A stretch of DNA of 64,000 nt from Mesorhizobium australicum (lineage in GTDB: Bacteria; Pseudomonadota; Alphaproteobacteria; Rhizobiales; Rhizobiaceae): positions 2,170,001 through 2,234,000 of the forward strand of contig NZ_FXBL01000004.1 of assembly GCF_900177325.1 (NCBI RefSeq). The letters run 5' to 3'. Positions 1-64,000 of the stretch are shown piece by piece. How positions within the stretch are numbered: position 1 is the first letter of the stretch; each line of letters opens with the position of its first letter. The notes under the pieces are model-generated. The model was not told where the DNA came from. It worked only from the letters and a program-made list of their open reading frames with translations, and did not search any database. The position numbers were made by a program, and so were the translations under genes.

Positions 1-399
1 GGTCGCGATGATCGCCGCAGTGCCCTGATTGATGACCTTCCCTGCCGCTAGCAACACGTCCTCCGCGAGCCATGCGGTTGAACGGGTCGAAAATGTTAGA
101 GTTCTTTTGGATTTGACCTCGTGGGAAACATCAGCTTCGACGCCACCGTGCCAATTCAGGATGCGAACTCTAACCTTCTCTGTCGCGGCGCTGTTACTGT
201 AGCACATGAAGGAAGTAGCGACGCCCTTCATCGTCGTATAACCGGAATCTGCCACACCTGCGACGCGATAGATCATCATTTCCGGATCCGTGGTCACCAT
301 CGGCGCGACGCCGTTACCGAGAGAGTTGGTGCGATCCTGTGCTGCCCCAGACACTGTGAAAGCAAGGGCGACGGTGACTGCGAGAGCGGCTACTTTCAT
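1..399 (-). CDS. Secreted hypothetical protein (3' end outside window)
   Basis: An open frame runs from an ATG at 397-399 to the left edge with no stop in 133 codons, so the C-terminus is missing. The first 20 residues (MKVAALAVTVALAFTVSGAA) are a clear signal peptide with an AxA-like cleavage site, so the product is probably periplasmic. AGGAG lies about 6 nt before the ATG. The mature part has one visible cysteine (SFMCYS) and no catalytic motif I recognise. It is divergent from the methyltransferase gene that starts near 505. Function unknown. Confidence 0.6.
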   Translation of the reverse strand, partial: MKVAALAVTVALAFTVSGAAQDRTNSLGNGVAPMVTTDPEMMIYRVAGVADSGYTTMKGVATSFMCYSNSAATEKVRVRILNWHGGVEADVSHEVKSKRTLTFSTRSTAWLAEDVLLAAGKVINQGTAAIIAT

Positions 400-504
400 G
401 GAGGTCTCCTGTGATTTGCGGCTTAAATAGCTTCCGTATGGGAAGGCCACAAGCCAAGCCTGCCTGAGGAAGCGATGCAACCTGAAACGCCCCTCTGCTG
501 AGCG

Positions 505-1909
505 GTGAAGGTCCGCTGCGAACGCATCGTCTCGATGGTCAGGGGCGGCGCGGTCGCCTATAAGGGCGTTTTCCAGCCTGAATGCCTTTCCGTGAACCCA
601 TCCGCCCGCCTGCAAGCAACCCTCGACCTTGTGCAAGAAATCGATCACGTCGCGCGTCCCGTGGATGCCGTCGTCTCGGCCTGGTTCAGGACCCGACGCT
701 ATATCGACGACCGCGATCGCGGCCTGATCCTGGAGACCGTCTATTCGCTGCTCAGGCATCATGCGCGGCTGGGCTGGTGGCTGGAAGGCCAAGGTCGCGA
801 GGATGTGCCCCGCAACCGGCTGATCGCCTGGCTGGCGCTGAAGGAAGGCAGGACGGCAGATCAGGTGAAGAGCCTGTTCAGCGGTGCGAAGTTCTCGCCG
901 GCCGTGCTGAGCGAGCGCGAGGAGGCGCTGCTGGCGAAGCTGGAGGGTCACGCGATCGACCATCCGGCCATGCCGGAGGAGGTTCGGCTCGAATGTCCGG
1001 ACTGGGCGGCGGGTGCGCTACGAGCGCGGTTCGGCGAGGCGTTTGCGGACGAGATGGCAGCGATGCTGACGGCGGCTCCGCTCGACCTGCGCGTCAATCC
1101 GGTCAAGGCCATGCGGGACGACATGCTTCGTGCACTCAAGGGGTTCGGCGTGAAGGCACAGGCGTCGGCCTTGGCTCCTTACGGCATACGCGTGGATGAG
1201 CGCCTTTCGCTCGCGCGCCTGCCGATGCTGAAGAGCGGCGAGGTCGAGATCCAGGACGAGGGCTCCCAACTTGTCGCCCTGCTGGTCGACGCAAGGCCGG
1301 GCGAGCGCGTGGTCGACTTCTGCGCCGGGGCTGGCGGCAAGACGCTCGCCATCGCCGCACAGATGGACAACCGGGGCCATGTGATTGCCTGCGACGTCAG
1401 CGAAGGCCGGCTGAAGCGCGGCGCGGAACGTTTTCGTCGAGCGGGACTGCACAATATCCAGACGCGGCTCCTGGCAAGCGAGACGGACAAGTGGGTCAAG
1501 CGGCACAAGGGCGGCTTCGACCGCGTGCTGGTGGACGCGCCCTGCAGCGGCACCGGCACCTGGCGGCGCAATCCCGATGCGCGCTGGCGCTCGCCGGAGG
1601 AGAAGGGGCTGGACGCTCTCGTCGCGATGCAGGCACGGATCCTAGCAAGCGCGGCGAGGCTGGTGAAGCCCGGCGGGCGGCTGGTCTATGCGACATGCTC
1701 GATGCTGCCGGCGGAAAACGAGGACCAGGTGGCCGCCTTCCTCGCCGCGCATCCCGGCTTCAAACCCGTGCCGCTCAAGGACGTGGCGCCGCAGGTGACC
1801 AACTCGGCCCATCTCGACTATCTGGCACTGACGCCTGCGCGACACGACACAGACGGTTTCTTCGCCGCCGTGATGCAGCGGGAGGCCGCGCCGACGCCGG
1901 ACGCGGCGG

Positions 1910-1920
<11 letters not shown>
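505..1920 (+). CDS. RsmB/NOP family rRNA (cytosine-C5) methyltransferase
   Basis: Cytoplasmic SAM-dependent enzyme that probably methylates C5 of a cytosine in 16S rRNA. An N-terminal NusB-like region precedes the Rossmann domain. Motif I is [12 protein letters not shown] (around residue 270), motif IV is [14 protein letters not shown] (around 345) and motif VI is [11 protein letters not shown] (around 397). The two cysteines of PCSG and TCS are the catalytic pair of the RsmB/NOP2 family. The start is uncertain: GTG 505 gives 471 aa, but the first 29 residues look atypical and the in-frame GTG at 592 ([13 protein letters not shown]) fits the family better. The last 11 bases overlap the convergent YgiQ gene. 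Confidence 0.9.
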
Positions 1921-3943
<2,023 letters not shown>

Positions 3944-4023
3944 CGCCGCGACGTATAGGACGACGCCGGAGCGAATTCAATTAACCGCGATTTGGGCCCT
4001 GGAAGGATGTGTTGATACTGAGG

Positions 4024-4302
4024 CTAGAACCGAAGTTCTTGCACTCGCCTCTGTCCGAGATTGACTGCCGCGAACTCCCGCGCTTCCTCGACCGTGTCGT
4101 GAGCCGTCGTGACGATGAAGCGACTACGATCCTCTCCGTCGCCGACGATGATCCAATCGATTTCGTCTTCAAGCTCCTGGGCACCGCTGCCGCCGATTGC
4201 GATCAGTTCCACGCCATCCGCAAGGCAAGCTTCTACGAAAGCTTCAAGGCTGGATGGATCGGTCAGAGGCGAACACAGCACGATACGGGGCGCGTAGGTC
4301 AT
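4024..4302 (-). CDS. Hypothetical protein, 92 aa
   Basis: Small, acidic, probably cytoplasmic protein beginning MTYAPRIVLCSPLTD, with alternating hydrophobic segments (VELIAIGG, IDWIIVGDG, FIVTTAH) that suggest a compact alpha/beta fold. No signal peptide, membrane segment or catalytic motif is recognised. It lies 19 nt downstream of another small leftward gene (4322-4510), so the two may be co-transcribed. Codon use resembles neighbouring chromosomal genes. Function unknown. Confidence 0.6.
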   Translation of the reverse strand: MTYAPRIVLCSPLTDPSSLEAFVEACLADGVELIAIGGSGAQELEDEIDWIIVGDGEDRSRFIVTTAHDTVEEAREFAAVNLGQRRVQELRF

Positions 4303-4321
4303 GGGGTGCCCGTTAGTGGCG

Positions 4322-4510
4322 CTATAGCCGCTTGGCTTTCTTGTACTTTTCCAGTCGTTTGTCCGCTTCCATGATCTGCATCCTGAAATCGTCCGACATG
4401 TGGGGTGAGCTGTCGCCCTTACCGAGCACCGACAGCGCGACCTTGCGCCTTTCCATCTGCTCGCGAGCGATGGCCATCTGCCGGTCGAAATCCTTGTCGG
4501 TCTGGGTCAT
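4322..4510 (-). CDS. Hypothetical protein, 62 aa
   Basis: Short charged protein, MTQTDKDFDRQMAIAREQMER and onward to a lysine-rich end (KRLEKYKKAKRL). It is likely helical, with heptad-like spacing in the first 30 residues, and may form a coiled coil. I chose the ATG at 4508-4510; a longer frame to 4546 would add 12 unconvincing residues. It is the upstream member of a possible two-gene unit with the 92-aa gene. Not recognised. Confidence 0.5.
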   Translation of the reverse strand: MTQTDKDFDRQMAIAREQMERRKVALSVLGKGDSSPHMSDDFRMQIMEADKRLEKYKKAKRL

Positions 4511-4599
4511 AACACAACCATCGTTTGCATGCGCAGACGATAGCACGTGGCAAATCGTGGAGCTAGAACACCACGCGTGAAGCGGAAACGCTGGCGCTG

Positions 4600-4685
4600 C
4601 CCCTCATCCGCCCTTCGGGCACCTGTGCCGGGGCGAGCCGCTTGTCTCGCCCGTCCTTCGGATCCTCGTGAACGGGGAGAAGGAG
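4600..4685. repeat. Rhizobial-type intergenic palindromic repeat
   Basis: The gap downstream of mutB contains CCCCTCATCCGCCCTTCGGG at its left and GTGAACGGGGAGAAGG at its right. These are the two arms of an extragenic palindromic element that I recall as common between Mesorhizobium and related genes, here interrupted in the middle. Family assignment is from memory of such sequences. It could act as a transcript-end structure for the mutA-mutB operon. Confidence 0.5.
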
Positions 4686-4692
4686 TGGCGCC

Positions 4693-6816
4693 TCACCCCG
4701 CCATCAACCGGTCCATCAGATCGTTCGCCGCTTCCGGGATCACCGTGCCCGGCGGGAAGATCGCCGCCGCACCGGCCTTGAGAACGGCATCGAAGTCATC
4801 GGGCGGGATGACGCCGCCGGCGATGATCATGATGTCGGAGCGGCCGGCGCGGTCGAGCGCCTGCTTGAGTTCGGGCACGAGAGTGAGGTGGCCGGCAGCG
4901 AGCGAGGAGGCGCCGACGATATGGACGTCGTGGTCGATGGCGAGTTTTGCCACTTCCTCCGGCGTCTGGAACATGGCACCGACGGTGACGTCGAAGCCGA
5001 GGTCGATGAAGGCGGTGGCGATGACCTTCTGGCCGCGATCGTGGCCGTCCTGGCCCATCTTGGCGACGAGGATGCGCGGGGCGGAGCCGTGCTTGGCCTT
5101 GAAGGCCTCGACCTTGTCGTGGACGACGTCGACCACCGGCAAGTCGCCAACCGCCTTGCGGTAGACGCCGGAGATCGTCTTCACTTCCGCCGCGTGGCGG
5201 CCGAAGACCTTTTCCATCGCGAAGGACATTTCGCCGACGGTGGCACCCGCGCGGGCGGCGCGGATGCAGAATTCGAGCAGGTTGCCGTCCGCGCGGGCAG
5301 CGGCCGTCAACGCGTCCAGCGCGGTCTCGACGGCGGTGACGTCGCGGGTGCCCTTTAGCTGCTGCAGCTTGGCGAGCTGGCGGGCGCGGACCTCGGCATT
5401 GTCGACCTTGAGCACGTCCACCTCGATGTCCTGCTCGGGCTTGTGGACGTTGACGCCGACCAGCGCCTGTTCCTGGCTGTCGATGCGGGCCTGGGTGCGG
5501 GCCGAGGCCTCCTCGATGCGCATCTTGGGAATACCGGCTTCGATGGCCGCCGCCATGCCGCCGAGGCTCTCGACTTCCTCGATATGAGCGAGCGCACGGG
5601 TAGCGAGGTCGTGGGTCAGCCGCTCGATAAAGGCCGAGCCGCCCCACGGGTCGATGACGCGGGTCGTGCCGGATTCCTTCTGCAACAGGATCTGCGTGTT
5701 GCGGGCGATGCGGGCCGAGTGGTCGGTGGGCAGCGCCAGCGCCTCGTCGAAGGAGTTGGTGTGCAGCGACTGGGTGCCCCCTTGGGTCGCCGCCATCGCC
5801 TCGATCATGGTGCGGACGATGTTATTATAGGGGTCCTGCGCAGTGAGCGACCAGCCGGAGGTCTGGGTGTGGGCGCGCAGAGCCAGCGACTTGGCGCTCT
5901 TCGGCGAAAAGTTCTTCTGCATCAGGGCGGCCCAGATCAGCCGGCCGGCGCGCTGCTTGGCGACTTCCATGTAGAAGTTCATGCCGGCGTTCCAGAAGAA
6001 GGAGAGGCGCGGCGCGAAGTTGTCGATGTCGAGGCCGGCAGCGACGCCCGCCCGCGCGTATTCGATACCGTCGGCGATGGTGTAGGCGAGCTCGAGGTCG
6101 ACCGTCGCCCCGGCTTCCTGGATATGGTAGCCGGAAATCGAGATCGAGTTGAACTTCGGCATCTCCCGCGACGTGTAGGAGAAGATGTCGGAAATGATCC
6201 GCATCGACGGCTTCGGCGGGTAGATGTAGGTGTTGCGGACCATGAACTCCTTGAGGATGTCGTTCTGGATGGTCCCGGCGAGCTTGGCCGGCGGCACGCC
6301 CTGTTCCTCGCCCGCGATGATGTAGAGCGCCATGATCGGCAGCACGGCGCCGTTCATGGTCATCGACACCGTCATCTGGTCGAGCGGGATGCCGTCGAAG
6401 AGCTGGCGCATGTCGAGGATGGAATCGATCGCCACGCCCGCCATGCCGACGTCGCCGGCGACGCGTGGATGGTCGCTGTCGTAGCCGCGATGGGTGGCGA
6501 GGTCGAAGGCGATGGAGAGGCCCTTCTGGCCGGATGCGAGGTTGCGGCGGTAGAAGGCGTTGGATTCCTCGGCCGTCGAGAAGCCGGCATACTGGCGGAT
6601 GGTCCAGGGCTGCTGGACATACATGGTGGGGTAGGGGCCGCGCAGATAGGGCGCGGTGCCGGGCACGTTGTCGAGAAAGGGCAGGCCGGCGAGATCCGCC
6701 TCGCCGTAATGCCGCTTGACGGCGATGCCTTCGGGCGTGTCCCAGACTGAGGCTGCGGCGGCCGGCGCCCGCGTCTTCGGGGCGCTCCAGGCGATGGTCG
6801 AGAAATCCGGGATCAT
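4693..6816 (-). CDS. mutB: Methylmalonyl-CoA mutase, large (B12-binding) subunit
   Basis: Adenosylcobalamin-dependent interconversion of (R)-methylmalonyl-CoA and succinyl-CoA in propionate, odd-chain and valine catabolism or the ethylmalonyl-CoA pathway. At 707 aa it has the full length of the catalytic chain: an N-terminal TIM barrel with the substrate region ([21 protein letters not shown] near residue 60) and a C-terminal B12 domain with DxHxxG as DGHDRG (around 588) and the later GGVIPP loop. The ATG overlaps the end of the small-subunit gene by 4 nt, indicating translational coupling. The usual chaperone gene (meaB) is not adjacent here. Confidence 0.96.
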
Positions 6817-8252
6817 CGGGCGGGCTCCGCGAACTGGTCGAGGCGATGCGGCGGCAGGGGCTCGCAGCTCAAGGGGCCGTCCTTGGCGACGATCCGCCGT
6901 TCGGCCGCGAGCACCGTCACCGGCCGCTCCTTCGCCATCGGATAGAGGGTGGTGCCGACGATCGGGCGCTTGCCCTCGCCCACCGCCGCGCGGCGCTTCG
7001 CTGCCTCCGCGCCGATGCGCGCCTGGAGCTTGCCGGCGGCGAGGCTTTCCATGATGCCGCCGTCGGCCTCGATCACCTGGAATTCGCGCCAGGCAGCTTC
7101 ACAGAGCGCATCCGTGAGCGCCTCGACGCTGCCGGAGCCGGCCATCGGGTCGGCGACGAAGCCGACATGGCTCTCGTCGGCGAGGATGAGCTGCGTGTTG
7201 CGCGCGATGCGGCGGGCGAACGCATCGGGCAGGCCGTGCGCGATGGTATAGGGCAGGATCGAGACGGAATCGGCCCCGCCCGCGACCGCTGCGAAACAGG
7301 CGATGGTGGTGCGCAGGATGTTGGTCTCGGGGTCCTTGTGCGTCATCATCCGGTAGGAGGTCTCGGCGTGGATGACGGCCGGCGACGGGTCGATGCGGCA
7401 GACCTCCTGCAGGCGCAACCAAAGCTTGCGCAGGGCGCGGAATTTTGCGGTGACGAGAAGCTGGTCCTGGTCGGCAGAGAGCACGAAGCCGACATGCGGG
7501 GCGGCATAGACGAGCGGCTGGCGCGCATCCTCGAACATGCGCAGATGCGCGGCCGCCGTGGCGAGCGCAGCGCCCAGCTCCTGCGCCTCGGTGGCGCCGG
7601 CATTGTGGTAGACGCGGCCGTCGGCCTCGACGAGCACGCCCGGCACGCCGAGCGCGAAGAAATGCGCCAGCGACTGCGGCAGCGACGCGCGCATCGCCTC
7701 GATCGACATGCGCAGCCGCCCCGTGCCGGCGAACAGCGCGGCGGGATCGATGCCGAAGGCGAGCTTGAGCCGCGACATGTCCCGGCGCTTGGAAACGATG
7801 GCGTGGACAAGCCAGTCGACCGCGGCGCGGCTGGCCGGGTGGACGTCGATGCGGACATGCGTGTCGGCGAAGGAGATGCCGTCGAGCGCCTGCGACAAGG
7901 CCTCGCCGGTGGCAGGAAGACCGTAGCCGAACGCGTTCGGCGCGCCTTCGAAGACGAGGGAGAGCCCGGTCGCGCCGCCGGCAAGATCCTCGCGCACCTG
8001 CGCATTGGCGCGGGCGGGGTCGGGATCGTCGACGCGCTGGATCACCTGCCAGGGACGCTCGACCTGGGCGCGCACGACATGCGCTGCCCCGGCGCGGCGT
8101 TCCGACAGCGGCTCGATGCGGATCCCGTCGTCGGTGGACGAGACCAGCGCATCGTCGAAGTCGGCCTCGCCGATCGCCTTGCGGGCGAGCTTCAGCCACT
8201 CCTCGCGGCCGGCCTTCGGGAACGTCGTGGTCGTCAGAAGCGATTCGTCCAT
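6813..8252 (-). CDS. mutA: Methylmalonyl-CoA mutase, small subunit
   Basis: At 479 aa it matches the non-catalytic alpha/small chain of two-subunit mutases. It has the mutase TIM-barrel layout ([37 protein letters not shown] near residue 300; [23 protein letters not shown]) but ends before any DxHxxG cobalamin motif, so it cannot bind B12 in the usual way. It is first in a two-gene leftward operon with mutB, and the stop overlaps the mutB start (ATGA). The 258-bp upstream gap carries a short GC-rich palindromic repeat. Confidence 0.93.
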
Positions 8253-8275
8253 GAACTCTCCGGCGATCTTCCTGC

Positions 8276-8307
8276 ATCCCCTCCCCGGCGAAGGGTAGGG
8301 GCAGGGG
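8276..8307. repeat. Partial extragenic palindromic repeat
   Basis: ATCCCCTCCCCGGCGAAGGG followed by TAGGGGCAGGGG forms an imperfect inverted repeat in the gap upstream of mutA. It resembles half of the palindromic element seen at 4600-4685. The rest of 8253-8510 shows nothing I can assign except the ribosome-binding site of the next gene. Confidence 0.35.
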
Positions 8308-8510
8308 AAAGCCGCCGCAATGTAAAAGTCACGATCGCGCTCCCCCGCTGATGCGCCAGCAGATATGCGGAACAGCCGGCCTTATGCAACCATCCTTTCG
8401 GCAAATTCGCCGCACAGCCATTGTGGGGCGGACAGGCGGTAATTATACCGGGCGGTTGTGGCGATGCCGCCGCGCCGAGACCAGAATTCGCACTGCGGAG
8501 AAAAGACCCG

Positions 8511-10091
8511 ATGTGGGAAAAGCAGGATCAGACGATCTTCCTGGGCGCGAGCCGCACGCCTGCCAACGACTACCAGAAGGCGGAAGACCTGCTGCTGAAA
8601 TATGGCAACCGGCACGGCATCGTCACCGGCGCGACGGGCACGGGCAAGACGGTGACGCTGCAGATCCTCGCCGAGGGCTTCTCCAATGCCGGCGTTCCGG
8701 TATTCGCCGCCGACGTCAAGGGCGACCTCTCCGGCGTCGCGGCGATGGGCGAGGCGAAGGACTTCCTCGTCAAGCGCGCCGCCGACGTGAAGCTCGATCC
8801 GTATGATTTCCAGGAGTTCCCGGTGATCTTCTGGGACCTGTTCGGCGAACAGGGCCACCCGATCCGCGCCACCGTGTCGGAGATGGGACCGCTGCTTCTG
8901 TCGCGGCTGATGAACCTGACGGATGCGCAGGAAGGCGTCGTCAACATCGCCTTCAAGCTTGCCGACGAGGAAGGCATGCTTTTGCTCGACCTCAAGGACC
9001 TGCAGGCGATGCTGGCCAACATGGCGGAGCGGGCGGCCGAGATCGGCGCGCGCTACGGCAATGTCACCCGCCAGTCGGTCGGCGCCATCCAGCGCAACCT
9101 TCTGGTGCTGGAACAGCAGGGCGCGGCGAACTTCTTCGGCGAGCCGGCGCTGAAGATCGCGGACCTGATGCGCAAGACACCCGATGGACGCGGCGCGATC
9201 AATGTGCTGGCGGCCGACAAGCTGATGAACAATCCGCGCCTCTACGCCACCTTCCTGCTGTGGCTGATGTCGGAGCTGTTCGAGGAGTTGCCCGAGGTGG
9301 GCGACCCGGACAAGCCCAAGCTCGTCTTCTTCTTCGACGAGGCGCATCTTCTGTTCAACGACGCGCCTAGGGCACTGGTCGAGCGCGTCGAGCAGGTGGT
9401 GCGCCTGATCCGCTCGAAAGGCGTCGGCGTCTATTTCGTGACGCAGAACCCGCTCGACGTGCCGGAGACGGTGCTGGCGCAGCTGGGCAACCGCATTCAG
9501 CACGCTCTGCGCGCCTATACGCCGCGCGAGCAGAAGGCGGTGAAGACGGCCGCCGACACGTTCCGGCCGAACCCGGACTTCGACTGCGCCCAGGCGATTA
9601 CCCAGCTCGGCACCGGCGAGGCGCTGGTCTCGACGCTGGAGGAGAAGGGCATTCCGTCCATGGTGCAGCGGACGCTGATCCGCCCGCCGGCTTCGCGGCT
9701 TGGGCCCATCTCGCCCGAGGAACGCAAGAAGGTGATCGCCGACAGCCCGGTCGCCGGGCAGTACGACGAGACGATCGACCGCGAGTCCGCCTTCGAGATC
9801 CTGCAGAAGCGCGCCAGCCAAGCACAGGAGGCCGAGGCGAAGGCGCGCGAGCAGGAGGAATTGGCCGAGCCGCAGGGAAGGTCGCGCTGGACACTGCCGG
9901 ATTTCGGCGGCGGCGACAGCGGCGGTTCTCCTCAGCCACGCGGCCGCACCCCCTCCGCCCCGCGCCCGCGCACGTCGAACCGCCAGTCGGTAACGGAAGC
10001 CGCGATCAAATCGGTCGTCCGCTCGGTAGGGTCGTCGGTCGGGCGGGCGATCGTCCGTGGGGTGCTGGGGAGTTTGAAGAAGGGATTCTGA
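8511..10091 (+). CDS. DUF853 family HerA-like ATPase
   Basis: Predicted nucleotide-driven DNA translocase of the HerA/FtsK-like class. Walker A is [10 protein letters not shown] (around residue 40) and Walker B is [13 protein letters not shown] (around 275). A charged, alanine- and glutamate-rich region follows residue 425, and a basic tail [19 protein letters not shown] ends the 526-residue chain. The ATG at 8511 follows GGAG; an upstream in-frame ATG at 8421 would add a low-complexity leader and is not favoured. The role of these proteins is poorly known. The last 45 bp recur in decayed form at 11771-11814. Confidence 0.88.
10047..10091 (+). repeat. 3' end of the DUF853 gene, duplicated at 11771-11814
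   Basis: This segment encodes the C-terminus [14 protein letters not shown] and the stop. A 44-bp near-copy at 11771-11814 encodes the same residues with a one-base deletion and then a stop. The two copies bound the DUF1761/VOC/WYL cassette, as would be expected if that cassette was inserted here or a tandem gene was lost. Confidence 0.55.
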
Positions 10092-10341
10092 GGAGGCGAG
10101 GGGCGGAGAGCCGCGTCTGGGGACCGTCTCGCGGGCTGCCTCGACGTGACGAAGCGCACACAACGCTGTCTGACGGAGTCCACTCATTTTTTCAACGCGG
10201 CTCACCTAGAGAAGCCACGGCACTTCCAGATCGTCCTTTGCTATCTTTGCAAACTACGGAGTGGTTATTCTCGAACCACCCCGCAGTTGTTCCGGCGCCG
10301 CCAAGATCCTCACATCGTCTGATCTCATGCGCGCAACAGGC

Positions 10342-10761
10342 CTATTGCAACAGGAACAGCACCGCGCTTGTCACCAGACTGCTGACCAGGAAATAGGGCG
10401 CGTTTACCATCGTGTAGGTGAACGGTCTGGGGAAGTTGGGATTGATCGCGATGGTCATGCACATCGCCAGGAGATAACCGACACCAATCACCAGCCCGAG
10501 CGCGAGGGCATCGGTGAGCGAGACAATGCCGATCATGCGCATGATCGCGGCCGTCGTGACGATCATAACGACATTGCACACGAAGGGGCCAAGGATGGTC
10601 AGCATGTCCAGCTTGGCGGCCGGCATGGCCTCTCGTCCCAGCGCTATCGCATAATATTTGGGTACCAGAGCGCCGAAATAGACGCCTCCGAACACGAAGC
10701 CGAACGCGGCCGCCGCAAGAACGCCCCAGAGACTGATCTGGGCAAATGCACTGAAAACCAT
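10342..10761 (-). CDS. DUF1761 family integral membrane protein
   Basis: A 139-residue protein with four hydrophobic segments, at about residues 8-32, 53-75, 83-105 and 117-138. The N-terminal WGVLAAAAFGFVFGGVYFGAL pattern and overall size fit DUF1761. No active-site motif is evident. It lies just downstream, on the same strand, of a truncated VOC-family gene (36 nt apart) and divergent from a WYL regulator, so all three probably derive from one small regulated unit. Function unknown. Confidence 0.75.
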   Translation of the reverse strand: MVFSAFAQISLWGVLAAAAFGFVFGGVYFGALVPKYYAIALGREAMPAAKLDMLTILGPFVCNVVMIVTTAAIMRMIGIVSLTDALALGLVIGVGYLLAMCMTIAINPNFPRPFTYTMVNAPYFLVSSLVTSAVLFLLQ

Positions 10762-10797
10762 GGTTCACTCTCTCGCTAAAGTCTCATCGGGGGACGC

Positions 10798-10938
10798 TCA
10801 GTGGGCGTTGGCGCTTTGCACGTCGACGATCCAGGTGATGCCGAACCTGTTCTTGAGCATGCCGTAGAGCGGGAACCAGCCGGCGGGCGCAAGCTCTCGC
10901 AGAATCTCGCCGTCAACCTTGAGCTTGTCCCCTCTTCG
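10798..10938 (-). pseudogene. Truncated PhnB-like VOC (glyoxalase superfamily) gene, C-terminal remnant
   Basis: The leftward frame ending at the TGA 10798-10800 reads ...VDGEILRELAPAGWFPLYGM LKNRFGITWIVDV... This is the C-terminal strand pattern of PhnB/VOC proteins, where G-W-L-x-D-x-F-G-x-x-W-x-I is usual. Only about 45 residues remain. Upstream, matching residues appear in another frame (RFIDFTKPEGEEG), so the gene is both truncated and frameshifted. WYL/YafY regulators commonly neighbour VOC genes, consistent with a decayed target gene. Confidence 0.6.
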
Positions 10939-10978
10939 CCCTCTGGCTTGGTAAAATCGATGAAACGGGTATAGATGC

Positions 10979-11007
10979 GTCCAACTGACACTTCACGGCA
11001 GTTGGAC
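10979..11007. promoter_or_regulatory. Perfect inverted repeat, probable operator of the WYL regulator
   Basis: GTCCAACTG and CAGTTGGAC are exact 9-bp arms separated by 11 bp. The site ends one base before the ATG of the WYL regulator and sits in the divergent control region with the VOC remnant. There is no T-tract, so an operator (autoregulation plus control of the divergent gene) is more likely than a terminator. Confidence 0.5.
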
Positions 11008-11008
11008 G

Positions 11009-11704
11009 ATGAGCGGACCCGATCGATTGCTGCGCCTGCTGCAGCTGATGCGCGTCATGGCGCCACCGATCACGGCGAACCGCCTGGCGGTCGAGCGCGG
11101 CGTGTCCGTCCGATCGATCTACCGCGATATCGAGCTGTTGCGGCTGTCGGGTGCCCAGATTGAGGGAGAACGCGGCTATGGCTATCGTCTGATCGAGGAC
11201 TATGCCCTGCCGCCGCAAACCTTCGATCGTCTGGAAATAGAGGCGATTGCGGTGGGGCTGGGGGAAGTGCGCCAGATGGGCGACCCGGACCTGGCACGTG
11301 CCGCCGAGGCTGTACTCGCCAAGGTTGCCGCGACCTTGCCGGACGATCGCGAGCAGCAATTGCTGCATTCAATATCCCATGTTTATCGGCCAAGTGGTCG
11401 CTACGGCTCGCTTCCGCATCTGAACGCGATACGGCAGGCGTGCTGGGGAGAACAGGAGATCGAGATCGGCTATCGCGATCAAGCGGGCACCGCCAGCCGG
11501 CGCATCATTCGCCCCCTTGCCATCGTGTATAACGACCACGTCTTGACTGTTCTGGCCTGGTGCCGCCTGCGTGATGATTTCCGGATGTTCAGGATCGACC
11601 GGGTCGACGGCGTTTCAAGCAAAGGAACCAGTTTTCGTCCACGGCGGGCGAGTTTGTTGCGCGAATATCTGGCAAAACTCAGCGCAAAGGCGAACGAAAA
11701 GTAG
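11009..11704 (+). CDS. YafY/DeoR-type transcriptional regulator with WYL domain
   Basis: A 231-residue DNA-binding regulator. An N-terminal winged helix-turn-helix occupies residues 5-60 (RLLRLLQLMRVM...ITANRLAVERGVSVRSIYRDIELL), then a WYL ligand-sensing domain from about 135 onward (IEIGYRDQAG...IIRPLAIVYNDHVLTVLAWCRLRDDFRMFRIDRV). In WYL domains the last part contacts nucleotides or other ligands. It is divergent from the decayed VOC gene and DUF1761 gene and overlaps a perfect inverted repeat at its start. It is probably an autoregulator whose original target has been lost. Confidence 0.85.
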   Translation: MSGPDRLLRLLQLMRVMAPPITANRLAVERGVSVRSIYRDIELLRLSGAQIEGERGYGYRLIEDYALPPQTFDRLEIEAIAVGLGEVRQMGDPDLARAAEAVLAKVAATLPDDREQQLLHSISHVYRPSGRYGSLPHLNAIRQACWGEQEIEIGYRDQAGTASRRIIRPLAIVYNDHVLTVLAWCRLRDDFRMFRIDRVDGVSSKGTSFRPRRASLLREYLAKLSAKANEK

Positions 11705-11770
11705 GCAGCTTTCGGGACAGTCTCCGCCACTGCTCTTTGACCGCAATGGCGTCGGAAGTTGCCGTCGATC

Positions 11771-11814
11771 GCGATCGTGCGGGGATATTGGGGAGTTTGA
11801 AGAAGGGGTTTTGA
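11771..11814 (+). pseudogene. Decayed copy of the DUF853 gene 3' end
   Basis: Forty-four bases align to 10047-10091 and would encode [13 protein letters not shown] and a stop, with one G lost after the CGG codon so the frame is broken. Shorter resemblance continues a little upstream. It marks the right boundary of the 1.7-kb cassette. Apart from this and the next hairpin, 11705-11921 holds nothing recognisable. Confidence 0.5.
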
Positions 11815-11878
11815 GGGGGGGAGACTATATTTCTAGACCACCTCGCCACCTCAGGAACAGGAGCCAATATGGCTCGAC

Positions 11879-11904
11879 GCGCGATAGCCAAATGGCTATC
11901 GCGC
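11879..11904. terminator. 12-bp perfect hairpin downstream of the substrate-binding protein gene
   Basis: GCGCGATAGCCA and TGGCTATCGCGC pair perfectly around an AA loop, 17 nt after the leftward stop at 11922. There is no clear T-tract on either strand, so it may be a bidirectional or Rho-assisted terminator or an mRNA-stabilising hairpin. Confidence 0.45.
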
Positions 11905-11921
11905 ATTTGCCAGCCCCTCGC

Positions 11922-13151
11922 TTATTTCATCAAAGGGCACGCGCTCTGGCTTGCCGGCCGCCAGAGGTCTTCAGCTGGAATCACGCTGCCAACCGTGTAG
12001 TAATCGTAGGGCTCCTTAACATCGTTGGGCGCCTTGACGGTTACTGAGTACATCGGGCGCATCACCTGCCCATCCGCACGAATCTTGACATTGCTCATCT
12101 CGAAGTCGTTGACCGGCATCTCGTGCATCTTGGCCACCACGGCTTCGCCTTCGTCCGTGCCCGCTTCCTTGACTGCCTTCAGGTAGTGGGTAATTGCGCT
12201 GTAAAAGCCGGCCATCGTTTCATTGGGGACGCGATCACGGAAGCGCTTCTTGAACCGCTCCGCGAAGGCGCGTGTCTGATCGTTCATTCCCCAGTAGAAC
12301 GGTGTAACCAAGCTCATCCCTTGAGCAGCCTCGATTCCGATGCCGTGGGTCTGGTTGATCTGAAGGCCGAGCGCGACGACTTTCTGCCCACCGGCCTGTA
12401 TCCCGAATTCCTGAGACTGCTTCATGGCATTCGCGAAGTCCGAGCCGGCATTTGCGAGAACGATGACTTTCGCGCCGCTCGCCTGCGCCTGCAGCAGGTA
12501 TGATGAGAGATCGTTGGTGTTCAGCGGATGCAAAACCGATCCGACGACCTTTCCGCCAGCCTCTTCGATGAACTTCGTGGCATCGGCCTGGGACTGTTTG
12601 CCGAAAGTATAATCGACGGTGACGAAGTAGTAGGTATCGTTCCCGTCGGCCACCATGGACCTAATGATGCCCCTGGCCAGCGCATAGGTGTCCAGCACCC
12701 ATTGGGTCGACATCGCCGTGCAGTTTTCATTCGTGAGGCCAGAGGATGCGGGACCGGCGATCAGATATGGCTTCTTGTTATCCGTCGTGATCTTCTGGAT
12801 CGCGATTGCGATCGACGACAACGATCCGCCCGCGATCACATCCACGCCGTCCTTGTCGATCCATCGCTGAACAATGGAAGCACCGATGTCGGGTTTGCTT
12901 TGATCGTCGGCCACCACCAACTCGATTTTCTTGCCGTCTATCTCGCCTCCGAAATCCTCGATCGCCATCCGCGCCGCTTCCACGGAACCCGGCCCTCCGG
13001 TGTCGGAATAGATGCCCGACTGGTCGTTTATGAGGCCGATCCTGATGACGTTGTCGGAGAACGGGTCAGCGGCCCGCGTCGGTATCGTGACGGTGAGCGA
13101 CGCCGCCAGGATAGGCAGGCCGTAGAGTAGTGATTGGGTCTTGCGTGACAT
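11922..13151 (-). CDS. ABC transporter substrate-binding protein (Leu/Ile/Val-type, periplasmic)
   Basis: Periplasmic solute receptor of the branched-chain amino acid/amide class. An N-terminal signal peptide (MSRKTQSLLYGLPILAASLT, ending near TRA-A) precedes a Peripla_BP_6-type fold beginning IRIGLINDQSGIYSDTGGPG. Length is 409 aa. The start at 13149-13151 follows GGGAGG with good spacing; a longer frame is less likely. No permease or ATPase genes are adjacent, so it is an orphan receptor that would need partners encoded elsewhere. An IclR-type regulator on the same strand lies 240 bp upstream and may control it. The ligand cannot be read from the sequence. Confidence 0.87.
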   Translation of the reverse strand: MSRKTQSLLYGLPILAASLTVTIPTRAADPFSDNVIRIGLINDQSGIYSDTGGPGSVEAARMAIEDFGGEIDGKKIELVVADDQSKPDIGASIVQRWIDKDGVDVIAGGSLSSIAIAIQKITTDNKKPYLIAGPASSGLTNENCTAMSTQWVLDTYALARGIIRSMVADGNDTYYFVTVDYTFGKQSQADATKFIEEAGGKVVGSVLHPLNTNDLSSYLLQAQASGAKVIVLANAGSDFANAMKQSQEFGIQAGGQKVVALGLQINQTHGIGIEAAQGMSLVTPFYWGMNDQTRAFAERFKKRFRDRVPNETMAGFYSAITHYLKAVKEAGTDEGEAVVAKMHEMPVNDFEMSNVKIRADGQVMRPMYSVTVKAPNDVKEPYDYYTVGSVIPAEDLWRPASQSACPLMK

Positions 13152-13391
13152 AAATTCCTCCCGACGGGGCATGCCCCCTATAGTATTCCGCCGACATACC
13201 CATGCATCGGCACGAGATCATTCGGCCGAACAAGGCTACGACCGGGAGTCTTGACGAAGAAGGGGTGGGGACCGTTTCACGGATATGAAACACGCGGTAG
13301 CCAGCGGGTTTCCGGATTTACGGCGATAGCGAAATTCCGGCCTCGCCGCGCTGGAGCCAGCGTTCCACATATACATGAATATGGTATGCCC

Positions 13392-14210
13392 TCAGAGCGG
13401 CTCGCCGCTTGACGTTGCAGTCTCGGCCAGCCGAACGGATTCGAACAGAGCCTCGAGATACGCATCGTAATTGGCGCGCATGCGCTCAAGGGCGCCCCCG
13501 AGCGAAAGCGCGACCGGCTGGTTATGGACAGAAATCTTGAGGAGCGCTGCCAAGGTGGCACCGCCGAGAAACGGAACGTTCTCGACGTAGCAGAATCCGT
13601 TGCGCCGGATTTCGCTCACGCGTTTCAGGATGAAGTCGACATCCACGCGCATGCTTTTCTCCGCGACCAAGTTTGCTCGCCGAACATAATTGTCCACCTG
13701 CTTGTCGGGCATGGTGGAGAGGAGCGTCCAGCCGATGCCCGAGTGGGTGAGGAGGCGCTGGCTTCCGGTGTCTATCACGAAGCGCAGTGCATGGACTGAG
13801 TGCAAATTCATGATGTACTGAACGTACAAATCGTTCTTCATGTTGATGCCGACGCCTTCGCCGGTGCGTGAATGAAGAAACTTCATCGCCTCGACAGCCG
13901 AATTGGATGGGAAGAACGCGTCGGGTATCCATTCCGTGATCGAGAAGAACCGGGGGGTCGGGAAATAGGTCCGTGAATGCCTGTCGAAGTTGAGATACCC
14001 CATGTTGACCAGCGTCTTCAGCAGGACCGTGGTGCTTGAATGAGGGTAGCCCAGTTCAAGAGCTATCTCCGTCATCGCCAGGTTTTTCCGATGCCGATCG
14101 AACAGTTCGAAAATCTGAATGACACGAGTAGCCGATTTGACCTGGATCTGGGACAGTCGTGCCTCCTGCATGTGCGGCGCGTGTCGGAGATCGCCCGACG
14201 GCGCGGTCAT
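13392..14210 (-). CDS. IclR family transcriptional regulator
   Basis: An N-terminal winged HTH (QVKSATRVIQIFELFDRH...LAMTEIALELGYPHSSTTVLLKTLVNMGYL) is followed by an IclR-type effector domain (GVGINMKNDLYVQYIMN...THSGIGWTLLSTMPD...GFCYVENVPFLGGATLAALL). The start is uncertain: ATG 14208-14210 (272 aa) is listed, and ATG 14169-14171 (MQEARLSQIQ) is equally possible; neither has a strong ribosome-binding site. The adjacent downstream substrate-binding protein gene is the obvious candidate target. The 248 bp to the next gene upstream hold nothing I recognise. Confidence 0.85.
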   Translation of the reverse strand: MTAPSGDLRHAPHMQEARLSQIQVKSATRVIQIFELFDRHRKNLAMTEIALELGYPHSSTTVLLKTLVNMGYLNFDRHSRTYFPTPRFFSITEWIPDAFFPSNSAVEAMKFLHSRTGEGVGINMKNDLYVQYIMNLHSVHALRFVIDTGSQRLLTHSGIGWTLLSTMPDKQVDNYVRRANLVAEKSMRVDVDFILKRVSEIRRNGFCYVENVPFLGGATLAALLKISVHNQPVALSLGGALERMRANYDAYLEALFESVRLAETATSSGEPL

Positions 14211-14458
14211 ACCTGCCACCACACAGAGCAACTGGTCAACGCATAGGCGGATTGGGGAGCTGATTTGAGGGCGCGGAGACTTCGCCCCTTCAGTCAGGGG
14301 CGCACCAAACTGGTTCGACATGGTTGCCGAAGGTCGCACGCTGCGATGGCAGTCCGAAGGCAGGCGGCGCGGCCGCCTATCGAAAGACGCTGCCAGCCGC
14401 GATGCAGATTTGGGCAGCCTGGCCGAAAAGCGCGGCCAGACTGTAGAAGCCCATCGTC

Positions 14459-15202
14459 TCACGCCACCCGCGGCATCTCGGTCGTCACCAGCACCGGCGC
14501 CTTTTCCGGAACACGGTCGTAGAGGTCGATGACGTCCTGATTGATCAGGCGCACGCAGCCGGACGAGACCGACTTGCCGATCGAGTCCCACTCGGGCGAA
14601 CCGTGCAGGCGGAAGAGCGTGTCCTTGCCGTCCTGGAACAGATACATGGCACGTGCGCCCAGCGGGTTGTCGATGCCGCCGGGCTGGCCGCCTTCCCATT
14701 CATTCTTTCCGGGAATCTGAATGGCCTTGTATTTTGCCAGTTCGGGCCGGCGCGCGATCATCTCCTCAGGCGGGAACCAACGCGGCCAGTGCTGTTTCCA
14801 CTCGACAATGGCTCGGCCAGACCATGCAAAGCCTTCCTTACCGAGACCGACGCCGTAGCGAACGGCCTGACGATCGGGCCTGACGAAATACAAGAAGTGG
14901 TTGGCGATATCGACCACAACGGTGTCGGCCGGTTCGCCGGTCGGGTCGGGGACGATCTGGCGGCGGAAGCGCGGGTCCAGGCGTTCGTAGGGAATTGCGG
15001 GCAGGACAAAGCCATCGTCGACGCGCGATGCATACATTTCAGCATCCGTGCCAAGTGGCGGCTCGGGTGGAAACTCTCTCAGCCGAGGGTCCTCCCGCAT
15101 CGTGGTATCTTCCCTCGTCGCGCACCCGGCGAGCGCCAGCGCCGCGAAGGCGCCGGTGCCCAACAGGCGGCGGCGGGTAAGGGGGCGTTGAAGCTTGATC
15201 AT
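14459..15202 (-). CDS. L,D-transpeptidase, lipoprotein (YkuD fold), copy 1
   Basis: Probable peptidoglycan 3-3 cross-linking enzyme, or one anchoring protein to peptidoglycan, at the periplasmic face. The twin-arginine-like start (LTRRRLLGTGAFAALALAGC) ends in a lipobox LAGC. The catalytic YkuD signature is RLHGSPEWDSIGKSVSSGCVRL (residues about 205-226) with the His, Ser-Gly-Cys and Arg all present. Length 247 aa. It lies 70 bp downstream of a paralogue on the same strand with about the same layout, a tandem duplication. Confidence 0.9.
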   Translation of the reverse strand: MIKLQRPLTRRRLLGTGAFAALALAGCATREDTTMREDPRLREFPPEPPLGTDAEMYASRVDDGFVLPAIPYERLDPRFRRQIVPDPTGEPADTVVVDIANHFLYFVRPDRQAVRYGVGLGKEGFAWSGRAIVEWKQHWPRWFPPEEMIARRPELAKYKAIQIPGKNEWEGGQPGGIDNPLGARAMYLFQDGKDTLFRLHGSPEWDSIGKSVSSGCVRLINQDVIDLYDRVPEKAPVLVTTEMPRVA

Positions 15203-15272
15203 GAAGTCAGTACGCCGGCTGATCGGGTTCGATTCCCGAATATGGTCTAACTTCGCGTGTGCGCCGTTTCAA

Positions 15273-15983
15273 TCAGACGCTCGCCAGCCCGCTCGTCACC
15301 AGAATTGGGGACTTGTTCGGGACGCGGTCGAAGAGGTCGATGATGTCCTGGTTGAGCAGGCGCACGCAGCCGGAGGAAACCGACTTGCCGATCGACCACC
15401 ATTCGGGCGAGCCGTGCAGGCGGTAGAGCGTGTCCTCGCCGTTCTGGAAGATGTAGAGCGCGCGCGCGCCGAGCGGGTTGTCGAGGCCGGGCGGCATGCC
15501 GCCATTGGCGGCGCTCCACTTGGCGAGTTCCGGCTGGCGGCCGATCATCTCGTCCGGCGGGGTCCATTTCGGCCATGCCTTCTTCCACTGGATGACAGCG
15601 CGCCCCGACCATTCGAAGCCGGCGCGGCCAAGGCCGACGCCGTAGCGGATCGCCTCGCCACCACCGCGCACCAGATAGAGGAAGTGGGCGGACGTATCGA
15701 CGACGATCGTCCCCGCCGGCTCGCCGGTCGGGTCGGCAACCACCTGGCGCAGGAACTGCCGGTCCATCTTCTCGATCGGGATGGCGGGTAGGGCGAACCC
15801 GCCGTCCTCGCGCGCCGCATACATGGTCGCATAGCTGCCGAAGGACGGGTCGACGCCGAACTGCGGCCGCTGCGCGATTTCAGGCGGCGTCGTGCCGACG
15901 GTCGTGCAGCCCGACACCGCAAGTGCGGCGCCGCCGGCGATGAAGGCCCGGCGGCTGAGATTGGGGGAGGAGGCGAATGTCAT
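15273..15983 (-). CDS. L,D-transpeptidase, lipoprotein (YkuD fold), copy 2
   Basis: Paralogue of the preceding gene, 236 aa when started at the ATG 15981-15983; a longer frame to 16085 gives an unlikely leader. The export sequence is LSRRAFIAGGAALAVSGC, again a Tat-like RR with a lipobox. The catalytic block is RLHGSPEWWSIGKSVSSGCV near residue 200, with intact His, Ser-Gly-Cys-Val and Arg. The two copies share most of their length (e.g. ADTVVVDIANHFLYFV versus AGTIVVDTSAHFLYLV). Rhizobiales typically have many L,D-transpeptidases, used in polar growth. Confidence 0.9.
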   Translation of the reverse strand: MTFASSPNLSRRAFIAGGAALAVSGCTTVGTTPPEIAQRPQFGVDPSFGSYATMYAAREDGGFALPAIPIEKMDRQFLRQVVADPTGEPAGTIVVDTSAHFLYLVRGGGEAIRYGVGLGRAGFEWSGRAVIQWKKAWPKWTPPDEMIGRQPELAKWSAANGGMPPGLDNPLGARALYIFQNGEDTLYRLHGSPEWWSIGKSVSSGCVRLLNQDIIDLFDRVPNKSPILVTSGLASV

Positions 15984-16128
15984 GATATCCCGAAGCCCTT
16001 GTTTGTCTTGGCGCAACGCCGGCCCTCCCCTCCGGTTGCAGCGCGAAAGCTTTAGGCTTGGTAAATCCGGCGTGAAGGTGAGCAAACCTTGACGAAGATG
16101 TGACCGGGCAGACGCTGTTGCGTGAACG

Positions 16129-16830
16129 TCACAGCGAGCGGGCGGCGAGGCCTTCGAGCGAGGTCAGGATCAGGTCGGGCGCGAAGTCGGGATATTCGTC
16201 CGGCTGGCCGGTGCGGTTGACCCAGACGGTGCGGAAACCGAATTTCTTCGCACCCGCCGCGTCCCACCGGTTTGACGACTGGAACGAGATCTTGTCCGGA
16301 TAGAGCCGCCAGGCGGTGGTGACGAGATCGTAGACCGAGGGATCCGTCTTGAAGCGCCGCACCTGGTCGACAGAGAAGATGTCGTCGATGACGAGATCCA
16401 GACCCGCCGATCTGACGGCCGCCTCCAGCATGGACGGCGAGCCGTTGGACAGGATGGCGACACGGCCGCCATGCGCCTTCAGCTCCTTCAGCACGGCAGG
16501 AATCTCGGGATAGCAGTCGAGGTTCCAGTAGGCATCGAGCAGCGAGGCACGGAACGCGGGATCGACGCTCGGCACCTTGAGGAGCGCGAAGTCGAGCGCC
16601 TGCTCGGTGAGCTGCCAGAAATCGAGATAGGCCCCCATCAGCGTGCGGGTCCAGGAGTATTCGAGCTGCTTGGCGCGCCAGATCTCGGAGAGGAGCTGGC
16701 CGTCGGGACCGATCTTCGCCGCATGTCGCCTGACCGCGGCATGGACGTCGAACAAGGTGCCATAGGCGTCGAAGACGAAGGCGGAATAGGAGGAGGGGCG
16801 CGGCTGCATCGACGCAGAGTCTGAATCCAT
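16129..16830 (-). CDS. HAD-superfamily hydrolase, haloacid dehalogenase type II
   Basis: A 233-residue enzyme with the haloacid dehalogenase motifs in order: motif I VFDAYGTLFD (nucleophile Asp near residue 19), motif II ILSNGSP (around 125), a conserved Lys in RRFKTDPSVY, and motif III-type SSNRWDAAGAKKFGFRTVWVNR. These match 2-haloacid dehalogenases that hydrolyse 2-chloro-alkanoates, but the true substrate is not known. The start could also be the ATG at 16807-16809. Divergent from the aminotransferase gene with a symmetric repeat between them. Confidence 0.85.
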   Translation of the reverse strand: MDSDSASMQPRPSSYSAFVFDAYGTLFDVHAAVRRHAAKIGPDGQLLSEIWRAKQLEYSWTRTLMGAYLDFWQLTEQALDFALLKVPSVDPAFRASLLDAYWNLDCYPEIPAVLKELKAHGGRVAILSNGSPSMLEAAVRSAGLDLVIDDIFSVDQVRRFKTDPSVYDLVTTAWRLYPDKISFQSSNRWDAAGAKKFGFRTVWVNRTGQPDEYPDFAPDLILTSLEGLAARSL

Positions 16831-16884
16831 GCAGCCCGGCGGGTCAAGCCTTGGATGATCCGAAGACCCGCGGTTTGGACCAAG

Positions 16885-16904
16885 AATGCCTGCCGACAGG
16901 CATT
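16885..16904. promoter_or_regulatory. 8-bp perfect inverted repeat between divergent genes
   Basis: AATGCCTG and CAGGCATT flank a 4-bp centre in the 141-bp divergent region between the dehalogenase and the aminotransferase genes. The symmetry and position suit a dimeric repressor or activator. No regulator gene is adjacent, so its owner is unknown. Confidence 0.4.
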
Positions 16905-16971
16905 TGACGTTGGCATTTCGCGGGAATTGACTAGAAAGACCGCAGTCGATGATGATCCGCAGGCTTTCCCG

Positions 16972-17841
16972 ATGACCCTCGCCACTCCCGCCCCGTCGCT
17001 CACCTGGACCTATGTCGATGGCGACTGGCACGAAGGCAATGTCGCGCTGCTCGGTCCGCGCAGCCATGCGATGTGGCTTGCCTCTTCCGTATTCGACGGC
17101 GCGCGCTGGTTTGAGAATGTGTCGCCGGACCTCGATCTGCATTGCCAGCGCGTGAACAGGTCGGCGACGGCGCTCGGGCTCGCCCCGCTCATGTCGGCCG
17201 AGGAGATCGAAGGCCTGACCTACGATGGATTGAAGAAGTTCGACGGCAAGACGGCCGTCTACATCCGCCCGATGTATTGGGCCGAAGACGGCGGCTACAT
17301 GGGTGTGTCGGCCGATCCCGCGACGACAAGGTTCTGCCTGTGCCTCTACGAATCGCCGATGATTCCGTCGTCGGGCTTCTCGGTGACCGTCTCTCCGTTC
17401 CGCCGCCCGAGCCTCGAAACGATGCCGACCAATGCCAAGGCGGGCTGCCTCTATCCGAACAACGGCCGGGCGATCCTGGAAGCGAAGTCGCGCGGCTTCG
17501 ACAATGCGCTGGTGCTGGACATGCTGGGCAACGTTGCCGAGACGGCGTCGTCGAACGTGTTCATGGTGAAGGACGGCGTGGCGTTCACGCCCGTTGCCAA
17601 CGGATCCTTCCTGTCGGGCATCACCCGCTTCCGCACCATTTCGCTTCTGGCCGAGGCCGGCATCCAGACCGTGGAGAAGGTGCTGACCGTGCGCGATTTC
17701 ATGGATGCGGACGAGGTCTTCTCGACTGGCAACCACTCGAAGGTCGTGCCCGTGACGCGTATCGAAGATCGCCACCTGCAGGCCGGGCCGGTCGCCAAGA
17801 AGGCCCGCGAGCTCTACTGGGACTTCGCGCATTCCGCCTGA
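16972..17841 (+). CDS. Class IV aminotransferase, branched-chain amino acid aminotransferase-like
   Basis: PLP-dependent transaminase of fold type IV, 289 aa, likely acting on branched-chain amino acids and 2-oxoglutarate. The PLP Lys lies in PTNAKAGCLYPNNGRA (around residue 150), and VAETASSNVFMVKDG is the phosphate-binding/cofactor loop. The N-terminal region (WHEGNVALLGPRSHAMWLASSVFDGAR) also matches. I start at ATG 16972; no strong ribosome-binding site is visible. Close D-amino-acid transaminase or aminodeoxychorismate lyase relatives cannot be fully excluded. Confidence 0.87.
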   Translation: MTLATPAPSLTWTYVDGDWHEGNVALLGPRSHAMWLASSVFDGARWFENVSPDLDLHCQRVNRSATALGLAPLMSAEEIEGLTYDGLKKFDGKTAVYIRPMYWAEDGGYMGVSADPATTRFCLCLYESPMIPSSGFSVTVSPFRRPSLETMPTNAKAGCLYPNNGRAILEAKSRGFDNALVLDMLGNVAETASSNVFMVKDGVAFTPVANGSFLSGITRFRTISLLAEAGIQTVEKVLTVRDFMDADEVFSTGNHSKVVPVTRIEDRHLQAGPVAKKARELYWDFAHSA

Positions 17842-17999
17842 ACCGGGGGAAGCTATTCCACCCACAAACGTGAATCTGGTGACGGCCGCCGTTCCCTTCC
17901 GCCACCTGACGTCCTAGATAGGGAACGAAGCCGCCGGAGCGGGATTGCCATAGGGATCCCGCGTCGCGCGCAGTTTCATTTCAAACAGGAGATTGAGCC

Positions 18000-18596
18000 A
18001 TGGCTTTCGAATTGCCCCCGCTGCCCTACGACTACGAGGCGCTGCAGCCCTTCATGTCGAAGGAGACGCTCGAATATCATCACGACAAGCACCACAAGGC
18101 CTATGTCGACAACGGCAACAAGCTGGCCGCCGAGGCCGGCATGGAAGGCAAGTCGGTCGAGGAAGTGGTGAAGGCGTCGTTCGGCAAGAATGCCGGCCTC
18201 TTCAACAATGCCGCCCAGCACTACAACCACATCCACTTCTGGAAGTGGATGAAGAAAGGCGGCGGCGGCAACAAGCTGCCGGCCAAGCTGCAGAAGGCGG
18301 TCGACAGCGACCTCGGTGGCTACGACAAGTTCAAGGCCGACTTCATCGCCGCCGGCACGACGCAGTTCGGCTCCGGCTGGGCCTGGGTATCGGTGAAGGA
18401 CGGCAAGCTCGAGATCTCCAAGACCCCGAACGGCGAGAACCCGCTGGTCCATGGCGCTTCGCCGATCCTCGGCGTCGATGTGTGGGAGCATTCGTACTAC
18501 ATCGACTACCGCAACGCCCGTCCGAAATATCTCGAGGCGTTCGTCGATAGCCTGATCAACTGGGACTACGTCCTGGAGATGTACGAGAAGGCCTGA
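18000..18596 (+). CDS. sodB: Superoxide dismutase, Fe/Mn family
   Basis: Cytoplasmic enzyme converting superoxide to hydrogen peroxide and oxygen. At 198 aa it has all four metal ligands: His in LEYHHDKHHKAYV (about 27), His in NNAAQHYNHIHFW (about 79), and Asp and His in GVDVWEHSYYIDY (about 161 and 165). FGSGWAWV, with a Gln-Phe-Gly just before, suggests the Fe-type rather than Mn-type enzyme, though this is not decisive. AGGAG precedes the ATG. A strong intrinsic terminator follows. Confidence 0.96.
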   Translation: MAFELPPLPYDYEALQPFMSKETLEYHHDKHHKAYVDNGNKLAAEAGMEGKSVEEVVKASFGKNAGLFNNAAQHYNHIHFWKWMKKGGGGNKLPAKLQKAVDSDLGGYDKFKADFIAAGTTQFGSGWAWVSVKDGKLEISKTPNGENPLVHGASPILGVDVWEHSYYIDYRNARPKYLEAFVDSLINWDYVLEMYEKA

Positions 18597-18628
18597 TCCG
18601 GGCCGGTTCCGGAAGGGACACCGATTGG

Positions 18629-18657
18629 AAAGCCCCCGGCCTCGCCGGGGGCTTTTT
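18629..18657 (+). terminator. Rho-independent terminator of sodB
   Basis: AAAGCCCCCGGC and GCCGGGGGCTTTTTT form a 12-bp GC-rich stem with a 3-nt loop (CTC) and a run of six T. It lies about 33 nt after the sodB stop codon. Confidence 0.92.
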
Positions 18658-18784
18658 TGTTCGCATGTGCAGCATCACGCAAGCGTGAAGCGGACCGCTC
18701 CGCCGGCTGGAAATATGCGGACTGTTGCAGCGTTGAAGGTTCGGGGACACAATCTCCGATCATAGCCAGCCTGGAGCCAGCCAT

Positions 18785-19213
18785 ATGAGATCTCTTGCAC
18801 TGTCGTTTGCCATCGTCGCCGCCGCACTGACGGCGGCCCATGCCGACCCGATCGCGGACCGCAAGGCGCTGATGAAGGAGCGCGGCGGCCTCGTCGGCCA
18901 GATCGCGCCGATCGCCAAGGGCGAGCAGCCCTTCGACGCAGCCAACGTGGCGGAGGTGTTCAACGCGCTGCAGGCCAATGCCGAGAAATACGATGTCGAT
19001 GCATTGTTCCCGGCCGACAGCAAGACCGGCGACACGAAGGCCTCGCCGAAGATCTGGGAGGACATGGCCGGCTTCAAGGCGCAGGCCGAGAAATACAAGG
19101 CCGACATTACGGCGGCCGCCGCCGCCAAGCCGCAGGATCTCGACGCCTTCCGCGCCGAGTTCGGCAAGGTGACGGCGAATTGCGGCGGGTGCCACCAGGC
19201 TTGGCGCCTGTAA
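18785..19213 (+). CDS. Cytochrome c' family protein, copy 1
   Basis: Periplasmic mono-haem c-type cytochrome, 142 aa. A signal peptide (MRSLALSFAIVAAALTAAHA) precedes a four-helix-bundle-like protein, with the haem motif CxxCH at the C-terminus (NCGGCHQAWRL, around residue 134), which is where cytochrome c' and c556 proteins carry it. Cytochromes c' bind NO/CO or carry electrons; the role here is not known. It is first in a run of three c-type cytochrome genes, and the leader resembles that of copy 2 (...CAGCC(T/C)GGAGCCAG). Confidence 0.88.
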   Translation: MRSLALSFAIVAAALTAAHADPIADRKALMKERGGLVGQIAPIAKGEQPFDAANVAEVFNALQANAEKYDVDALFPADSKTGDTKASPKIWEDMAGFKAQAEKYKADITAAAAAKPQDLDAFRAEFGKVTANCGGCHQAWRL

Positions 19214-19371
19214 GCCAAGGTTCTAGAAGGCACGTTCGGTCGATCGCCGCGTCGTCGCGCGGCGATCACAAAAGCTTGACTCGACGTGACGCGACAGCAG
19301 GAAAAATCCGGGCGATTTGAGGATGTTAGAGGGATTCTCCTCGATCTTCATCCAGCCCGGAGCCAGACTTA

Positions 19372-19806
19372 ATGAAGTTCATCGTCCTGTCCGCGTCCAT
19401 CCTTGCCCTCAGCGCCTCTGTCGCGCTGGCGGATCCAATCGCCGACCGCAAGGCCCAGATGAAGGCGCGCGGCGCGCTGGTGGGCGAACTGGCTCCGATC
19501 GCGCGCGGGCAGCAGCCCTACGACGCAGCCAAGGTGCTGGCGACACTGGAGGAGATGTCGAAGAATGCCGAGACGGACGTCTCCGTGTTGTGGCCGGCCG
19601 GCAGCGAAGCAGGCGACCACACCTCGTCGCTGAAGGTGTGGGAGGACCCCTCCGCCTTCGAGGCAGCGGTGGACAAATACAAGTCGGATGTCGACGCCGC
19701 GGTGGCTGCCAATCCGCAGGACATCGATGCTTTCCGGCCGCTGTTCGGTGCGATAACCTCGAACTGCGGCGCATGCCATGAGGATTTCCGGGTCAAGCGC
19801 GGCTGA
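19372..19806 (+). CDS. Cytochrome c' family protein, copy 2
   Basis: Tandem paralogue of the previous gene, 144 aa. It has the same architecture: signal peptide MKFIVLSASILALSASVALA, then DPIADRKAQMKARGALVGEL (compare DPIADRKALMKERGGLVGQI), and the C-terminal haem site NCGACHEDFRVKRG. The haem is attached in the periplasm through the two cysteines, with His as axial ligand. The following diheme cytochrome begins 17 nt after its stop, so these two are almost certainly co-transcribed. Confidence 0.88.
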   Translation: MKFIVLSASILALSASVALADPIADRKAQMKARGALVGELAPIARGQQPYDAAKVLATLEEMSKNAETDVSVLWPAGSEAGDHTSSLKVWEDPSAFEAAVDKYKSDVDAAVAANPQDIDAFRPLFGAITSNCGACHEDFRVKRG

Positions 19807-19823
19807 TCGAAGGGGAGAAGTCG

Positions 19824-20762
19824 ATGGCGGGAACGGTTCGCAAGTTTGCCATCGGCGCAGCACTCCTCGCCGTGGCCGGCGGCGCTGCATTCTGGTTCCT
19901 GACGGTGCCAGAACGGATTCCCGAGGCGGAGATCGCAGCGCTTGCGCCCGGCGACGCCGCGCGCGGCGAACGCATCTTCTATGCAGGCGGCTGTGCGTCG
20001 TGCCATGCGGCGGCGCAGTCTGACCCCGTCCAGCCGCCCCGGCTTTCTGGCGGCTTGAGGCTCGTGACCGATTTTGGCACCTTCGTCGCGCCCAACATTT
20101 CGCAGCATCCGACCGACGGCATCGGCAACTGGTCGCTCGCGGACCTGGCGAACGCGATGCAGAAGGGTGTGTCGCCGGACGGCCGGCACTACTATCCGGC
20201 CTTCCCCTACGCCTCCTATGCCCGCATGAAGCTGGCGGACATCGCTGACCTTCATGCCTTCATGAAGACGCTGCCGGCGGTCGAGGGCAAGGCGCCGGGC
20301 AACGAACTCGGCTTCCCGTTCAACATCTCGCGCGGCATCGGCCTGTGGAAGCTGGTGAACCTGTCGCCGGCGCCGGTGCTCTCGCTGCCCGGCGCGTCGG
20401 AACAGGTGCTGGCAGGACAGTATCTGGTCGAGGGGCCGGGGCATTGCGGCGAATGCCACACGCCGCGCGACGTCACCGGCGGGATCGACAAGACGCAGTG
20501 GCTGGCGGGCGCCGCGGCGGCCGAGGGCGACGGCGTCGTGCCCAACATCACGCCGCAGAGCGCGGCCATCGGCGAGTGGTCGCCGAGCGACATCGCCGAA
20601 TATCTGAAGAGCGGCTTCACGCCGGATTTCGATTCGGCGGGCGGTGCGATGGCGGCGGTGGTGAAGAACATCGGCCATCTCTCCGACGACGACCGGGCCG
20701 CGATCGCCGCCTATCTCAAGGCCGTGCCAGGCCGGGCGAACGGCTATCCGGCGCCGCGTTGA
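19824..20762 (+). CDS. Diheme cytochrome c, membrane-anchored or secreted
   Basis: 312-residue periplasmic electron carrier with two CxxCH haem sites, GCASCHAA (around residue 60) and GHCGECHTPRDV (around 213). Each is followed by the partner-methionine region of class I domains. The N-terminal hydrophobic stretch (FAIGAALLAVAGGAAFWFLTV) lacks an obvious cleavage site and may remain as an anchor. Similar proteins are cytochrome subunits of quinoprotein or flavoprotein dehydrogenases, but no dehydrogenase is adjacent. It probably accepts from, or donates to, the two cytochrome c' proteins encoded just upstream. Confidence 0.88.
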   Translation: MAGTVRKFAIGAALLAVAGGAAFWFLTVPERIPEAEIAALAPGDAARGERIFYAGGCASCHAAAQSDPVQPPRLSGGLRLVTDFGTFVAPNISQHPTDGIGNWSLADLANAMQKGVSPDGRHYYPAFPYASYARMKLADIADLHAFMKTLPAVEGKAPGNELGFPFNISRGIGLWKLVNLSPAPVLSLPGASEQVLAGQYLVEGPGHCGECHTPRDVTGGIDKTQWLAGAAAAEGDGVVPNITPQSAAIGEWSPSDIAEYLKSGFTPDFDSAGGAMAAVVKNIGHLSDDDRAAIAAYLKAVPGRANGYPAPR

Positions 20763-20765
20763 TCC

Positions 20766-22232
20766 TCAGGCCTCGACCGGCACCGGCTGCGCGGCCTGCG
20801 GGCCGGCGGCAAGACGCACCGGCCGCTTGAGGAAGAGCACCAGCAGCGCGACAGCGAGGAAGCTGCAGAGGCTGTAGACCAACGCGGCCGAGAGCGCCCC
20901 GATGAAGGCCGGGTGCGGCCCGGCACCGGAGGCAAAGCCGCCGGTCAGGCTGGAGAAGAAGATCTGCCCGGCGATGGCGATGCCGAAGGCGCTGCCGAGC
21001 TGCTGGAACGACTGGAGCGACCCCGCGCCGGAGCCCGCATCGCGTGGCTCGACGCTCGCCAGCGCGGTCTGCATCAGCGGCGCGATAGCGGTGCCCATGC
21101 CGAGACCCGAGAGAAGCAGCGGCGCGAGGAACTGCCAGTGGTCCACCGCATCGCCCACGCTCTGCACGACGGAGCGCAGCCAGGCCATGCCGCAGAGCAG
21201 GATGAGCGCGCCGGTCGCGATGCGCTGACGGTGCCAGCGCGAGCCGATGCGGCCGTTGAGGATCGAGGCGACCAGCACGCCGACAGGGAAGGGCATGGTG
21301 GTGAGGCCGGCCATCAGCGGGGTGAAGCCAAAACCCTGCTGCAGGAAGATCGCCAGGAACAGGAATACAGCCATCGAGCCGGAGAAGAAGATCAGTACCA
21401 TGCCGCCGCCGAGGACGAAATTGCCGTTGGCGAGCAGCGACGCCGGCAACAACTGGCTGAGCCCGCGGTCCGCCCGCGAACGTTCATAGAGCACGAACAG
21501 CGCCGCTCCGATAATGCCGGCCGCCAGCATGGCGAAGGTCCAGAGCGGCCAGCCGAGCGTGTGGCCCTCGATGAGCGGGAAGATGACAAGCAGGATGGAG
21601 ACGACGGCGATGGCGATGCCGCCCCAGTCGTTGGTGAGGTTCGGATGCCTTTCAGTCGCTGGCACGATCGCACGGGCGGCGAGCAGCACGGCAATGCCGA
21701 TCGGGATGTTGACCAGGAAGATCGGTCGCCAGTCGAGGCCGAAAAAGTCGCCGCCGATCAGCAGGCCGCCGAGCAGAGGCCCGGTGACCGAGCCGAGGCC
21801 GGCGGTGAGGCCGAAGAAGGAGAACGCGTGTGCCCTTTCCTCCGGCGGAAACATGGATTGGGCGATGGCAAGCACCTGCGGCATCATCATCGCGCCGGTG
21901 AGACCCTGCAGGATGCGCGCGCCGATCAGCACCTCGGTGGTGGGCGCGAGGCCGCAGAGCGCGGAGAAGAAGGTGAAACCGGCCACGCCGGTCATGAACA
22001 TGCGCTTGCGGCCGATCTGGTCGCCGAGCCGGCCAAAGGGCAGCAGTGCGAGGGCGAAGGCCAGCACATAGGCGGCAACCACCCATTCGATCTCGGAGGA
22101 GGAAGCGCCGAGGCTCGCCTGGAGCCGGGGCAGGGCGACGTTGACGATCGAGACGTCGACCATGTTCATGAAGGCTGCGGCCAGCAAGGTGAAAAGGGCG
22201 GCCCAGCGGCGGGGATAGGCGGGAACACTCAT
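20766..22232 (-). CDS. MFS multidrug efflux transporter, DHA2 (EmrB/QacA) type
   Basis: Inner-membrane proton-coupled drug exporter, 488 aa, with about 14 hydrophobic segments. Motif A of the superfamily is visible as LLPFGRLGDQIGRKRMFM (around residue 70) and motif D1-like FMNMVDVSIVNVALP in helix 1, characteristic of DHA2. The listed start gives MSVPAYPRRWAALFTLLAAA. It sits 11 nt downstream of the TetR regulator on the same strand, so the two form an operon under repressor control. No EmrA-type membrane-fusion gene is adjacent. Confidence 0.9.
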   Translation of the reverse strand: MSVPAYPRRWAALFTLLAAAFMNMVDVSIVNVALPRLQASLGASSSEIEWVVAAYVLAFALALLPFGRLGDQIGRKRMFMTGVAGFTFFSALCGLAPTTEVLIGARILQGLTGAMMMPQVLAIAQSMFPPEERAHAFSFFGLTAGLGSVTGPLLGGLLIGGDFFGLDWRPIFLVNIPIGIAVLLAARAIVPATERHPNLTNDWGGIAIAVVSILLVIFPLIEGHTLGWPLWTFAMLAAGIIGAALFVLYERSRADRGLSQLLPASLLANGNFVLGGGMVLIFFSGSMAVFLFLAIFLQQGFGFTPLMAGLTTMPFPVGVLVASILNGRIGSRWHRQRIATGALILLCGMAWLRSVVQSVGDAVDHWQFLAPLLLSGLGMGTAIAPLMQTALASVEPRDAGSGAGSLQSFQQLGSAFGIAIAGQIFFSSLTGGFASGAGPHPAFIGALSAALVYSLCSFLAVALLVLFLKRPVRLAAGPQAAQPVPVEA

Positions 22233-22243
22233 GGGAGAACCTG

Positions 22244-22852
22244 TCAGAGTTCGGAGGACGGACGGCGGAAGCAGCGCTCGAGCTCGGAAAAGACCCTGTC
22301 GAGCGCTTCCGCGGATGGATTGGGCTGCTTGGTGGTCGCGATCATGCCGCCGATGATGATGGAGGCGGCGGCGGACGGGTCGAGGTCGGCGCGAAAGGAG
22401 CCGTTGGCGCGCCCGGCTTCCAGGATGGCGCGCCACTGCTGATGCCAGTAGCCGCGCATCGGCAACATGGCCGCAGCCACCGCAGGATCTCGCCGCGAGC
22501 GTTCCTGCATCTCGCCCATGACCAGATAGCGATCGGGCGTGTTGAGGAAGGTGTCGCGGAAGTCGGCGAATTCCAGCCGCATGCATTCGAGAGGCGTGAG
22601 GCCGTCGCGCGGGCGGGCCCTGTGCTGGGCGATGAAGTCGTCGCGCAGCGACTGCGCGACGAGCGTGATCAGCGCCTCCTTGGAGGGGATGTGGTAGTGC
22701 AGCGTCGCGATGTTGATACCGACCCGCTCGGCGATGTCGCGCATCCGGAGCCCCTCGAAGCCGCGCTCGGCGATCAGCCCACGCACGGCCAACGCGATTT
22801 CGGCGCGGCGGGAATCGGTGTCTCGGCGAGGAGAATCGACGTGTGCTGACAT
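22244..22852 (-). CDS. TetR family transcriptional repressor
   Basis: 202-residue regulator with an N-terminal HTH (RRAEIALAVRGLIAERGFEGLRMRDIAERVGINIATLHYHIPSKEAL, about residues 10-55) and a TetR-like ligand-binding C-terminal domain. It precedes the MFS pump gene in one operon, a standard drug-sensing layout. The start is ambiguous among ATG 22852, ATG 22858 and TTG 22861, because a palindromic operator overlaps the translation start. It probably represses its own operon; the inducer is unknown. Confidence 0.88.
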   Translation of the reverse strand: MSAHVDSPRRDTDSRRAEIALAVRGLIAERGFEGLRMRDIAERVGINIATLHYHIPSKEALITLVAQSLRDDFIAQHRARPRDGLTPLECMRLEFADFRDTFLNTPDRYLVMGEMQERSRRDPAVAAAMLPMRGYWHQQWRAILEAGRANGSFRADLDPSAAASIIIGGMIATTKQPNPSAEALDRVFSELERCFRRPSSEL

Positions 22853-22857
22853 GACCA

Positions 22858-22897
22858 TCAATCAGTTGATTGAGACGGCAATCAATCAGTTGATGGA
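22858..22897. promoter_or_regulatory. Twin TetR operator sites
   Basis: TCAATCAGTTGATTGA (22858-22873) is a near-perfect palindrome, and TCAATCAGTTGATGGA (22882-22897) repeats it 24 bp upstream with one arm degraded. Both sit immediately before the TetR-MFS operon, the expected place for autoregulation. The rest of the gap to 23108 shows nothing assignable. Confidence 0.7.
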
Positions 22898-23108
22898 GTA
22901 GATGTCAAGCCGGATACTTTGCGTTGCGGTTTTGTTCCCGCGATTCAGGCGATCACGATCCTGCCGCGAGTGGCCAGGACCACGCGGGACGCCCGCCAGA
23001 TTCTTGAGCCGACCGGCAGGCCTGGGGGACGCGCGAACAGACAGAAAGGGAGGAAGTTTCGTGCCCCCTCCCGCCATGTTACGGACAGTTCCGGACGATC
23101 TGCGAATG

Positions 23109-23867
23109 TCAGATCAGCCGCACCGACATGCCGCCATCGGCGATCATCGGGCTGCCGGTGACGAAGCTCGAGCGGTCGGAGAGGAGGAAGAGAGCTACCT
23201 GCGCGATCTCCCTGGCGTCCGCCATCCGCTTTATCGGATGGAGATTCGCGATGAAATCAAGCGCATCGGGATTGCCTTCTCCGGCGATTGGCGTGATCGT
23301 ACCTCCCGGCAACAGGGCGTTGATGCGGATGCCTTCCGCGGCGTGTTCCGATGCCAGTGATTGCACCAGTCCAATCAGCCCCGCCTTGGACGCCGCATAG
23401 GCCCCCATCCCCGGCAGGCCGCCGTTGCTGTAGCCGACAAAGGACGACGTGAAGACGATCGAGCCTCGTCCGCTGATCCTCATGGCGGGTATCTGCGCTT
23501 TGGCCGCGAGGAAAGCGGCCGTCAGATTGACCGACATGACGTGGTTCCAGTTGGCCAATCCCATGTCCGGGACGGGACCCATCTCCCCCATGATGCCGGC
23601 ATTGTTGAATGCACCGTCCAGGTTCCCGAACTCCTTCACGGCGAGATCGACCAAGGCCTCGGCGTAGCCTTCATCCTTGACGTCGCCGGCGAGGAAGACC
23701 GCCCTGCCATTGCCCGGGTTGATTGTGCCGGCAAGGGCTTCGAGTTCGGCCGACCGGCGCGCTCCGAGGATTACATTCGCGCCTTCGTCGGCAAACAGCA
23801 GTGCCGCCGCCGCGCCAATGCCGCTGCTCGCCCCTGTGATGATGATCGATTTGTCTTTCAGTTCCAT
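23109..23867 (-). CDS. Short-chain dehydrogenase/reductase (SDR), classical type
   Basis: 252-residue NAD(P)-dependent oxidoreductase. The cofactor motif TGASSGIG is at residues 12-19, NNAG at about 88-91, and the catalytic Ser...Tyr-x3-Lys is in TSSFVGYSN...GAYAASKAG (Ser about 140, Tyr about 155, Lys about 159). The ending SDRSSFVTGSPMIADGGMSVR is classical. The substrate cannot be read. It is 124 bp from the leftward HxlR regulator upstream and may be in its regulon. Confidence 0.9.
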   Translation of the reverse strand: MELKDKSIIITGASSGIGAAAALLFADEGANVILGARRSAELEALAGTINPGNGRAVFLAGDVKDEGYAEALVDLAVKEFGNLDGAFNNAGIMGEMGPVPDMGLANWNHVMSVNLTAAFLAAKAQIPAMRISGRGSIVFTSSFVGYSNGGLPGMGAYAASKAGLIGLVQSLASEHAAEGIRINALLPGGTITPIAGEGNPDALDFIANLHPIKRMADAREIAQVALFLLSDRSSFVTGSPMIADGGMSVRLI

Positions 23868-23991
23868 GTCGTGTCTCTCCTGAGGTTCACGTCATGGGAA
23901 TACCGGCGTCACAGATACCCTCGCCACCCGTTTCCCGCCCGCGCCCTCAAGACGCGGCGATCGCTCGGAATGGCGTACGGCCATGGGGCTT

Positions 23992-24684
23992 CTATTGGAC
24001 CCGCCGCGCAATCGGGGCGAAGGCGCTGAGGCCGAGCCACTGCGGCATCGAACGCGCCAGATGCGGGTCGCCTTCGATCTTGATCTGGCCGCTCTCGGTC
24101 TCGTTCTTGATGGTCGTCAGCCCCATCCAGACCGCGGTCATCGCGCGCAGGGAGCTCTTGACGAGAAGGTCGAGCTCATGGCCCGGGTCGAAATTGCACA
24201 GATCGACTGTGCCGCTCTCGACGACCAGCCACCATCTCTTCTGTGCCTGCGGAAGTTCCGAATACAGAAACTGTATCGTGCAACGCCTTTCCGGCAGGAG
24301 GCCGGCGTTGAGGCTGCGGCGCATGTCCCACATCAGGAGCGAAGGGTCGAGGTTCTTCAGGGTGAGGCGCGATTCCATCCAGCGCTGGGCCCAGTTGCCC
24401 AGGCCCATGATCACGGGACGCAACTCCTCGCCGGCTTCGGAAAGCCGATATTCGACCGTGCCATTGGGCTTGCGGGAGGCGACGATCACGCCCGCCTGCT
24501 GCAGCTCCTTCAGCCTTTTCGACAGCAGCGCCGGCGACATTTTCGGCACGCCGCGGCGCAGATCGGTGAAGCGGGTGCTGCCGCAGAGGAGCTCCCGGAC
24601 CACCAGTGTGGTCCAGCGGCTACACAGGATCTCGGACGCCATCGAGACCGGGCAGAACTGACCGTAACTACCGCGTTCCTGCAT
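23992..24684 (-). CDS. HxlR-type winged-helix regulator with C-terminal sterol-carrier-like domain
   Basis: N-terminal HxlR HTH (residues 8-100: FCPVSMASEILCSRWTTLVVRELLCGSTRFTDLRRGVPKMSPALLSKRLKELQQAGVI) with the conserved single Cys near residue 11. The C-terminal 100 residues (SELPQAQKRWWLVVESGTVDLC... TETESGQIKIEGDP-like) resemble an SCP2-type lipid-binding domain fused in a subset of HxlR proteins; this second assignment is tentative. It is divergent from the acyl-CoA dehydrogenase (133 bp apart) and probably controls it and/or the SDR. Confidence 0.82.
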   Translation of the reverse strand: MQERGSYGQFCPVSMASEILCSRWTTLVVRELLCGSTRFTDLRRGVPKMSPALLSKRLKELQQAGVIVASRKPNGTVEYRLSEAGEELRPVIMGLGNWAQRWMESRLTLKNLDPSLLMWDMRRSLNAGLLPERRCTIQFLYSELPQAQKRWWLVVESGTVDLCNFDPGHELDLLVKSSLRAMTAVWMGLTTIKNETESGQIKIEGDPHLARSMPQWLGLSAFAPIARRVQ

Positions 24685-24816
24685 CGACGGGCCTCCGTTG
24701 AGCCGAGACAGAATACTCCAGAAGCAAGGCGCCGGAAACAGCGAGGTTCACTTTCTGAACTGGATCGGCTGCCGGGCCGCGAGAGATCATGGAGCATCAG
24801 ATCAATGGAGGTTTCC

Positions 24817-25980
24817 ATGTCAGCTACACTCAACTTGAAGGAATACTCGGCGACGGCGATCGACGATCCCCGCGACGTGGTCGCGGTCGCCCACCGGATC
24901 GCGCCGATGCTCGCGGCGCGCGCCGACGAGGTCGATGAAACCGGCCGGTTCGTGGCCGAAAACTACGACCTCCTGAAGCAGGAAGGCCTCGTCGAGGCAG
25001 GCGTGCCGATCGAGTTGGGAGGCGGCGGCGCAGAGGTGGCTGACCTCGCAGAGATGCTCAGGGTCATGGCGCGCTCCTGCGGATCAACCGCGCTTGCCTT
25101 TGCCATGCACACCCATCAGGTCGCGATCCCCGCCTGGCGCTGGCGGCACCAGAAGGTGGCTGCGGTTGAACCGCTGCTGCGCCGGGTGGCGGCCGAGCGG
25201 CTGGTGCTTCTGTCGTCGGGCGGTTCCGACTGGATCGGCGGCTCCGGCAAGGCCGAGAAGGTGGAAGGCGGCTATCGCGTCAACGCGCGCAAGGCGTTCA
25301 CCTCCGGCGCCGAGGCGGGCAGCATCCTGATGACGGGAGCCATCGTTGAGGATGAGGGCGGCAATTGCTCGGTCATCCATTTCGGCGCGCCGATGACGTC
25401 GAGCAGTGTGCGGATAGAGCAGACGTGGCGCACGCTCGGCATGCGAGGAACCGCCTCGAACGACGTTGTCATCGAGGACCTTTTCGTGCCGGACGCCAGC
25501 GTTTCGTTTTCCCGCAAGGCGGGGGAATGGCATCCGGTGTTCCAGACCATCGTCACGATCGCTTTTCCGCTGATCTATGCCGTCTATCTCGGCATTGCCG
25601 AGAGTGCGCGGGATATCGCAGTCGAGATCGCCAAGACGAAGACCGGTGCCGATGCGGCGATCGCCGGGCGTATGGATACGGAGCTTCGCGCCGCCCAGCT
25701 CGCACATCGCTGGATGCTTGACGCGGTGGCGCGCGATGCCCCGTCCGCTGATACCGTCAACGAGGTGATGATCGGCCGTACGCTCGTGGCGCGCCATGGG
25801 ATCGAAGCTGTCGAACTCGCGATGGAGCTGGCAGGCGGCACCTCGTTCTACCGCAAGGCAGGCCTGGAGAGGCGGTTCCGCGACATCCAGGGCGCCCGCT
25901 TCCATCCGCTCCAGAGCGGGCCGCAGGCGCGCTATGCTGGGGCCGTGGCGCTCGGTCGCCCGACGGCGTCGATCTTCTGA
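24817..25980 (+). CDS. Acyl-CoA dehydrogenase family flavoprotein
   Basis: 387-residue FAD enzyme of the acyl-CoA dehydrogenase/monooxygenase superfamily. The N-terminal helical domain (FVAENYDLLKQEGLVEAGVPIELGG), middle beta domain (KAEKVEGGYRVNARKAFTSGAEAG; TWRTLGMRGTASNDVVIEDLFVP) and C-terminal helical domain (ELAMELAGGTSFYRKAGLERRFRDIQGARFHPLQ) are all present. The last motif lacks an obvious catalytic Glu, so a substrate other than an acyl-CoA is possible. GGAGG precedes the ATG. Divergent from the HxlR regulator. Confidence 0.85.
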   Translation: MSATLNLKEYSATAIDDPRDVVAVAHRIAPMLAARADEVDETGRFVAENYDLLKQEGLVEAGVPIELGGGGAEVADLAEMLRVMARSCGSTALAFAMHTHQVAIPAWRWRHQKVAAVEPLLRRVAAERLVLLSSGGSDWIGGSGKAEKVEGGYRVNARKAFTSGAEAGSILMTGAIVEDEGGNCSVIHFGAPMTSSSVRIEQTWRTLGMRGTASNDVVIEDLFVPDASVSFSRKAGEWHPVFQTIVTIAFPLIYAVYLGIAESARDIAVEIAKTKTGADAAIAGRMDTELRAAQLAHRWMLDAVARDAPSADTVNEVMIGRTLVARHGIEAVELAMELAGGTSFYRKAGLERRFRDIQGARFHPLQSGPQARYAGAVALGRPTASIF

Positions 25981-25988
25981 CGAGCAGC

Positions 25989-26021
25989 GGCAGGCCGCCG
26001 TTCGTCAGGCGGCGGCCTGCC
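25989..26021. terminator. Bidirectional hairpin between convergent genes
   Basis: GGCAGGCCGCCG and CGGCGGCCTGCC form a perfect 12-bp stem with a 9-nt loop. It lies directly after the acyl-CoA dehydrogenase stop and includes the last codons and the stop of the convergent 59-aa gene. It has no good T-tract; probably a shared terminator. Confidence 0.6.
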
Positions 26022-26184
26022 TTGGCTCGCTCGGCGCGAGGCCGGCTGCGCGTTCGCAGTGCTCGACGTGTTTTTCGAGCGCGTCTTTGGACAGAACCGC
26101 GCTGATGGTGCAGATGTCGCGGTTCTGGAACTTCGGCATGCGCTGAAGCTCCTGGAGCCGCACGAGCAGGGCGCCACGGGTCAT
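26005..26184 (-). CDS. Small hypothetical protein, 59 aa
   Basis: Begins MTRGALLVRLQELQRMPKFQ, contains two cysteines (DICTISAV and VEHCERA) and ends in EPRQAAA. AAGGAG lies 6 nt before the ATG, and the coding frame has chromosomal-type codon use, which is why I call it despite its size. The Cys-plus-His arrangement (KHVEHCERA) could bind metal, but that is speculation. The 3' end lies inside a terminator-like hairpin. Not recognised. Confidence 0.55.
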   Translation of the reverse strand: MTRGALLVRLQELQRMPKFQNRDICTISAVLSKDALEKHVEHCERAAGLAPSEPRQAAA

Positions 26185-26270
26185 GTTCGTCTCCTTCGTT
26201 AGAGCAATGTCCGGCCGGACTGGTCTGATCCGGTCGGGCCTCCAGGCGTCGTCCCCCGCCAGTTCGAAGA

Positions 26271-26549
26271 TCAGGCGGCTTTCTTCTCCACCTTCTTCTC
26301 GGCATGGAGAGGAATCTCGATGTCGACTTCGAGGGTAGAGACGTTGTCGCCGCGCTCCATCGTGACGCTCACCTTCTCGGGATCGATCGTCACGTGCTTG
26401 GCGACGACGGCGAGGATCTCCTCGCGCAGGATCGTCACGAGGTCGGACTGGCCGCCGATATGGACCCGCTCATGCGCCAGCAGGATCTGCAGGCGCTCGC
26501 GCGCTGCCGGCGCAGAGCCCTTGCGGTTGAAGAACGTGAACAGGCTCAT
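26271..26549 (-). CDS. minE: Cell division topological specificity factor MinE
   Basis: 92-residue MinE. The N-terminal membrane-targeting/MinD-binding part reads [28 protein letters not shown] (the conserved A-x-x-R-L-x-x-x-L-x-x-E/D-R core), followed by the topological specificity domain ([41 protein letters not shown]). It stimulates MinD ATPase and restricts MinCD to the cell poles. Its start overlaps the minD stop by 4 nt in the minC-minD-minE operon. Confidence 0.95.
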
Positions 26550-27361
26550 GCCGCCCTCCTTCCGAACATCTTTGCGAGGATGCTGCGCTTCTCGCCCGGG
26601 ATGGTGACCGGGATCGTCTCGCCGGCGAGGCGGCGGGCCGCCTGCGCATAGGCCATGGCAGGGGCGCTGCGGGCATCGGCCAACGTGACCGGCGTGCCGA
26701 GGTTGGAGGCGCGCAGCACGTCCATGCTCTCCGGGATGATGCCGATTAGCGGGATCGAGAGGATCTCGAGCACGTCGTCGACCTTCAGCATGTCGCCGCG
26801 GGCGGCCCGGGCGGGGTCGTAGCGGGTGAGAAGAAGGTGCTTCTCCATCCGCTCGCCATTCTCGGCCTTGAGCGTCTTGGAATCGAGCAAGCCGATGATG
26901 CGGTCGGAATCGCGCACCGACGAGACTTCCGGATTGGTGACGATGACGGCGGCATCCGCGTGGCGCATGGCGAGCGTCGCGCCGCGCTCGATGCCGGCCG
27001 GACTGTCGCAGATGATCCAGTCGAAGTGCTTCTTCAGCGTCTCCATGACGGTGGCGACGCCCTCGGCGGTGAGCGCGTCCTTGTCGCGGGTCTGGGAGGC
27101 GGGCAGCAGGAACAGCGTCTCGACCCGCTTGTCGCGGATCAGCGCCTGGGGAAGTTTGGCGTCACCCTGGACGACGTTGACGAGGTCGTAGACCACGCGG
27201 CGCTCGGCGCCCATCACCAAGTCGAGATTGCGCAGGCCGACGTCGAAGTCGATGACGACCGTCTTGTCGCCGCGCTGCGCGAGCGCGGCTCCCAGCGCCG
27301 CCGTCGACGTCGTCTTGCCGACGCCGCCTTTACCCGATGTGACCACGATAACCTTTGCCAT
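26546..27361 (-). CDS. minD: Septum site-determining ATPase MinD
   Basis: 271-residue membrane-cycling ATPase that recruits MinC. The deviant Walker A, with the signature Lys, is KGGVGKTTS (residues 11-19); switch I and II and the Walker B-like [10 protein letters not shown] and CDSPAGIE motifs follow. The C-terminal amphipathic membrane-targeting helix is near the end ([15 protein letters not shown]). It is the middle gene of the operon, 31 nt after minC and overlapping minE. Confidence 0.97.
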
Positions 27362-27392
27362 ACGTCTCTCCTGTCCCCCTGGTCCTGCCGTC

Positions 27393-28139
27393 TCAGTTCA
27401 GTGTTTCCGCCATGATGGCGTCGCCTTCGAGCCAGAACTGCACGGCCTGGCCGCGCAGCTTCCTGTCCATGTCCTCGGCCGTCTTGTAGAGGCCGTCGAT
27501 CGCCAGAAGCTCGGCCTCGAGCTTGCGGCAGAAGATGCGCGCCGAGACGTTGCCGACCGTGCCGGCGAGCGCGCGTCCGCGCAGCGTGCCGTAGACGTGG
27601 ATCGAACCGCCGGCGACGACCTCGGCGCCCGAGGCGACCGAGCCGATGATGGTGACGTCGCCCTCAGGGAAGACGACCGATTGGCCGGAGCGCACCGGCT
27701 CGCGGATGATGATGGAAGGCACGGAGCGGGCGGGCCGTATGTCGATCTGGGGCGAGGGCGCTGCGGCCGGCTCTTCGGCCTGCGCCTCACTGGCGGCTTC
27801 CTCGGAGGGGGCCTCGAAGTCGGGGCCCGGGCGGCCGCCCTTCATGGCGGGTGGCATGCCGGGGCCGATGAGCGACGGGCGCGCGCCCTCGATGCCCATG
27901 ATCCAGACATTGCGCTTGCCGAGCTCGGCGATCAGCTCGGCGAGGCCGGCCTTGGTGATGTCGACGTTCTCCAGGTCGAGTACGACGGGCCGGTTGAGGA
28001 AGAAGCCGGCGGAGCGCGATGCAAGATCGTCGAGCCGCGCAAGCCAGTCTTCTATCGGGAGTTCCGGGGAGAGCGTGAGAGCCAGGAAGGACCGGCCCTT
28101 GAGGCGGATTGGACGGTTGTCTGTTAGCGATTCGGTCAT
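27393..28139 (-). CDS. minC: Septum formation inhibitor MinC
   Basis: 248-residue FtsZ antagonist. The N-terminal domain (residues 10-105: IRLKGRSFLALTLSPELPIEDWLARLDDLA) is followed by a proline-, alanine- and glutamate-rich linker and the C-terminal beta-helix domain (SIIIREPVRSGQSVVFPEGDVTIIGSVASGAEVVAGGSIHVYGTLRGRALAGTVGN) that dimerises and binds MinD. First gene of minCDE, with a CtrA-type box about 45 bp upstream. Confidence 0.95.
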   Translation of the reverse strand: MTESLTDNRPIRLKGRSFLALTLSPELPIEDWLARLDDLASRSAGFFLNRPVVLDLENVDITKAGLAELIAELGKRNVWIMGIEGARPSLIGPGMPPAMKGGRPGPDFEAPSEEAASEAQAEEPAAAPSPQIDIRPARSVPSIIIREPVRSGQSVVFPEGDVTIIGSVASGAEVVAGGSIHVYGTLRGRALAGTVGNVSARIFCRKLEAELLAIDGLYKTAEDMDRKLRGQAVQFWLEGDAIMAETLN

Positions 28140-28183
28140 CTTGGTTAACGCTCTGTTGCGTCGACCAAGTATGGGGCTGATGG

Positions 28184-28199
28184 TTAATCAAAAGTTAAC
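28184..28199. promoter_or_regulatory. Full CtrA box upstream of minCDE
   Basis: TTAATCAAAAGTTAAC fits the alphaproteobacterial CtrA consensus TTAA-N7-TTAA(C) exactly. It is 45 bp upstream of the minC start codon, in a region otherwise poor in AT. CtrA control of division genes, including the Min system in rhizobia, is established knowledge; binding at this site is inference. Confidence 0.65.
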
Positions 28200-28377
28200 G
28201 GCGGATGCCAGCGCGCGGCCTCTCGCCGAGCGGTGGAATCCCATAAACGATTGAAGTGAAAGGAAAATCTTGACGCACCGCCGTTTTGCGGCGCGTCGGC
28301 CAATCGTTAAAATTTCCTGGTCGGCCAGACGAGCGCCGGAATGACGCGGAAGCGTCTCCGGGCGCCCAACGGAAGGG

Positions 28378-30492
28378 TCAAGATGAGGGCGGCACGTGGT
28401 CTTTGCCGGTCACCTTCAGCGCGAAGGCATAGGTGTAGGCGATCTCCTCCAGGCGACTGAAACGGCCCGACGCGCCGGCATGCCCGGCGTCCATGTTGAT
28501 GCGGAAGAGGGCGGGATTCTTCGACGTCGAGCGCTCGCGCAGCCGGGCCACCCACTTCGCCGGCTCCCAATAGGTGACGCGCGGGTCGGTGAGGCCGGCG
28601 ACCGCCAGGATCGGCGGATAGGGCAGGGCGGCGACATTGTCATACGGGCTGTAGGCGGCGATGGTGCGGTAGTTCGCCTCCGAGACGATCGGATTGCCCC
28701 ATTCGGGCCATTCAGGCGGCGTCAGCGGCAGCGTGTCGTCGAGCATCGTCGTCAGCACGTCGACGAAGGGCACTTCGGCGACGATGGCACCGAAGGCGTC
28801 GGGCGCCATGTTGGAGACCGCGCCCATCAGCATGCCGCCGGCCGAGCCGCCCTGCGCGACGATGCGGTCGTGCGAGGTGAATTTCTCTGCCACGAGATGG
28901 CGAGCGGCGGCGATGAAGTCGGTGAAGGTGTTGAGCTTCTTCTCGCGCTTGCCGTCCTCGTACCAGCCATAGCCCTTGTCCTTGCCGCCGCGGATATGGG
29001 CGATGGCGTAGACGAAGCCGCGGTCGACCAGAGACAGGCAGTTGGTGTTGAAGCCGGCCGGGATGGTGATGCCGTAGGAGCCGTAGCCGTAGAGCAAGAG
29101 CGGCGCGGTGCCGTCGAGCTTGGTGTCGCGGTGGTAGAGCAGCGAAACAGGCACCGTCTCGCCGTCGGCCGCAGGCGCCATGACGCGGCGGGTGACGTAG
29201 TGGTCCGGATCGTGGCCGGAGGGCACTTCCTGTGTCTTGAGCAGGACACGCTCGCGCGAGCGCATGTCATAGTCGAACACCTGCGTCGGCGTGGTCATCG
29301 AGGAATAGGAGAAGCGGATCACGGTCGTGTCGTATTCGGCGGAGCCGCCGAGGCCAAGCGAATAGGCCTCCTCGTCGAAGGCGATCATGTGCTCCGCGCC
29401 GGAGGCGCGCTCGCGCACGACGATGCGGGGCAGCCCGTCCTTGCGCTCCAGCCGCACCAGGAAGTGTTGGAAGCCCATGACGGAGAGGATCAGGCGGCCG
29501 GGCTCGTGCGGGACGACCTCGCGCCAGTTCGTGCGCGACGGGTCGGTGGCGGGCGCCGACATGATCTTGAAGTCCTTGGCGCCGTCGGCATTGGTGAGGA
29601 TGAAGAACTCCTCGCCGCCTTCCTCGACCTCGTATTGCAGGCCGGGTTCGCGCGGGGCGACGATCTTCGGCCCGGCGGACGGGTCGTTCGCCGGCAGGAT
29701 GCGGTATTCGGTCGTCTCGTGATCGTTGATGACGACGAAGATCCAGTCGTTGTTGCGCGCGCCGCCGACATTCATGAACATGCCGGAATCGGTTTCCTCA
29801 TAGACCAGCCGGTCGGCTGCCGCATCGGTGCCGAGGCGGTGGTAGAACAGCTTCGAGGGGCGGTGGCTGGCGTCGAGCCGGGCGTAGAAGAAGCCGTCGC
29901 CCGACGCATCCCACACGCCGCCGCCGCCGGTGTCGGCGACCGTGTCGGCAAGGTCGGCGCGCGTATCGAGGTCGCGGACGCGCAGCGTGTAGAACTCGGA
30001 GCCCTTGTCGTCGACGCCCCACAGAAGCTTGCGGTGGTCGAAGGAATGGTCGACGCCGCCGATGCGGAAGTAGGCCTTGGACCCGGCTTCGAGGTCGCCA
30101 TCGAGATAGATGTCCTCCGGCCCGCCGTCGCGAGGCGTGCGGAAGAAGCGCGGCTGCTCGCCGCCCTTCTTGTAGGACGAGCCGTAGGCATAGGGACCGT
30201 CCTTCATCGGCACGGAGGAATCGTCCTCCTTGATGCGGCCCTTCATCTCGGCAAACAGGACCTTCCGCAGTTCCGCCGTGTCGGCCATCAGCGCGGTCTG
30301 GTAGGCGTTCTCATCCTCCAGGTGCCTGCGGATCGCGGGATCGAGCACGGCCGGGTCCTTGAACACCTCCTGCCAGTTGTCGGCGCGCAGCCAGGCGAAT
30401 TCGTCGACCCGGGTGATGCCGTGGCGGGTGTCCTCGACGGGGCGGCGCTCGGTGGCCGGGGCGGGCAGGTCCGGAAAGGGGCTCTTCGTCAT
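28378..30492 (-). CDS. S9 family serine peptidase (oligopeptidase B / prolyl oligopeptidase)
   Basis: 704-residue cytosolic oligopeptidase. A seven-bladed propeller (residues about 75-430) precedes an alpha/beta-hydrolase domain with the nucleophile in VAQGGSAGGMLMG (Ser about 547), the acid in VAGLTDPRVTYWEPAKW (Asp about 632) and the His in MDAGHAGASGR (about 667). The order YGSYG...RGG.D.G..W is typical of oligopeptidase B, which cleaves after basic residues in short peptides. Monocistronic and leftward. Confidence 0.92.
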   Translation of the reverse strand: MTKSPFPDLPAPATERRPVEDTRHGITRVDEFAWLRADNWQEVFKDPAVLDPAIRRHLEDENAYQTALMADTAELRKVLFAEMKGRIKEDDSSVPMKDGPYAYGSSYKKGGEQPRFFRTPRDGGPEDIYLDGDLEAGSKAYFRIGGVDHSFDHRKLLWGVDDKGSEFYTLRVRDLDTRADLADTVADTGGGGVWDASGDGFFYARLDASHRPSKLFYHRLGTDAAADRLVYEETDSGMFMNVGGARNNDWIFVVINDHETTEYRILPANDPSAGPKIVAPREPGLQYEVEEGGEEFFILTNADGAKDFKIMSAPATDPSRTNWREVVPHEPGRLILSVMGFQHFLVRLERKDGLPRIVVRERASGAEHMIAFDEEAYSLGLGGSAEYDTTVIRFSYSSMTTPTQVFDYDMRSRERVLLKTQEVPSGHDPDHYVTRRVMAPAADGETVPVSLLYHRDTKLDGTAPLLLYGYGSYGITIPAGFNTNCLSLVDRGFVYAIAHIRGGKDKGYGWYEDGKREKKLNTFTDFIAAARHLVAEKFTSHDRIVAQGGSAGGMLMGAVSNMAPDAFGAIVAEVPFVDVLTTMLDDTLPLTPPEWPEWGNPIVSEANYRTIAAYSPYDNVAALPYPPILAVAGLTDPRVTYWEPAKWVARLRERSTSKNPALFRINMDAGHAGASGRFSRLEEIAYTYAFALKVTGKDHVPPSS

Positions 30493-30625
30493 CAGGCGGT
30501 CTTTCGCTGTTGAATGCGGAATGAACGGAGGGATCAGGAGGGGTTCAAGTAACAGAAATTAGTTCTGACGGCATGGGCGCGAAACAACCGGCACCGATAC
30601 AGCCCGAAACATGGAGGACAACATC

Positions 30626-30985
30626 ATGAAGCGCACTCTGCTCGCCGCATCTCTCTTCTTTGCCGTCGCCGCAGCCGCAGGCGATGGCCGCGCCGCCGCC
30701 TTCTCGGCCTGGCAGGTGACCGACGTCTCCTGGGGCGATACCCTCAACGTCCGCAAGTATCCAGCCAGCTATTCGCAGAAGCAGTCGGCCTATCCCAACG
30801 GAACCGTGCTGCAGATGACCGGCCGCTGCACCGACGGACTGAACCTGTTCGACATTTCCGGCAAGTCGGAATGGGCGCAGAAGCAGGCCGTGCGCTACCG
30901 CTGGTGCGAGGTCTGGCACGACCCGAAAAACGATGGCGACTTCACCACCGGCTGGGTCTACGGCAAATACATCCGCCCGTACTGA
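30626..30985 (+). CDS. Secreted SH3-like hypothetical protein
   Basis: 119-residue product with a signal peptide (MKRTLLAASLFFAVAAAAGD, ending near GRAAA). The mature domain (WQVTDVSWGDTLNVRKYPASYSQKQSAYPNGTVLQMTG...W.EVWHDPKN...GWVYGKYIRPY) has the beginning and end typical of bacterial SH3 domains. Cysteines at GRCTDG and RWCEVW may form a disulfide in the periplasm. GGAGG lies upstream of the chosen ATG. Such domains often bind peptidoglycan or adaptors. A strong terminator follows. Confidence 0.8.
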   Translation: MKRTLLAASLFFAVAAAAGDGRAAAFSAWQVTDVSWGDTLNVRKYPASYSQKQSAYPNGTVLQMTGRCTDGLNLFDISGKSEWAQKQAVRYRWCEVWHDPKNDGDFTTGWVYGKYIRPY

Positions 30986-31018
30986 CGGCCGAAACGCGCT
31001 CTCGCGCTGAAACGCAAA

Positions 31019-31052
31019 GCGCCCGGAAGGCCAGCACCTTCCGGGCGTTTTT
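31019..31052 (+). terminator. Rho-independent terminator
   Basis: GCCCGGAAGG and CCTTCCGGGC form a perfect 10-bp stem around CCAGCA, followed by GTTTTT. It ends the SH3-like protein gene 34 nt after its stop. Confidence 0.9.
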
Positions 31053-31420
31053 CGCATACATAACCCAAGAATCTGGTGTAGATTCGGGGCAGTTTCACCA
31101 ACTACCCGCCATGATTCCGAATGAAACCACAGGTTTGCATTTTGTTAACGAATGTTTCCAGCTGACTTGCACGACTTGTTCATTCTGGCGGTCTCAACGC
31201 GTGGAAGTTGTGAAAGCGACTTCACAGATCAATCTGATCTGGACTGACCTGGAAGACTCTCGTGAGAAATTCGATTTCGTAATTGACTTATACTGTCGCT
31301 CACTCCATTTGTTGCGCGGGGATTGCGAATCGAAGGGCAATCTGTTCCGCGTCGCTGCAATCCCGGCGGATACAGACCAAGCCCAAAATCATCCTGACGT
31401 ACTAGCCAAGGGGCACTGCA
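31053..31420 (+). promoter_or_regulatory. Long AT-richer leader of mucR
   Basis: This 368-bp gap has clearly lower GC than its flanks. A TATACT hexamer at 31289-31294 is a plausible -10 element, but no convincing -35 was found at 17 bp. MucR-type proteins bind AT-rich DNA and repress their own genes, so this is probably the autoregulated promoter. A frame starting at ATG 31111 stays open through the gap and into mucR in another phase; its codons do not look like those of neighbouring genes and I do not call it. Confidence 0.5.
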
Positions 31421-31840
31421 ATGGACATCAACGAAAGCAGCCTAAGGAGCGGCGATACGCTGATCGAACTCACGGCGGACGTTGTCGCCGCCTATGTGAG
31501 CAACAATCCTGTTCCCGTTTCCGAGCTTGCGAATCTGATTGCGGACGTTCACGCCGCGCTCGGGCGCGTCGGCGGGACCGTCGAAGCGCCGCCGGCCGAG
31601 AAGCAGAAGCCGGCCGTCAACCCGAAGAAGTCGATCCACGACGAGTATCTGGTCTGCCTGGAAGACGGCAAGAAGTTCAAGTCGCTGAAGCGTCACCTGA
31701 TGACCCACTACGGCCTGACGCCGGACGCCTATCGCGAGAAGTGGGGTCTCGATCCGAGCTACCCGATGGTTGCGCCGAACTACGCCGCCGCGCGCTCGCA
31801 GCTGGCGAAGAAGATGGGGCTCGGCCGCAAGCGTAAATAA
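31421..31840 (+). CDS. mucR: Ros/MucR family zinc-finger transcriptional regulator
   Basis: 139-residue global regulator of exopolysaccharide, motility and virulence or symbiosis genes in Rhizobiales. The DNA-binding part is [47 protein letters not shown] (residues about 70-115). The finger has Cys-x2-Asp instead of Cys-x2-Cys, then the two His of HLMTH, a variation known in MucR and the related Ml proteins. The C-terminal [12 protein letters not shown] is also typical. The Mu-like prophage lies 0.5 kb downstream. Confidence 0.94.
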
Positions 31841-32022
31841 GAGACTGCTTGGAGATTTTACTCTGGCGGCCATCTGATGGGGTTTTCTGTGCTTCCGGTG
31901 CCCACGGACCCAAATGTCCGCCGCGCTCCGGTTATCGAAACCACCGCCAGTTGACTCGCCAGAGCGAATTTCGAAACAGTATCTAAATTCGCGAATTCGG
32001 GCATCGGGCTGCCCGAGGACGT

Positions 32023-32350
32023 TCAACCCGCTCGCAGCCAATGCTGCGGGCGGGTTTGTTTTTGGCGAGTGGTCTCCCGCTGTGAACCCGCCTCGTCCGG
32101 CAGCGGTTCGTGCGCGGCCAGCCGGTCGAGCGCCTGCTTGAGCGCGATGTGGCGGTTGAGATCGTAGCTCCAATGCCGGCGCATCCCCTTGAGTCGCTCG
32201 CGCTCGATGAGCCGGGTGATGCGCGCCGCGATGCGGCGACGCTCGATACCCGTCGAGGCGAGCGCGTCTGCCAGATCGATCCCCGAGATGAGGAAGAAGG
32301 CGGCCGTCTGCCGCGCCTGTCGTTCGAACTCGTCCTTCTGCTGCCGGAAC
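32023..32350 (-). pseudogene. 3' portion of a host gene interrupted by the prophage
   Basis: The leftward frame entering from the prophage end reads FRQQKDEFERQARQTAAFFL, then SGIDLADALASTGIERRR and onward to a stop at 32023-32025. It resembles a small conserved rhizobial protein with a winged-helix-like end (ARITRLIERERLKGMRRHWSYDLNRHIALKQALDRLA). The 5' part with its start codon should lie beyond the right end of the prophage. The last five host bases are GGAAC, the expected target duplication. I do not recognise the function. Confidence 0.6.
32025..32064 (+). terminator. Probable rightward terminator downstream of mucR
   Basis: AACCCGCTCGCAGC pairs with GCTGCGGGCGGGTT with one mismatch around a 4-nt loop and is followed by TGTTTTT. 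It overlaps the stop codon of the interrupted leftward host gene. Between mucR and this hairpin (31841-32022) nothing else was recognised. Confidence 0.6.
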
Positions 32351-32532
32351 TGTAACGCGCAAGATCACATGGCTTTTGCCGGGAACATCCGGGAATAGGC
32401 GGGAAGGACCGAAAAAAGGCGGAAACGCAAGGGGTTGCGAGGTCTCGGCCGGCAAATGGCCGGATCACAGGCGCGCAAGTTCAAATGGCACTGGAAGGCG
32501 CTTTGAACGAGAGGCGCGCAAGATCAAATGGC
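32351..32532 (+). repeat. Left attachment end with three transposase-binding sites (L1, L2, L3)
   Basis: The terminus TGTA is followed by L1 ACGCGCAAGATCACATGGC (32355-32373). L2 is GCGCGCAAGTTCAAATGGC (32471-32489) and L3 is GCGCGCAAGATCAAATGGC (32514-32532). All three are in the same orientation, spaced 116 and 43 bp start to start. Phage Mu has three same-direction MuA sites at its left end with a similar long-then-short spacing. L3 contains the stop codon of the repressor gene. Confidence 0.85.
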
Positions 32533-33195
32533 GCCGCCCGCCCACCTCACGCGACCTTCGATGATCAGTTCGGGCTGCTCGGCGAGCGGAACCTCTTCGG
32601 TGTCGTAGGCCGGGTTGTCGCTCTTCAGCAGCAGGATGCCGTCGCGCCGCATCTGGACGCGCTTGACCTTCAGCAGGCCGGCGAAGACCAGGACATAGAT
32701 GCCGTCCTGCCGGACGTCGCGGATCGCGGTGTCGACGAGCATCATGTCGCCGTGCGCGATCGTCGGATACATCGAATCGCCGTCGCAGATCAGAATGCGG
32801 GCAAAGCGGGCAGAAACGCCAAGCTGCCGCAGCCATTCCTCCCGGAAAGCCACGATGTCGGCGGGACCGAGATAATCTTCGGCAAATCCCGGGGACAGCG
32901 CTCCGGCGCCGGCCGCGGCACGGACGTCGAGCCGCGGGATCGGCACGAAGCCGTCACTGTATCCAACCACCAGTTGCGCCGGACCCGGTCGCATCGGCCC
33001 TTCGCCGGTCGCGAGCCAATCAAGGGTGACGTGCGTCAGCCGCGCAATCTCGACGAGCTTCTCAAGGCCGGGCATCGACCCGTCGAGGTATTTGCGAACC
33101 ATATTGTCCGAAATTGCACTCCGCCTCGAAAACGCATGAGGCGATTCGCCATCTAGGGCGATTCGAAAGCGGTCAGCGAACCCGATCGGTCCCAT
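32524..33195 (-). CDS. Phage repressor, XRE HTH plus S24 (LexA-like) peptidase
   Basis: 223-residue prophage repressor. The N-terminal HTH is FSRRSAISDNMVRKYLDGSMPGLEKLVEIARLTHV. The C-terminal LexA/CI-type autoprotease has Ser in CDGDSMYPTI (about 140) and Lys in LLKVKRVQ (about 178). A candidate Ala-Gly self-cleavage site is in RAAAGAGAL (about 92-100). This predicts RecA-stimulated induction, unlike the temperature/Clp-controlled Mu c repressor. It is transcribed leftward to the phage end, as Mu c is, and faces the Ner gene across an operator region. Confidence 0.9.
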   Translation of the reverse strand: MGPIGFADRFRIALDGESPHAFSRRSAISDNMVRKYLDGSMPGLEKLVEIARLTHVTLDWLATGEGPMRPGPAQLVVGYSDGFVPIPRLDVRAAAGAGALSPGFAEDYLGPADIVAFREEWLRQLGVSARFARILICDGDSMYPTIAHGDMMLVDTAIRDVRQDGIYVLVFAGLLKVKRVQMRRDGILLLKSDNPAYDTEEVPLAEQPELIIEGRVRWAGGAI

Positions 33196-33201
33196 GCTGC
33201 T

Positions 33202-33361
33202 AACTCTGACCGCGCGTCAGAGTTCCGCTCACACATTTGGCGAACCGAATTTGCAAGCAATAACAATCGCCTGAAGAGATTTGCACAGGAGCGCGCCTCT
33301 TTTCGAACTCTGACGCGATTTCGGGCCGCGCTGCGGTTGAAGAATTTGCATAAAAGTGCAA
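33202..33361. promoter_or_regulatory. Repressor/Ner operator region with repeated motifs
   Basis: The 242-bp divergent gap contains a perfect inverted repeat, AACTCTGAC (33202-33210) and GTCAGAGTT (33216-33224), and a second AACTCTGAC half-site at 33306-33314. A different motif, ATTTGCA, occurs at 33249, 33279 and 33344. The last copy forms TTGCA-N6-TGCAA (33346-33361). Two motif classes suit two regulators, the S24 repressor and Ner; which binds which is not determined. Confidence 0.65.
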
Positions 33362-33437
33362 CATTAGTGGCCACTCTTGTTGACAGTCAGCCCGAACCGT
33401 CGGCCTCCGCGAAAGGCCGGCCGATCCAGGAGCCACA

Positions 33438-33743
33438 ATGGACACGCCTTCGAAATGGGACCGGCCCGCGATCGTCGCGGAAGTCCATCGCCGCAAGATG
33501 ACACTGACGGGGATCGCGATCGACGCCGGGCTCTACCCCAGCGCCTGCCGCCAGGGTCTGCTCGGCAAGAGCCGCCCGGGCGCCGAAGCAATCGCTGCCG
33601 CGCTGGACGTGCCCTTCCGCACCCTGTTCCCCGACAGCTACTCGCGTGGCCGTCATGGCGAGAGCCAGACTAGCAGCAACGTTCGTTGCAACGGAAGTGC
33701 AAAAGCCGCGCCCAAATTAGACACCGCCGCCGCTGAACCCTGA
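33438..33743 (+). CDS. Ner-like DNA-binding protein
   Basis: 101 residues. The first 70 (WDRPAIVAEVHRRKMTLTGIAIDAGLYPSACRQGLLGKSRPGAEAIAAALDVPFRTLFPDSY) match the lambda-like HTH of the Ner/Nlp family: W-x-x-A-x-I-x-A-x-L-x-x-K-G-x-T-L, then P...A...LG..P..LWP. In Mu, Ner shuts down early and repressor transcription during lytic growth. First rightward gene of the early operon, directly after the operator region. The basic and serine-rich last 30 residues are an extension. Confidence 0.88.
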   Translation: MDTPSKWDRPAIVAEVHRRKMTLTGIAIDAGLYPSACRQGLLGKSRPGAEAIAAALDVPFRTLFPDSYSRGRHGESQTSSNVRCNGSAKAAPKLDTAAAEP

Positions 33744-33793
33744 GAGCCTCGTCAACGCCGCCCGCCGCCGTCGACTTGCCCGAGTTCAGCGCC

Positions 33794-34624
33794 ATGACCG
33801 CCACGCCCGTTCCAGTTTCTGCCATCGACATTCCTGCCGGCCGCCGGCGTCTTGACCCAGTTTGGGTCAAGACTCTCGCCGAGCTGATGCTGACACCCGC
33901 GGATTGCGCGCCGATCGAGCTGATCAGTCGCGGCGATCGTTTCCAGCTCGTCTTCGGCAGACATCGTCTCGCGGCTGCAGAGCGCAACGGCTGGACCGAG
34001 ATCCCCGCGATCGTGAAGACGTCAGCCGACTTTGCCAACGATGCGGCGATCATCCGTCGTGAGATCGTCGAGAACTTTGCCCGCCGCGATCTTTCGGCCC
34101 TCGATCGTGCCGTGGACATCGCTCGGTGGCGCGAGGCGTTCGAGGCAGTCCAAGGGGTGATCCGCAAAGGGCGTCCGGCGAAATTGTCGCAACTTGCGAC
34201 AATTTCCGACGACGACATCGACCGGTTCGCCGGCAGTTTCTCGGAAGCCGCGCGCCGCGCCCTTGGCATCAACCGAGACGCAATCTCACGCGCCATGCGC
34301 ATCGCAGCGATCGCGGCGGATCTGCGAGACGCGATCGCACTACACCCGATCGCCGAAAACCAATCCGAACTCCTATTGCTCGCCGCCCAAGCCCCGGAAA
34401 GGCAGCGACAGATCGTCGAACTGCTGAACCGAACGGCGCTCCCGGCCGCGAACGTGACCGATGCGATCGCCGTTCTGGACCGACTGCCGCCGCGCCTTCG
34501 CGAAGCAGCCTGGCAGGCTATCTCATCCAAGTTTTCCCGGCTCAAGGAAGCCGAGCAGGCCCGGTTCTTCGAGCTTCACGAAGCGGCCATCCGTCGCTGG
34601 CTTGCAGGGAGGAGCGGATCATGA
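33794..34624 (+). CDS. ParB/Srx-like protein, early gene
   Basis: 276 residues. The N-terminal ParB-like domain has VSAIDIPAGRRRLDPVWVKTLAELM, PIELISRGDRFQLVFGRHRLAAAERNGWTEIPAIV (the GxHRLxAA box, about residues 54-64) and ENFARRDLSALDRAVDIARWREAF. The C-terminal half is helical, with GINRDAISRAMRIAAI as a possible HTH. In transposable phages such genes occur between Ner and the transposase; their job is not established. The next gene begins 4 nt before its stop. Confidence 0.82.
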   Translation: MTATPVPVSAIDIPAGRRRLDPVWVKTLAELMLTPADCAPIELISRGDRFQLVFGRHRLAAAERNGWTEIPAIVKTSADFANDAAIIRREIVENFARRDLSALDRAVDIARWREAFEAVQGVIRKGRPAKLSQLATISDDDIDRFAGSFSEAARRALGINRDAISRAMRIAAIAADLRDAIALHPIAENQSELLLLAAQAPERQRQIVELLNRTALPAANVTDAIAVLDRLPPRLREAAWQAISSKFSRLKEAEQARFFELHEAAIRRWLAGRSGS

Positions 34625-35082
34625 AGCGCCCGCGACGCGACACGTTCACGCAGGATCTCTTCCGCGACTATCAACCCGAGCCCGTCGTCGAGCGCTTCGA
34701 CGCGCAGGCCGTGCAGGCCTGGTCGATCTCCGGCCGGCTGTCGAAGGCGGTGGCTCTGACGATGGACGAGTCCGGCATGTCGCGGAGCGAGATCGCGGCC
34801 GAGATGACGGAGATGACGAAGGCCTCCGTCTCAAAGGCGATGCTCGACGGCTACGCCAGCCAGGCGCGCGAGCAGCACTCGATCTCGGCCGTGCGGCTGG
34901 CGGCGCTGGTTGCGATCACCGGCGATGCGCGGGCGCTGAACGTGCTGCTCGCCGATGCCGGCCTGGTGGCGGTTCCGCAGAAATACGAGGCGCTGCTGCG
35001 CCGCGAGATGGCGCGCGAAGCCCGCGAGCGGGCCGCGCGCGACGAACAGGCTTTCGACGCCGAATGGAGAGCCCGGCGATGA
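34621..35082 (+). CDS. Early phage protein with predicted helix-turn-helix
   Basis: 153 residues, starting MKRPRRDTFTQDLFRDYQPE. The centre (SKAVALTMDESGMSRSEIAAEMTEMTKASVSKAMLDGYAS) reads like an HTH in which ESGMSRSEIAAEM is helix-turn and TKASVSKAML the recognition helix. The C-terminal 40 residues are Arg/Glu/Ala-rich and probably a single long helix. Overlaps the ParB-like gene by 4 nt (ATGA). I do not recognise a named family. Confidence 0.7.
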   Translation: MKRPRRDTFTQDLFRDYQPEPVVERFDAQAVQAWSISGRLSKAVALTMDESGMSRSEIAAEMTEMTKASVSKAMLDGYASQAREQHSISAVRLAALVAITGDARALNVLLADAGLVAVPQKYEALLRREMAREARERAARDEQAFDAEWRARR

Positions 35083-35210
35083 ACAGGACAATCGCAGACC
35101 GCATAGAAGCCAGGCGCAAGGCCCATTCATTCCTTAACGCCTGCGTCCTGGTCGGTTCCATCCTCGCGGCGTTCGTGATGGGCGCGGCGTCCATGCTGGG
35201 GGCGTTCTGA
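35079..35210 (+). CDS. Small membrane protein, 43 aa
   Basis: MNRTIADRIEARRKAHSFLN begins a short basic amphipathic head followed by one transmembrane helix (ACVLVGSILAAFVMGAASML). Its ATG overlaps the previous stop (ATGA) and its stop overlaps the next ATG (TGATG), so it sits inside a tightly coupled early operon. Size and layout suggest a small membrane-active early protein, perhaps for host takeover or superinfection exclusion; that role is inference only. Confidence 0.6.
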   Translation: MNRTIADRIEARRKAHSFLNACVLVGSILAAFVMGAASMLGAF

Positions 35211-35446
35211 TGTCGCTCCTGTCCTCCCTGTTTTCCGCACCGGCCCTGACCGCGGGCTGGCTGCGGACGGCGCCTGCCATCCCTGCCCCCCGGATGGCAG
35301 GCGCACCGGATTGCGAGCGCTGCCACGGCGCCGGCATCGTCTTCGACTGCGCCCACTGGCCGCGCTGCGGATGCCCCGGCGGAGCGGTGGCGGACTATTG
35401 CCCGGGTGTGACGAAGCTGTGCGAATGCCGGGAGGACGCGTCGTGA
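35210..35446 (+). CDS. Cysteine-rich zinc-binding-like early protein
   Basis: 78 residues with nine cysteines in the second half: CERCHGAGIVFDCAHWPRCGCPGG, then CPGVTKLCEC. CxxCxGxG is the half-site of DnaJ-type zinc modules. CxxCH also resembles a haem site, but no signal peptide supports a c-type cytochrome. The first 30 residues are moderately hydrophobic. Coupled at both ends to neighbours (TGATG and GTGA overlaps). Function unknown. Confidence 0.6.
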   Translation: MSLLSSLFSAPALTAGWLRTAPAIPAPRMAGAPDCERCHGAGIVFDCAHWPRCGCPGGAVADYCPGVTKLCECREDAS

Positions 35447-35787
35447 CGAATCCGATGCCTTGTCCCTGCTGCGGGCGCCCGCTGCCGATCGACGAGACGC
35501 TGCAGATCGATGCGGCCTCCGGCGTCATCAGGCGAGGTGGCCGCTTCGTGATCCTGCCGCGCGCAGAAGTCACGGTGTTGGAAATCCTCGTCGCCGCGCA
35601 AGGCCGGTTCGTCACTAAGGAGCGGGTTTTCGCGAAACTCCACGGCCAGGAGTCCGAGTGCAACGTGAGCGTCGTCGAAAGCCACGTCAGCAAGCTTAAC
35701 CGCAAGCTCCAGACCCTCGGCCTGGCGGTCAAGACTGCCCGGTATTCTGGCTATCGCTTCATACCACCGGAGGGCGCCAGCATATGA
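35443..35787 (+). CDS. Zinc-ribbon plus OmpR-type winged-helix protein, copy 1
   Basis: 114 residues starting at GTG 35443 (overlap with the previous TGA). The N-terminus has CPCCGRPLPIDETL, a short zinc knuckle. Residues 30-110 are an OmpR/PhoB-class winged helix: LPRAEVTVLEILVAAQGRFVTKERVFAKL, VSVVESHVSKLNRKLQTLGL, and RYSGYRFIPP as the wing. There is no receiver domain. Copy 2 follows with a 4-nt overlap. Probably phage transcription regulators of early or middle genes; no counterpart exists in Mu. Confidence 0.75.
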   Translation: MTNPMPCPCCGRPLPIDETLQIDAASGVIRRGGRFVILPRAEVTVLEILVAAQGRFVTKERVFAKLHGQESECNVSVVESHVSKLNRKLQTLGLAVKTARYSGYRFIPPEGASI

Positions 35788-36125
35788 CCGCGCCGATGCC
35801 CTGTCCCTGTTGCGGCCAGTCGCTGCCGATCGACGAGACGCTCCGGATCGACGAGGCGGGCTTTGTGGTTCGCAACGGTCGGTTCGCGCGTTTGAATCCT
35901 GCCGAGGCCGCAATCTTCGGAAAGCTACGCGAACGGGCCGGTCGGATCGTCTCGAAGGAGACGCTTCATTCGGCGCTCTACCTGCTGGAGCCCGAGAGCG
36001 AGATCAAGATCGTCGACGTCCACATCTGCAAGCTGCGGAAGAAGCTGACCCCCATCGGCCTTCCGATCGAGACGGTGTGGGGCACCGGCTACCGCTTTCT
36101 CCCGATCACGAAGGAAATCACATGA
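35784..36125 (+). CDS. Zinc-ribbon plus OmpR-type winged-helix protein, copy 2
   Basis: 113 residues and paralogous to copy 1 across its length: MPCPCCGQSLPIDETLRID against MPCPCCGRPLPIDETLQID, and the winged helix LNPAEAAIFGKLRERAGRIVSKETLHSAL, IKIVDVHICKLRKKLTPIGL, WGTGYRFLP. The recognition helix (VDVHICKLRKKL) closely follows the OmpR pattern. Having two diverged copies suggests that they heterodimerise or recognise different sites. The next gene overlaps by 4 nt. Confidence 0.75.
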   Translation: MTAPMPCPCCGQSLPIDETLRIDEAGFVVRNGRFARLNPAEAAIFGKLRERAGRIVSKETLHSALYLLEPESEIKIVDVHICKLRKKLTPIGLPIETVWGTGYRFLPITKEIT

Positions 36126-36925
36126 GCGAGATCAACCGCGCGATCGGCGCCAGGCCGACGCTCGAATGGGTGGCCGTCGAGGCGATCGACGTCGACCAGA
36201 ATTACCAGCGGCCGCTCAAGAATGCTCTGGTTGAAAAGATCCTGCGGCGTTTCAGCTGGTCCAAGTTCGGCGCGGTCGTTCTTTCCCGCAAGGGAGACGG
36301 CCGGTTCATGGTGGTGGAGGGTCAGCATCGGTGGAAGGCCGCGCAACTGCACCCTGACGTCACCGAGGTGCCGGCGATCGTGGTCGACCATGTCGACCTG
36401 AAGGAGGAAGCCGAGAGCTTCCTGGCGATCAACCGCGACCGCATGGCCGTGACCTCGGTCGAGCAGTATTGGGCGGGCCTTACGGCCGGCGACGACGACG
36501 CGATCGCCGTGTCGAAGGTGCTGCAGTCCGCCGGCTGCGACGTCGTTCCGGAGAACGGTCACTACCGGCCGAACCTTACAAACTCGATCACCGCGATCCG
36601 TCGCTGTCTGCAGAACTACGGACACGGTGCCACCAGGCGCGCCCTGCTGATCATTCGCGCGGCCTGGCCTGACGAGCCAAAGGCCCTGCGCGGCACTCTT
36701 ATAACGGCGCTGGCGCGCATCATTCGGGCAAACGACAAAACCATCGCCGAACCTGACATGACGGCCGCGCTGCGGCCCCAGAGCATCGCCAAACTGACCG
36801 CACACGCGGAGGCCTTTCGCAAGCTTTCCGGCGGGTCGGCGGAGACCGCGCTGGCGAAGGCCCTGGTCGAGATCTACAACAAGGGCAAGCGCACCAACAC
36901 GATCATGATCGGCGAGGCGCGCTGA
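36122..36925 (+). CDS. ParB-like nuclease-domain protein (DUF6551-like)
   Basis: 267 residues. The N-terminal ParB/sulfiredoxin fold is shown by LEWVAVEAIDVDQNYQRPLKNALVEKILRRF, GAVVLSRKGDGRFMVVEGQHRWKAAQL (the GQHR box near residue 66) and VPAIVVD. The remainder is helical. It is the second ParB-like protein of the early region and directly precedes the transposase gene (1 nt between stop and ATG). A role in transposition-replication or segregation is possible but unproven. Confidence 0.8.
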   Translation: MSEINRAIGARPTLEWVAVEAIDVDQNYQRPLKNALVEKILRRFSWSKFGAVVLSRKGDGRFMVVEGQHRWKAAQLHPDVTEVPAIVVDHVDLKEEAESFLAINRDRMAVTSVEQYWAGLTAGDDDAIAVSKVLQSAGCDVVPENGHYRPNLTNSITAIRRCLQNYGHGATRRALLIIRAAWPDEPKALRGTLITALARIIRANDKTIAEPDMTAALRPQSIAKLTAHAEAFRKLSGGSAETALAKALVEIYNKGKRTNTIMIGEAR

Positions 36926-36926
36926 G

Positions 36927-39191
36927 ATGAAGGAATGGCTGACAGCTCGCGAGATTGCGGCCGAGGCGTTGCCGGACTTGCCGGCGACTGAGAGCGCGAT
37001 GCTGCGGCTGATCTCCCGCGAATGCTGGAGCGAGAACCCGGCCTTTGCTCGGTCGCGTGCGGGTCGCGGCGGCGGCATGGAATACAACGTCGCGCTGCTG
37101 CCGACGCTGGCTCAGGTGGCCTACCGGCAGAAGCATATCCAGTTCGAGCCGCAGCCGGCCGCGCCTGCCGAGGCGGCAACCGATGACGGATTGACCGACC
37201 GGGCCAAGCTGGAGCGCGATGCGCGGCTGGCGATCGTGGCGGCGTATCAGCGTTTCACGAAGACGCTGCGCCTCGGCCACGCCACCCACCTGCAGGTCTT
37301 CACCGACAAATACAACCAAGGCTCGATCGAGGTGCCCGAGTGGGTGCGCACGTCCGTCCCGGCGCTCTCGAAGCGGTCGCTGGTGCGCTGGATCGCCGCG
37401 AAGCGCGACGGCCGCAGTGCGAAGCTCGGCGTCGACCGCTCACTGGCGCGCAAGGGCACCGGCGTGCTGGATCGCGCCAACGACGGCAAGGTCCGCGCGT
37501 TCATGCTGGCGCTGATCGCGCACCAGCCGCACCTCTCGGGCGAAGCCGTCCGGACGCAATGCCGGGCCGAGTTCGGCGACACGATCAAAGTCATTTCAAA
37601 GGGCGTTGAAACGGTCGTTGCGATGCCGCCGGTGCGGACCTTCCAGCACGCGCTGAAGGCACTGAAGGCCGACAACAAGGTCGTGCTGACGAAGCTCACC
37701 AATCCCGATCTCTACCGCTCGACCATGGCGCCTTCGGGCATCGGCATGCTGCGGCATATCACCGAGCCGAACCAGCTCTGGCAGATCGACGCGTCGCCCG
37801 TTGATGCGCTCTGTACGGATGGCCGGCACTCAATCTATGCCTGCATCGACATCGCGACGCGCCGCACGATCCTCAGCATGTCGAAGACGCCCCGCGCCTC
37901 GGCCGTCGCCCTGCTCATCCGCAAGGCGATCCTCGCCTGGGGTGCGCCGGAGGTCATCCAGACAGACAACGGTTCGGACTTCGTGGCGAAGGATACCCAG
38001 CGGCTGTTCGCCTCGCTCGGCATCGATCCTGATGTCTGCGACGCCTACACGCCCGAGCAGAAGGGCCATGTCGAGCGTGTCATCAAGACGTTCCAGCACA
38101 TGGTCGGGCCGCTCTTGCCCGGCTATGTCGGCCATTCGGTCGCGGACCGAAAGGTAATCGAAGGGCGCAAGAGCTTCGCCAAGCGGCTGGGCGAGACCGA
38201 GAACGAGACTTTCAGCGTCGGCCTCAACGGCGTCGAGCTGCAGGGCAAGGTCGATGAGTGGATCGACCTCGTTTACCAGCACCGGCCGCACGCGGGCCTG
38301 AAGGAACGCACCCCCTTCAACGTCGCGCTGGAATCTACCCGTCCGCTCAGAACTGTCGATGTCCGCGCTCTCGATCTGCTGCTGATGCCCGTCGCCGGCG
38401 GTGGCGGCGAGCGCATCGTCACCAAGTTCGGCATTCGCATCGACGGCTATCACTACATGACGCCGACGATCCTTCCGGGGACACCGGTTCTGGTGCGGCA
38501 GGATCCGCTCGATCTCGGTCGCGCCCTGGCATTTGCCCAGGATGGCGGAGCCTTCCTTGGCGAGGCGATCTGCCCCGAGCTGCGCGGCATCCATCCCGAG
38601 ACCTACGTGCGCGCGGCCAAGGAAATCCACCGTGAACTGGTCGATGATGCGACGCGGCAGGTGAAGGCTGACATGAAGCGGATCGCCAAGGGTCCGGCGC
38701 TGATCGACCGCGCTCTGGACGTCGCGCGCCGCGATGCGCCCAACGTGATCCCGCTGCCGAAGCGCGAGGAGGCGCACACGACGCCGCAAATCTCGGCCGC
38801 GATCGCCGCGATGGGCGAGGCGGCGCGGCCGACGCGGGAACCGACACCGGCAGAGGCGGCCGCACAGCGCCGGCTGATCGCCGAAATGGAGGCCGAGGAC
38901 GAGCGCCGTGTGAGCGAGAGCTTCGCGGCCAAATACGAAGGCCGGATGGCCGAGATCGAGGCGGCGCGGACCGCGCATCTGCCGAGGGACGAGAAGGTCG
39001 TCGCGCTGCCGGAGACGCCGAAGGAACGCTACCGGCGCTACGTCGAAATCCGCCGCGCAGTCGATGCGGGCCTTCCGGTCGTCGGCGCCGGTGCCTTCGA
39101 TGCGGTGTGGGCCGGACGCTACGAGGCGAGCACGGAGTTCCGCGTCCAGTCGGCGATCCATGCCGAATACGGTGAAGCGTATCTGAGTTGA
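36927..39191 (+). CDS. Mu-type transposase (MuA-like, DDE)
   Basis: 754-residue transposase that would bind the end repeats and carry out strand transfer. The N-terminal domain (EWLTAREIAAEALPDLPATE...REC) resembles MuA DNA-binding domains. The catalytic triad is D288 (LWQIDASP), D347 (QTDNGSDF) and E383 (KGHVERVIK). The 35 residues between the last two give a DD(35)E spacing like retroviral integrases; the gap in MuA is longer. The C-terminal third is Arg/Glu/Ala-rich and would hold the MuB-contacting region. Followed by the MuB-type ATPase. Confidence 0.95.
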   Translation: MKEWLTAREIAAEALPDLPATESAMLRLISRECWSENPAFARSRAGRGGGMEYNVALLPTLAQVAYRQKHIQFEPQPAAPAEAATDDGLTDRAKLERDARLAIVAAYQRFTKTLRLGHATHLQVFTDKYNQGSIEVPEWVRTSVPALSKRSLVRWIAAKRDGRSAKLGVDRSLARKGTGVLDRANDGKVRAFMLALIAHQPHLSGEAVRTQCRAEFGDTIKVISKGVETVVAMPPVRTFQHALKALKADNKVVLTKLTNPDLYRSTMAPSGIGMLRHITEPNQLWQIDASPVDALCTDGRHSIYACIDIATRRTILSMSKTPRASAVALLIRKAILAWGAPEVIQTDNGSDFVAKDTQRLFASLGIDPDVCDAYTPEQKGHVERVIKTFQHMVGPLLPGYVGHSVADRKVIEGRKSFAKRLGETENETFSVGLNGVELQGKVDEWIDLVYQHRPHAGLKERTPFNVALESTRPLRTVDVRALDLLLMPVAGGGGERIVTKFGIRIDGYHYMTPTILPGTPVLVRQDPLDLGRALAFAQDGGAFLGEAICPELRGIHPETYVRAAKEIHRELVDDATRQVKADMKRIAKGPALIDRALDVARRDAPNVIPLPKREEAHTTPQISAAIAAMGEAARPTREPTPAEAAAQRRLIAEMEAEDERRVSESFAAKYEGRMAEIEAARTAHLPRDEKVVALPETPKERYRRYVEIRRAVDAGLPVVGAGAFDAVWAGRYEASTEFRVQSAIHAEYGEAYLS

Positions 39192-39194
39192 ACA

Positions 39195-39220
39195 AGGCCC
39201 GGCGTTGCAGCGCCGGGCCT
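39195..39220 (+). terminator. Hairpin between transposase and target-capture ATPase genes
   Basis: AGGCCCGGCG and CGCCGGGCCT form a perfect 10-bp stem with loop TTGCAG, 3 nt after the transposase stop. There is no T-tract. It may tune the A:B ratio by attenuation or RNA stability rather than end transcription. Confidence 0.45.
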
Positions 39221-39262
39221 CGGGAGAATGCGGCCGCGAAGCGGCCTGGAACACGAGGAATC

Positions 39263-40015
39263 ATGATGTCAGCAGTCCCTAAAGTCAATCCGGCCCCCTG
39301 GCGGCCCGCGCCCATGAAGAACGTGGCGAACTTCGCCATGCTGCTGCAGCGCATGGTCGATCGTGAGCCCTATTTGCCCGGGCTCGCCGTCTTCTTCGGC
39401 CATTCCGGCTGGGGCAAGACCGAGAGCGCCATCTATGGCGCCAATCGTCATCGCGCGCGCTACGTCGAATGCGGCCAGTACACGACCGCGCGCACGCTTC
39501 TCATGTCGCTGCTGACGGAACTCGGAGAGCAGAAGCGTCGCGGCACGATCGAGGAGTTGCTGCATCGCGCGATCGAGATCCTTGCCGCCGACCCGCGCCG
39601 GCCGGTGATCGTGGACGAGGCGCATTTCATCGCCGCGAAGCGGTTCATCGACCTGTTGCGCGAGCTTTCGGACAAGTCCGGCGCGGCGGTCATCATGATC
39701 GGCGAGGAGAACCTGCCGGTCAGCCTCGAACAGTTCGAGCGCGTCCACAACCGCGTCCTTGAATGGTTGCCCGCGGTCAGCTGCGATGCCGAGGATTTCG
39801 CCCTCCTGGCCAGGTCGAGGCTCGACGGCGTCACGATCGCCGCCGACCTGGCGGAGGCGCTGCTGAAGCAGACGAGGGGCAACACCCGCCGCATCGTCAT
39901 CAACTTCGCGCGCGTCCAGGAACTGAGCCAGGTTCTCGGCAAGGACGTCATCACTCTCGCCGACTTCGGCGGTCCGACCAAGATCTCGGACGGCCGCACG
40001 CCGAGGAGGTCCTGA
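39263..40015 (+). CDS. MuB-like AAA+ ATPase, transposition target capture
   Basis: 250-residue ATPase with Walker A FGHSGWGKTES (around residue 47), Walker B RPVIVDEAHFI (around 115) and sensor-type NTRRIVINFARVQELSQ. Family AAA_22/MuB. In Mu, MuB polymerises on DNA, delivers target to the MuA transpososome and gives target immunity. The start is set at ATG 39263 or 39266 (MMSAVPKVNP); an open frame extends further upstream but runs through the hairpin. Overlaps the next gene by TGATG. Confidence 0.9.
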   Translation: MMSAVPKVNPAPWRPAPMKNVANFAMLLQRMVDREPYLPGLAVFFGHSGWGKTESAIYGANRHRARYVECGQYTTARTLLMSLLTELGEQKRRGTIEELLHRAIEILAADPRRPVIVDEAHFIAAKRFIDLLRELSDKSGAAVIMIGEENLPVSLEQFERVHNRVLEWLPAVSCDAEDFALLARSRLDGVTIAADLAEALLKQTRGNTRRIVINFARVQELSQVLGKDVITLADFGGPTKISDGRTPRRS

Positions 40016-40605
40016 TGGCCGCGAGAAGCGATGTGGACATCGTCGACCTCAAGCTTCGCGTGCCGCGCGGAGGCGACGGCTTGTGGAAACTCCTCCTGGA
40101 GATAGACCGCGTGGGACCCTGGACGAAAGGGCAGGTTGCCGCCCGCACGGCCGTGTCAACCGCCCGGATCAACCAGTTCGTCGATCGCCTGCTGGCCGCC
40201 GGCATCGCCACGATCTCCGACGAGGGGGCCTGCCGGCTGACCCGCCGGCCCACCGATGCTCCGCGTCTGCGCCTGGACGGGTCGGAGCTGCCGGAAGACG
40301 AGCGGCAGATCCTTTGGCGCACCATGAAAATGCTCAAGACGTTCTCGCCCCGCGAGCTGGCGGCGCAAGCAAGTTCAGACGAACGCGCGATCGGTCTCGA
40401 AACCACCCGCTCGTTCATCAATCGCATGGCGCAGGTGGGCATCGTCGGCATCGTCCAGGTTCCCTCCCGTCGGGGCGAAGGCAAATATCGCCTGGCCCGG
40501 AACCTCGGGGCGCTGGCTCCCCGCATTCTCAGCGTCAGCGTCGTGTTCGACCCGAACGCGGTCCAGGTCATCGGCGACGCCGAGGCCAGCGAGGTGTCGC
40601 GATGA
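40015..40605 (+). CDS. Phage winged-helix protein
   Basis: 196 residues with two tandem winged-helix-like units: DGLWKLLLEIDRVGPWTKGQVAARTAVSTARINQFVDRLLAAGIATI (about 18-66) and ERQILWRTMKMLKTFSPRELAAQASSDERAIGLETTRSFINRMAQVGIVGIVQ (about 92-145). This duplication suggests a DNA-binding regulator. Similar proteins follow MuB in many transposable phages, but I know of no experimentally assigned function. Coupled by overlaps to both neighbours. Confidence 0.7.
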   Translation: MAARSDVDIVDLKLRVPRGGDGLWKLLLEIDRVGPWTKGQVAARTAVSTARINQFVDRLLAAGIATISDEGACRLTRRPTDAPRLRLDGSELPEDERQILWRTMKMLKTFSPRELAAQASSDERAIGLETTRSFINRMAQVGIVGIVQVPSRRGEGKYRLARNLGALAPRILSVSVVFDPNAVQVIGDAEASEVSR

Positions 40606-41009
40606 ACCGCGGGCCACAGAAGAACAGCCGGCCGGGCGGCCTCAGCTTCGTCGAAAAGGCCGAGGCCGCCTGGGGCGTGCCGTTGCCGGACTGGGTGGCG
40701 GCTCTTGCCACGCTGGCGGACGCCGGCGGGCTGAAAGGCGTCACCAAACGCATTCCCTACAGCGTCTCGGCCGTCTCGACCGTGATCGCCAACAAGTATG
40801 CCGGCGACACGGACCGTGTTGCCGACATGGTGCGCGGCGCGCTGCTGTCGGCGACCGTCGACTGCCCGGTGCTGGGCGAGATCGGCCGCGACCGCTGCCT
40901 TACCGAACAGAAGGAGCCGTTCCGCGCCACGTCGCGGTTCCGCGCCCACCTCTTCCACGCCTGCAAGACCTGCGCGAACGCGCGGCCGAACAATGAAGGG
41001 GTCGAGTGA
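40602..41009 (+). CDS. Phage HTH-containing hypothetical protein
   Basis: 135 residues. The centre VPLPDWVAALATLADAGGLKGVTKRIPYSVSAVSTVIANKYAG reads as a Cro-like HTH in which GGLKGVTKRI-x-YSVSAVSTVIANKY is the turn and recognition helix. The C-terminus has three cysteines (DRCLTEQ, HACKTCANAR), possibly a zinc site. The pattern (GPVL/I ... C... F..H...C..C) is common among small Mu-like phage proteins. Function unknown. Confidence 0.65.
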   Translation: MNRGPQKNSRPGGLSFVEKAEAAWGVPLPDWVAALATLADAGGLKGVTKRIPYSVSAVSTVIANKYAGDTDRVADMVRGALLSATVDCPVLGEIGRDRCLTEQKEPFRATSRFRAHLFHACKTCANARPNNEGVE

Positions 41010-41326
41010 TGTCCAAGAGTTACGACCTTTCCGACGGTCTGTTGAACCTGCGCCGCTGGCTGCTGGAGTACGAGGGCACCGGCCTGACGCTGTCCGGCGA
41101 GGACGTGCGGGAGCTGCGCAAGCTGCTGCAGCCGCTCGCGACCAAGGCCCGCCAGATGGAGCATGAGCTGTCGCGCCATCTGTGGAACGAGCAGGCGCGC
41201 GCCGACCTGCGCCGGCTCGCCGAGCAGGAGGATGCCGTCGTCGCCGAGGCCGCGCGGCCCGGCACGAACCTGCGGCTGCTGTCGCGGACCGGCGTCCCGT
41301 TCACGGACGGGAGGCCGCGGGCATGA
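41009..41326 (+). CDS. Phage hypothetical protein, 105 aa
   Basis: Helical acidic/basic protein (LLNLRRWLLEYEGTGLTLSGEDVRELRKLLQPLATKARQMEHELSRHLWN) with a predicted coiled coil through residues 28-80. ATG 41009 overlaps the previous stop (TGATG). Not recognised; the position in the transposition-replication region suggests an accessory role. Confidence 0.6.
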   Translation: MSKSYDLSDGLLNLRRWLLEYEGTGLTLSGEDVRELRKLLQPLATKARQMEHELSRHLWNEQARADLRRLAEQEDAVVAEAARPGTNLRLLSRTGVPFTDGRPRA

Positions 41327-41601
41327 TCGGCCAAGAGATCTCGGCACGCATCGAGCCGATCGTCCAGCAGCTCGTCGACAAGGAAGTCGCGCGGCTGATG
41401 GAGCCGGTGGTCCAGCGCCGGACGGCGGCGGCGGTCGCCGACGACGAGATCATGCAGGCCGCGCGCGCCGTGGGCGCGCTGACCGATCGGCTGCTGCAGG
41501 CGCGCTACGCCGGGCACGGCGAGATCGCGGCGCGCAAGAAGCTGTTCCTCGCCAATCTGAAGCTCGCCACCGTCATGCGCCGCCACGGGAGGCTGAAGTG
41601 A
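41323..41601 (+). CDS. Phage hypothetical protein, 92 aa
   Basis: MIGQEISARIEPIVQQLVDK starts an all-helical protein with no cysteine or hydrophobic membrane segment. It ends in basic residues (ATVMRRHGRLK) that may contact nucleic acid. ATGA overlap at the start and GTGA overlap at the end place it firmly in the operon. Family not recognised. Confidence 0.6.
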   Translation: MIGQEISARIEPIVQQLVDKEVARLMEPVVQRRTAAAVADDEIMQAARAVGALTDRLLQARYAGHGEIAARKKLFLANLKLATVMRRHGRLK

Positions 41602-41894
41602 CGAAGCTGTTCGAGCAGGCCGCCCAGGTCGACATCCTCGACGCTGCCGGCCGCCTGATCGCGGACCCGGAGCGGGCCGTCGTCAGCCGCGCCGCGATCG
41701 TGGCGATGGCGCAGCTCGTCGAGCACGCCTGGGAGATCTGCATCGAAGCTGACCTCCTCGCGCGGGCCGTCGCCCTGCCGGCCGACGCCGCAAGAGACCA
41801 CGCGATCGCCGTCCAGGCGGACCGCGTCCGAACCCTCATGGCCGCGTTGAGCGGCGAAACCCAGGAGAAAAACGATGGAAGCAGTGATTCTTGA
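41598..41894 (+). CDS. Phage hypothetical protein, 98 aa
   Basis: Starts at GTG 41598 overlapping the previous TGA. The sequence (VTKLFEQAAQVDILDAAGRL, then VSRAAIVAMAQLVEHAWEICIEADLLARAVAL) is helical with one cysteine. Its last 20 nt overlap the next gene, which starts at 41875. No domain recognised. Confidence 0.55.
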   Translation: MTKLFEQAAQVDILDAAGRLIADPERAVVSRAAIVAMAQLVEHAWEICIEADLLARAVALPADAARDHAIAVQADRVRTLMAALSGETQEKNDGSSDS

Positions 41895-42525
41895 AGACCG
41901 CCCGACCGGCGAGACGATCGTCAACGGTCGCGCCTACATGCCCGACGCCAAGGGCAATCTCGTCCCCGTCGAGATGATCAAGGCCGAGCACAAGCTTGAA
42001 GACGAGACGGTGCGCAAGATCTTCGGCTACGCCGACGAGCTGTCGGCGCAAGTCACCCGCTTCAAGCTGCACACGTTCGACGACCTCGAAGCCTTCGAGG
42101 CGCTGCTCGCCCAGGAGTACGGCTCTGCGAAGGGCGGGGCGAAGGGCAACAAGACCTTCATGACCTTCGACGGGCTGAAGAAGGTACAGGTCCAGGTGGC
42201 CGACACGATCGATTTCGGGGCGCAGCTGCAGATCGCCAAGGGCCTGGTCGACGAATGCCTGACCGAGTGGGCCTCCGACGCCAGGCCGGAGATCCGGGCG
42301 ATCGTGACGCGCGCTTTCAACACCGACAAGGAAGGCCAGATCAACCGCGCCGAGATCTTCATGCTGCTGCGCCTCGACATCGAGGACGCTCGCTGGAAGC
42401 GCGCCATGGATGCCGTCCGTGACGCCATGCGGGTCGTCGGATCGAAGATCTATGTGCGCTTCTACAAGCGCGCCGACCACAAGGCCCGCTGGGAGAGCGT
42501 CACGATCGACATGGCCAAGGCGTGA
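41875..42525 (+). CDS. DUF3164 family phage protein
   Basis: 216 residues with the DUF3164 signature: Y-MPDAKGNLVPVEMIKAEHKLEDETVRKI near the start, SAKGGAKGNKTFMTFDGLKKVQVQVADTIDFGAQLQIAKGLVDECL in the middle and RRAxIFMLLRLDIEDARWKRAMDAVRDAMRVVGSKIYVRFYKR at the end. This family is widespread in Mu-like phages, located between MuB and gp16; its function is unknown. No Gam (Ku-like) homologue was seen at the usual nearby position. Confidence 0.88.
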   Translation: MEAVILEDRPTGETIVNGRAYMPDAKGNLVPVEMIKAEHKLEDETVRKIFGYADELSAQVTRFKLHTFDDLEAFEALLAQEYGSAKGGAKGNKTFMTFDGLKKVQVQVADTIDFGAQLQIAKGLVDECLTEWASDARPEIRAIVTRAFNTDKEGQINRAEIFMLLRLDIEDARWKRAMDAVRDAMRVVGSKIYVRFYKRADHKARWESVTIDMAKA

Positions 42526-42535
42526 GGAGGCGGGG

Positions 42536-42787
42536 ATGACCCTTTTCCCGACTGGCGATCGCGGGCAGCGCTACGAGGTCTCATCGACCGGCTATCCGTT
42601 AGAGGGACAGGTTTGCATCGCAGGCTGGACCGACATCCTTCCAGATGCGGAGAGGATGGCCGCAGCACTTCGGCTAGCCCCTGGTTGCACGGCCGCCTCC
42701 ATTCGCGACCGGTGGGCACGTGAGCCCTCTGACCCTATCAATCTCGCCGGCTCCGGTCCGACGCCGATCGAGCCGAGGGAGGGCTGA
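42536..42787 (+). CDS. Phage hypothetical protein, 83 aa
   Basis: GGAGG precedes the ATG at 42536. The sequence MTLFPTGDRGQRYEVSSTGY, then LEGQVCIAGWTDILPDAERMAAAL, shows a short beta-rich start and a helical middle. One cysteine pair (QVCIAG, PGCTAA). Not recognised; it may be a moron among the small accessory genes of this region. Confidence 0.5.
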   Translation: MTLFPTGDRGQRYEVSSTGYPLEGQVCIAGWTDILPDAERMAAALRLAPGCTAASIRDRWAREPSDPINLAGSGPTPIEPREG

Positions 42788-42790
42788 GCG

Positions 42791-43000
42791 ATGAAGTGCG
42801 AATGCATCAAGGCCGTTAACGAGAAGCTCGCCGCGCGCAATACCCGGCTCGCGCTGACTATCACGCTGACCCAGCAGCTTGACGATTTTCCGACCATCGC
42901 GACGGAGCAGATCGACAAGGGGCGCGGCAAGCTGAAGGCCGTCTCCATGATCCCCACGTTCTGTCCGTTTTGCGGCGTGAAGTGCCGTGAGGAGGGCTAA
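42791..43000 (+). CDS. Phage hypothetical protein, 69 aa, four-cysteine
   Basis: Contains MKCECIKAV at the N-terminus and FCPFCGVKCREEG at the C-terminus, so the two CxC/CxxC pairs could bind zinc. The middle (RLALTITLTQQLDDFPTIATEQIDKGRGKLKAV) looks like a beta-hairpin pair. Similar small proteins ending in a zinc ribbon are common in phage. Function unknown. Confidence 0.55.
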   Translation: MKCECIKAVNEKLAARNTRLALTITLTQQLDDFPTIATEQIDKGRGKLKAVSMIPTFCPFCGVKCREEG

Positions 43001-43003
43001 GAG

Positions 43004-43234
43004 ATGCAGCTCTTCTACGACGGCGACGAGGACTATCCGGTTGAGGAATACGACGAGGTCGTCGTTATCGCGGCCGAGTTCCGCTTTCCGGCGACCATTA
43101 AGAAGGTCCTGCCCAAGATCAAGCAGGTGATCGTCGGCTTCGAGAACATTGACCCGGTGCTGGATCTGATCGTGCTGCGCAAGCAGGCCCGCGTCCCGCT
43201 CTCGGCGATCGAATTTGTCGGGAGGTCGATGTGA
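43004..43234 (+). CDS. Phage hypothetical protein, 76 aa
   Basis: Acidic beginning (MQLFYDGDEDYPVEEYDEVVVIAA) followed by a basic segment (KKVLPKIKQVI) and a hydrophobic end. The charge pattern could reflect a DNA-mimic-like or protein-binding role, but that is only a guess. It overlaps the next gene by 4 nt. Family not recognised. Confidence 0.5.
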   Translation: MQLFYDGDEDYPVEEYDEVVVIAAEFRFPATIKKVLPKIKQVIVGFENIDPVLDLIVLRKQARVPLSAIEFVGRSM

Positions 43235-43566
43235 GCGAGCGCCGCTGCCGAGAGTGCGGCATCGACCATATCGAGCCGGGCTGGGAGATCGACGGCGAGC
43301 CGCTGTGCTGGGCTGACGACGACCTCTGCTCGCGCTGCCAGGATTTCCTGCAGGCTGCGCTCGTCCGCGATGCGCACCGATACCGGCACCTCCGCAACCG
43401 TGCCACCACCCGCGCCGCGATCGGCGATGGTGGTGTCTTCGGCGGCAAGGTGCCGGACAATCTCATTCTCGGCGGATTCGCGAGCCCGTTGGAGATCCGT
43501 CTCGGCTTCTTCCGACCCGACCTGTCCGAACGCGCGGCCGGCCTATGTGAGGAGGCGGGTGTCTGA
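43231..43566 (+). CDS. Phage hypothetical zinc-binding-like protein, 111 aa
   Basis: Two CxxC motifs (RRCRECGID and DLCSRCQDF) separated by about 32 residues suggest a structural zinc site. The rest (AHRYRHLRNRATTRAAIGDGGVFGGKVPDNLILGG) has the HRYRxLR and PD-x-x-I motifs often seen in short phage proteins of unknown function. Starts with an ATGA-type overlap; ends overlapping the next ATG. Confidence 0.55.
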   Translation: MSERRCRECGIDHIEPGWEIDGEPLCWADDDLCSRCQDFLQAALVRDAHRYRHLRNRATTRAAIGDGGVFGGKVPDNLILGGFASPLEIRLGFFRPDLSERAAGLCEEAGV

Positions 43567-43778
43567 TGGCCGGGATCTGGTTCCAGGATGGCTCTGTGAG
43601 AGTTCGCTCCTACTCCTCGGCGACGAAAGGCCGGCAACGGCTGATTAGGATCGAGCTGGAGGTGGATGACCCCTACGACCTTGCCGATGTGCTTCGCCAG
43701 CTCGACGCCATGCAGGAGCCGAAGGCGAAGAAGCCCGCGAAGCCGCTGCAGATCGAAGATCAGCGGGGCCGGTCATGA
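43566..43778 (+). CDS. Phage hypothetical protein, 70 aa
   Basis: Short protein (MAGIWFQDGSVRVRSYSSAT, then RLIRIELEVDDPYDLADVLRQLDAM) with a beta-strand start and one helix. The basic, proline-rich tail (PKAKKPAKPLQIEDQRGRS) is probably disordered. Directly precedes gp16 with a 4-nt overlap. Not recognised. Confidence 0.5.
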   Translation: MAGIWFQDGSVRVRSYSSATKGRQRLIRIELEVDDPYDLADVLRQLDAMQEPKAKKPAKPLQIEDQRGRS

Positions 43779-44401
43779 ACCCGACCGCTGCCATCCACGT
43801 TGCCAAGAAGCAGCTCGGGCTCGACGAGGACACCTATCGCGACCTGCTCGGCCGCGTGACTGGCAAGCGTTCAGCGAAAGACATGTCCCACGCCGAGCGC
43901 CAGGCCGTGCTGGACGAGATGCGCCGGCACGGTTTCAAGGCCGGTTCAAACGGGTCTCGAAAGCGCCTTGAGGGCCGCTTTGCAAAGAAGCTGCAGGCGT
44001 TGTGGATCGCGGGCTGGAACCTCGGCGTCGTGCGCGATCGCGACGACGCGGCGCTGATCGCGTTCGTGCGGCGCCAGACGCATATCGACCATGTGCGCTT
44101 CCTCGTTGACGCGGCCGAGGCGCGCAAGGCGGTCGAGGCGATCAAGGCCTGGCTCGCCCGCGAGGCCGGCGTCGACTGGGGCGAAGGCACCGACAAGCCG
44201 GCCTGGCTGCGCGAGCCGGGCGCGCAGATCGCCATGGCACAGTGGACGATCCTGGCGAATGCCGGCGTGGTCGACCGCTCGTTTTACGCCTTTCGCGCCT
44301 TCGTCGAGGAGCGCGCCTTTCGGCCGCTCGGCCAGATGAAGGCCGGCGAGTGGCGCGGCATCATGAACACGCTCGGCGAGCGGGTCAGGAAGGTGCGGTG
44401 A
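43775..44401 (+). CDS. Mu gp16-like protein (DUF1018)
   Basis: 208 residues of the gp16/DUF1018 family, identified from the start (AAIHVAKKQLGLDEDTYRDLLGRVTGKRSAKDMSHAERQAVLDEMRRHGF) and the later KLQALWIAGWNLGVVRDRDDAALIAFVRRQT. This family is conserved in Mu-like phages just before the mor region; biochemical function unknown. The ATG overlaps the previous stop and its TGA overlaps the next ATG. Confidence 0.9.
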   Translation: MNPTAAIHVAKKQLGLDEDTYRDLLGRVTGKRSAKDMSHAERQAVLDEMRRHGFKAGSNGSRKRLEGRFAKKLQALWIAGWNLGVVRDRDDAALIAFVRRQTHIDHVRFLVDAAEARKAVEAIKAWLAREAGVDWGEGTDKPAWLREPGAQIAMAQWTILANAGVVDRSFYAFRAFVEERAFRPLGQMKAGEWRGIMNTLGERVRKVR

Positions 44402-44847
44402 TGGTCGCGTATTCCTTCAATCCGATCTTCGGCGACCAGGTGTCCGAACTGCGCAAGCTCCAGACGGTGCGCGCCGACCGGCGGCGCCACGCCGCGCCCG
44501 GCGAGCGGATCCAGCTCTACACCGGCATGCGGACGCGACATTGCCGCAAGCTTGTCGACCCGGACCCCGTCTGCAAGTCCGTTGTGCCGATCACCATTCT
44601 CCTCGTCGGGTCGCCGCACCTCGACTTCATCGGCTCCATCGTGGTGGACGGTGAGCGCCTCCATCTTGAGGAGATGGAGGCCTTCGCCAAGGCGGACGGC
44701 TTCGCGATCGAGCACGTCGGAGACTGGAAGCACCGCGCGCTCGGGATCCCCGGGTCGGCGCGCTTCAACATGGGCATGTTCTGGAAGGAACATCACGGCG
44801 ACGGCGTGTTTCATGGCTGGCTCATCAGGTGGGAGCCCGCTCCGTGA
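44401..44847 (+). CDS. ASCH-like phage protein
   Basis: 148 residues. The segment KLQTVRADRRRHAAPGERIQLYTGMRTRHCRKLVDPD resembles the ASCH/PUA-like fold, in which a lysine, an arginine and the G-D/E-x-hydrophobic strand form an RNA- or nucleotide-binding pocket. The C-terminal FHGWLIRWEP completes a beta strand. ASCH domains may bind modified RNA, or hydrolyse modified nucleosides. The assignment is by pattern and moderate. Adjacent to the MT-A70 methyltransferase region. Confidence 0.6.
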   Translation: MVAYSFNPIFGDQVSELRKLQTVRADRRRHAAPGERIQLYTGMRTRHCRKLVDPDPVCKSVVPITILLVGSPHLDFIGSIVVDGERLHLEEMEAFAKADGFAIEHVGDWKHRALGIPGSARFNMGMFWKEHHGDGVFHGWLIRWEPAP

Positions 44848-45074
44848 CGAAGCCTCCTGTCACCGTCACCGACCACGCCATCCTGCGCTGGCTGGAGCGC
44901 GAGCACGACATCGATGTCGAGGCCATCCGTGAGCACCTGGCCGGCCTGGCCGCGAACGGGGCGCGGCTGGGTGCCGCCGGCGTGAAGATCGGCAAGGTCA
45001 AGCTCGTCTTGCGCGGCTCTGTCGTCATCACGGCCTACAAAGGTATATGGCCGAGTCGGGGGGGCGGCGAGTGA
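44844..45074 (+). CDS. Phage hypothetical protein, 76 aa
   Basis: Starts at GTG 44844 (GTGA overlap). The sequence VTVTDHAILRWLEREHDIDV, then EAIREHLAGLAANGARLGAAGVKIGKVKLVLRGSVVITAYKG, looks like a RelE/ParE-toxin-like or BrnT-like small beta-alpha fold, especially DHAxxRxxER and the final strands, but key residues are not diagnostic. It overlaps the start of the methyltransferase gene. Treat as unknown. Confidence 0.5.
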   Translation: MTKPPVTVTDHAILRWLEREHDIDVEAIREHLAGLAANGARLGAAGVKIGKVKLVLRGSVVITAYKGIWPSRGGGE

Positions 45075-46234
45075 ATGCGCCCTCGGCCCTCTCGTTGAGC
45101 GAGCCCGGCACGTTGCCGGCCTTCGTGCGACGGGCGGCCGAGATGCTGGCGGCCGCGTCCTCGGCGGCGGAGGTGCTCGACGCGCGCGACCATGCGGCAA
45201 TGGCCTATGACGCGGCCAAGCGGGCCGCCAGGCTGGCAACCGCCAAAGGAGCGCATGACGAAGTCGTCGCGGCCGTCTACCGCGCGCAGGCCGACGCGCT
45301 GGAGATCGAGAGTCTTGCGAAGCGCCGTCTTGCCGACGAATACGACGCGGCACTGGAGCGCGGCGACGTAGCCGGGCACGGCGGGCGGCGAGGCAACCAG
45401 TTTGCCAAGGTTCGCGACGGCAACCTTGCCACGGCGAGCGATGTCGGGCTCAGTCGGCCGGAGATCTTCGAGGCGCGCCGGATCCGCAATGCGGTCGAGC
45501 GCGAGCCCGGCATTATACGACGCGTGCTGGAGGACATCCTCGACGCCGGCGACGAGCCGACCAAGGCGCGGCTTCGTAAGGAACTCGGTGGACCGATCAG
45601 GAAGATCCGCGCCGCACAGCAGGCGCTGAAGAAACAGCGCCGCGCAGTCCGCGAGATCGAACTGGCAGGCAAGATCGTGGCACTGCCCGACCGGCGCTAC
45701 GGGACGATCTACGCGGATCCGGAATGGCGCTTCGAGCCCTACAGCCGAGAGACCGGCATGGACCGGGCCGCCGACAACCACTACCCGACGAGCCCGACAG
45801 ACGAGATCGCAGCGCGCGACGTCGCGTCGATCGCGGCCGACGATTGCGCGTTGTTCCTCTGGGCGACAGCGCCGATGCTGCCCGATGCCCTCTACGTCAT
45901 GGATATGTGGGGCTTTGCCTATGTGACGCATTGCGTCTGGATCAAGGTGCGTGCCGGAGAGGCACGCGGCCCCGGCTACTGGTTCACCGGGGAACATGAA
46001 TTGCTCCTCGTCGGCACGAGGGGCAACGTGCCCGCTCCGGCTCCCGGGACGCAGTTTCCGTCATTCCTGATCGCGCCGGTGACGGAGCACTCGGCGAAGC
46101 CAGAGGAATTCCTGGAACGGATCGAGGCGTATTTCCCGAACCTGCCGAAGATCGAGCTCAACCGCCGCGGCCCAGCGCGGCGCGGCTGGGATGCCTGGGG
46201 CGCCGAGGCCGCGCCGCCGGAGCCGGAGGCGTGA
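45047..46234 (+). CDS. MT-A70 family adenine-N6 methyltransferase with N-terminal helical domain
   Basis: 395 residues. The C-terminal MT-A70 domain (from about 215) has the catalytic motif as DPEWRFE instead of the classical DPPW (about residue 223), FLWATAPMLPDALYVMDMWGFAY, WIKVRAGEARGPGYWFTGEHELLLVGTRG (about 305-330) and SAKPEEFLERIEAYFPNLPKIEL. The first 200 residues are helical and coiled. It probably methylates phage DNA at adenines, protecting it from host restriction; mRNA targets cannot be excluded. A GTG start at 45071 is an alternative. Confidence 0.85.
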   Translation: MAESGGRRVNAPSALSLSEPGTLPAFVRRAAEMLAAASSAAEVLDARDHAAMAYDAAKRAARLATAKGAHDEVVAAVYRAQADALEIESLAKRRLADEYDAALERGDVAGHGGRRGNQFAKVRDGNLATASDVGLSRPEIFEARRIRNAVEREPGIIRRVLEDILDAGDEPTKARLRKELGGPIRKIRAAQQALKKQRRAVREIELAGKIVALPDRRYGTIYADPEWRFEPYSRETGMDRAADNHYPTSPTDEIAARDVASIAADDCALFLWATAPMLPDALYVMDMWGFAYVTHCVWIKVRAGEARGPGYWFTGEHELLLVGTRGNVPAPAPGTQFPSFLIAPVTEHSAKPEEFLERIEAYFPNLPKIELNRRGPARRGWDAWGAEAAPPEPEA

Positions 46235-46452
46235 TGCAGATGGCCCGCATCCGCCCGATCGACCCGCCGCCGCTCCTCGTCTGGAGCGAGCTGGCGGCGA
46301 TCGACCGGCTGCAGGGTCAGCGTGAGGAGCTGATACGGCGGATCAAATTGCTGCCGCCGCGCTCCTTCCGCCGCGTCGAGCTGGAGGCGCGGCTACGCCT
46401 GGTGACGGCACAGCAGCTGGAACTGCAGGCGTCGATCAGGGACCGGCGATGA
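46234..46452 (+). CDS. Phage hypothetical protein, about 72 aa
   Basis: MQMARIRPIDPPPLLVWSEL begins a short basic protein whose second half (DRLQGQREELIRRIKLLPPRSFRRVELEARLRLVTAQQLELQ) should form an alpha-helical hairpin. It lies between the methyltransferase and Mor genes, overlapping both. In many Mu-like phages a similar tiny gene precedes mor. Not recognised. Confidence 0.5.
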   Translation: MQMARIRPIDPPPLLVWSELAAIDRLQGQREELIRRIKLLPPRSFRRVELEARLRLVTAQQLELQASIRDRR

Positions 46453-46847
46453 CGCACGATCCCGACCGCTCCTGGTTCTCGCCTCTGCTCAACCGCATCG
46501 CCGACGTTGCCGGCGTGCGTGCCGCGCTGATGCTCGGCCGCGAGAAGGGGTGCCAGACGGTCTACATTCCGCGTCGTTTCGGGCCGCAGCACTGGCTGCC
46601 GAAGCTTGTGGGCGATGATGCCGCGGCCGCGCTGGCGAAGGAGTTCGGCGGCAGCAAGATCGACATTCCGCCCGCACTCGTCGGCCAGAAGCGCAAGCGC
46701 CGGGCCGCCATTGCCGAAATGACCGAGAACGGATACTCGATAGCGAGGATCACGCGCGCGCTCGGCGTCGCGAAGTCGACCGTCAAGGACCATCGCCGCA
46801 GGTTGCGCGGCGACGAGGACGACGGTCCCCAGGGCAAGCTCTTCTGA
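46449..46847 (+). CDS. Mor-family transcription activator
   Basis: 132 residues. TVYIPRRFGPQHWLPKLVGDDAAAALAKEFGGSKIDIPPAL (about 36-76) is the Mor/C dimerisation region, and RRAAIAEMTENGYSIARITRALGVAKSTVKDHRRRLR (about 83-118) is the HTH. In Mu, Mor activates the middle promoter and C the late ones. Here only one member is present, directly before the lysis and head genes, so it may activate late transcription directly. Confidence 0.9.
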   Translation: MTHDPDRSWFSPLLNRIADVAGVRAALMLGREKGCQTVYIPRRFGPQHWLPKLVGDDAAAALAKEFGGSKIDIPPALVGQKRKRRAAIAEMTENGYSIARITRALGVAKSTVKDHRRRLRGDEDDGPQGKLF

Positions 46848-46855
46848 CCAGTAAG

Positions 46856-46873
46856 GGGGCCGAAACCGGCCCC
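46856..46873 (+). terminator. Short hairpin after the activator gene
   Basis: GGGGCCG and CGGCCCC form a 7-bp stem with a 4-nt loop, 9 nt after the stop of the Mor-type gene and before the lysis module. It lacks a T-tract. The 117-bp gap (46848-46964) is the obvious location for a Mor-dependent promoter; I did not identify a clear dyad site. Confidence 0.35.
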
Positions 46874-46964
46874 ATGATCCGACGCGCCGACAAGCCCACA
46901 ACATCCCCGATCCGGCCGCGTCCCGCCTCTGCGGGCCGGCCATTTCCACACCGGGGAGTTCCCA

Positions 46965-47759
46965 ATGTTCGACGCAGAGACCCGCGCCGCCGCGGCGGCC
47001 GCCGCCGCCCGCAACGGCTGGGAGACGGCGGCTCTGCTGGCCGTGATCGAGATCGAGAGCGGCGGCAAGGTGTTCGCGATCGTCGACGGCCGCCAGGAGC
47101 CGTTGATCCGCTTCGAGGGCCACTACTTCGACAAGCGGGTGCCAGCCGCCAAGCGTCCGGCAGCGCGCGCGGCCGGCCTCGCCGACCCGAAGGCCGGCGC
47201 GGTGAAGAACCCGGCCTCGCAGGCGGCGCGGTGGACGATGCTGAACCGGGCAATCGAGATCGACGCGAACGCGGCCCTCGAATCCGTGTCGTGGGGCGTC
47301 GGCCAAGTGATGGGCTCGCATTGGGACTGGCTCGGCTATGCCAGCGTCACAGCGATGGTGAATACGGCGCGCTCCGGTGCCGCCGGCCAGATCGAGCTCA
47401 TGGAGCGCTACATCGACAAGGCCGGACTTTCGAAAGCCGTGAGCCGGCGGGACTGGCCCGCCTTCGCCCGCGGCTACAACGGGCCGGACTACAAGCGCCA
47501 CGGCTACGACACCAAGCTCGCATCCGCCTATCGGCGGCATGCGGGGCAGGTGTCGGGGGTGCTGCGCCTCGGCGCAAGGGGCGACGCGGTCAAGGAGCTT
47601 CAGACGCTGCTGGCCGGCGCCGGCCACGCCCTCACGGCGGACGGGGATTTCGGCCCGAAGACGGCGGCGGCGGTCCGCGCCTTCCAGAGGGCGGCCGGCC
47701 TGACGGTCGACGGCATCGCCGGCCCCGCCACCCTTTCCGCCCTTCGCAACCAGGCGTGA
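46965..47759 (+). CDS. Phage endolysin: N-acetylmuramidase with peptidoglycan-binding domain
   Basis: 264 residues. The catalytic part (ALLAVIEIESGGKVFAIVDGRQEPLIRFEGHYFDKRVP, with a likely catalytic Glu near residue 28 or 30) is the DUF3380/N-acetylmuramidase domain. SWGVGQVMGSHWDWLGY (about 107) is the second conserved block. Residues about 200-264 (GVLRLGARGDAVKELQTLLAGAGHALTADGDFGPKTAAAVRAFQRAAGLTVDGIAGPATLSAL) are a PG_binding_1 repeat. No signal peptide, so it needs a holin. First gene of the lysis module. Confidence 0.92.
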   Translation: MFDAETRAAAAAAAARNGWETAALLAVIEIESGGKVFAIVDGRQEPLIRFEGHYFDKRVPAAKRPAARAAGLADPKAGAVKNPASQAARWTMLNRAIEIDANAALESVSWGVGQVMGSHWDWLGYASVTAMVNTARSGAAGQIELMERYIDKAGLSKAVSRRDWPAFARGYNGPDYKRHGYDTKLASAYRRHAGQVSGVLRLGARGDAVKELQTLLAGAGHALTADGDFGPKTAAAVRAFQRAAGLTVDGIAGPATLSALRNQA

Positions 47760-47769
47760 GGGTCCGCCG

Positions 47770-48186
47770 ATGCTGTCTATCGTCATCCTCGTCGCCGTCG
47801 TCGGCCTCTTCGTCTCCGCCGCGCTCGCCTGGTGGTGCAGCGATCCGCGGGGCGAGTGGCCGGAGTTCATCGACTGGATGCTCGTGGGCTTCCTCGCGCT
47901 GCTATTCGTCGCGATGGGCGCACGGGAGGCCTCTGCCCACGACGCGCCCGCCGGCTGGACCTATCCGTTGTCCTGCTGCTCGAGCTTCGACTGCCGGGAG
48001 GCGCAGACGGGCGAGGTCGAGGAGCGGCCGGAGGGCTTTGTCATCGCCGGAACCGGGGAGATTGTGCCGATGACCGACCGGCGGATCCGCAATTCGCCGG
48101 ACGGCAAGTTCCACTGGTGCGCGCGCCAGTCCGGCGTCGACGCCGGCTGCACCATCTGCCTGTTCGTTCCGCCCCGGGGGTTCTGA
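47770..48186 (+). CDS. Exported cysteine-rich protein of the lysis module
   Basis: 138 residues. Two hydrophobic segments (IVILVAVVGLFVSAALAWWC and WMLVGFLALLFVAMGAREASA) precede a domain HDAPAGWTYPLSCCSSFDCREAQTG...FVIAGTGEIVPMTDRRIRNSPDGKFHWCARQ...GCTICLFVPPRGF with six cysteines, likely disulfide-bonded in the periplasm. Very similar host-encoded secreted domains (HDAxxGWxYPxxCCSxxDCR) are common in Rhizobiales. Its place after the endolysin suggests a spanin-like or lysis-regulating role, not proven. Confidence 0.65.
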   Translation: MLSIVILVAVVGLFVSAALAWWCSDPRGEWPEFIDWMLVGFLALLFVAMGAREASAHDAPAGWTYPLSCCSSFDCREAQTGEVEERPEGFVIAGTGEIVPMTDRRIRNSPDGKFHWCARQSGVDAGCTICLFVPPRGF

Positions 48187-48389
48187 TGATCGTCGCGACC
48201 TTGCTCTCCTGGCTCGTGGCGATCCTCGCGATCGTCGCGGGCATCTTCGTCGTCATTGCTGGCGGGATCTGGCACGAGTTCGCGCCGGTGGAGGATTCCC
48301 GGCCGACCATCGCCCTATGGGGTGGGGTCGGCCTGTTCGGCCTCGGCGTCCTGCTCTTCGGCGCCAATGTTTGGGAGCTCTTCCAGTGA
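48186..48389 (+). CDS. Small two-helix membrane protein, holin candidate
   Basis: 67 residues (MIVATLLSWLVAILAIVAGI ... LWGGVGLFGLGVLLFGANVW) with two transmembrane helices and a short loop between. Size, topology and position between lysis genes suit a class II holin or antiholin. Overlaps both neighbours (TGATG and GTGA). No family recognised. Confidence 0.6.
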   Translation: MIVATLLSWLVAILAIVAGIFVVIAGGIWHEFAPVEDSRPTIALWGGVGLFGLGVLLFGANVWELFQ

Positions 48390-48940
48390 CCGGCCTCGAA
48401 ACCATCCTGATCGGCGTCGCGACCAAGATCGGCGCGCCCCTGGTGAAGAAGGTCCTGCAGGACCGCGTCGGCGGCAAGGCCGGCGAAGTCGGCGGGGCGA
48501 TCATCGACGCGATCGCCGGCAAGGCCGAGGTGTCGGCGCCGGAGCTGCCCGACGTACCGCAGAAGAAGCTGGAGGAGGCCGTGCGCGCCGTCGAGGCGGA
48601 AGCGCCGGAGATCATCGCCGCCTATGTCGAGCAGCAGCGCGAGCAGAACCGGTTGCAGCTCGCCGAGATGGAGACGGGCGAGACCTGGACGTGGGCGTGG
48701 CGGCCGGCCGGCATGTGGACGTTCAACGTGCTGATCGTCTGGTATGTCGCGCTGGTGCCGGTGGTGAACCTCGTCCTGCAGCTCTGCGGGGCGACGGCGA
48801 GCCTGGTTCTGATCGTCGACGTCGGCACGTTCTTCTCGCTCTACCTGACCTTCACCAGCTTCTACATGGGCGGCCACACCGCGAAGGACTTCTTCGGCAA
48901 GGCGGCCGACGTCATCAAGACCTGGAAGGCCGGCAAGTGA
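48386..48940 (+). CDS. 3-TM holin (gene-transfer-agent holin family)
   Basis: 184 residues starting at GTG 48386. A soluble helical N-terminus (KIGAPLVKKVLQDRVGGKAGEVGGAIIDAIAGKAEVSAPELPDVPQKKLEEAVRAVEAEAPEIIAAYVEQQREQNRLQLAEMETGETWTWAWRPAGMW) is followed by hydrophobic segments around residues 110-160. RPAGMW and the length fit the 'holin of 3TMs, for gene-transfer release' family known from alphaproteobacterial gene transfer agents. Probable pore former for endolysin release. Confidence 0.75.
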   Translation: MTGLETILIGVATKIGAPLVKKVLQDRVGGKAGEVGGAIIDAIAGKAEVSAPELPDVPQKKLEEAVRAVEAEAPEIIAAYVEQQREQNRLQLAEMETGETWTWAWRPAGMWTFNVLIVWYVALVPVVNLVLQLCGATASLVLIVDVGTFFSLYLTFTSFYMGGHTAKDFFGKAADVIKTWKAGK

Positions 48941-49158
48941 GGGCGACCGACGCCATGATCGAGCAGGCTGAGGCCCGCGTCGCCGACGAGGTAAATGCGG
49001 GCGTCGCGCGGATCCAGGAAAAGCTCGCCGTGCGCTCGTTGCGGCTTGTCTGCGATTGCGGCGAGGAGATCTCGCCGGCACGGCGCGCGGCCTATCCCAA
49101 TGCCTGCGACTGCATCGAATGCGCGCGGCGCATTGAACGCATGAGGAGACGCGCTTGA
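48937..49158 (+). CDS. TraR/DksA-type C4 zinc-finger protein
   Basis: 73 residues, GTG start overlapping the previous stop. The finger is LVCDCGEEISPARRAAYPNACDCIECARRIE: CxCGxxI...R...P-x-A-x-x-CIxC, as in phage/plasmid TraR relatives of DksA. TraR binds RNA polymerase secondary channel without ppGpp and shifts host transcription. This protein lies within the late operon, as in Mu-like phages. A short helix precedes the finger, as expected. Confidence 0.85.
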   Translation: MRATDAMIEQAEARVADEVNAGVARIQEKLAVRSLRLVCDCGEEISPARRAAYPNACDCIECARRIERMRRRA

Positions 49159-49511
49159 TCGACGAACTGAAATCGTGGGCGGGCTTCATCGCCATCCTCG
49201 TCTCGCTCGGCACGATCGTTTGGGCCTGGCTGACGTCGGGCGCGAAGCACACCCAGGCTGACCTCGACAAGTTCAAGCAGGCAGAGGCCGAGCGCTGGGA
49301 GAAGATCGACGAGGTCTTCACCGAACACGAGCGCCGGGTCCAGACGATCGAGAGCGAGCTGAAGCACTTGCCCAGCCAGAAGTCGGTGCATGAGCTGCAG
49401 CTGACGCTGAAAGACATGCAGGTCGAAATGGCGAAGATCGGCGCTTCGGCCGATCAGTCGGCCCGCACCGCCGCCCGCGTCGAAACCTACCTCTTGGAGC
49501 ATGGCAAGTGA
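49155..49511 (+). CDS. DUF2730 family phage protein (Mu gp25-like)
   Basis: 118 residues. One N-terminal transmembrane helix (WAGFIAILVSLGTIVWAWL) is followed by a long coiled coil (ADLDKFKQAEAERWEKIDEVFTEHERRVQTIESELKHLPSQKSVHELQLTLKDMQVEMAKI). This is the DUF2730 architecture found just upstream of gp26 and gp27 in Mu-like phages. A membrane-anchored coiled coil near lysis genes might be an o-spanin/i-spanin-like protein, but that is not established. Confidence 0.82.
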   Translation: MIDELKSWAGFIAILVSLGTIVWAWLTSGAKHTQADLDKFKQAEAERWEKIDEVFTEHERRVQTIESELKHLPSQKSVHELQLTLKDMQVEMAKIGASADQSARTAARVETYLLEHGK

Positions 49512-49804
49512 GCTACGCTGAACATCTCGAAGCCGACGCGCGTCTGGTCATCCTGCGCGAACTCGCCAGGCAAACCGGCGGCAGCCTGAACGAGAACATC
49601 ATCGTCAAGGTTCTTGACGCGTTCGGCTACCATCGCTCGCGCGAATGGGTGCGAACCCAACTGCGCAAGCTCGACGATGTCAGCGCGGTCAGGTTGACCG
49701 AACAGGGCACAGTCATGATCGCCTCGATCACCCGCGCCGGCCTGGACCACGTCGAGCGCCGCTCCGTCCTCGAAGGCGTGGCGCGCCCATCTCCGGAGGC
49801 GTGA
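49508..49804 (+). CDS. Mu gp26-like phage protein (winged-helix, VpaChn25_0724 type)
   Basis: 98 residues: EADARLVILRELARQTGGSLNENIIVKVLDAFGYHRSREWVRTQLRKLDDVSAVRLTEQGTVMIASITRAGLDHVERR. The pattern R-x-x-I-L-x-x-L...G..N...L...L...G...SR..V...L..L...V.....G...V...T..G..-V is the small wHTH protein that always precedes the gp27 terminase small subunit in these phages. Function unknown, possibly DNA binding in packaging. Confidence 0.82.
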   Translation: MSYAEHLEADARLVILRELARQTGGSLNENIIVKVLDAFGYHRSREWVRTQLRKLDDVSAVRLTEQGTVMIASITRAGLDHVERRSVLEGVARPSPEA

Positions 49805-49805
49805 T

Positions 49806-50402
49806 ATGGCGAAGCGTTCCGGCCGCGGCCGCCTGTCCGGCATGGAACAGCTGCCGGAGGAGGCATCCCCGATCATCGCCGCGGCGGCCGAGGCGTTACG
49901 CGATCGCGACCGGACTCAGCTCGACATCTACGAGGAGTTCTTCAACGCGCTCAACGCGCTGAAGCGCGAGCACCGGGGCGAGCTGGAGTTCGCCATCCCG
50001 TCGTTCTCCGCTTTCAACCGCTATTCGATCAAGCTTGCGACGCTGACGCGCCGGCTGGAGGAGACGCGCGAGATCGCCGCTGCGATCTCCAAGCGCTTCG
50101 ACGCGGAGGCGTCCGACGACCTCACGCTGATCGCGGCCGAGTCGATCAAGAACCTAATTTTCGAGATGATCATCGCCAAAGGCGAGGCCGGCATCGACCC
50201 AAAAGGCGCGATGAACCTCGCCAACGCGCTGCGCGCCGCAGCACAGGCGCAGGGCGTGTCCACCGCGCGGCGGATAAAGGTCGAGAAGGAATTCGAGGAG
50301 GGCGTGGAGGCGGCCGTCGAGACTGTCGTGCGCGAGAAGGGCATGACGGCCGAGACCGCCGAGGCGATCAAGGCGAAGATCCTGGGCGTGAGGAAGACGT
50401 GA
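49806..50402 (+). CDS. Phage terminase small subunit, Mu gp27-like (DUF3486)
   Basis: 198 residues, starting MAKRSGRGRLSGMEQLPEEA, which matches the DUF3486 opening (R.GR.S.ID.LP......L...L). The central region SFSAFNRYSIKLATLTRRLEETREIAAAISKRF and the GEAGIDPKGAMNLANALRAAAQAQGVSTARRIKVEKEF helix also match. It forms the DNA-recognition part of the packaging motor with the large subunit encoded downstream. Confidence 0.88.
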   Translation: MAKRSGRGRLSGMEQLPEEASPIIAAAAEALRDRDRTQLDIYEEFFNALNALKREHRGELEFAIPSFSAFNRYSIKLATLTRRLEETREIAAAISKRFDAEASDDLTLIAAESIKNLIFEMIIAKGEAGIDPKGAMNLANALRAAAQAQGVSTARRIKVEKEFEEGVEAAVETVVREKGMTAETAEAIKAKILGVRKT

Positions 50403-50596
50403 TGCCCCGGCTTGAGCCGATCAGGGACTGGTTCGACCCGTGGAGTTCGCGGCGCTTCCTGCCGACCGCGGAAGAGGTTTGCGCGCAGGAGGAAGAGCGG
50501 GAGCGCCGACGGGTCGAGCGTCACAACCGAAAAATCGCGAAGAAGCTGGCAGCCGAGGCAGCGGAGCAGTCTTTGGCGCGTGAGGCAAAGGAATGA
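50402..50596 (+). CDS. Small basic phage protein, 64 aa
   Basis: MPRLEPIRDWFDPWSSRRFL begins a short protein whose second half is a highly charged helix (EEERERRRVERHNRKIAKKLAAEAAEQSLAREAKE). It is sandwiched between the two terminase subunit genes with overlaps on both sides. It may assist packaging, but I do not recognise it. Confidence 0.5.
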   Translation: MPRLEPIRDWFDPWSSRRFLPTAEEVCAQEEERERRRVERHNRKIAKKLAAEAAEQSLAREAKE

Positions 50597-52278
50597 CCGC
50601 CCCGATCAGCCAGGCCGACTGGGAGAAGTTCCGGCGCGAATCGATCGAGATCATGCCGGAGCTGGCCGAGAAGCTCGGCCTGCCCGAAGTCCTCTTGCCA
50701 TATCAGTCGAAGGCGGTCGGCCTCATCGACTCGACCGCCATGCGCGTGCTCTTCATCGAGAAGAGCCGCCGCATCGGACTGACATGGGGGCTCGCTTCCT
50801 ATGCGGTATTGCGCGCCGGGCGGAAGAAGAGCGCCCGAGGCATGGACGTGCTCTACATCTCCTACAAGCAGGAGATCGCCAAGGAATTCGTCGACGTTTG
50901 CGGCATGTGGGCGCGCGCTTTCGCGGTCGCGGCCGCCGAAGTCGACGAGGTGCTGTTCGACGACGTCGATCTTGATCACCCCGAGGACACCCGCCAGATC
51001 CAGGCGTTCAGGATCCGTTTCGCGTCGGGCTTCCAGATCCTTGCCCTCTCGTCGGCGCCGCGCTCCCTGCGCGGCCAGCAGGGTGACGTCATCATCGACG
51101 AAGCCGCCTTCGTCGACAGCCTCAAGGAGCTGATGAAGGCCGCGATCGCCATGCGCATGTGGGGAGGCAAGGTCATCGTCTGCTCGACGCATGACGGCGT
51201 CGACAACCCGTTCAACGAATACATCAAGGACATTCTTGGCGGGAAGTCGAAGTATCAGCACATGAAGGTCGACCTCGACCAGGCGATCCTCGACGGGCTG
51301 TTCAAGCGCATGTGCCTGGTCAACGGCGAGGAATGGACGCCCGCCGGCGAAGCGCAATGGCGGCAGGAGATCATCGAAGACTATGGCGACGGCGCCGACG
51401 AGGAGCTGTTCTGCATCCCGGCGATGGGGTCCGGCGCCTGGCTCACCGCGCCGCTGATCGAAGCGCGCATGACGCTCGACCCGGAAGAGGCGCCGATCGT
51501 CCGCATCGAGTTGCCGGGCGACTTCCTGCACCGGCCGAAGCTGGAGCGCGACCATCTGATGGCGCCTCACCTGGATGCGGTGAAGCGCGCCTTGGAGAAG
51601 CTCGATCCGGGCCAGATGCACGCCTTCGGCTACGATCCGGCGCGTAAGGTCGACCCTGCCATCATCCACCTTTTCGCGATCGACAAGATGTTGCGCCGGC
51701 GATCCGCGCTCACGGTCGAGATGCGCAACGTCCCCTTCGCCGAGCAAAAGGAGATCGCCAGCCTCATCCTGAAGGGTGCACCTCGGCTGCTTGGAGCGGC
51801 GGTCGACGCGACCGGCATGGGCATGAACCTGGCCGAAGATCTCGGCCGCGAGTTCGGCTTGCGCGAGGATCTGGAAGGCTCCGGCCTGGTCTGGGCGATC
51901 AAGCTCTCGGTGAACTGGTACAACGAGAACATGCCGCCGGTGAAAACGGCGTTCGAAGACGGTACGATCCTGCTGGCCAAGGATCCGGAGCACCTGTCCG
52001 ATCTGCGCCTGGTCAAGATCATCCGCGGCGTTCCCCAGGTGCCGGCGGAGCGCGATGGCGTGGCAGGCAAGAAGCGTCACGGCGACTTCGCCGTGGCGGC
52101 GGCGCTCGCACACTTCGCCAGCCGGATGCAGTGGTACGAATACGGCTACACGCCCGCTTTAGCCACCGATCAACGGCGGTCCGAGGGCGGGTTCTGGACG
52201 CCGGACCATGGCGACGACTTCGTGCACCGCGATCCGTTCCGCGGCCCGCTGGGGACGCGTATTCGGGGAGAGATCTGA
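50593..52278 (+). CDS. Phage terminase large subunit, Mu gp28-like
   Basis: 561-residue packaging motor. The ATPase has a Walker A-like EKSRRIGLTWGLA (around residue 57), Walker B DVIIDEAAFVD (around 167) and a coupling motif VICSTHDG. The RNase H-like nuclease has acidic positions in FGYDPARKVDPAIIHLF (about 346) and GAAVDATGMGMNLAEDL (about 403). It is the Mu type, which packages by headful from the left end. Next gene is the portal. Confidence 0.93.
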   Translation: MTAPISQADWEKFRRESIEIMPELAEKLGLPEVLLPYQSKAVGLIDSTAMRVLFIEKSRRIGLTWGLASYAVLRAGRKKSARGMDVLYISYKQEIAKEFVDVCGMWARAFAVAAAEVDEVLFDDVDLDHPEDTRQIQAFRIRFASGFQILALSSAPRSLRGQQGDVIIDEAAFVDSLKELMKAAIAMRMWGGKVIVCSTHDGVDNPFNEYIKDILGGKSKYQHMKVDLDQAILDGLFKRMCLVNGEEWTPAGEAQWRQEIIEDYGDGADEELFCIPAMGSGAWLTAPLIEARMTLDPEEAPIVRIELPGDFLHRPKLERDHLMAPHLDAVKRALEKLDPGQMHAFGYDPARKVDPAIIHLFAIDKMLRRRSALTVEMRNVPFAEQKEIASLILKGAPRLLGAAVDATGMGMNLAEDLGREFGLREDLEGSGLVWAIKLSVNWYNENMPPVKTAFEDGTILLAKDPEHLSDLRLVKIIRGVPQVPAERDGVAGKKRHGDFAVAAALAHFASRMQWYEYGYTPALATDQRRSEGGFWTPDHGDDFVHRDPFRGPLGTRIRGEI

Positions 52279-53918
52279 TGGCCAGCCGCAAATCCCCGAT
52301 CCTCGACCAGTTCGGCCGGCCGATCGAGCACGAGCTTTTGACGCAGGAGATCGCGGCGCCGACGATCGGTGGCGTGCGGACGCCTCTGACCGGCTACCCG
52401 GCCGACGGGCTGAACCCTGTCCGACTCGCCACCATCCTGCGCGAGGCTGACGCCGGCGACCCGGTCCGCTACATGGAGCTGGCGCAGACGGTCGAGGAGC
52501 GCGACCTGCACTATGTCGGCGTGCTCGGCACCCGCAAGCGCTCGGTCAGCCAGCTCGATATCACGGTGGAACCAGCTTCGGATTCGGCTGCGCACCAGAA
52601 GCATGCCGACGCCGTCTCCGAATGGCTGAAGCGCGACGAGCTGCAGGACGAGATGTTCGATCTCGGCGACGCGGTCGGCAAGGGCTATGCGTTCTCGGAG
52701 ATCGTCTGGGATACGTCAGAGGGGCAGTGGCAGCCGGCGCGGCTGGAATGGCGCGACCAGCGCTGGTTTCGCTTCGACCGGCACGACCTGACGACACCAC
52801 TGCTCGTGGGCGAGCACGGCCAGGAGCAGCCACTGCCGGCATTCAAGTTCATCCGCCCGGTGATCAAGGCGAAGTCCGGCCTGCCTCTACGCTCGGGCCT
52901 GGCGCGCATCGTCGCGTGGGCATGGATGTTCAAGGCCTTCACCAACCGCGACTGGGCGATCTTCACCCAGACCTATGGCCAGCCGGTTCGCATCGGCAAA
53001 TATGGGCCAGGAGCCACCCAGGCGGACCGCGACACGCTGTTCCGCGCCGTGGCCAACATCGCCGGCGACTGCGCCGCGATCATCCCTGATGGAATGACGA
53101 TCGACTTCATCGAGTCGAAATCGGTGGGCGCGTCGTCCGCACTCTACCTTGAGCGCACCGACCATCTCGATCAGCAGGTATCGAAGGCCGTGCTCGGCCA
53201 GACCGCCACGACCGATTCGGTCACCGGCGGACTGGGCTCCGGTAAGGAACACCGACAGGTCCAGGAGGACATCGAACGGGCCGACGCCAAGTCGCAATCG
53301 GCCGCGATCAACCGCGACCTGATCCGGGCATGGATCCAACTCGAGTATGACGATCATGGCGGCAAGTTCCCGCGCCTGAAGATCGGTCGTTCCGAAGAGG
53401 CGGATGTCGGCGTGACCGTCGACTCCGTCTCGAAGCTGGTGCCGCTGGGCCTGAAGGTCGGCCAACGGCAGATGCGCGAGGTGATCGGGCTCGGTGCGCC
53501 GGCCGAGGACGACGAATTGCTGGCGTCCGCGCAGGCGAAGAGCGACTTGGGCGAGGACGCGCCCGTCCGCGGGACGAAGGGCGAGCCGGCGAAGGCGAAG
53601 GACACGCCCTCTGGTAAGGCGGACGAGACTGAGGAAGCGCTGCACCAGGAGGGGCATCATGCGGGGCCGCTGCCCGACGAAATCATCGGCGATGCGGCGA
53701 TCGTTCTGGGCGGCCCGTCCGTCGGCGACCTGGTGGCGAAGATGCGCGGCATCGTCGCCTCGGCCGGCAGCCTGGAGGAAGCGCAAGCGGCATTGGAGCG
53801 GGCGGCGGCGGCGCAGCAGACACCGGCCAACCTGACGGCCGCGATGCGGCAGGCGATGCTGCTCGCCTGGCTCTCCGGCGAGGCGGCGGAGGCGGACCGG
53901 GCTGGCGATGACGACTGA
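52278..53918 (+). CDS. Portal protein, DUF935 (Mu gp29-like)
   Basis: 546 residues. The DUF935 hallmarks are LTGYPADGLNPVRLATILREADAGDPVRYMELAQTVEERDLHYVGVLGTRKRSV near the start, GKGYAFSEIVWDTSEGQWQPARLEWRDQRWFRFD, and TNRDWAIFTQTYGQPVRIGKYGPGATQADRDTLFRAVANIAGD. The region beyond about residue 410 is charged and probably variable between phages. Forms the dodecameric gate of the head. Overlaps the MuF gene by 11 nt. Confidence 0.93.
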   Translation: MASRKSPILDQFGRPIEHELLTQEIAAPTIGGVRTPLTGYPADGLNPVRLATILREADAGDPVRYMELAQTVEERDLHYVGVLGTRKRSVSQLDITVEPASDSAAHQKHADAVSEWLKRDELQDEMFDLGDAVGKGYAFSEIVWDTSEGQWQPARLEWRDQRWFRFDRHDLTTPLLVGEHGQEQPLPAFKFIRPVIKAKSGLPLRSGLARIVAWAWMFKAFTNRDWAIFTQTYGQPVRIGKYGPGATQADRDTLFRAVANIAGDCAAIIPDGMTIDFIESKSVGASSALYLERTDHLDQQVSKAVLGQTATTDSVTGGLGSGKEHRQVQEDIERADAKSQSAAINRDLIRAWIQLEYDDHGGKFPRLKIGRSEEADVGVTVDSVSKLVPLGLKVGQRQMREVIGLGAPAEDDELLASAQAKSDLGEDAPVRGTKGEPAKAKDTPSGKADETEEALHQEGHHAGPLPDEIIGDAAIVLGGPSVGDLVAKMRGIVASAGSLEEAQAALERAAAAQQTPANLTAAMRQAMLLAWLSGEAAEADRAGDDD

Positions 53919-54594
53919 GGTTCGCTTCGAGGAGGCGATCGCCTTCCTGCGCCGGCGGCTCGAACTGCCGGCCGATCGCTGGCTCGAGGTGGTGCGCCAG
54001 ATCGATGCCGCTGCCAGCGACCGCTCCGCCGGCATGACAGACTCGCTGGTGACGGACATTCTCGCCGAAGTTCTGAAGGCGATCGAGGACGGCTCGACCT
54101 TCGACGGCTTCCTGGACGGCTGGATCGAGGCGACGCGTCGGCACGGCTGGACGGCGGGCGACGACTTCGAGAGTGCCTACCGGGCGCGGCTCGCCTTCCG
54201 CCTCATGACGAGCCAGGCCTATGCTGCCGGTCGCTGGCAGCAGATCCAGCGGCTGAAACGGGTGCGGCCCTATCTCCGCTACGTCCATGTCGACCCGGAG
54301 CTGACTCAACCCGGTAGCCGGCACGAGCACGCCGCCTGGCACGGCATCATCCTGCCGGTCGACCACGAATGGTGGCTGACGCACTATCCGCCCAACGGCT
54401 GGAACTGCCGCTGCTACGTCCAGTCGCTGTCCGAGCGCGATCTCGGCCGCTATGGCTGGCGCGTGTCGGAGGAGGCTCCGCCCGACATCACCGTCATCCA
54501 GTTCGTCCGCGGCGTCCCGGTGGAAACGCCGGCTGGGATCGATCCCGGTTTCGCCTTCAATGTCGGTGTGGCAGGGCTGCGCCTGGCAGCCTGA
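53908..54594 (+). CDS. Head morphogenesis protein, MuF-like (Mu gp30)
   Basis: 228 residues. The SPP1-gp7/MuF domain is shown by EHAAWHGIILPVDHEWWLTHYPPNGWNCRCYVQSLSERDL (about 137-175), with the invariant NGWxCRC. It binds the portal and is packaged in the head in small number. It is shorter than Mu gp30, which carries an additional C-terminal part. The next capsid gene is 1.9 kb away because an antisense cassette (54595-56280) is inserted directly after its stop. Confidence 0.9.
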   Translation: MTTEVRFEEAIAFLRRRLELPADRWLEVVRQIDAAASDRSAGMTDSLVTDILAEVLKAIEDGSTFDGFLDGWIEATRRHGWTAGDDFESAYRARLAFRLMTSQAYAAGRWQQIQRLKRVRPYLRYVHVDPELTQPGSRHEHAAWHGIILPVDHEWWLTHYPPNGWNCRCYVQSLSERDLGRYGWRVSEEAPPDITVIQFVRGVPVETPAGIDPGFAFNVGVAGLRLAA

Positions 54595-54777
54595 TCAGAG
54601 GTGGTAGTAGTAGATGCCAAAGGCGATCGGCCCGATCAGCAGGGCAGCGATCGCGGCGACCCGGATGGCGATCGCCAGGCGGATGCGAAAACGCCGCCAG
54701 GGCGTCTGGTCGGCCATAAACCGAATCCATTCGTCCCGCTCGGCATTTTCGTAGGCGATGTCCGTCTTCCATCCCAT
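54595..54777 (-). CDS. Small single-pass membrane protein in antisense cassette
   Basis: 60 residues (MGWKTDIAYENAERDEWIRF, then a basic stretch RRFRIRLAIAIRV and a membrane helix AAIAALLIGPIAFGIYYYHL). Positive charges before the helix predict an N-in orientation with a tiny outer tail. A start at 54859-54861 (88 aa) is possible; ribosome-binding evidence does not decide. It follows the PIN gene on the same strand and abuts the convergent MuF stop with no gap. Not recognised. Confidence 0.55.
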   Translation of the reverse strand: MGWKTDIAYENAERDEWIRFMADQTPWRRFRIRLAIAIRVAAIAALLIGPIAFGIYYYHL

Positions 54778-54897
54778 ATTGCGATCTAGCAGGATCGATT
54801 GTGGCGCGGATTGGGCGTCGGAGGCTCCGGTAAGCCACCGTGAGGTGCGGAGGCCATTCACCGCCGTTCAAAACCGGTTTAACGTGCCCGATGCCGC

Positions 54898-56280
54898 CTA
54901 CTCGTCGTCTCCCGGGTCATCATCCAGGGAGAACAGCCTATCATACACCGACACGATGGCTTCGTCGGTAAGATCGGCATCATACTCCTCAATCGCAAAG
55001 CTGATTAATTTGCGAACCGGCTCGCGCAAATTGGTTGCGTGAACGTCGAACGCTATTGTTCCCTGTGAGAGGCCGAGCGTGGGGAGCAGGAACATCGAGC
55101 CCTCAAAATCCGAGCCCGACCTGAAATCCTGGCATTTCAATGTAGCTTCATCCGTTGGCGGATGCGGCCGGTCCAGCCAGTAAAAGGCGGTGGGATCACG
55201 TTCTTCCTCGTGCCAATCGGCCATATCCAATCGGCGGGTCAGATGGCTGAGATCAATCTGGGACCAGCCTCCGCGGGGCGCCTTTGGCGGCTTTGGCAGC
55301 GTGCTCAGGAGCGACTGAATGACCTGCTCGGGCTCATCGACCAGCATCGCGCCGACCGAGCTGATCCTTACGATGAGGTTCGAAGCCGGCTGTCCGCTTT
55401 CGTTGCGAAGTACGTAGTCGATGGAAACGAACCGCGCTGCCTTATTCAGCAGTTCGGGAATGTGGTCGACAAAGGAAGTCACACGCTTCACGAAGGCATC
55501 GTACCTAGAACGATAATCGTCGATGGCCGATTGATCAGGGCGGTTCCAGGCTAGAGCACTGGTCAAAGACCCCATTGGTGCAAAACTCGTTCGCGGATGT
55601 AGGCCCAGGAATCGCCTCACAAACGCATCGGAGTCCCCGGCATCAAGCGGCTGGACGCGCGGTACGCGGAACACGATGGGCTCGTCCGGCAGCGCCAGGG
55701 TCACAGTTGGATGGCGCTCCGCGAGTGCCTTTCGAAGTCTATCGATCTCGATCTGTTGTGCCGTCTTGTCCTCCGGCAAGAGCCAGTCCTCCGCCGGCTC
55801 CAAGACCACACCGCCATAGTATCTCGCATTTATGCGGGGCGTGCGGTCATGCGTGAAGACGATTGAACCGGAATCGCTCAGCGCGGTGGCGACGAGCAGA
55901 TCGTCCGTCTTGTGAGGGGTCAGATCGGGAAAGGCAGACCAGTCGACCTGTCGCGAGCGTTCGACAACCAGGACGATCTCTGGATTACTCTGACGCAAAA
56001 CAAGGCTCATGGGATTGTTGCGCGTGGCTTCGTCGATCAGCTTCAGAGCTGTTCTGGATCGATTCCGAAGACGGTCCTGTTGTCCGATCTTCATGGTCTC
56101 AAGCTCTTTTACGATCGCAGGTATGACTATGAGCCTGACCGAAGACACCCCCGGAAAGGCGCTTCGCCATGGTATGTCTTTGAGGTCACGAAGCTGCACG
56201 AATGCGTTTGCGTCCAGGTAGAGTCTGGCTATCTGGATTGGCGGCTCAATCGCGCCTAGATCTGCTTGTGTCGTGTCCAT
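54898..56280 (-). CDS. PIN-domain protein with C-terminal beta-rich domain (PIN/DUF4935-like)
   Basis: 460 residues when started at ATG 56278-56280. The PIN nuclease domain has its four acidic positions: D23 in LYLDANAFVQL, E59 in VIPAIVKELE, D126/D127 in HKTDDLLVATAL, and D145 in IVFTHDRTPRI. Residues 250-460 contain SIDYVLRNESGQPASNLIVRISSV and SQGTIAFDVHATNLREPVRKLI, suggestive of an Ig-like beta sandwich. It would be a metal-dependent RNase. Its GC (about 55% in sampled lines) is below that of flanking phage genes (about 66%), and it is on the strand opposite all structural genes: a moron. Confidence 0.8.
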   Translation of the reverse strand: MDTTQADLGAIEPPIQIARLYLDANAFVQLRDLKDIPWRSAFPGVSSVRLIVIPAIVKELETMKIGQQDRLRNRSRTALKLIDEATRNNPMSLVLRQSNPEIVLVVERSRQVDWSAFPDLTPHKTDDLLVATALSDSGSIVFTHDRTPRINARYYGGVVLEPAEDWLLPEDKTAQQIEIDRLRKALAERHPTVTLALPDEPIVFRVPRVQPLDAGDSDAFVRRFLGLHPRTSFAPMGSLTSALAWNRPDQSAIDDYRSRYDAFVKRVTSFVDHIPELLNKAARFVSIDYVLRNESGQPASNLIVRISSVGAMLVDEPEQVIQSLLSTLPKPPKAPRGGWSQIDLSHLTRRLDMADWHEEERDPTAFYWLDRPHPPTDEATLKCQDFRSGSDFEGSMFLLPTLGLSQGTIAFDVHATNLREPVRKLISFAIEEYDADLTDEAIVSVYDRLFSLDDDPGDDE

Positions 56281-56481
56281 GGTCGAGCGTCCCTTTGGAA
56301 GGGATATCGCGAGTTCGCGTCGCAGACCAGCCCGCCTTGACCCTGTGCACCGTCTCGTGACAGCCTGATGCTGGCGCAGGTTGCGCCGGCCTGCGCCGGC
56401 GTCCGATAGCCAAGGCGACCGACGCTGGATGGCCGAATTCGGCCACCCGACTGACATGCCCGCCGCTGGCTAGATGCGGCA
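56281..56481. promoter_or_regulatory. Divergent region between the PIN gene and the protease gene
   Basis: 201 bp that should carry the promoter of the antisense cassette. A perfect 16-bp palindrome TGGCCGAATTCGGCCA lies at 56430-56445, about 150 bp upstream of the PIN start, and a GC-rich repeat GCGCCGGCCTGCGCCGGCG sits between. No standard -10/-35 pair was convincing. Confidence 0.4.
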
Positions 56482-57582
56482 ATGCTTCGCCCCGCCACTT
56501 TCACCTCGCTTCACTCGGCCGCCGACACGGGCGACCTGGCGCTGTGCGCCGCGTTCCCGCTGCCCGCCTTCGAGGACGACAAGGTCCCGGAGTGGATCAA
56601 CCTGCTTCCCGCCGGTGCGATCATCACGACCGTGGACGGGCGCGGCCCCTACAAGGTTCCCAGCGCCGCCGAGGTGGTTCGGGCCAGTCTGCAGCAGGCG
56701 GCCGGACCGATGGTCCTCGACGAGAACCACGCGACGGATATCGCCGCAGCCAGGGGGGAGTCGGCGCCGGCGCGGGGCTGGATCGTCGCGCTCGACGCTC
56801 GCCCGGACGGCATCTGGGGCAAAGTCGACTGGACCAAGAGCGGCCTCGAACTGATGGCTGACAAGGCCTACCGCTACATCTCCCCGGTCATCACCCACCT
56901 GAAGGACGGAACCGTCCTCGAGATCCGGCGCGCCTCGCTGGTCAACAAGCCCAATCTGCGCGGCCTCGCCGCGCTTCACCAGGAGAACACCATGGACCTT
57001 CTCGCCAAGCTGCTCGCCGCGCTGGGCCTTCCCGCGACCACGACGGAAGAGGCGGTCATCGCCGCCGTCACCACGATGCATGCCCAGCAGACCGCGGCGT
57101 CGACCGCGCTGCAGGCTGCGCTCGATCCGATCGCCACTGCGGTCGGGCTTCAGGCCGGTGCCGACGCCACCGCCGTACTCGCCGGCGTCCAGCAGGTGAC
57201 GGCGAAGGGCAACGACAATGTCGTGGTCGCCCTGCAGGCGGAGATCGCGACGCTTGCCAGCCAGGTGAAGACGCTGACCGAGACCGGGTCGAAGGAGCGG
57301 GCGACCGTCTATGTCGACGGCGAGATCAAGCGCGGGCGCGCCGGGCTGAAGCCGCTGCGCGACCATTACATCGCCATGCACATGGCGGACCCGGCCCGTG
57401 TCGAGAAGGAGATCGGCGCGATGATCGTGCTCGGCCCGTCCGGCGCTCGTGTCGATCCGCCGGCCCCCGTCAACGGCGAGATCTCGCTCAATGCGGAGCA
57501 ACGCGCCACGGCGAAGATGCTGGGCATCGACGAGAAGGCCTATGCCGAAACCCTGAAGGCCGAGCGCGAGGCCGCGCTCTAA
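56482..57582 (+). CDS. Phage prohead protease with scaffold domain (Mu gpI/gpZ-like)
   Basis: 366 residues. The N-terminal 160 are the protease ([92 protein letters not shown]), as in Mu gp32. The C-terminal half is helical scaffold. An in-frame ATG at 56992 preceded by AGGAG could start a separate scaffold protein ([20 protein letters not shown]), the arrangement known for Mu I and Z. It cleaves scaffold during head maturation. Confidence 0.88.
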
Positions 57583-57606
57583 CCCGCAACTCGAGAGGAA
57601 CCGACT

Positions 57607-58059
57607 ATGGCTCTTTCCGCCGACCGCAACACCGCCCGCGCCGCCGGGGACGTCCTCGTCCAGGGCATGGCCGCATCCGTGCTCGTCTATGCCGGCGCGC
57701 TCGTCATGCGCAACGCCGCCGGCTACCTGACCAAGGGCGCGACCGCGACGGGATCGGTCGGCGTCGGCCGGGCCGAGGAGCGCAAGACCGGCGGGGCAAA
57801 CGCCGGCGACGAGAAGCTCAAGGTCCGTCCCGGGAGCTACTGGTTCAAGAACTCCACCTCGACCGACGCGATCACCGTCGCGGAGATCGGCGACGTCTGC
57901 TTCATCGTCGACGACGAGCAGGTCGCCAAGACCAACGGCACCAACACACGCTCTCCGGCCGGCTTCGTCGAGGACGTCGACGCCACGAAGGGCGTCCTGG
58001 TGCGCTTCGACGAAGTGCTGACCCGCAGCTACGTCGAGGGCATCGCCAACCCGGCCTGA
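57607..58059 (+). CDS. Phage head protein, decoration-like
   Basis: 150 residues (ALSADRNTARAAGDVLVQGMAASVLVYAGALVMRNAAGYLTKGATATGSVGVGRAEERKTGG). The early strand-rich pattern with repeated glycine-hydrophobic segments and the location between scaffold and major head subunit suggest a capsid decoration/stabilisation protein. GAGAGGA precedes the ATG. Similar proteins are annotated only as hypothetical in Mu-like phages of alphaproteobacteria. Confidence 0.7.
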   Translation: MALSADRNTARAAGDVLVQGMAASVLVYAGALVMRNAAGYLTKGATATGSVGVGRAEERKTGGANAGDEKLKVRPGSYWFKNSTSTDAITVAEIGDVCFIVDDEQVAKTNGTNTRSPAGFVEDVDATKGVLVRFDEVLTRSYVEGIANPA

Positions 58060-58091
58060 CCTTTCCCGCCACAACGCAACAGGACACTGCC

Positions 58092-58985
58092 ATGCTCGTC
58101 AACGCAGCCAATCTCGATACCCTCCGCGTCGGGTTCAAGACGTCTTTCCAGGGCGGCCTGTCGCAGGCCTCCACCATGCACCTGCGGGTGTCGACCGTCG
58201 TTCCGGCTTCGACCAAGAGTCAGAAATACGGCTGGCTTGGCAAGATCCCCAACGTGCGCGAGTGGATCGGCCCGCGCGCCGTGCAGAACCTGTCGCAGCA
58301 CGACTACACGATCACCGAGAAGCCCTGGGAGCTGACGATCGGCGTCGACCGGGACGACATCGAAACGGACAATCTCGGCATTTACACGCCGATGTTCAAG
58401 GAGATGGGCCAGTCCACCGGGGCCAAGTGGGACCTGCTGGTCTACGACTTCCTGAAGTCCGGCTTCTCGACGGTCTGCTACGACGGCCAATACTTCTTCG
58501 ACACCGACCACCCGGTGCTCGACGCCGACGGTGTCGCCCAGTCGGTCGCCAACACCGATGGCGGTGCGGGCACGCCCTGGTTCCTGATCGACGCATCCAG
58601 GGCGCTGAAGCCGGTCATTCTGCAGAAGCGCCGCGACTTCCAATTCCAGGCGATGGACAATCTGACCGACCAGAACGTCTTCATGAACAAGGAATTTCTC
58701 TACGGCGCCGACGCGCGGGCCAATGTCGGCTTCGGCTTCTGGCAGTTCGCCTGGGGCTCGAAACAGACGCTCAACGCCGCCAACTACGCAATCGGCCGCG
58801 CCGCCATCTCCGGCATGAAGGGCGACCACGGCCGCCCGCTCGGCCTGATGCCGAACCTTCTGATTGTGCCGCCGTCGCTCGAAAGCGCAGGGCGCAAGAT
58901 CCTCAACTCGGAAAATGGCTCTGGCGGCGAGACCAACGAGTGGAAGGGCACGGCCGAACTGCTTGTCTGCCCTTGGCTGGCCTGA
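58092..58985 (+). CDS. Major head subunit, Mu gpT-like
   Basis: 297 residues of the Mu-like prophage major head protein family: MLVNAANLDTLRVGFKTSFQ, then FQGGLSQASTMHLRVSTVVPASTKSQKYGWLGKIPNVREWIGPRAVQNLSQHDYTITEKPWELTIGVDRDDIETDNLGIYTP. This is the HK97-fold capsid protein. The end (LIVPPSLESAGRKILNSENGSGGETNEWKGTAELLVCPWL) is also standard. A terminator hairpin and a moron follow. Confidence 0.95.
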   Translation: MLVNAANLDTLRVGFKTSFQGGLSQASTMHLRVSTVVPASTKSQKYGWLGKIPNVREWIGPRAVQNLSQHDYTITEKPWELTIGVDRDDIETDNLGIYTPMFKEMGQSTGAKWDLLVYDFLKSGFSTVCYDGQYFFDTDHPVLDADGVAQSVANTDGGAGTPWFLIDASRALKPVILQKRRDFQFQAMDNLTDQNVFMNKEFLYGADARANVGFGFWQFAWGSKQTLNAANYAIGRAAISGMKGDHGRPLGLMPNLLIVPPSLESAGRKILNSENGSGGETNEWKGTAELLVCPWLA

Positions 58986-59020
58986 CGCATTCGGCGGCCG
59001 GTGCCCCTGGCCGCCGATCT

Positions 59021-59053
59021 ACCCGCCGGCAGGGTATCACCGGCGGGTCTTTC
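59021..59053 (+). terminator. Terminator after the major head gene, contains direct repeat copy 1
   Basis: ACCCGCCGG and CCGGCGGGT pair across a 10-nt loop and are followed by CTTT. The 19-mer CCGGCGGGTCTTTCGAAGG (59040-59058) spans the right arm and tail and recurs exactly at 59434-59452. Confidence 0.6.
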
Positions 59054-59086
59054 GAAGGTCCCCATGTTCAACCTGGAGAGTTACTC

Positions 59087-59395
59087 ATGAAGCTTATGGG
59101 TCTTTGCTTAGCCCTCGCGTCCGGCATCCTTGCCGTGTCGCTCGCCGTTGCCGCGCCAAGCCTGGCCATGGGCAATCGGATGGTCATCACCTCTTCCGCG
59201 CTGGAGCCGGCGCAGCTCTTCTCTCTCGACGTGACTTTTGTCCTGGGCGCCATCGCAGCCGTTGCCGTTGTCGTACTGGTAAAGGTGGGCGTGCCTGTCC
59301 GCATCGCCTTCCGCACCGGCAGGCGCTGGGTCTCGCGCTGTCTCGGGCGTGTGTCCGACCTGTTCATTCCGCGTCCGCTTCCATCGCCGAGTTGA
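59087..59395 (+). CDS. Two-helix membrane protein (moron between head genes)
   Basis: 102 residues. Hydrophobic segments are LCLALASGILAVSLAVAAPSLA (residues 5-27, possibly a signal peptide) and VTFVLGAIAAVAVVVLVKVGVPV (about 48-70), followed by a basic end (RIAFRTGRRWVSRCLGRVSDLFIPRP). GGAGAG precedes the ATG at 59087. It is bounded by exact 19-bp repeats that each form part of a terminator, so it is a self-contained insert. No homologue recognised; could be a superinfection-exclusion or lysogenic conversion gene. Confidence 0.65.
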   Translation: MKLMGLCLALASGILAVSLAVAAPSLAMGNRMVITSSALEPAQLFSLDVTFVLGAIAAVAVVVLVKVGVPVRIAFRTGRRWVSRCLGRVSDLFIPRPLPSPS

Positions 59396-59418
59396 GGGGG
59401 CGGCGATGTAGGACTGAT

Positions 59419-59446
59419 CCGCCGGGAGCGATCCCGGCGGGTCTTT
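59419..59446 (+). terminator. Terminator after the moron, contains direct repeat copy 2
   Basis: CCGCCGGGA and TCCCGGCGG form a 9-bp stem with a 4-nt loop, followed by GTCTTT. The exact 19-mer shared with the upstream terminator lies at 59434-59452. Confidence 0.65.
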
Positions 59447-59493
59447 CGAAGGACGGCCCGCGCGGCCCTCCTCCCAAAGACCCGGAGACAGAC

Positions 59494-60096
59494 ATGGCGA
59501 AAGCATCAAAGCCGACTCGAGCGGTCAAAGTTCCCGATGGCGCAGCCGTGGCGGAAGCCGCGGTGGGCAAGAGTCCGGTCGACGCGGGCGGCGCGCAGCC
59601 CGACCCGGCCTTGGCCGAGGAGCGTGTGTCCTCCTCGGTGACCAATACTCAGGGGAAGCCGCCTCGCCCCGACGAGCAAGATGGGAGCGCCGAGGCGAGA
59701 CCCATCCAGGCGGACACCGGGGCGGGAGACCCGGACACGAATACCCCGAGGGGGAGCTCTGGCACGGCTCGCGAGGCCTCCAGCACCGATGGCGGGACGA
59801 CGGCGGAAACGCCGAGCGTAGGGACACAGTCCGGCTCCCCGAACGGGATGTTTGAAGAGGCGATGGAAGAGGCGAGGGCGATGTATCCTTGCTTCTTCAC
59901 GGCGTCCGAGACCTGGAAGGCGGCTCATCCCGGCACCCTTCCGACGATCGTTCGGATATCGTCAAAGATCGAGGGCTTCCGCCGAGCCGATCTCGCGCAT
60001 TCCAAGGCGCCCGTCGACCATTCGATCTTCGACTTCGACCCGGATCGGCTTGAGCGGCTGCTCGCCGAGCCGAACCTGAGGGTGGAGTTCGCGTGA
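59494..60096 (+). CDS. Mu-like head-region protein (HI1506/gp35-like)
   Basis: 200 residues. The first 115 are low-complexity, rich in Ala, Gly, Ser, Pro and acidic residues (PDGAAVAEAAVGKSPVDAGG...TDGGTTAETPSVGTQSGSPNG) and probably disordered. The C-terminal part is folded: YPCFFTASETWKAAHPGTLPTIVRISSKIEGFRRADLAHSKAPVDHSIFDFDPDRLERLLAEPNLRVEF. This end matches the FluMu/HI1506 head protein location between the major head subunit and gp36. Exact role not known. Confidence 0.75.
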   Translation: MAKASKPTRAVKVPDGAAVAEAAVGKSPVDAGGAQPDPALAEERVSSSVTNTQGKPPRPDEQDGSAEARPIQADTGAGDPDTNTPRGSSGTAREASSTDGGTTAETPSVGTQSGSPNGMFEEAMEEARAMYPCFFTASETWKAAHPGTLPTIVRISSKIEGFRRADLAHSKAPVDHSIFDFDPDRLERLLAEPNLRVEFA

Positions 60097-60521
60097 GCTA
60101 CAGCACCCAGGCGCAGCTCGTCGAGCGCTACTCGGAGAAGATGCTAATCGACATCTCCGACCGCGGCGAGACGCCGACCGGCGAGATCGACGCGGCGCTG
60201 ATCGCGCGCGCGATCGCCGATGCAGATGCGCTGATCGACGGCTACCTGAAGGTGCGCTACGCGCTGCCGCTGGCCGACGTGCCGGACCTGGTGCGCGACC
60301 TGTCCCTCGCCATCTCGATCTACAAGGCGCATGCGCACGTCGCAGCCGAGAAGATCACGGCCGACTACAAGGATGCACTCAAGACGCTTGAGCAGATCGC
60401 GCGCGGCCTGATCCAGCTTGACGTCGAAGGGGTGGAGCCGGCGCCGTCGGGCGCGGCCGAGGTGCGCACCAATCAGCCCGAGCGGCCGCTCTCCGCGGCG
60501 ACGATGAAGGGCTATATCTGA
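60093..60521 (+). CDS. Mu gp36-like protein (DUF1320)
   Basis: 142 residues with the DUF1320 pattern: YSTQAQLVERYSEKMLIDISDRGE, ALIARAIADADALIDGYLKVRYALPLADVPDLVRDLSLAISIYKAH and YKDALKTLEQIARGLIQLDV. A head-tail connector (adaptor) protein in Mu-like phages. Starts with an ATGA-type overlap (GTGA at 60093) with the previous gene and overlaps the next one by TGATG. Confidence 0.9.
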   Translation: MSYSTQAQLVERYSEKMLIDISDRGETPTGEIDAALIARAIADADALIDGYLKVRYALPLADVPDLVRDLSLAISIYKAHAHVAAEKITADYKDALKTLEQIARGLIQLDVEGVEPAPSGAAEVRTNQPERPLSAATMKGYI

Positions 60522-61039
60522 TGACTGGCGTGCGCTTCGAGCTCAAGGGCAGTGACGCGGTGCTGGCCGCGCTGGCCGACACGCTCAGCAAGACTGACGA
60601 CAAGCGCGGCCTGTTCGACGCGATCGGCGCGGCGCTCGCCTCTTCCACCCAGGCTCGCTTCGAAACCGAGACCGATCCGGAGGGCTCGCCCTGGCCGGAC
60701 TCGTTGCGGAAGCTGGTCAATGGCGGCCGGACACTGACGGACAGTGCCCGCCTCGTGCAGTCGCTGACGCATGAGGCCACTGAGGAGTCCGTCGCGGTCG
60801 GCACCAACGTCATCTATGCCGCCATCCATCAGTTCGGCGGCACCATCAAGGCCAAGACCTCGTCAGGTTTACGCTTCCGCGGGCCGGGCAATGGCGGCTG
60901 GGTCACCAAGCAGTCGGTCGAGATGCCGCGCCGCACCTTCCTCGGCCTCGATGACGACGACGAGGCGGAGATCGGCCATCTCGCCGCCGAATGGCTGGGC
61001 GCGGACGACGACAGCGGAGGCGGCGATGCTCGTCTCTGA
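60521..61039 (+). CDS. Phage virion morphogenesis protein (gpG-like)
   Basis: 172 residues. The first third (VRFELKGSDAVLAALADTLSKTDDKRGLFDAIGAALASSTQARFETETDPEGSPWPDSLRKL) and the later YAAIHQFGGTIKAK...PRRTFLGLDDDDEAEIGHLAAEWL are the Phage_tail_S/virion morphogenesis signature. In Mu the gpG gene lies right after the MuF gene; here it has moved to after gp36, and the antisense PIN cassette occupies the original place. Confidence 0.88.
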   Translation: MTGVRFELKGSDAVLAALADTLSKTDDKRGLFDAIGAALASSTQARFETETDPEGSPWPDSLRKLVNGGRTLTDSARLVQSLTHEATEESVAVGTNVIYAAIHQFGGTIKAKTSSGLRFRGPGNGGWVTKQSVEMPRRTFLGLDDDDEAEIGHLAAEWLGADDDSGGGDARL

Positions 61040-61466
61040 TCTAGTTACCCGGATCGCCGGAGAAATCGACGCGCTCGACGACCGGGTCCAGGGCGCGGCC
61101 GAGCTGTCCGAACTGGTCAGGCGCAAGGCGCTGCCGCAGGCCTCGCCCTTCGCCTTCGTCCTGCCGAACGGTCTCATCGCGCGCAACCAGGGGGACGCGG
61201 GCGCCGCCGCCTTTACGCAGATGGTCGACGAGGTGTTCGCCGTCGTCCTCTTCGTCCGCGCTTCCGGCGACGTCACCGGCGCCAAGGCGCTGCCGACCAT
61301 CGACGCGCTGATCTGGGCCGTAATCGAAGCCGTGTGCGGCTGGGGGCCGGACGACGCGATCGGCGTCTTTCATATGCGCCGCGGCCAGCTGCTCTCGGCG
61401 GAGGCCGGCGCCGTCATCTACCAGCTCGATTTCGGGCTGCAGCAACAGGTGAGGATCATCTCATGA
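61026..61466 (+). CDS. Phage tail terminator-like protein (Mu gp37 position)
   Basis: 146 residues: MLVSDLVTRIAGEIDALDDR, ELVRRKALPQASPFAFVLPNG, VFAVVLFVRASGDVTGAKALPTIDALIWAVIEAVCGWGPDD, and YQLDFGLQQQVRI at the end. The layout (N-terminal helices, strand with P-x-AFVLP, strand with F-x-V-V-L, long helix, final beta strand) is that of phage tail terminator proteins such as DUF1834/gp37. Starts inside the end of the gpG gene (14-nt overlap). Confidence 0.75.
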   Translation: MLVSDLVTRIAGEIDALDDRVQGAAELSELVRRKALPQASPFAFVLPNGLIARNQGDAGAAAFTQMVDEVFAVVLFVRASGDVTGAKALPTIDALIWAVIEAVCGWGPDDAIGVFHMRRGQLLSAEAGAVIYQLDFGLQQQVRIIS

Positions 61467-61672
61467 CCGAGACCCGCGTTCGCAAGATCCGTCCGCCGAT
61501 GCCGGCGGAGGGCGGCAGCTATTCGCGCCAGGCGGACGGCGCGCTCGAGCTCGTCGAGCGGACGGCTCTGCCCGAGCCCGGCAGTGTCGCCGCAACGGCC
61601 GCCGAGCCGCTGGAAGCCGCGCCGCAGGATCCGCCGGCTGGCAAGTCCGCACGGCGCGTGAAGGAGGGTTGA
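61463..61672 (+). CDS. Small phage protein, Mu gp38/DUF2635-like position
   Basis: 69 residues (MTETRVRKIRPPMPAEGGSY, then SRQADGALELVERTALPEPGS). The first 25 residues R-x-x-I-R-P...P-x-x-G-x-Y are compatible with DUF2635, but the signature is short. The rest is alanine- and proline-rich and probably disordered. The order terminator, small protein, tail tube is as in Mu-like tails, but with no sheath gene following. Confidence 0.6.
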   Translation: MTETRVRKIRPPMPAEGGSYSRQADGALELVERTALPEPGSVAATAAEPLEAAPQDPPAGKSARRVKEG

Positions 61673-61673
61673 A

Positions 61674-62603
61674 ATGCCGATCAAGTGGAAGTCGAAGATC
61701 CTCCTGTTCAAGATTGAAAGCGTCTACGGCACCGATCCGACGCCCACCGGCGCGGCCAACGCAATCCTCGCCACCAACATCGTCTTCTCGCCGATGGAAG
61801 GCCAGGACGTGTCGCGAGAGCTGGAGCTGCCGTGGCTTGCCGCCCAGGCGACGATCCCGGCCGGCCTGCATTGCCGGATGACGTTCCGGGTGGAGATGGT
61901 GCCGTCCGGCACGCCGGGCGTGGCGCCCGCCTGGGGGCCGCTGCTAAGGGCCTGCCGGGCGGCGCAGGCGATCGTCGCGGATACGTCGGTCGCCTATAAC
62001 GGGATCAGCGACAACCACGAGAGCGTCTGCGGTCATTTCTGGGTCGGCTCGACGCGCTACGTGATGAAGGGCACGCGCGGCAACGTGGTGATGCGCTTCA
62101 CCGCGCAGGGGATTCCTTATCTGGAATTCAACGTCGTCGGTCTGTTCTCGCTGCCGTCCGAACAGGCCCGCCCGACGCCGACGCTCACCGCCTTCCTCAA
62201 GCCCGACCTGGTCACCAACGCCAAGACGACGTTCGAACTCGATTCCATTCCGCTGGTGATGCGCAGCTTCTCGCTCGACCTCGGCAACCAGGTCGAGACG
62301 CGATTCCTCGTCGGATCCGAGGGCGTGCTCATCACGGACGCGGCCGAGACCGTGGCCATGCAGGTCGAGGCGGTGCCGCTTTCGACCTTCGATCCCTATG
62401 CCGCGGCGGCGAACCAGGACGAGGTGCCGATCGTGATCACTCACGGAACGGTCGCCGGCCGGACCGCCACGCTCGAGATCGACGGCGCGCAGATCCAGCG
62501 GCCCTCCGGCTTCGAGAACCAGCAGAACATCCTGGAATGGCCGCTGCGCGCGGTGCCCTTGCCGTCGGCCGGCAACGACCAGTGGGTGCTGACGCTGACT
62601 TGA
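61674..62603 (+). CDS. Phage tail tube protein
   Basis: 309 residues. IKWKSKILLFKIESVYGTDPTPTGAANAILATNIVFSPMEGQDVSRELELPWLAAQATIPAGLHCRMTFRVEM is typical of tail tube proteins of long non-contractile tails in B3/D3112-like transposable phages (YGTDPxPTxxxNAIL). The two later beta regions (VLITDAAETVAMQVEAVPL; GTVAGRTATLEIDGAQIQRP) complete the fold. Replaces the sheath and tube pair of Mu. Confidence 0.87.
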   Translation: MPIKWKSKILLFKIESVYGTDPTPTGAANAILATNIVFSPMEGQDVSRELELPWLAAQATIPAGLHCRMTFRVEMVPSGTPGVAPAWGPLLRACRAAQAIVADTSVAYNGISDNHESVCGHFWVGSTRYVMKGTRGNVVMRFTAQGIPYLEFNVVGLFSLPSEQARPTPTLTAFLKPDLVTNAKTTFELDSIPLVMRSFSLDLGNQVETRFLVGSEGVLITDAAETVAMQVEAVPLSTFDPYAAAANQDEVPIVITHGTVAGRTATLEIDGAQIQRPSGFENQQNILEWPLRAVPLPSAGNDQWVLTLT

Positions 62604-62620
62604 TTTCGCTCACGGCCGAG

Positions 62621-62653
62621 CGCGCCTGCGGCGCCGGCCTCCGCGCAGGCGCG
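62621..62653 (+). terminator. Hairpin after the tail tube gene
   Basis: CGCGCCTGCG and CGCAGGCGCG make a perfect 10-bp stem with a 13-nt GC-rich loop in the 103-bp gap after the highly expressed tail tube gene. No T-tract, so partial termination or mRNA protection is more likely than a full stop. Confidence 0.5.
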
Positions 62654-62706
62654 ACAAAGGCCGCGACGGCCGGTCGGCCTACCGAAAAGGACAGAAAGGA
62701 GATCCC

Positions 62707-63030
62707 GTGTTCAATGTTGACGAGGAACCGACGTTCACCGGCACCGCAAAACTGCCGCCCAGCGTCGGCAAGGAGCCGGAGACCTTCACCGCCGACTTCC
62801 GCGCACTGCCGATCGACACGTTCTCGGCGTTCGACTTCTCGAACCCCGACGACGTGAAAGCGATGCTCGAGCAGTCGATCTTCAATCTAGGCGACATCAT
62901 CGACGCGAAGAAGCAGCCGGTCCCCTACAGCGAGGAGCTGCGCGCGAGGCTGCTCAACAATCCGATCACCCGCGCAGCGCTGTTTCGCGCCTATGTCGAG
63001 ACGATCGGCGTGGCGTCACGGGGAAACTGA
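62707..63030 (+). CDS. Tail assembly chaperone (gpG-type), 107 aa
   Basis: Starts at GTG 62707 after AAAGGAG. FNVDEEPTFTGTAKLPPSVGKEPETFTADFRALPIDTFSAFDF is a beta-rich start, followed by helices (DVKAMLEQSIFNLGDIIDAKKQPVPYSEELRARLLNNPITRAALFRAYVETIGVASRGN). Abundant tail chaperone that coats the tape measure. The last two sense codons with the base before them read G GGA AAC, then TGA: a canonical -1 slippery heptamer GGGAAAC (63021-63027), so a fraction of ribosomes should continue as a longer fusion. Confidence 0.82.
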   Translation: MFNVDEEPTFTGTAKLPPSVGKEPETFTADFRALPIDTFSAFDFSNPDDVKAMLEQSIFNLGDIIDAKKQPVPYSEELRARLLNNPITRAALFRAYVETIGVASRGN

Positions 63031-63428
63031 TCGCGGCCGCGCAGGCCTGGGCGGCCGGCGGCCTGATCGACGACATCGCCCAGCCAGAGCCGGAAGCCGT
63101 GCTCGACGCACGCCGCTGGAAACTGCCCGCGGAAGAGATCGCAGCGTTGCGACTTCATCTTGCCGGCCGCCGCGAGGGCGAGTTCGCCGGCGTCTGGCCG
63201 GACAATGTGGGCGCAGTGACCGCGTTCCTGCTGGCCGCCTCACAATGGCGCACATCGATCAGAATGGATGAAAGGAGGCTGCGCACAGTGTTCGTCGGGC
63301 TCGACTATTCGGGGGCAAAGGTCGCGATCGACGCCGCCGGCATTGTCCTCTCCGGTCCGACCTTCGCCGGCCTGCAGGTGATGGAGATGGCCGCGCGCGA
63401 CGCCCTCAACGGCGAGGCAATGTCATGA
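63027..63428 (+). CDS. Frameshift extension of the tail chaperone (DUF1799-like)
   Basis: After a -1 shift at 63027 the frame reads LIAAAQAWAAGGLIDDIAQP ... EFAGVWPDNVGAVTAFLLAASQWRTSIR...RTVFVGLDYSGAKVAIDAAGI...ATFAGLQVMEMAARDALN-like to the stop at 63426-63428. W-P-(D/E)-N-x-x-x-V-x-x-F-L-x-x-x-x-Q-W-R and GLDY are the DUF1799 signature. As a fusion the product would be 240 aa; a separate start at GTG 63099 (109 aa) is the alternative. Either way it is part of the tail chaperone pair before the tape measure gene. Confidence 0.78.
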   Translation: MIAAAQAWAAGGLIDDIAQPEPEAVLDARRWKLPAEEIAALRLHLAGRREGEFAGVWPDNVGAVTAFLLAASQWRTSIRMDERRLRTVFVGLDYSGAKVAIDAAGIVLSGPTFAGLQVMEMAARDALNGEAMS

Positions 63429-64000
63429 CCTTGCGCATGTCCCTCGTTATCGACGGAGAAGTGTCGGGCGCTCGCCGCGCTGTGCGCGAGACGAAGGACG
63501 ACATCGTCGATCTCGGCAAGACGGCCGAAGAGACCAACAAGAAGCTCGCGCCAGGCAGCACGATCGACTGGGGGCCGAAGGCTGCGGACAGCCTGAAGAA
63601 GATCAAGGACGATGCGCCGGGCGCGGCCGACGCCCTGGCCGATGTCGGCGAGGCCAGCCGCGATGCGAAGCCGGAGATCGACGCTGTCGGATCGGCGGCG
63701 GCGGGCGCTGCGCCGAAGTTCTCCAACCTCAAGACATTGGCCGCCGGCGCTCTGGCGGGTTTTGCGACCGGTCTTGGCGCCGCTGCGATCGCGGCAGGTC
63801 TGTCGGCGGCCGCGGGTGCCGCCGGCGAACTGGCGGCCGAGATATTGTCGAACACGCCGATGATCGAGCGGGACCTCAAGTCCCACGAGCAGCTCGTCCG
63901 CAACATCAAGGGCGCCTATGCGGAGGCCGAGGGCGCCGCCTCGTCCTACGGCAAGAATTCCACCTCGCTGCTACGCTTCCAGGCGCAGCAGGACATCACC
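63425..64000 (+). CDS. Tail tape measure protein, N-terminal part (continues beyond window)
   Basis: The ATG overlaps the previous stop (ATGA). 192 codons are visible without a stop: MTLRMSLVIDGEVSGARRAV, then a helical charged region, a hydrophobic alanine/glycine segment (TLAAGALAGFATGLGAAAIAAGLSAAAGAAGELAAEIL, about 103-140) and more helices. VIDGEVSGARRAVRETKDDIV is typical of the beginning of tape measure proteins in siphoviruses. Sets tail length and assists DNA entry. Confidence 0.85.
   Translation, partial: MTLRMSLVIDGEVSGARRAVRETKDDIVDLGKTAEETNKKLAPGSTIDWGPKAADSLKKIKDDAPGAADALADVGEASRDAKPEIDAVGSAAAGAAPKFSNLKTLAAGALAGFATGLGAAAIAAGLSAAAGAAGELAAEILSNTPMIERDLKSHEQLVRNIKGAYAEAEGAASSYGKNSTSLLRFQAQQDIT

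What the first reader, a model, noticed from the sequence alone, without database searches (positions are those of the whole stretch)
54595..56280. Antisense PIN nuclease plus membrane protein cassette inside the phage head operon
Between MuF and the protease, where all other genes read rightward, two genes read leftward: a 460-aa protein with a complete PIN acidic quartet (D23, E59, D126/D127, D145) plus a large beta-rich C-terminal half, then a 60-aa single-pass membrane protein 120 nt downstream (37 nt if its longer start is used). Three hand-counted 60-base lines in the cassette have 52-57% GC, against about 67% in a portal-gene line. The leftward promoter would stay active in the lysogen when late genes are silent. 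A toxic RNase expressed from a prophage and paired with a membrane protein suits abortive infection or superinfection exclusion. In Mu this site is occupied by gpG, which here lies elsewhere, so it may be a variable cargo site.
Basis: partly seen in the sequence, partly recalled or inferred. Interest (0 to 1): 0.78.

Follow-up and report, generated by a model that had tools for sequence, protein, structure and literature searches.

The report
Phage defence-gene slot carrying PIN nuclease
A dormant Mu-like virus in this bacterium carries, between two of its capsid genes, a backwards-reading gene for a probable RNA-cutting enzyme, in a slot where related viruses carry other anti-virus systems, so it is probably a weapon against competing viruses.

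Summary
A leftward 460-aa gene (54898-56280) and a leftward 60-aa membrane-protein gene lie between MuF and protease of a Mu-like prophage. The 460-aa protein has a predicted PIN fold, an invariant acidic quartet and an Ig-like beta-sandwich C-terminal half. The MuF-protease junction is a hotspot: in 10 distinct phages with MuF at least about 50% identical it spans 355-7948 nt, while portal-MuF stays at 44-160 nt. Five of the 10 carry genes matching PADLOC models (PD-Lambda-5, PifA-like, PD-Lambda-4, Cas13a with a CRISPR array, PDC-S20), two carry PIN, one an unknown pair, two no cargo. Outside phages, in 6 of 12 tested PIN loci a hand-picked neighbour matches a defence model (Lamassu, IetAS, bSEFIR, SIR2-type and others). 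Best explanation: a single-gene, RNase-based anti-phage defence carried as prophage cargo, probably auto-inhibited. The membrane protein is a resident of the junction (5 close phages have it without PIN, one has PIN without it), so the proposed pairing is not supported. A conserved element before the protease (9 of 10 phages) may restart head-gene transcription, but a sigma-70 scan did not recognise it. Function, trigger and expression in the lysogen are untested.

The parts
53908..54594 (+). MuF-like minor head protein (228 aa), left border of the cargo slot
   Evidence: PF04233 E 3.1e-13; phrog_220 E 6e-60
54595..54777 (-). 60-aa single-pass membrane protein (ATG start), resident gene of the junction
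   Evidence: homologues at the same junction, antisense, in L031, L032, L034, L035, L036 (shorter copy) and, weaker (E 1e-6 to 6e-6), L044 and L052; alignment A4 of five copies; peak hydropathy 2.33 over 19 residues
54866..54883 (.). conserved motif GTTCAAAACCnSTTTAAY of unknown role
   Evidence: once per locus in 7 of 10 phages; the pattern was drawn from these loci; only match in the window, 0.05 expected
54898..56280 (-). 460-aa PIN-domain protein with Ig-like beta-sandwich C-terminal half; candidate defence nuclease
56337..56363 (+). conserved element TTGAC-N15/16-TGACAG upstream of the protease; possible promoter that restarts head-gene transcription
   Evidence: only match in the window; once per locus, 207-227 nt before the protease domain, in 9 of 10 phages; not recognised by the sigma-70 scan
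56482..57582 (+). Mu-like protease I, right border of the cargo slot
   Evidence: PF10123 E 9.6e-49; phrog_328 E 3e-69

Best explanation
The PIN gene is a single-gene anti-phage defence carried as cargo in a hotspot between the MuF and protease genes of a Mu-like prophage. Shown by sequence: the gene is a low-GC, antisense, variable insert at a junction where related phages carry genes of known defence families, and several of its relatives elsewhere sit beside defence genes. Inferred: it is transcribed leftwards, independently of the repressed late genes; its N-terminal PIN domain is a metal-dependent endoribonuclease kept inactive by the C-terminal beta-sandwich and helices; infection by a competing phage relieves the inhibition, RNA is cut, and the infection aborts. 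I put a defence function at about 0.75 and this particular auto-inhibited RNase mechanism at about 0.5.
For: Junction variability: MuF-protease 355-7948 nt, portal-MuF 44-160 nt, protease-gpT 501-966 nt, between profile-match edges in 10 phages chosen by MuF similarity, not by cargo. Genes in that interval matching PADLOC models: PD-Lambda-5_B 2.4e-110 (its A protein weaker, 2.5e-20), PifA 3.6e-91, PD-Lambda-4_A 5.8e-304, Cas13a 3e-251 with repeats every 65-66 nt, PDC-S20 5.9e-85; 9 of 9 head-region genes of the window give no PADLOC match at 1e-3. A second, diverged phage has PIN (34% identity) at the same place in the same antisense orientation, with flanking proteins 58-74% identical. Outside phages, 0 of 17 homologue loci hold any of six head genes in the 3.4-21 kb held, and 10 of 20 hand-picked neighbour genes, in 6 of 12 loci, match defence models at 2e-31 or better. 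The catalytic quartet is invariant in 30 aligned proteins. No antitoxin-like gene is seen beside it (ORFs of 50 aa or more). Solo PIN defence has a precedent: DS-3 in PMC13092281, whose authors suggest auto-inhibition (passages seen).
Against: No experiment. PADLOC has no match for this protein. No sigma-70 promoter was found for it. PADLOC matches of KAP and AAA domains are generic, and single-gene matches are not whole systems. Neighbours outside phages were chosen by eye; 10 of 20 genes and 6 of 12 loci gave no match, and 5 of 17 loci were not tested. Four of the 17 loci are only 3.4-4.1 kb long. Two of the 10 phages carry no cargo, so the cargo is dispensable. The terL-portal gap also varies (27-548 nt), though far less. 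The same paper's DS-5 is a PIN defence that needs a second protein, so a missed partner is possible.
Confidence: 0.72

Rival explanations
1. The PIN and membrane proteins form one two-gene unit, a toxin with a membrane anchor, antitoxin or exclusion partner.
For: Same strand, 120 nt apart. Two-protein PIN defence exists (DS-5, PMC13092281, passage).
Against: Of 7 close phages with either gene, only the window has both; 5 have the membrane gene without PIN and L037 has PIN without it. tblastn found no copy of the membrane gene in the 17 non-phage PIN loci.
Confidence: 0.08
2. PIN is a phage regulator or processing RNase that cuts or silences the antisense head-gene mRNA, as part of lysis-lysogeny control.
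For: It lies antisense within the head region, and the same placement recurs in a second phage.
Against: It is absent from 8 of 10 related phages, and its family exists outside phages.
Confidence: 0.07
3. PIN is a neutral passenger or a stabilising (addiction) toxin with no effect on phages.
For: Low GC suggests acquisition from outside.
Against: Catalytic residues stay invariant among proteins about 30% identical; genes of defence families recur at the same junction; no antitoxin gene is seen.
Confidence: 0.1
4. PIN is a phage structural or assembly gene.
For: It lies among the head genes.
Against: Opposite strand, low GC, missing in 8 of 10 relatives, homologues in loci without head genes.
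Confidence: 0.02

Closest known systems
P2/P4 prophage defence hotspots (PMC9122126, PMC9519451; passages)
   Same: Small variable slot between two conserved phage genes, filled with diverse anti-phage systems.
   Different: Here the phage is a Mu-like transposable phage, the slot lies between head genes, and a conserved element before the protease is kept across cargo types. Protection is untested.
DS-3, single-protein PIN ribonuclease defence (PMC13092281, passages)
   Same: One protein, PIN ribonuclease domain, no antitoxin.
   Different: DS-3 has its PIN domain split between N- and C-terminus; here it is one N-terminal block followed by a beta-sandwich. Sequence kinship was not tested (DS-3 sequence not at hand).
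VapBC toxin-antitoxin (recalled)
   Same: PIN endoribonuclease fold with an acidic quartet.
   Different: 460 aa instead of about 130, and no antitoxin gene seen beside it.
SMG6/Nmd4/Utp24-type PIN domains (structure)
   Different: Eukaryotic RNA-decay or ribosome-assembly factors, 14-21% identity. A C-terminal beta-sandwich of this kind in them is not known to me (recalled).

Membership tests
PIN domain superfamily (Pfam PIN_4) | PIN fold | tested here: met
PIN domain superfamily (Pfam PIN_4) | acidic active-site residues | tested here: met
   D23, E59, D126, D145 invariant in 30 aligned proteins
PIN domain superfamily (Pfam PIN_4) | Pfam score above the curated cut-off | tested here: inconclusive
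   window protein 18.4 bits against a cut-off of 21.9; 27 of 31 proteins in the profile search carry PF13638
VapBC toxin-antitoxin | small antitoxin gene adjacent to the PIN gene | tested here: not met
   neighbours are a 60-aa membrane protein that does not go with PIN elsewhere, and phage head genes; ORFs under 50 aa were not listed
Prophage defence hotspot | variable content between conserved phage genes | tested here: met
   10 phages
Prophage defence hotspot | known defence genes in the slot | tested here: met
   5 of 10 phages by PADLOC; 9 head-region genes of the window without a match as control
Prophage defence hotspot | cargo protects against phages | not testable with these tools
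   needs plating assays
Mu-like transposable phage | Mu-type transposase, GemA, gp27, MuF, protease I, gpT | tested here: met
   PF09299, PF06252, PF11985, PF04233, PF10123, PF10124
DS-3/DS-5 PIN defence | sequence homology to the tested proteins | not tested
   their sequences were not at hand

The most novel reading that the evidence does not exclude
Mu-like phages of this alphaproteobacterial group carry a dedicated defence port inside the head operon: MuF, a resident antisense membrane protein with a boundary motif, exchangeable defence cargo, then a promoter-like element that restarts head-gene expression. The cargo ranges up to a Cas13a CRISPR system, and the PIN/beta-sandwich protein is a new defence family found by its place in that port.
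Probability: 0.5. Interest if true: 0.75.

Novelty: new variant of a known kind. Interest (0 to 1): 0.62.

Why it matters
PMC9122126 describes prophage defence hotspots in P2-like phages and P4 satellites and names two more found by manual examination; PMC9519451 adds a second P2 slot (passages of both). A slot among the head genes of transposable phages, holding systems as large as Cas13a with its array, offers a place to search for new defence genes by position, and gives a direct, testable candidate: a one-gene PIN nuclease that the PADLOC, NCBIfam and PHROG libraries did not name here. It also bears on how a phage can carry large, oppositely oriented inserts among late genes without losing capsid gene expression.

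Tried and rejected
For the PIN protein: no match in GenBank phages, NCBIfam or PADLOC, and one weak PHROG match only (E 0.35). A single-sequence scan of genome contigs found nothing; the 30-row alignment found 13 loci there but none in viral contigs, where the five-row alignment had found two, this prophage itself and L007. No PDB sequence relative. Both large protein searches scored only about 8,000 candidates, so the family may be less rare than these lists suggest.

Vertical inheritance versus separate acquisition of the two phage PIN genes is unresolved: both fall in a 100/100-supported set of five with P0019, a Mesorhizobium protein (P0016) and L008, but the order inside is open and the window branch is long.

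Spacers of the L038 CRISPR array (5 read between 6 repeats) had no convincing target among the loci held. An order-level search (397 genomes) gave only MuF relatives of 46-48% besides the window, and three genus searches (16, 7 and 10 genomes) none new.

Gap sizes of more distant phages are not comparable, because MuF is longer in those looked at (e.g. RcapMu) and my MuF profile ends at the short form; the hotspot count is therefore limited to the 10 close phages. Dropped from that set: L027/L039 (one contig) and L040, because the held sequence ends just after MuF; L032/L140, L035/L141, L038/L142, L037/L007 and window/L033 are the same sequences and counted once. L064 and L146, more distant, were looked at because of their large gaps; L146 holds an OLD-like gene and L064 an OLD-like and a PDC-S06 gene. 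KS10 was uninformative: its record ends at MuF.

The viral fold library gave only partial matches.

Papers: of searches I saw the listed titles and abstract starts only (15-20 rows each of 84, 40, 194, 88, 307, 247 and 22 papers; 3 of 3); none listed names this junction as a hotspot. Subscription journals are mostly not held. Passages only were seen of PMC9519451, PMC11089165, PMC4378225, PMC13092281, PMC9122126 and PMC11080155.

Full report
What is there. The window (G000:C4:2170001-2234000) holds a Mu-like prophage: an S24-type repressor at 32524-33195, a Mu-type transposase at 36927-39191, an AAA ATPase with a weak TniB match, GemA, an N-acetylmuramidase, gp27, then portal, MuF, protease I and gpT. 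IMG/VR holds the same prophage as a 45-kb contig (L006/L033). Between MuF (ends 54594) and protease (starts 56482) two genes read leftwards: a 460-aa gene, 54898-56280, and a 60-aa gene, 54595-54777. The insert is 59.1% GC against 65.3% for the window.

The site. MuF relatives in IMG/VR and in 394 genomes of the family gave 10 distinct phages with MuF about 50% or more identical and both borders present. Their intervals: window PIN + membrane gene; L031 membrane gene only; L032 (=G300) an unknown 223/156-aa pair + membrane gene; L034 PD-Lambda-5-like + membrane gene; L035 (=G104) DUF1254, membrane gene, PifA-like KAP ATPase, a 461-aa gene without a match and DUF2806; L036 Ku, SRAP, membrane gene, PD-Lambda-4_A; L037 (=L007) PIN alone; L038 (=G281) a like pair, Cas13a and a CRISPR array; L143 (G346) empty; L144 (G131) a KAP ATPase (PDC-S20). 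Measured between profile-match edges, the interval runs from 355 to 7948 nt, while portal-MuF stays at 44-160 nt and protease-gpT at 501-966 nt; terL-portal is 27-31 nt in seven phages and 172, 514 and 548 nt in L144, L031 and L143. Nucleotide similarity between the window and L037 stops near the end of MuF and resumes in the protease. As a control, none of 9 head-region proteins of the window matched PADLOC at 1e-3 (a tenth protein, 45047-46234, did match methyltransferase models). The hosts are probably Rhizobiaceae: a protein of the 60-aa family named Mesorhizobium sp. DCY119 lies on a contig of nearly G104's length (inference).

The membrane protein. It is conserved (36-48% to the window copy among four relatives), antisense wherever found at this junction, and has weaker matches there in the more distant L044 and L052. 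Among close phages it occurs once alone and with four other cargo sets, and is missing beside the L037 PIN gene. It is a resident of the site, not the partner of PIN.

Borders. A motif GTTCAAAACCnSTTTAAY occurs once per locus in 7 of 10 phages, just to the right of the membrane gene where that is present; it stays in L038, which lacks the gene. TTGAC-N15/16-TGACAG occurs once per locus in 9 of 10, 207-227 nt before the protease domain (not in L143); among 46 other loci it was in 5, four of them duplicates of the set and one L159, from the window's genus. Both patterns were drawn from these loci. The second may be a promoter that restarts transcription of the head genes after the cargo; this is inference from conservation and position, and the sigma-70 scan found no promoter in 54500-56600 on either strand, this element included.

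Relatives outside phages. Seventeen homologue loci (3.4-21 kb held) have none of six head genes (with L007 as positive control). Of 20 neighbour genes that I picked by eye from 12 of them, 10 matched PADLOC at 2e-31 or better, in 6 loci: LmuA/LmuB (L010, L012, the latter with a MkoC-like gene), IetA/IetS (L008, in the subclade of the window protein), bSEFIR (L019), PDC-S65 with SIR2 (L017), PDC-M60C (L003); the other 10 genes, and loci L002, L009, L013, L016, L018 and L020, gave none. Loci L004, L005, L011, L014 and L015 were not tested that way.

Reading. The gene is most likely an anti-phage defence nuclease carried as cargo. The auto-inhibited RNase mechanism leans on the PIN fold, the absence of a visible antitoxin and the published DS-3 case, a one-protein PIN defence whose authors suggest auto-inhibition until infection (PMC13092281, passages); the same paper's DS-5 needs a second protein. 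Expression in the lysogen, substrate and trigger are unknown. The listings of eight literature searches (titles and abstract starts of the top rows) showed no description of this junction as a hotspot. An association of some E. coli defence systems with Mu-like phages is mentioned in PMC9519451 (passages), and accessory genes of Pseudomonas Mu-like phages are reported mainly in the left arm (PMC4378225, passage).

Noticed in passing
L038:12034-16170 (G281): A Cas13a gene (PADLOC E 3e-251) with a CRISPR array of 6 good repeats and a degenerate seventh sits among the head genes of a Mu-like prophage; the 5 spacers read matched nothing convincing among the loci held.
   Followed up: partly
L032:10659-11802 and L038:10681-11874: An unknown gene pair (223 and 156 aa in L032, 244 and 146 aa in L038, alike by eye; the second membrane-like by eye) in two phages with otherwise different cargo; no Pfam match for the L032 copies.
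   Followed up: no
54866-54883: Near-palindromic motif GTTCAAAACCnSTTTAAY, once per locus in 7 of 10 phages, retained in L038 where the membrane gene is absent; role unknown.
   Followed up: partly
L036:10788-12828: A Ku gene and an SRAP gene as phage cargo in the interval that also holds a PD-Lambda-4 gene.
   Followed up: no
45047-46234: A 395-aa gene matching DNA methyltransferase models, in the region before the head genes.
   Followed up: no
33776-34624: A weak ParB-N match (below Pfam's cut-off) next to the HTH_35 (Ner-like) gene at the left end of the Mu-like prophage.
   Followed up: no
53908-54594: MuF of the window is a short form (228 aa) compared with RcapMu (493 aa) and JBD25 (412 aa); whether the short form goes with the cargo slot was not tested.
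   Followed up: partly
56281-56457: The 5' extension of the PIN frame encodes a peptide like one in a frame upstream of the protease in another Mu-like prophage of the same genus (L159), so part of the right flank seems shared without PIN (by eye).
   Followed up: no
L002:364-1275: A PIN homologue in a same-family genome lies beside a 303-aa gene weakly like a proteasome subunit (E 1e-3, below cut-off) and near an ORF that looks TraA-like by eye.
   Followed up: no
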